DNA of 8,843 nt from assembly GCA_002362595.1 (NCBI GenBank), contig DEUO01000106.1:1-8843 (forward strand), given 5' to 3'. The notes beneath the pieces are model-generated. The model did not search any database and was not told where the DNA came from. It saw nothing but the letters and a program-made list of their open reading frames with translations. Position 1 is the stretch's first letter; every line of letters starts with the position of its first letter. Origin of the DNA: Caryophanales bacterium UBA3260 (GTDB taxonomy: Bacteria > Bacillota_I > Bacilli_A > RF39 > UBA660). Below are positions 1 to 8,843 of the stretch, one piece after another. Position numbers and translations under genes: made by a program.

Positions 1-44
1 ATATATATTAATAATAAGAAAATCTTTTCTGCCAATAATCATAT

Positions 45-66
45 AAAAAATAGATATTACTATCTA
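45..66 (-). terminator. Weak Rho-independent terminator after the toxin gene
   Basis: On the minus strand a TAGATA/TATCTA stem (6 bp, loop GTAA) is followed by six Ts. It starts 3 nt past the toxin stop codon. The stem has one G-C pair, so it would be weak, but its position and U-tract fit a terminator for the toxin-antitoxin pair. Confidence 0.4.
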
Positions 67-68
67 CC

Positions 69-417
69 TTAAAACTCATTGAATTTACTAATTAAATTAT
101 CTTGATAATTTTTATATTTTTCTATAAATTCTTTCTTAATATCCACAGGTAAATCAGCTATTTTAGCACCTAATTTAGTCTTACTACCTGTATAAACTTT
201 TGTAGTTTTTATAACTGATTTTCTAGCTAAACCAATTTTTTTAGCTTGTTCTTCATCAATAAATACGTCATATTCGCCACATTCAGCTGAAGAAGAAATA
301 ATAACATAATGAATATCAACATATTGTAGATTATTATTAGCATCATTACCGATAACTAAAACTGGTCTAACTTTTTCAATTCCATCACTCGGCTTAACAG
401 CAAATCTCCCCTGTCAT
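69..417 (-). pseudogene. PemK/MazF-family toxin, frame broken near the start codon
   Basis: This would encode an endoribonuclease-type toxin of about 115 residues, the usual PemK/MazF size. The readable frame (69-413) contains GRFAVKPSDG, IEKVRPVLVIGND (the family's RPVLVI strand), then SVIKTTKVYTG and a helical tail. That frame is open from a TGA at 414-416 and has no ATG, GTG or TTG start before or through its first conserved strand. The only well-placed ATG (415-417, 5 nt after the antitoxin stop) reads MTGEICC and then stops. Removing one G from the GGGG run at 408-411 joins that ATG to the toxin frame (MTGRFAVKP...); adding two bases just after it would give MTGEIFAVKP. The gene is therefore frameshifted by mutation or sequencing error, or it uses recoding or a rare ATT start. 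The family call is firm; activity is doubtful as written. Confidence 0.75.
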
Positions 418-421
418 AATT

Positions 422-874
422 CTAATCCCACGCTTCTTCTTCTGGTTGATTAATAAAACTAGTAAAATAACTAGCTATCGCACTCTTTGATATTGTCTTA
501 TCTGACTTTTCATCTGGATCTAAACCATCTCTTGACATTAACCATGGCTCTTGATTATGTGTCATTTCTTCTAAAAATTTAGAATCATACTTAGCATAAT
601 TATCTTTAACATAATTTAAAACATCTTGATCATCTTTTGAAAAATCATTAAGTTCATAATTCATACTTATTGGATTATATTTAAAACTACTATATTCGTG
701 ATATACAATAGGTACAACTGGTCCATGAACCCACGCTTCAATATTATCTTCAAATAATTCTCTATCATAAAAAGCAAAGGAAAATCCTTGAGCTAAATAT
801 AATAGCTTTTGTAATTTTAAAGGCTCTGGATGTAATTCATTAATAAACCATTTTGCGACTTCTATAGCTTTCAT
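422..874 (-). CDS. Panacea/SocA-like antitoxin (DUF4065 domain)
   Basis: This 150-residue protein is almost entirely one Panacea (SocA/GepA, DUF4065) domain. Recognisable blocks are LKLQKLLYLAQG at 19-30, EAWVHGPVVPIVY at 46-58 and MTHNQEPW at 104-111, in the usual order and spacing. Members of this family are known as antitoxins that neutralise varied toxins by direct binding. Here the gene lies directly upstream of a PemK/MazF-type toxin frame, with 4 nt between its stop and the toxin ATG, so neutralising that toxin is the likely role. There is no signal peptide or membrane segment, so it should be cytoplasmic. The start is supported by GGGGG at 881-885, 6 nt before the ATG. The extended -10 promoter at 911-919 would drive both genes. 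Family assignment is confident; the toxin partner is inferred from adjacency. Confidence 0.88.
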   Translation of the reverse strand: MKAIEVAKWFINELHPEPLKLQKLLYLAQGFSFAFYDRELFEDNIEAWVHGPVVPIVYHEYSSFKYNPISMNYELNDFSKDDQDVLNYVKDNYAKYDSKFLEEMTHNQEPWLMSRDGLDPDEKSDKTISKSAIASYFTSFINQPEEEAWD

Positions 875-910
875 AATAATCCCCCTTTAAATAAATATTC
901 AACTAAATAA

Positions 911-937
911 ATTATATCACAAAATCTTATATAACAA
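911..937 (-). promoter_or_regulatory. Extended -10 promoter of the toxin-antitoxin pair
   Basis: The minus strand reads TGATATAAT (911-919), a perfect extended -10 element. A TTGTTA at 932-937 sits 15 bp upstream of it, short for a -35, but an extended -10 tolerates a weak -35. The first base of the transcript would fall about 30 nt before the antitoxin start codon. Confidence 0.6.
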
Positions 938-1030
938 AATATTTAATTAACTTAATACGTAAATTATTTTAATCATTAATTGTTACACAATCAAAATCAC
1001 ATTTATTATTACTATCTTAATTAAACAAAT

Positions 1031-1057
1031 AAAAAAACAACATGTCTCCACATTGTT
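1031..1057 (-). terminator. Rho-independent terminator after the acidic small protein
   Basis: On the minus strand AACAATGT (1050-1057) and ACATGTT (1039-1045) pair as a 7-bp stem with one bulged A and a GGAG loop. Seven Ts follow (1031-1037). The hairpin begins 4 nt after the stop codon of the upstream gene. Confidence 0.7.
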
Positions 1058-1061
1058 AAGA

Positions 1062-1259
1062 CTACTCCCACTTGTCGTTCTCAGAATCTAACTCATCCTC
1101 GTCATACCCATAGTCATCAGCATCACCATCTATATCTACATCACCATAATCATCAAACTCTATCTCACTATCAAAGTAATCCCTATATTCCTTATCTTTC
1201 TCTTCTTCACTTCTTTCATTTACCATCTTATATAATAAGTAATCACCTAAAATACCCAT
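1062..1259 (-). CDS. Small highly acidic protein, function unknown
   Basis: This 65-residue protein is unrecognised. The first 15 residues (MGILGDYLLYKMVNE) could form a short amphipathic helix. From residue 18 on, the chain is dominated by Asp and Glu with Tyr and Gly spacers (EFDDYGDVDIDG, YDEDELDSEND), so it is probably disordered and strongly negative. The gene is well supported as real: a perfect AAAGGAG lies 7 nt before the ATG, and a terminator follows the TAG stop at once. I see no terminator between it and the metallopeptidase gene 134 nt upstream, so the two may be co-transcribed. An acidic tail like this may bind cations or mimic nucleic acid, but nothing in the sequence shows which. 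Confidence 0.65.
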   Translation of the reverse strand: MGILGDYLLYKMVNERSEEEKDKEYRDYFDSEIEFDDYGDVDIDGDADDYGYDEDELDSENDKWE

Positions 1260-1393
1260 AACACTTCTCCTTTATATTAAATAACTAAACATCTTAAATC
1301 AATACTAAAACATTCCAAAACATAAATAAGCATTCCTCAGAATCAAAACTATTGTTTATAACTTCTCTATTATCAACACCTAATAAAATCCAT

Positions 1394-2398
1394 CTAACTC
1401 ATAGAAGGCATCCCAAAATCAGTACTAGAAATCGGAAGCAATTTCTGCTTATCCAATCCATTAGCATAAGCATCTAACAATTCCTTAAATCTCTCATCAT
1501 CTACATCTTTTCCATACATATCCAAAAGTACATAAACTAAATTAACCGCCGTATCTTTCTTATCCTTATAATCCGCCATCAAACTTAAAAATTCCTCGTC
1601 TCTCTCTTTGCCTTCATACCTCTTAAGTTTCCACAACGCATCATTACTTGCATCCAAATATCCAAATATTTTATTTATTTTTAATTTATTAATATCATCT
1701 ACTAAACTCTTATTATCTTCATACTTCTTACACGAAAAATCAAACAAAACCCCATCCATCACATAATCAAACAATTCAAAACAAGCTTTATATTCGTCGT
1801 ATATTCTAGAAGGAAATAATCTTTCATCCTTATATACATAATCTTTTAAATCAATACCGCACTCTAATATTTCTTCTCTAAATTCTTGTGACGCAAATAT
1901 TCTACTACAAATCGATTCTAAAAATCCATCAGAAATCCTAAAGCCATATAAACCAGAAGCTAATAAATCACCACTATCATTATATTCACAATTAGTATAT
2001 ATACCTGCAGTCCTTTTAACCACTCCATAAACACCATTACTTATTGCACACGGATTAAATTCAGTCATAACATGTCCAAGCTCATGACACAAAATAGTTA
2101 CTAACTTTATCATATTGCTAAACTCAACATAACTCATAACATGACTTACATTACAATTCTTATCATACTTTGTATCAGTCTCACCCATTATTTTATTTTC
2201 ACCAGTAAAACTCGTATTATCGCTATCTATCTTAACAAAAGTTGTATTACAAACATTTTCTATTCCATCCAAAGGAATTTTCCCATTGCTCTCCCTTACA
2301 TAACCTCTACATATAGCTTTTACAATACCTTTAATATCAAAAGGAATCATAACAGATTCATCTACCATAATACTAACTTTATCTAATAATTCGTTCAT
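1394..2398 (-). CDS. Putative zinc metallopeptidase (HELGH motif)
   Basis: This 334-residue protein has a zincin signature: HELGH at residues 105-109, preceded by a hydrophobic helix (SNMIKLVTILC). A possible third zinc ligand is Glu161 in DGFLESIC, which recalls the GxxE helix of gluzincins. I do not recognise a named peptidase family; the C-terminal half is helical and charged. There is no signal peptide or membrane helix, so a cytoplasmic protein is likely. I place the start at 2396-2398 (MNELLDK), because GGAGG lies 7 nt upstream; a longer reading from 2449 would translate that Shine-Dalgarno sequence and lacks its own. The gene lies just downstream of the non-coding RNA terminator. Metal binding is likely, peptidase activity plausible, substrate unknown. 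Confidence 0.75.
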   Translation of the reverse strand: MNELLDKVSIMVDESVMIPFDIKGIVKAICRGYVRESNGKIPLDGIENVCNTTFVKIDSDNTSFTGENKIMGETDTKYDKNCNVSHVMSYVEFSNMIKLVTILCHELGHVMTEFNPCAISNGVYGVVKRTAGIYTNCEYNDSGDLLASGLYGFRISDGFLESICSRIFASQEFREEILECGIDLKDYVYKDERLFPSRIYDEYKACFELFDYVMDGVLFDFSCKKYEDNKSLVDDINKLKINKIFGYLDASNDALWKLKRYEGKERDEEFLSLMADYKDKKDTAVNLVYVLLDMYGKDVDDERFKELLDAYANGLDKQKLLPISSTDFGMPSMS

Positions 2399-2483
2399 AA
2401 TAAAACCTCCGTTATAAAAATAGACGCAATGTTGTTTATTTAAAATCATTCCAAATAATACCTAAACCTCAACCTACACACTC

Positions 2484-2510
2484 ATTATATAATAAAAAAC
2501 CATGAATGTA
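2484..2510 (-). promoter_or_regulatory. Possible promoter of the metallopeptidase gene
   Basis: A perfect TATAAT on the minus strand (2484-2489) would start a transcript about 80 nt before the metallopeptidase ATG. The -35 is poor: TACATT at 2505-2510 gives only a 15-bp spacer. TATAAT-like strings are frequent in such AT-rich DNA, so confidence is low. Confidence 0.35.
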
Positions 2511-2548
2511 CTATATTACACATATAAAATCATAAACTATACATTCAT
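2502..2548. repeat. 9-bp inverted repeat upstream of the metallopeptidase gene
   Basis: ATGAATGTA (2502-2510) is repeated in perfect inverse as TACATTCAT (2540-2548) with 29 bp between. The inner arm overlaps the -35 region of the possible promoter, so it could bind a dimeric regulator, or pair as a hairpin if transcribed from upstream. Confidence 0.45.
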
Positions 2549-2599
2549 ATAATAAATAAATAACCATATATCAATATATTCTAATCGCGCTGATTTCTA

Positions 2600-2949
2600 A
2601 GCAAAAAAAAATGAATTGGCTGTCATCCCAACTCACTTTTCCGAGGATAAATTAAAATACTATACATAAAGACAGAATGTCTAGTACCCCTTACCAAGTC
2701 TCCTCATATGATCATACTACTTAATAGCTTGATAAATTTGAAACTGAACAGGAACTCCCGAACCATATTAACAGAGAATAATAGTTAATATGGAGAAAGT
2801 TATATACAACAAACTTGCGAAAGCCTGCTGTATACAGAACCCCACACGAGCTTTTGACCCATATGAGATAAGTAAGTACTATCACCTAACCAAGACGCGA
2901 ATCAAGATTAGACGATAACACCTACACCTGCAACAATCTCTCTATTAAG
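2600..2949 (-). ncRNA. Unidentified structured non-coding RNA, about 350 nt
   Basis: This protein-free stretch is clearly richer in G+C than its flanks, typical of a structured RNA in an AT-rich genome. On the minus strand I see, in order: a stem TATCGTCTAATC (2906-2917) with GGTTAGGTGATA (2880-2891), 12 bp with G-U pairs; a 14-bp stem (2821-2834 with 2803-2816) closed by a 4-nt loop; a perfect 10-bp stem CCATATTAAC/GTTAATATGG (2784-2793 with 2763-2772); and AGACA/TGTCT. A long-range helix CTCATATG/CATATGAG (2860-2867 with 2703-2710) encloses the two middle hairpins. A promoter precedes it and a strong terminator ends it. I looked for and did not find tmRNA ends, RNase P core motifs, the SRP domain IV loop or the T-box AGGGTGG motif. 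Pairing is read by eye; class and function are unknown. Confidence 0.75.
2603..2634 (-). terminator. Rho-independent terminator of the non-coding RNA
   Basis: On the minus strand GAGTTGG (2628-2634) pairs with CCAATTC (2613-2619) across an 8-nt loop, extendable to about 10 bp with G-U pairs. A run of nine Ts follows (2603-2611). This is the strongest terminator in the window and fixes the orientation and 3' end of the RNA. Confidence 0.85.
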
Positions 2950-2956
2950 TGATTAT

Positions 2957-3012
2957 AATATACCATATATTTTTTTATTATGCAAGTACTTTTTTAAAAC
3001 TTTTTTATTATT
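2957..3012 (-). promoter_or_regulatory. Promoter of the non-coding RNA, with A-tract upstream element
   Basis: On the minus strand TTGCAT (2980-2985) and TATATT (2957-2962) are separated by exactly 17 bp. The -10 is preceded by TGG, giving an extended -10, and a TATAAT overlaps it at 2952-2957. Two A-tracts lie just upstream of the -35 (about 2990-3010) and look like an UP element, as seen at strong stable-RNA promoters. Transcription should start near 2945-2950. Confidence 0.7.
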
Positions 3013-3053
3013 TAATTATCTCTAACTATCACTGTAACAATAATCGACATTTT

Positions 3054-3067
3054 CGCTTTTAAAAGCG
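3054..3067. repeat. 14-bp perfect palindrome just after rdgB
   Basis: CGCTTTTAAAAGCG is fully self-complementary and begins 3 nt past the rdgB stop. It could fold as a short hairpin at the end of the operon transcript, but no T-run follows on the minus strand, so it is not a canonical terminator. It may instead protect the RNA end or bind a protein. Confidence 0.5.
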
Positions 3068-3069
3068 CA

Positions 3070-3642
3070 CTATATATTCTTTATTTCTCTTAATTTTTCC
3101 TTTAAATCTTCTGCTGCTAATCTTCTAGCACTTATAGTATTTTTTTCTTCACTTGTTAATTCTGCTAAGGTACGTCCCTCTAGTAACTCAAAGATATCGT
3201 CAAAACCAAATCCATTTGTTCCCCTTCGGTCTAGTGAAATAATTCCGTCTAAAACACCTTTCCCGACTACTTCATTACTTCCATCATAATAAACTAAATT
3301 ACATACAACTTGAGCTGTTCTATTACTTTCACCAACCATTTTATCTAAAATAGCATTATTTCTATCATCATCAGTTGCATCTTCTCCAACAAATCTATGA
3401 GTCATAACACCAGGCCATCCATTATAAACTAAAATACATAAACCTGAATCATCAGCTATAACTGGTTCTTTAGCTATTTCATATATCTCTTTAGCTTTCT
3501 TTAATGCATTACCATAAAAACTATCTTGATCTTCTACTACATCTATATCTATTCCAGCTTCATCTAAACTCTTTATTTCATATTCATTTAATATATCTTT
3601 TATCTCTCTTAATTTACCTTTATTATTAGTTGCTAATATCAT
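3070..3642 (-). CDS. rdgB: XTP/dITP diphosphatase (RdgB/HAM1 family), divergent
   Basis: Enzymes of this family hydrolyse non-canonical purine triphosphates such as XTP and dITP to the monophosphate and pyrophosphate, cleaning the nucleotide pool. The 190 residues match family length and carry TNNKGK (5-10), NALKKA (45-50), ADDSGL (63-68, with the metal/catalytic Asp pair), GTNGFGFDDIF (141-151) and EEKNTIS (165-171). Two conserved sites are altered: the usual GAPGVYSARY is GWPGVMTHRF, and the substrate-contacting SHR is SAR (171-173). Both lie around the base pocket, so specificity may have shifted. The start has GGAGG at a good distance. It is last in the operon, 44 nt after the regulator gene with no terminator between. 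It may be the housekeeping copy or a specialised one working on the cluster's product. Confidence 0.9.
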   Translation of the reverse strand: MILATNNKGKLREIKDILNEYEIKSLDEAGIDIDVVEDQDSFYGNALKKAKEIYEIAKEPVIADDSGLCILVYNGWPGVMTHRFVGEDATDDDRNNAILDKMVGESNRTAQVVCNLVYYDGSNEVVGKGVLDGIISLDRRGTNGFGFDDIFELLEGRTLAELTSEEKNTISARRLAAEDLKEKLREIKNI

Positions 3643-3686
3643 ATCTCTTCCTCCTATCTATATTCTATCCATAACCTATCTACATA

Positions 3687-4418
3687 TTAAATCCAATCTT
3701 TAACACTATCAGGATTAAATTTATACTTTTGTGAAGGTCTATATCCTTTCTTATCCTCTACTACATCTACTTTAGTACAATATTTAACTATCTTTTTTCT
3801 AAAATTAGATTTATCTACTTTAACATCTTTAATCAATTCATAAACTATCCTTACGTCTTCTAATGTAAATTCATCAGGCAATAATTTAAAACATATATCT
3901 GTACTATCCATTCTAGATCTTAAATGTTTATAAACTATCATCATCTCTAATAAATTCTTTTCCATACCTATATCATCAACTTTTATCTTATGATAATATT
4001 CTAAACTACCTGCTTTAAGTACTTTATCTGTCTTATATTTATAGTTATTATCTCCTACAATTAATTCTTTATCTTCTACTACTCTAAAATCTACTAGGTC
4101 ATAATTATCATCTAACTTTTTTATATTATTTATATTAGTAAGACCCATATACAATATATCTATTCTATTATCACCAAAGAATCTTTTTTCACCTAACGTA
4201 TAAACTTGTTCTAAATGAAATTTATCACTACCAATAATATTTTTTATTTTATTTCTTATATTATCTTTTATTCCCAAATCTTCACTAAACTCACTTCTAA
4301 CAAGCTCCCCAGTTTCTTTATTAATTAATACTTTTAAAGTTTTAATGTCATTCTTCTTTTTATTAGCATTTACTTCATTATCTAAAACAAAAACACATCC
4401 TACTACTGATAAATTCAT
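3687..4418 (-). CDS. nrtR: NrtR-type regulator: Nudix-like domain plus winged helix
   Basis: This 243-residue protein follows the NrtR plan. Residues 1 to about 140 are a Nudix-like sensor with the typical HLEQVYTLGEKRF segment, but the Nudix box is eroded (no GX5EX7REUXEE pattern), so it should bind a ligand rather than hydrolyse it. The C-terminal part has FTLEDVRIVYELI, SNFRKKIVKY and GYRPSQKYKF, the winged-helix and C-terminal signature of the family. NrtR proteins repress NAD synthesis and uptake genes and respond to ADP-ribose-type ligands. I choose the ATG at 4416-4418, because GAGGTG lies 6 nt upstream; a GTG at 4425-4427 would overlap the previous stop but has no ribosome site. The operators at 7791-7852 in front of the same operon are its likely targets. 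Family is confident; ligand is inferred. Confidence 0.83.
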   Translation of the reverse strand: MNLSVVGCVFVLDNEVNANKKKNDIKTLKVLINKETGELVRSEFSEDLGIKDNIRNKIKNIIGSDKFHLEQVYTLGEKRFFGDNRIDILYMGLTNINNIKKLDDNYDLVDFRVVEDKELIVGDNNYKYKTDKVLKAGSLEYYHKIKVDDIGMEKNLLEMMIVYKHLRSRMDSTDICFKLLPDEFTLEDVRIVYELIKDVKVDKSNFRKKIVKYCTKVDVVEDKKGYRPSQKYKFNPDSVKDWI

Positions 4419-4423
4419 TTTTT

Positions 4424-4987
4424 TCACCTCATTATATCTTTTGCAATTCTTAATGATATATTTTTAATAAATAATTCAAACTTATTTACATCAATAAAAT
4501 CTATATTACCACCATTTAAATTATTAATGCTATCTAAATTTAACTTATATTTATCTTCTATTATATTAAAATATCTTGGTATCTTTTCAATAACTTTATT
4601 AATATATTTTAAATCTATTTCAAAATCACTAACTAACATTGCATTTAAGTTCGTATAATCATTATATATCATATTTGCTGAAAATAAATTAATTTTATCA
4701 TAATTTTTAATATTTCTAATTACATATTCATCTAAAAAATATTTATCAAGTAATAAATGACATAAATATCCTTTCTTTATATCCTCATCTATCTTTATTT
4801 CTTTTTTAAATCTTTCTATATCTGGGACTAAATAGTACTCTCCTTTATTTTTATAATGACTATCTTCTATATCAATTACATCAGGTAATATACATCCCAT
4901 ATAAAATTTATCTTTATCACTTACCTTATTTTTTATTTTATCATATACAAGAGAAGCACATCCAAAATGTGCTGCTATACTAGGCAT
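4424..4987 (-). CDS. Zinc phospholipase C/S1-P1-like metal-dependent hydrolase
   Basis: This 187-residue protein resembles the zinc-dependent phospholipase C/S1-P1 nuclease fold. It opens MPSIAAHFG, with a His at position 7 next to the N terminus, then has GCILPD (Asp36), a His at 44, and GYLCHLLLDKYFLDE (His77, Asp81), the His/Asp helix pattern of that fold or of HD-type hydrolases. There is no signal peptide, unlike secreted phospholipases, so a cytoplasmic phosphoester substrate, perhaps a nucleotide, is more likely. Its ATG overlaps the end of the CYTH-kinase gene by 8 nt, with AAAGGA 6 nt upstream, so translation is probably coupled. The fold call rests on motif spacing only and an HD-domain alternative remains possible. 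Confidence 0.6.
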   Translation of the reverse strand: MPSIAAHFGCASLVYDKIKNKVSDKDKFYMGCILPDVIDIEDSHYKNKGEYYLVPDIERFKKEIKIDEDIKKGYLCHLLLDKYFLDEYVIRNIKNYDKINLFSANMIYNDYTNLNAMLVSDFEIDLKYINKVIEKIPRYFNIIEDKYKLNLDSINNLNGGNIDFIDVNKFELFIKNISLRIAKDIMR

Positions 4988-5870
4988 TAATTATCCTTTC
5001 TATCTTTTCAACTTGTTCTTCTAAGGTAAGATTAGTACAATCAACTAAATAAAGTTTATCTTCTGTCATATTCCTATCTTTCATATAATTATATGTATCT
5101 AAATATAATTGATTGTACCTATAAGCTTCTTCATCATATTGACTCAATACTTCTCTTTTATTTATTCTACTTTCTAATTCTTTTTTATCATTATTAACTA
5201 AAAATATTATTTTATTATCTATCTTTTTTAGATATTCTTGATATTTTTTTGTTCTATCTTCCATACTTATATCAAATAACATATTTCTTGATATTACATC
5301 CATACATCTATCTTGACATATAATACCTTTTTTTATTAGTTCCTCAATAGTAACGCTTTTACCTACACCATCTGTTCCTTCTATTATTGTCCCAACAGAT
5401 TTTATACTACCATTATAAATTCCATAATTTTCATATACTTTAGTATTGCTTACTTCTACAAATCCTTTTGGTGGAACATATTCATCAAGAGGAGCTTTAT
5501 CAGTTGAAACTTCTATCATTACCATTTCTACAGGTTCTATAAAACAATCTACATCTATTTCATAAGGTCCATCATTATAATACTTTCTTATTTTTCTAAC
5601 ACATCGACCATTCTCTTTCATTACCTCTAAAAATTCTTCTTCATTACTTTCTCTTACATCAGTAATCTTACTCATCTTATTATTAACAGTATACTTACAA
5701 TCGCCATTATCATTATATCTTCGATATTTATATCCATCTTTATATGTTTGTGTTAATTCATATTCTTCTATTTTTTTCATACTATTAAGATATCTATCTA
5801 AATATTCTTTCTTTGTAGGAATAAACTTCCTTTCTTCATTATTTATCTTACCTAATCTTAATACAACCAT
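4980..5870 (-). CDS. CYTH domain fused to a P-loop, dTMP kinase-like domain
   Basis: This 296-residue protein has two domains. Residues 9-145 look like a CYTH (triphosphate tunnel) domain: NEERKF (11-16, first Glu of ExExK replaced by Asn), YELTQTY, KYRRY, KYTVNNK, EIDVDCF and MIEVSTDKAP, alternating strands rich in Arg, Lys and Glu. Residues 159-296 are a P-loop kinase: EGTDGVGKS (164-172) as in thymidylate kinases, QDR (186-188) and a lid-like ESRINKRE (232-239). CYTH proteins bind or hydrolyse triphosphates with metal ions; thymidylate kinase relatives phosphorylate nucleosides or nucleotides. The gene follows the radical SAM gene by 2 nt, with AAGGAG 8 nt before the ATG. A nucleoside or nucleotide substrate, possibly nicotinamide riboside or a deoxynucleotide, fits the context but is inference. 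Confidence 0.75.
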   Translation of the reverse strand: MVVLRLGKINNEERKFIPTKKEYLDRYLNSMKKIEEYELTQTYKDGYKYRRYNDNGDCKYTVNNKMSKITDVRESNEEEFLEVMKENGRCVRKIRKYYNDGPYEIDVDCFIEPVEMVMIEVSTDKAPLDEYVPPKGFVEVSNTKVYENYGIYNGSIKSVGTIIEGTDGVGKSVTIEELIKKGIICQDRCMDVISRNMLFDISMEDRTKKYQEYLKKIDNKIIFLVNNDKKELESRINKREVLSQYDEEAYRYNQLYLDTYNYMKDRNMTEDKLYLVDCTNLTLEEQVEKIERIINA

Positions 5871-5872
5871 AA

Positions 5873-6706
5873 CTATATCTCCTTCTTTAATACAATATCA
5901 TTTAAATGATAATCTACCAATCTTCCACCATAATAAACGATATTTGAATATCCATAATCTAACTTCTTAGCATAAAAAGTAACAGGAACCCCATTATATA
6001 TCCATTCATATCTATCAAAAAATTTCATATCTTTAGTTACAAAATTAGCATTATTACTCATCCAACTAATAACATTATCAGCATCATCTTTTGTAAGAGC
6101 ATTATCTATAATCCATTTAGAATATTTATTATCTATCTTTCCATCTTTAGTATTTAAATTTAATGTCTTTAAACTAACCGTCTTAATATTTGGATATTCA
6201 TCAATATATTTTTTTATTTCTTCTAAGTATTCCTCAAAACTTTTATTTTTTAACATAACATAATTTAATCTTACATTAGCTTTCTTAAAATTTTCACTAT
6301 TAATATAATCTCTCTTATATCCTAATATCTCCTTATCTTTTTTAGAATCAAAATCACATCTTGTAATTTCTATAATAAAATCATCTTTAATATAATCAAG
6401 TTTTTCATCTTCATAAAATATATTACCAGAAGATTGTAATCTCTTTTCATCAAATATATTTACATTACGAGTAGCATCAGCTATCTTTTTAAAATTTTCA
6501 AAATTAGTTAAAGAAGGTTCTCCATTACCGCACAATATAAAGTATCTAAATGTTATTCCTTCTTTTTTTAGGTATTTTAACTTTTCTTCTAGCATATCTA
6601 AATTATCATCAACCCCAGGCCATTTCGTTATTTTAGCCGTACAATAAGGGCAATTCTTATCACATTTAAATGATGATAATATAAGTTCAAACTCTTTATA
6701 CTTCAT
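5873..6706 (-). CDS. Radical SAM enzyme of unknown specificity
   Basis: This 277-residue protein has the radical SAM cluster motif CDKNCPYC (Cys15, Cys19, Cys22; CX3CX2C), an aromatic residue before the last Cys, and CGNGEP (59-64) in place of the SAM-binding GGEP. A later VRLNYVMLK strand fits the core barrel. There is no second Cys-rich cluster, so no SPASM-type extension. The enzyme would use a [4Fe-4S] cluster to cleave S-adenosylmethionine and start a radical reaction in the cytoplasm. Its ATG overlaps the deoxyribosyltransferase-like gene by 11 nt, and an AGAGG lies 9 nt upstream, so the two are probably translated together. Size and the lack of extra domains suggest a small-molecule substrate; I cannot name it. 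Superfamily is confident, reaction unknown. Confidence 0.85.
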   Translation of the reverse strand: MKYKEFELILSSFKCDKNCPYCTAKITKWPGVDDNLDMLEEKLKYLKKEGITFRYFILCGNGEPSLTNFENFKKIADATRNVNIFDEKRLQSSGNIFYEDEKLDYIKDDFIIEITRCDFDSKKDKEILGYKRDYINSENFKKANVRLNYVMLKNKSFEEYLEEIKKYIDEYPNIKTVSLKTLNLNTKDGKIDNKYSKWIIDNALTKDDADNVISWMSNNANFVTKDMKFFDRYEWIYNGVPVTFYAKKLDYGYSNIVYYGGRLVDYHLNDIVLKKEI

Positions 6707-7211
6707 AACCTAATACCTCTTTTCTTATCATATTAATTGCATCTTTCTTATCACTATATCCATATATCTTTATTTTATTACTTCTCTTAATTGCATCACC
6801 AATTGCAAACCAATAATCAGATTTTATTTTATATTTAGATATTTCTTCTTTATAGTAAATAATAATATCTTTATCTAAATTTAATGCCCATCCTAATTCT
6901 ACTATTGTTCCTACAGAGAAATGTTCATCAAACATTGCAAAGTATATATCACAATCAGCTACTGATTTATATTCTGCATCTAAAACAACATTACAATCTG
7001 TTGATGTATAATCGCCATTAGAAGCTTGTTCACAGTAAAATGGTCCACTATAAACGTATTTATCATTTAATTTTAAATTATCGTCTGCATAAGTCAATTT
7101 CTTAGAATCTCCCAATATAATAGATCTAAAATCATTTACCAACTTTTCTGATAAAGATAATTTGTCATCTTTCTCTAATGTAAATTTGCCAGCAAAATAT
7201 ATTTTTTTCAT
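6696..7211 (-). CDS. Nucleoside 2-deoxyribosyltransferase-like protein
   Basis: This 171-residue protein has the deoxyribosyltransferase/Rcl fold signature: MKKIYFAGKF at the N terminus (nucleotide-binding first strand), YSGPFYCEQ at 54-62, DCDIYFAMFDEHFSVGTIVELGWAL (86-110 region) with Glu105 in the position of the catalytic nucleophile, and a following strand DIIIYYK. Relatives swap the base of deoxynucleosides or hydrolyse N-glycosidic bonds of nucleosides or nucleoside monophosphates. I start it at 7209-7211: AAAGGATG lies upstream at a normal distance and the ATG falls 2 nt after the transporter stop. A longer reading from 7247 would add 12 charged residues absent from the fold. Next to a PnuC-type transporter, it may act on the imported nucleoside. 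Substrate unproven. Confidence 0.78.
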   Translation of the reverse strand: MKKIYFAGKFTLEKDDKLSLSEKLVNDFRSIILGDSKKLTYADDNLKLNDKYVYSGPFYCEQASNGDYTSTDCNVVLDAEYKSVADCDIYFAMFDEHFSVGTIVELGWALNLDKDIIIYYKEEISKYKIKSDYWFAIGDAIKRSNKIKIYGYSDKKDAINMIRKEVLGYEV

Positions 7212-7213
7212 AT

Positions 7214-7774
7214 TTAACATCCTTTTTCTATCATTACTTTTTTCCAATTAATATAAGAACCAACTGCCATAAATGTCCACACAACATTTAGACAAAATAA
7301 GTATAGAGCTTGATCTGGTAAGATAAAGTATTCAATAGCATAAAATATATCATTAACAAACCATATAATCCATGTATCTATTTTCTTAACCATCATATAA
7401 TATGTAGCAACAAAACTAGATACCGTTGTAAATGCATCAAGCAAAGGTAGTGGATCGTCTGTTTTACTTAACACAGCTGCTACTCCAATAGTTCCTAATG
7501 CAATAACAATTAAATATATAATTCTTTCTTTAAAAGAACATTCTCTAATATCATTATTATCTTTACTATTCCAAATAATAAATCCTACTACAGCAACTCC
7601 CAAATAAAACACATTATTTGCAACATCACCATATAACTTCATTGCTAAAGAAAATATTATCATTAATAACATCTGTATCCCATAAGCTATCCAATTACTC
7701 CTTTTATTTAACATCGCAAGTAAACCCTGTAGCAATCCAAATATCGTCGCCCCTATTTCCAAGTATTTTATCAT
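7214..7774 (-). CDS. pnuC: PnuC-family nucleoside/vitamin transporter
   Basis: This 186-residue membrane protein has about seven hydrophobic segments (roughly 4-22, 28-46, 49-68, 84-100, 110-128, 133-152, 156-176), as in the SemiSWEET-like PnuC fold. Typical features are SNWIAYGIQM, YGDVANNVFYLG and DTWIIWFVNDIFYAIEY, with the Trp and Asn residues lining the substrate path. PnuC proteins carry nicotinamide riboside by facilitated diffusion driven by phosphorylation inside the cell; relatives carry thiamine, riboflavin or deoxynucleosides. An NrtR-type regulator in the same operon favours a nicotinamide-type substrate, whereas the deoxyribosyltransferase neighbour would fit a deoxynucleoside. 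It is the first gene of the operon, with AAGGAGG 7 nt before the ATG. Transporter family is confident, substrate not. Confidence 0.88.
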   Translation of the reverse strand: MIKYLEIGATIFGLLQGLLAMLNKRSNWIAYGIQMLLMIIFSLAMKLYGDVANNVFYLGVAVVGFIIWNSKDNNDIRECSFKERIIYLIVIALGTIGVAAVLSKTDDPLPLLDAFTTVSSFVATYYMMVKKIDTWIIWFVNDIFYAIEYFILPDQALYLFCLNVVWTFMAVGSYINWKKVMIEKGC

Positions 7775-7786
7775 TCTATCTCCTCC

Positions 7787-7815
7787 TTACATATAGTATA
7801 TTAAACCATATGTAA
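7787..7815. repeat. 8-bp inverted repeat over the -10 of the pnuC promoter
   Basis: TTACATAT (7787-7794) and ATATGTAA (7808-7815) form a perfect inverted repeat with 13 bp between, so the arm centres are 21 bp apart (two helical turns). It straddles the -10 box and overlaps the imperfect operator, so it could be an alternative reading of the same regulatory site. Confidence 0.5.
7791..7811. promoter_or_regulatory. Imperfect operator over the -10 of the pnuC promoter
   Basis: TATAGTA (7792-7798), 5 bp, then AACCATA (7804-7810) keeps the layout of the perfect palindrome 41 bp upstream, with 5 of 7 bases matching in the second arm. Its 5-bp centre lies inside the -10 box, so a bound regulator would block RNA polymerase. 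Confidence 0.5.
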
Positions 7816-7826
7816 TAATTTGTCAA
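7798..7826 (-). promoter_or_regulatory. Promoter of the pnuC operon
   Basis: On the minus strand TTGACA (7821-7826) is a perfect -35 and TAATAT (7798-7803) a good -10, separated by 17 bp. Transcription would start near 7790, just upstream of the AAGGAGG ribosome site and pnuC start. No other convincing promoter or terminator is visible within the next six genes. Confidence 0.8.
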
Positions 7827-7831
7827 TACTT

Positions 7832-7852
7832 TTATAGTATCTTTTACTATAA
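7832..7852. promoter_or_regulatory. 21-bp palindromic operator upstream of the pnuC -35
   Basis: TTATAGTA, 5 bp, TACTATAA is a perfect palindrome ending 6 bp before the -35 box. A palindrome of this size suits a dimeric winged-helix regulator, and the NrtR-type protein encoded in this operon is the obvious candidate. Confidence 0.65.
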
Positions 7853-7867
7853 GTTATATTAATTCAT

Positions 7868-7892
7868 AAAAAAACAACTATTAAATAGTTGT
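7868..7892 (-). terminator. Rho-independent terminator after the 241-residue protein
   Basis: On the minus strand ACAACTA and TAGTTGT pair across a TTTAA loop (7874-7892), followed by a run of seven Ts (7868-7874). It separates the upstream gene from the pnuC operon promoter. Confidence 0.75.
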
Positions 7893-7906
7893 AAATTAAA
7901 TATCTA

Positions 7907-8632
7907 TTAAACATATTTTTTATATTTATACCCCTCGATATTATCTAATCTTTCAAATCTTTCATCTTCTTCTACTCTATTAGTATTATTCATTATTCTT
8001 CTATAAAAATCTATTATTTCTCTTACTAATCTTAAAACAAATCTTTTATCTTCAAATTTATAAAATAATTGAAAATCATTTAGTTTCTTATCTATATAAT
8101 CTTGAATAACTAGAAATGTTGCGTTTTCAACAATAATACATCCTGTTGAACCAGCAAACGCTTTTCTAACATCACCATCAGTCACAATACTACTAACTGG
8201 CTTAACAGTATGCATTCCATTTGGATTACTTAAACAGTATCTTGCCATTACTGATGCAGATACTTCTTGTTGTAAACTTCTACTTAAATCTAATTCTCTT
8301 AATAACATTTCCATTAGTTTTATAAGATTATCATCAAATTGATATAATATCTGATCAGATACATTATAAAACATTTCATTTGATATACGTATTGTAACTT
8401 CTCTTAAAGTAAAAGTAGTATCTATTAATCCTTCTTCTCTATATTGATTTAAAAGCTCAGTAAAATTAATATCATCCATTGTTTCAAAAAAATAAAATAA
8501 ATCAGCATAACGACGATCTTCCATCATAACTAGTAACTCTTTTTCAAAATCAAATGTTTCAACAATCAACCCCGTACGTGCCATTACTGCTAATAATAGT
8601 TTTATAAATTTTTCTTTTCTATTTACTTTCAT
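7907..8632 (-). CDS. Cytoplasmic protein of unknown function, 241 residues
   Basis: I do not recognise this protein. It is rich in charged helices, with no signal peptide, membrane helix, Cys-based metal site or nucleotide-binding loop. The most distinctive stretch is residues 125-170 (SVMARYCLSN, PVSSIVTDGD, AFAGSTGCIIVENATF), less charged and probably the core of a folded domain. The C terminus is strongly charged (VEEDERFERLD, EGYKYKKYV). GGGGAAG lies upstream of the ATG at a normal distance, and the gene has its own promoter and terminator, so it is a single-gene unit and not part of the pnuC operon. The start and reality of the gene are well supported; its function is open. Confidence 0.7.
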   Translation of the reverse strand: MKVNRKEKFIKLLLAVMARTGLIVETFDFEKELLVMMEDRRYADLFYFFETMDDINFTELLNQYREEGLIDTTFTLREVTIRISNEMFYNVSDQILYQFDDNLIKLMEMLLRELDLSRSLQQEVSASVMARYCLSNPNGMHTVKPVSSIVTDGDVRKAFAGSTGCIIVENATFLVIQDYIDKKLNDFQLFYKFEDKRFVLRLVREIIDFYRRIMNNTNRVEEDERFERLDNIEGYKYKKYV

Positions 8633-8660
8633 TATTCTTCCCCTGTCTCTTTAAAAACAT

Positions 8661-8688
8661 ATTATAAACTATTATTAGATTATTACAA
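8661..8688 (-). promoter_or_regulatory. Promoter of the 241-residue protein gene
   Basis: On the minus strand TTGTAA (8683-8688) and a perfect TATAAT (8661-8666) are 16 bp apart. The start of transcription would fall about 20 nt before the ribosome site at 8641-8646. Confidence 0.6.
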
Positions 8689-8689
8689 C

Positions 8690-8718
8690 AAAAAACATCT
8701 TAATCAATTTAAGATGTT
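8690..8718 (-). terminator. Rho-independent terminator of the gene entering from the right
   Basis: On the minus strand AACATCTTAA (8709-8718) and TTAAGATGTT (8694-8703) form a perfect 10-bp stem with a 5-nt loop, followed by more Ts to 8690. It begins 5 nt after the stop codon of the partial gene at the window edge. Confidence 0.8.
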
Positions 8719-8722
8719 TATA

Positions 8723-8843
8723 TTATTTTTCATTTAAATATTCTTTTAGCACATCATAAACATATTCAGATATTCTATAACTTAATAATCTTTTATCTAT
8801 ATTTTGATCTTCTTCTATACCATAATATTTATCCATAAAGAAA
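8723..8843 (-). CDS. C-terminal end of a gene cut by the window edge
   Basis: An open frame enters from the right edge and ends at TAA (8723-8725), giving 39 residues that include MDKYYGIEEDQNIDKRLLSY and end VLKEYLNEK. The tail is charged and helical and I cannot assign a family. An internal ATG at 8834-8836 could start a 37-residue peptide, but the frame is open beyond it. The perfect terminator just downstream supports a real gene end. Confidence 0.55.
   Translation of the reverse strand, partial: FFMDKYYGIEEDQNIDKRLLSYRISEYVYDVLKEYLNEK

Follow-up and report, generated by a model that had tools for sequence, protein, structure and literature searches.

A PnuC-type transporter, N-glycosidase-like and radical SAM gene cassette in gut bacteria with a possible link to NAD salvage

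By sequence comparison, the operon analyzed here belongs to a real gene set that is widely shared and patchily spread in gut bacteria, and whose constant part encodes a PnuC-family transporter, a nucleotide N-glycosidase-like enzyme and a radical SAM (rSAM) enzyme. We read the operon as an NAD-linked salvage cassette for an imported nucleoside, perhaps nicotinamide riboside or a modified relative, and put the probability of this reading at about one half. Searches of the open PMC subset of the literature listed no description of the gene cluster.

Operon layout and protein families

All seven open reading frames in the window (the whole 8,843-nt stretch of DNA analyzed) were confirmed on the minus strand at the coordinates given in the original prediction (Table 1). 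The claimed overlaps, of 11 nt between the N-glycosidase-like and rSAM genes and of 8 nt between the kinase and phospholipase C (PLC)-like genes, and the gaps of 2 and 44 nt were likewise as described. Transcription of all seven genes from one promoter can only be called plausible, because there is a terminator-like match inside the operon (4973–4955; 1 found vs. 0.4 expected). Promoter-like matches in the window were not above those in shuffled sequences (69 found vs. 74.6 expected). The Rfam search of the window yielded nothing credible, with one chance-level snoRNA match.

Table 1. Features of the operon in the window.
Feature	Position	Strand	Remarks
Putative operator 1, palindrome	7830..7854	.	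Upstream of -35; 41 bp separate it from operator 2
Predicted promoter TTGACA-17-TAATAT	7798..7826	-	Consensus match, precedes pnuC
Putative operator 2, palindrome ACATATAGT-N7-ACCATATGT	7789..7813	.	Over -10 region
PnuC-family nucleoside transporter	7214..7774	-	186 aa, heads the operon
Nucleoside-5'-monophosphate N-glycosidase-like enzyme ("DRT")	6696..7211	-	ATG start, 171 aa
Radical SAM enzyme (rSAM)	5873..6706	-	277 aa
CYTH-like domain fused to P-loop kinase-like domain	4980..5870	-	296 aa
Zn-dependent phospholipase C/S1-P1-like hydrolase, weak assignment	4424..4987	-	
NrtR/AraR/NadQ-type transcription factor	3687..4427	-	GTG start, or else ATG at 4418
RdgB/Ham1 non-canonical purine NTP pyrophosphatase	3070..3642	-	

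The PnuC, RdgB and NrtR-type family calls stood, each protein exceeding a curated cut-off. PnuC scored 65.8 bits against the NCBIfam equivalog TIGR01528 (cut-off 42.45) and 132 bits against PF04973 (cut-off 27.3), and its only PDB sequence match at E up to 0.01 was the NR transporter 4qtn (E = 2.1e-10). By these scores, it is a member of the PnuC-type transporter family, with nicotinamide riboside as a putative substrate; according to an excerpt of PMC7749635, the relatives PnuT, PnuX and PnuN carry other substrates. RdgB passed the equivalog TIGR00042 (157.3 vs. 145.35 bits). The winged helix of the regulator passed PF21906 (55.5 vs. 27 bits), the NCBIfam equivalog NF050029 was not reached (42.2 vs. 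400 bits), and profile matches of the C-terminal part were to AraR (5bs6, E = 3e-16) and NadQ (7q91, E = 5.9e-12).

The kinase and hydrolase were harder to place. For the CYTH-like/P-loop protein, 181 homologues were found at E up to 0.001, but searches of Pfam, NCBIfam and PDB sequences brought no match to CYTH, and no family exceeded its cut-off. The CYTH name comes solely from a motif reading, N-x-E-x-K at residues 11–15, where the CYTH motif is E-x-E-x-K; a Walker A sequence, EGTDGVGKS, starts at residue 164. The PLC-like hydrolase did not reach the Zn_dep_PLPC (PF00882) cut-off (20.9 vs. 26.8 bits), and genes of the same family are present in loci L002, L005 and L006. A defense system was considered and rejected, as PADLOC gave only one weak match (mad8, E = 0.005), to the kinase protein. 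With tblastn at E up to 0.01, there were no relatives of the kinase in phage records and none of the rSAM protein in phage or plasmid records, and a scan of viral contigs returned only distant cousins (24–33% identity).

The rSAM protein, with 284 homologues at E up to 0.001, scored below its Pfam cut-off (24.9 vs. 29.5 bits). It has a CX3CX2C motif at residues 15–22, in which Cys 15, 19 and 22 are invariant in all 39 aligned sequences; there is no other invariant Cys in this alignment. The best fold matches of its AF2 model (pLDDT 86.5) were rSAM enzymes, with MoaA, SuiB and viperin among the closest. On motif and modeled fold, it is a member of the radical SAM superfamily.

The protein originally labeled a deoxyribosyltransferase is better read, from its profile matches and model, as a DNPH1/MilB-type nucleotide N-glycosidase. 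It did not reach the Nuc_deoxyrib_tr (PF05014) cut-off (26.1 vs. 28.8 bits, E = 9.8e-6), and its closest relatives by both profile and fold are nucleoside-monophosphate (NMP) N-glycosidases. Its best PDB profile match was BcmB (4jen, E = 4.7e-9), with MilB at E = 5e-5; in searches with the AF2 model (pLDDT 89), Foldseek ranked BcmB and MilB at the top and VIA ranked DNPH1 at the top. The spacing of S99-x-G101-x3-E105 matches that of the phosphate Ser/Gly and the Glu nucleophile of MilB (S97/G99/E103), although the phosphate Ser is not strictly invariant in the family, being Thr in L034. In the HMMER alignment with 4jen, an invariant Glu (Glu80) occupies the position where the general-acid Asp is expected. 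Tyr5 lies at the place of Phe17 in the ribo-specific MilB, and a deoxyribo substrate is therefore predicted. Because of the likeness to NMP N-glycosidases, cleavage of a 5'-nucleotide is likelier than the base exchange on a nucleoside that had been proposed.

Conservation and regulation of the cassette

The gene set was tallied in 31 of 36 loci, those with an rSAM match of at least 200 bits; L027 was included, though it is without the core. Neighbors were counted if they shared the strand and no gap exceeded 150 nt, and in L007, where the kinase and NrtR are one ORF of 557 aa, this ORF was counted as both. The core, defined as PnuC at most three genes upstream of rSAM with an N-glycosidase domain adjacent or fused to it, was present in 30 of the 31 loci, spanning Bacilli, Clostridia, Alphaproteobacteria and others. 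In five loci, the N-glycosidase-like enzyme and rSAM are fused into one protein, and the 11-nt overlap of their genes recurs in several loci. L025 has such a natural rSAM-DRT fusion. The other genes are less regular: the CYTH-like kinase is found in 15 loci (absent from 16), RdgB in 12 (absent from 19) and NrtR in 11. The seven-gene unit of the original prediction thus held up in part, as one gene set is conserved beyond the window and its constant unit comprises three genes, while kinase, hydrolase, regulator and RdgB are variable. The complete seven-gene order of the window was nevertheless found in L002 and also in L001, there with a longer PLC-like protein; the rSAM, CYTH-kinase and hydrolase genes, which according to the original prediction should never occur with pnuC and nrtR elsewhere if it were wrong, do so in these loci.

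The carriers are mostly metagenome-assembled genomes (MAGs) with animal-gut sample names and sizes of 1.0–2.2 Mb, and this distribution over phyla suggests that the carriers compete for a nucleoside supplied by host or diet. Further searches were made in 30 genomes, leaving out those of L027, L031, L032, L033, L035 and L036. The rSAM of L021, a Gastranaerophilales MAG, is 97.8% identical to that of L023 (Alphaproteobacteria), so L021 is probably mis-binned; it was kept in the counts of 31 loci and 30 genomes. (A strong QueC occurs in two cassette genomes, one of them that of L021.)

Two palindromes lie upstream of pnuC in the window and in four relatives, 41–42 bp apart (41, 41, 41 and 42 bp in G001, G002, G003 and G019, respectively). 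The TTGACA between them also occurs in L001, L002, L003 and L019 (as TTGACT in L019). Since the total numbers of palindromes in these four genomes (2, 2, 4 and 3) were not above the backward control (2, 3, 2 and 4), only place and spacing count as evidence. A regulon search of the same genomes with one motif gave three further matches, each within an ORF that does not look like an NAD gene. Because the palindromes precede pnuC in all five cases, the NrtR-like protein appears to act as a local regulator, with the palindromes as its putative sites. Of the proposed control by an NrtR-type repressor, the presence of an NrtR/AraR/NadQ-type regulator was upheld; its putative sites led to no NAD gene in the four genomes scanned.

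The NAD-linked reading and its alternatives

The best evidence for a link to NAD comes from sequence comparisons in the Alphaproteobacteria, where the cassette includes a NadM paralogue and has at its head a conserved leader RNA, to which the leader of the NAD salvage operon is related in two genomes. The NadM-like gene, c7, follows the leader in all eight alphaproteobacterial-type loci (seven labeled as such, plus L021). In L020, c7 is 45% identical to the other NadM of the genome, G020, and scores below the NCBIfam NMN adenylyltransferase cut-offs (75.6 vs. 127 bits at best). When the 1,734,526 bases of G020 were searched with the leader model R1, the best match was the cassette (115.7 bits, E = 1.5e-26) and the second (31.5 bits, E = 7.5e-5) lay directly before nadM-pncA-pncB-nadE, an NAD salvage operon whose NAPRT exceeds TIGR01513. 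A region of G014, examined as a test, again had the leader before nadM (39 bits); in the part of G023 that was searched, the second match (25.8 bits) covered mainly the terminal hairpin, with no NadM adjoining. In the leader alignment, which was fitted to the model, both partners change in 21 of 29 pairs, and none of 500 shuffles scored as high. An E-value search of the L020 and L023 leaders gave no Rfam match over threshold (best E = 0.88), and at the Rfam gathering threshold 11 loci gave no riboswitch and one tRNA. R1 found nothing in the window, in the Firmicute loci or in L018 (Rickettsiales-labeled, with NrtR). Since NadM and the leader may have been duplicated together as a unit, they count as one line of evidence. 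The leader is a riboswitch candidate, and its ligand would name the metabolite.

Together with PnuC and the regulator type, the paralogue and shared leader sustain the NAD theme of the original prediction. Against the NAD-linked reading, a tblastn search with four queries from G020, one of them partial, turned up no NAD gene in the Firmicute loci, and G020 and G014 already have a niacin route, which makes the cassette dispensable for NAD in these two genomes. Further points against it are the deoxyribo substrate predicted from Tyr5, the many operons (16 of 31) that lack the kinase, the loci in which R1 found nothing, the second match in G023, the sub-cut-off scores of c7 and the palindromes, whose matches led to no NAD gene.

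In the proposed NAD-linked salvage, PnuC would let the nucleoside into the cell, and phosphorylation would trap it there, catalyzed by the CYTH-like kinase in operons that have one and by another enzyme in the rest. The DNPH1/MilB-like enzyme would use its Glu nucleophile to cut the N-glycosidic bond of the 5'-mononucleotide, giving free base and sugar phosphate, and rSAM would change the base or the nucleotide, passing material to or from the glycosidase. A freed pyridine-type base could join the nicotinamidase/NAPRT/NadM/NadE route of the host cell. The destruction of stray triphosphates would fall to RdgB, perhaps together with the CYTH-like domain, and a shortage of NAD-type metabolites would turn the set on by way of the NrtR-type repressor or the leader RNA. 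Animals excrete oxidized pyridone ribosides. A more specific and rather improbable version would have gut bacteria recover NAD precursors from a damaged or modified pyridine nucleoside, for example one of these, which would be cut as the nucleotide and its base mended by radical chemistry; control would lie with a local repressor in the Firmicutes and with a new class of NAD-type riboswitch in the Alphaproteobacteria. To our knowledge, the participation of a radical SAM enzyme in NAD-type salvage would be new chemistry in vitamin B3 metabolism.

An unlikely alternative is sanitation or salvage of modified deoxynucleotides, in which the DNPH1-like enzyme would destroy or recycle an unusual dNMP, unusual (d)NTPs would be cleared by RdgB together with the CYTH-like domain, the TMPK-like kinase would act on a deoxynucleoside, and PnuC would import deoxynucleosides as PnuN does. 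This leaves the NrtR-type regulator, the NadM paralogue and the leader shared with the NAD operon unexplained, gives no account of the radical step, and fits poorly with the many operons that lack RdgB. Queuosine salvage, with PnuC importing queuosine, the glycosidase freeing queuine and rSAM converting it to preQ1, led at first on host gene content: TGT was found in 29, QueA in 28, QueH in 30, QueF in one and QueT in none of the 30 cassette genomes, the YhhQ family was over cut-off in eight, and an excerpt of PMC11130926 describes many gut Q users without known transporters. We now consider it quite improbable, because the same gene profile is common in background genomes without the cassette and because QueL (6p78) received no special rank in the rSAM fold search.

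A role in making a nucleoside natural product or antivitamin, by analogy to the mildiomycin, bacimethrin and blasticidin pathways, where the free base comes from an NMP glycosidase, is very improbable: the core is headed by an importer, the annotated recurrent neighbors include none that looks like an exporter, resistance gene or natural-product tailoring enzyme, and the unit is retained in genomes of 1.0–2.2 Mb. There is hardly any probability left for a chance neighborhood of unrelated genes. Four of the seven genes do occur in only part of the loci, but the near-constant core across phyla, with kinase, RdgB and NrtR as frequent partners, refutes chance for the core, and the fusion, the recurring overlap and the conserved palindrome spacing argue in the same direction.

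Comparison with known systems

In known NAD salvage regulons, pnuC is paired with NadR, NadM or NrtR. The cassette shares with these PnuC and the NrtR-type regulator and, in the Alphaproteobacteria, a NadM paralogue; it differs in adding the NMP N-glycosidase-like enzyme and rSAM, and its palindromes led to no NAD gene in the four genomes scanned. The queuine salvage scheme of C. difficile, QueT-QueK-QueL, consists of an importer, an enzyme that releases the base and a radical SAM enzyme that acts on it (the three proteins are mentioned in the PMC11130926 excerpt), and its logic is parallel to that of the cassette, whereas the transporter and glycosidase of the cassette are of other families and its rSAM is not specially close to QueL. 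Like the alphaproteobacterial leader, the NAD+-II riboswitch (pnuC motif; excerpt of PMC7749635) and the NAD+-I riboswitch (nadA motif) are leader RNAs associated with pnuC or with NAD metabolism, but the L020 and L023 leaders match no Rfam family over threshold. With DNPH1/RCL and MilB/BcmB/BlsM, the cassette enzyme has in common the fold, the spacing of the Glu nucleophile and the phosphate Ser/Gly. It differs from this group in its low identity (10–19% in that family's rows of the fold comparison), in the apparent replacement of the general-acid Asp by Glu80, and in being operon-coupled or fused to a radical SAM enzyme.

The window operon and its surroundings

All seven minus-strand genes of the predicted operon, with their overlaps and gaps, were borne out by the ORF table of the window. 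The predicted gene coordinates also held, except that protein 6, the deoxyribosyltransferase (DRT)-like product that we reread as a DNPH1/MilB-type nucleotide N-glycosidase, now starts at the ATG at 7211, which leaves a gap of 2 nt after pnuC. RdgB, PnuC and the NrtR winged helix exceeded curated cut-offs; the radical SAM enzyme (rSAM), the DRT and the Zn-PLC-like hydrolase (PLC) fell below those of Pfam. The CYTH domain expected in the kinase had no match in Pfam, NCBIfam or a PDB sequence search. The nearest named homologue of the kinase, at 90% identity, is a "Bacilli bacterium" MAG protein (P0123).

Three further features lie on the same strand of the window. A 346-nt stretch downstream of rdgB folds very strongly (MFE -117.8 kcal/mol; z of -8.8, versus -2.0 on the other strand) and ends, in our reading, in a terminator-like hairpin. 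It had no Rfam match near threshold and none in plasmid records, and is likely to be a novel structured RNA. A 351-aa ORF lacks Pfam and NCBIfam matches; we read its HELGH as a metalloprotease-like motif. The third is a SocA/Panacea antitoxin-like protein (PF13274, 80.4 bits).

Coordinates of features in the window and in loci of other genomes
Feature	Locus	Position	Strand	Remark
Seven-gene operon	window	3070-7774	-	
Structured stretch	window	2600-2945	-	346 nt
351-aa ORF	window	1394-2449	-	
SocA/Panacea antitoxin-like gene	window	422-874	-	
Palindrome	window	7789-7813		0 mismatches
Palindrome	window	7830-7854		2 mismatches
Leader	L020	6487-6602		counterparts in L012, L013, L014, L016, L021, L023, L024
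Leader	L121	3183-3322	-	
Leader	L193	1161-1286	-	
Tandem rSAM cousins	L027	3688-5530		6.9 kb contig
Stretch with distant rSAM cousin	L039	10001-14012		viral contig
Partial rSAM copy	L052	G230:C12:2428-2802		two stop codons

Conservation and spread of the cassette

At E ≤ 0.001 there were 284 rSAM and 181 kinase homologues; neither was found in phage records by tblastn (E ≤ 0.01). An rSAM profile search of genome contigs gave 36 loci, assigned by record title to Bacilli, Clostridia, Alphaproteobacteria and some others, and in 31 of these the rSAM scored 200 bits or more. PnuC lies at most three genes upstream in 30 of the 31 (in L029 an extra ORF separates it from the rest of the core), and in the same 30 the N-glycosidase is either adjacent to rSAM (25 loci) or fused with it (5). 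The lone exception is L027, from Candidatus Uhrbacteria: its contig carries two rSAM cousins in tandem and gave no match to PnuC or the glycosidase. The same operon contains the kinase in 15/31 loci, RdgB in 12/31 and NrtR in 11/31; a DUF5662/DHH-like group, c3, is in the operon chain in 15/31, and the PLC family in 3/31. Co-occurrence in the predicted order was confirmed for all seven genes in L002, and in L001 with a longer PLC-like protein, of a kind that we also read in the loci of neighbour group c9. Upstream of pnuC in L010 and L011, the cassette adjoins a CoaE-like kinase (TIGR00152, 99.4 bits in L011 against a cut-off of 65.55) and a CoaD-like nucleotidyltransferase, which at 87 bits misses its cut-off of 103.3.

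The alphaproteobacterial cassette is ordered c7, c8, DUF5662-like gene, PnuC, glycosidase and rSAM, followed in five loci by an OprB-like porin. The c7 product is NadM-like (1f9a, E 2.4e-11; NMN adenylyltransferase 1ej2, 7.7e-9) and in G020 shares 45% identity with the other NadM that this genome encodes; by tblastn, the remaining cassette genes had no second copies in the examined DNA. The c8 product (F420_ligase, PF01996, 159 bits) is present in 7/8 loci and absent from L012. A locus labelled Rickettsiales (L018) has NrtR and lacks leader and c7. On a Gastranaerophilales MAG contig, L021, which is probably mis-binned, rSAM is almost identical to that of alphaproteobacterial L023 and gene order is equal.

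In one order the cassette occurs in 4/193 genomes, two with the fused type, and in a second order in 3/125, plus one decayed partial copy; weak extra matches (3 and 2 genomes, respectively) are taken as other rSAMs. In a 37-row rSAM tree the alphaproteobacterial rows mostly group together. We tentatively read the patchy spread and the tree as horizontal transfer and loss, and the partial copy at L052 may point to recent loss among Alphaproteobacteria. A distant cousin of rSAM (28% over about 103 residues) is encoded on a viral contig (L039); less than 3 kb from it lie genes for NAPRT (TIGR01514, 455.8 bits) and, by a weak match, a nicotinamidase-like protein.

Palindromes and leader RNA

Two palindromes, ACWTATRGT-N7-ACYATAWGT, precede pnuC in the window, L001, L002, L003 and L019, one immediately 5' of TTGACA and the other across the -10 region. 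They are spaced by 41 bp in the window, G001, G002 and G003, and by 42 in G019. At least two matches at ≤3 mismatches arose in 3/200 shuffles, for a motif partly derived from the window itself. Further matches (≤2 mismatches) numbered 0, 0, 2 and 1 in G001, G002, G003 and G019, all within ORFs. Since the totals (2, 2, 4, 3) were no higher than those of a backward control (2, 3, 2, 4), the evidence is the recurring place and spacing, not the number. In L004, L006 and L007 a variant pair, 67 bp apart, precedes the first operon gene, and L005 and L008 have a single variant-type site. The NrtR of L004 and L006 is divergent (29% where aligned). These observations suggest that the NrtR-like protein may bind the palindromes before the operon.

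A leader of about 115-123 nt was present in 8/8 alphaproteobacterial-type loci, L021 included. It contains a hairpin whose loop (GAGGGC) is conserved, then a further stem and a final hairpin, which seems to cover the ribosome-binding site and is followed by TTTTTTTATG. The leaders of L020 and L023 had no Rfam match near threshold. Across ten sequences 95.1% of cells pair, and both sides change in 21/29 pairs against a shuffle mean of 7.6, both figures inflated by an alignment fitted to the model. When 1,734,526 bases of G020 (all but two short contig ends) were searched with the leader covariance model R1, the best match was the cassette operon (115.7 bits) and the second (31.5 bits, E 7.5e-5) was a site whose start codon is that of a NadM-like gene; next come nicotinamidase-like (weak, 21.5 bits), NAPRT (TIGR01513, 444.8 vs 297.4) and NadE-like ORFs. 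A check in a second genome, G014, again placed the leader upstream of nadM (39 bits, E 1.5e-9; 3 kb searched), with pncA-like, NAPRT and NadE (TIGR00552, 211 vs 63.65) genes about 4 kb from the cassette. Against a leader-NAD link, the second match in the searched part of G023 covers mainly the final hairpin, with no NadM adjoining. As the leader may have arrived along with a duplicated nadM, we treat the two as a single line of evidence. Standing before both cassette and NAD salvage operon, the leader of these gut Alphaproteobacteria is a candidate riboswitch.

Proposed queuosine or NAD-linked salvage

Queuosine salvage is a rival to NAD-linked salvage. The 30 cassette genomes encode TGT (29/30), QueA (28/30) and QueH (30/30), with QueF in 1/30 and QueT in 0/30; the YhhQ family exceeded its cut-off in 8/30. 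QueC did so in 18/30, with more than 100 bits in only 2, and the matches at or below 100 bits are probably other PP-loop enzymes. In a background of one non-alphaproteobacterial order, QueH was found in 174/193 genomes, 4 of the 174 with the cassette, and QueT in 0/193, which makes the queuosine gene pattern uninformative.

For NAD-linked salvage, we infer the activity of each cassette protein as follows. PnuC would import a nucleoside, which would be phosphorylated and then cleaved at the nucleotide level. The fusion suggests that a radical conversion is coupled to this cleavage. RdgB, perhaps with the CYTH-like domain, would serve in clean-up, and NAD status would control the cassette. At the level of sequence, membership of the transporter, glycosidase and rSAM families, gene order and the conserved palindromes or leader are established. 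No description of the cassette was found in the open PMC subset of the literature.
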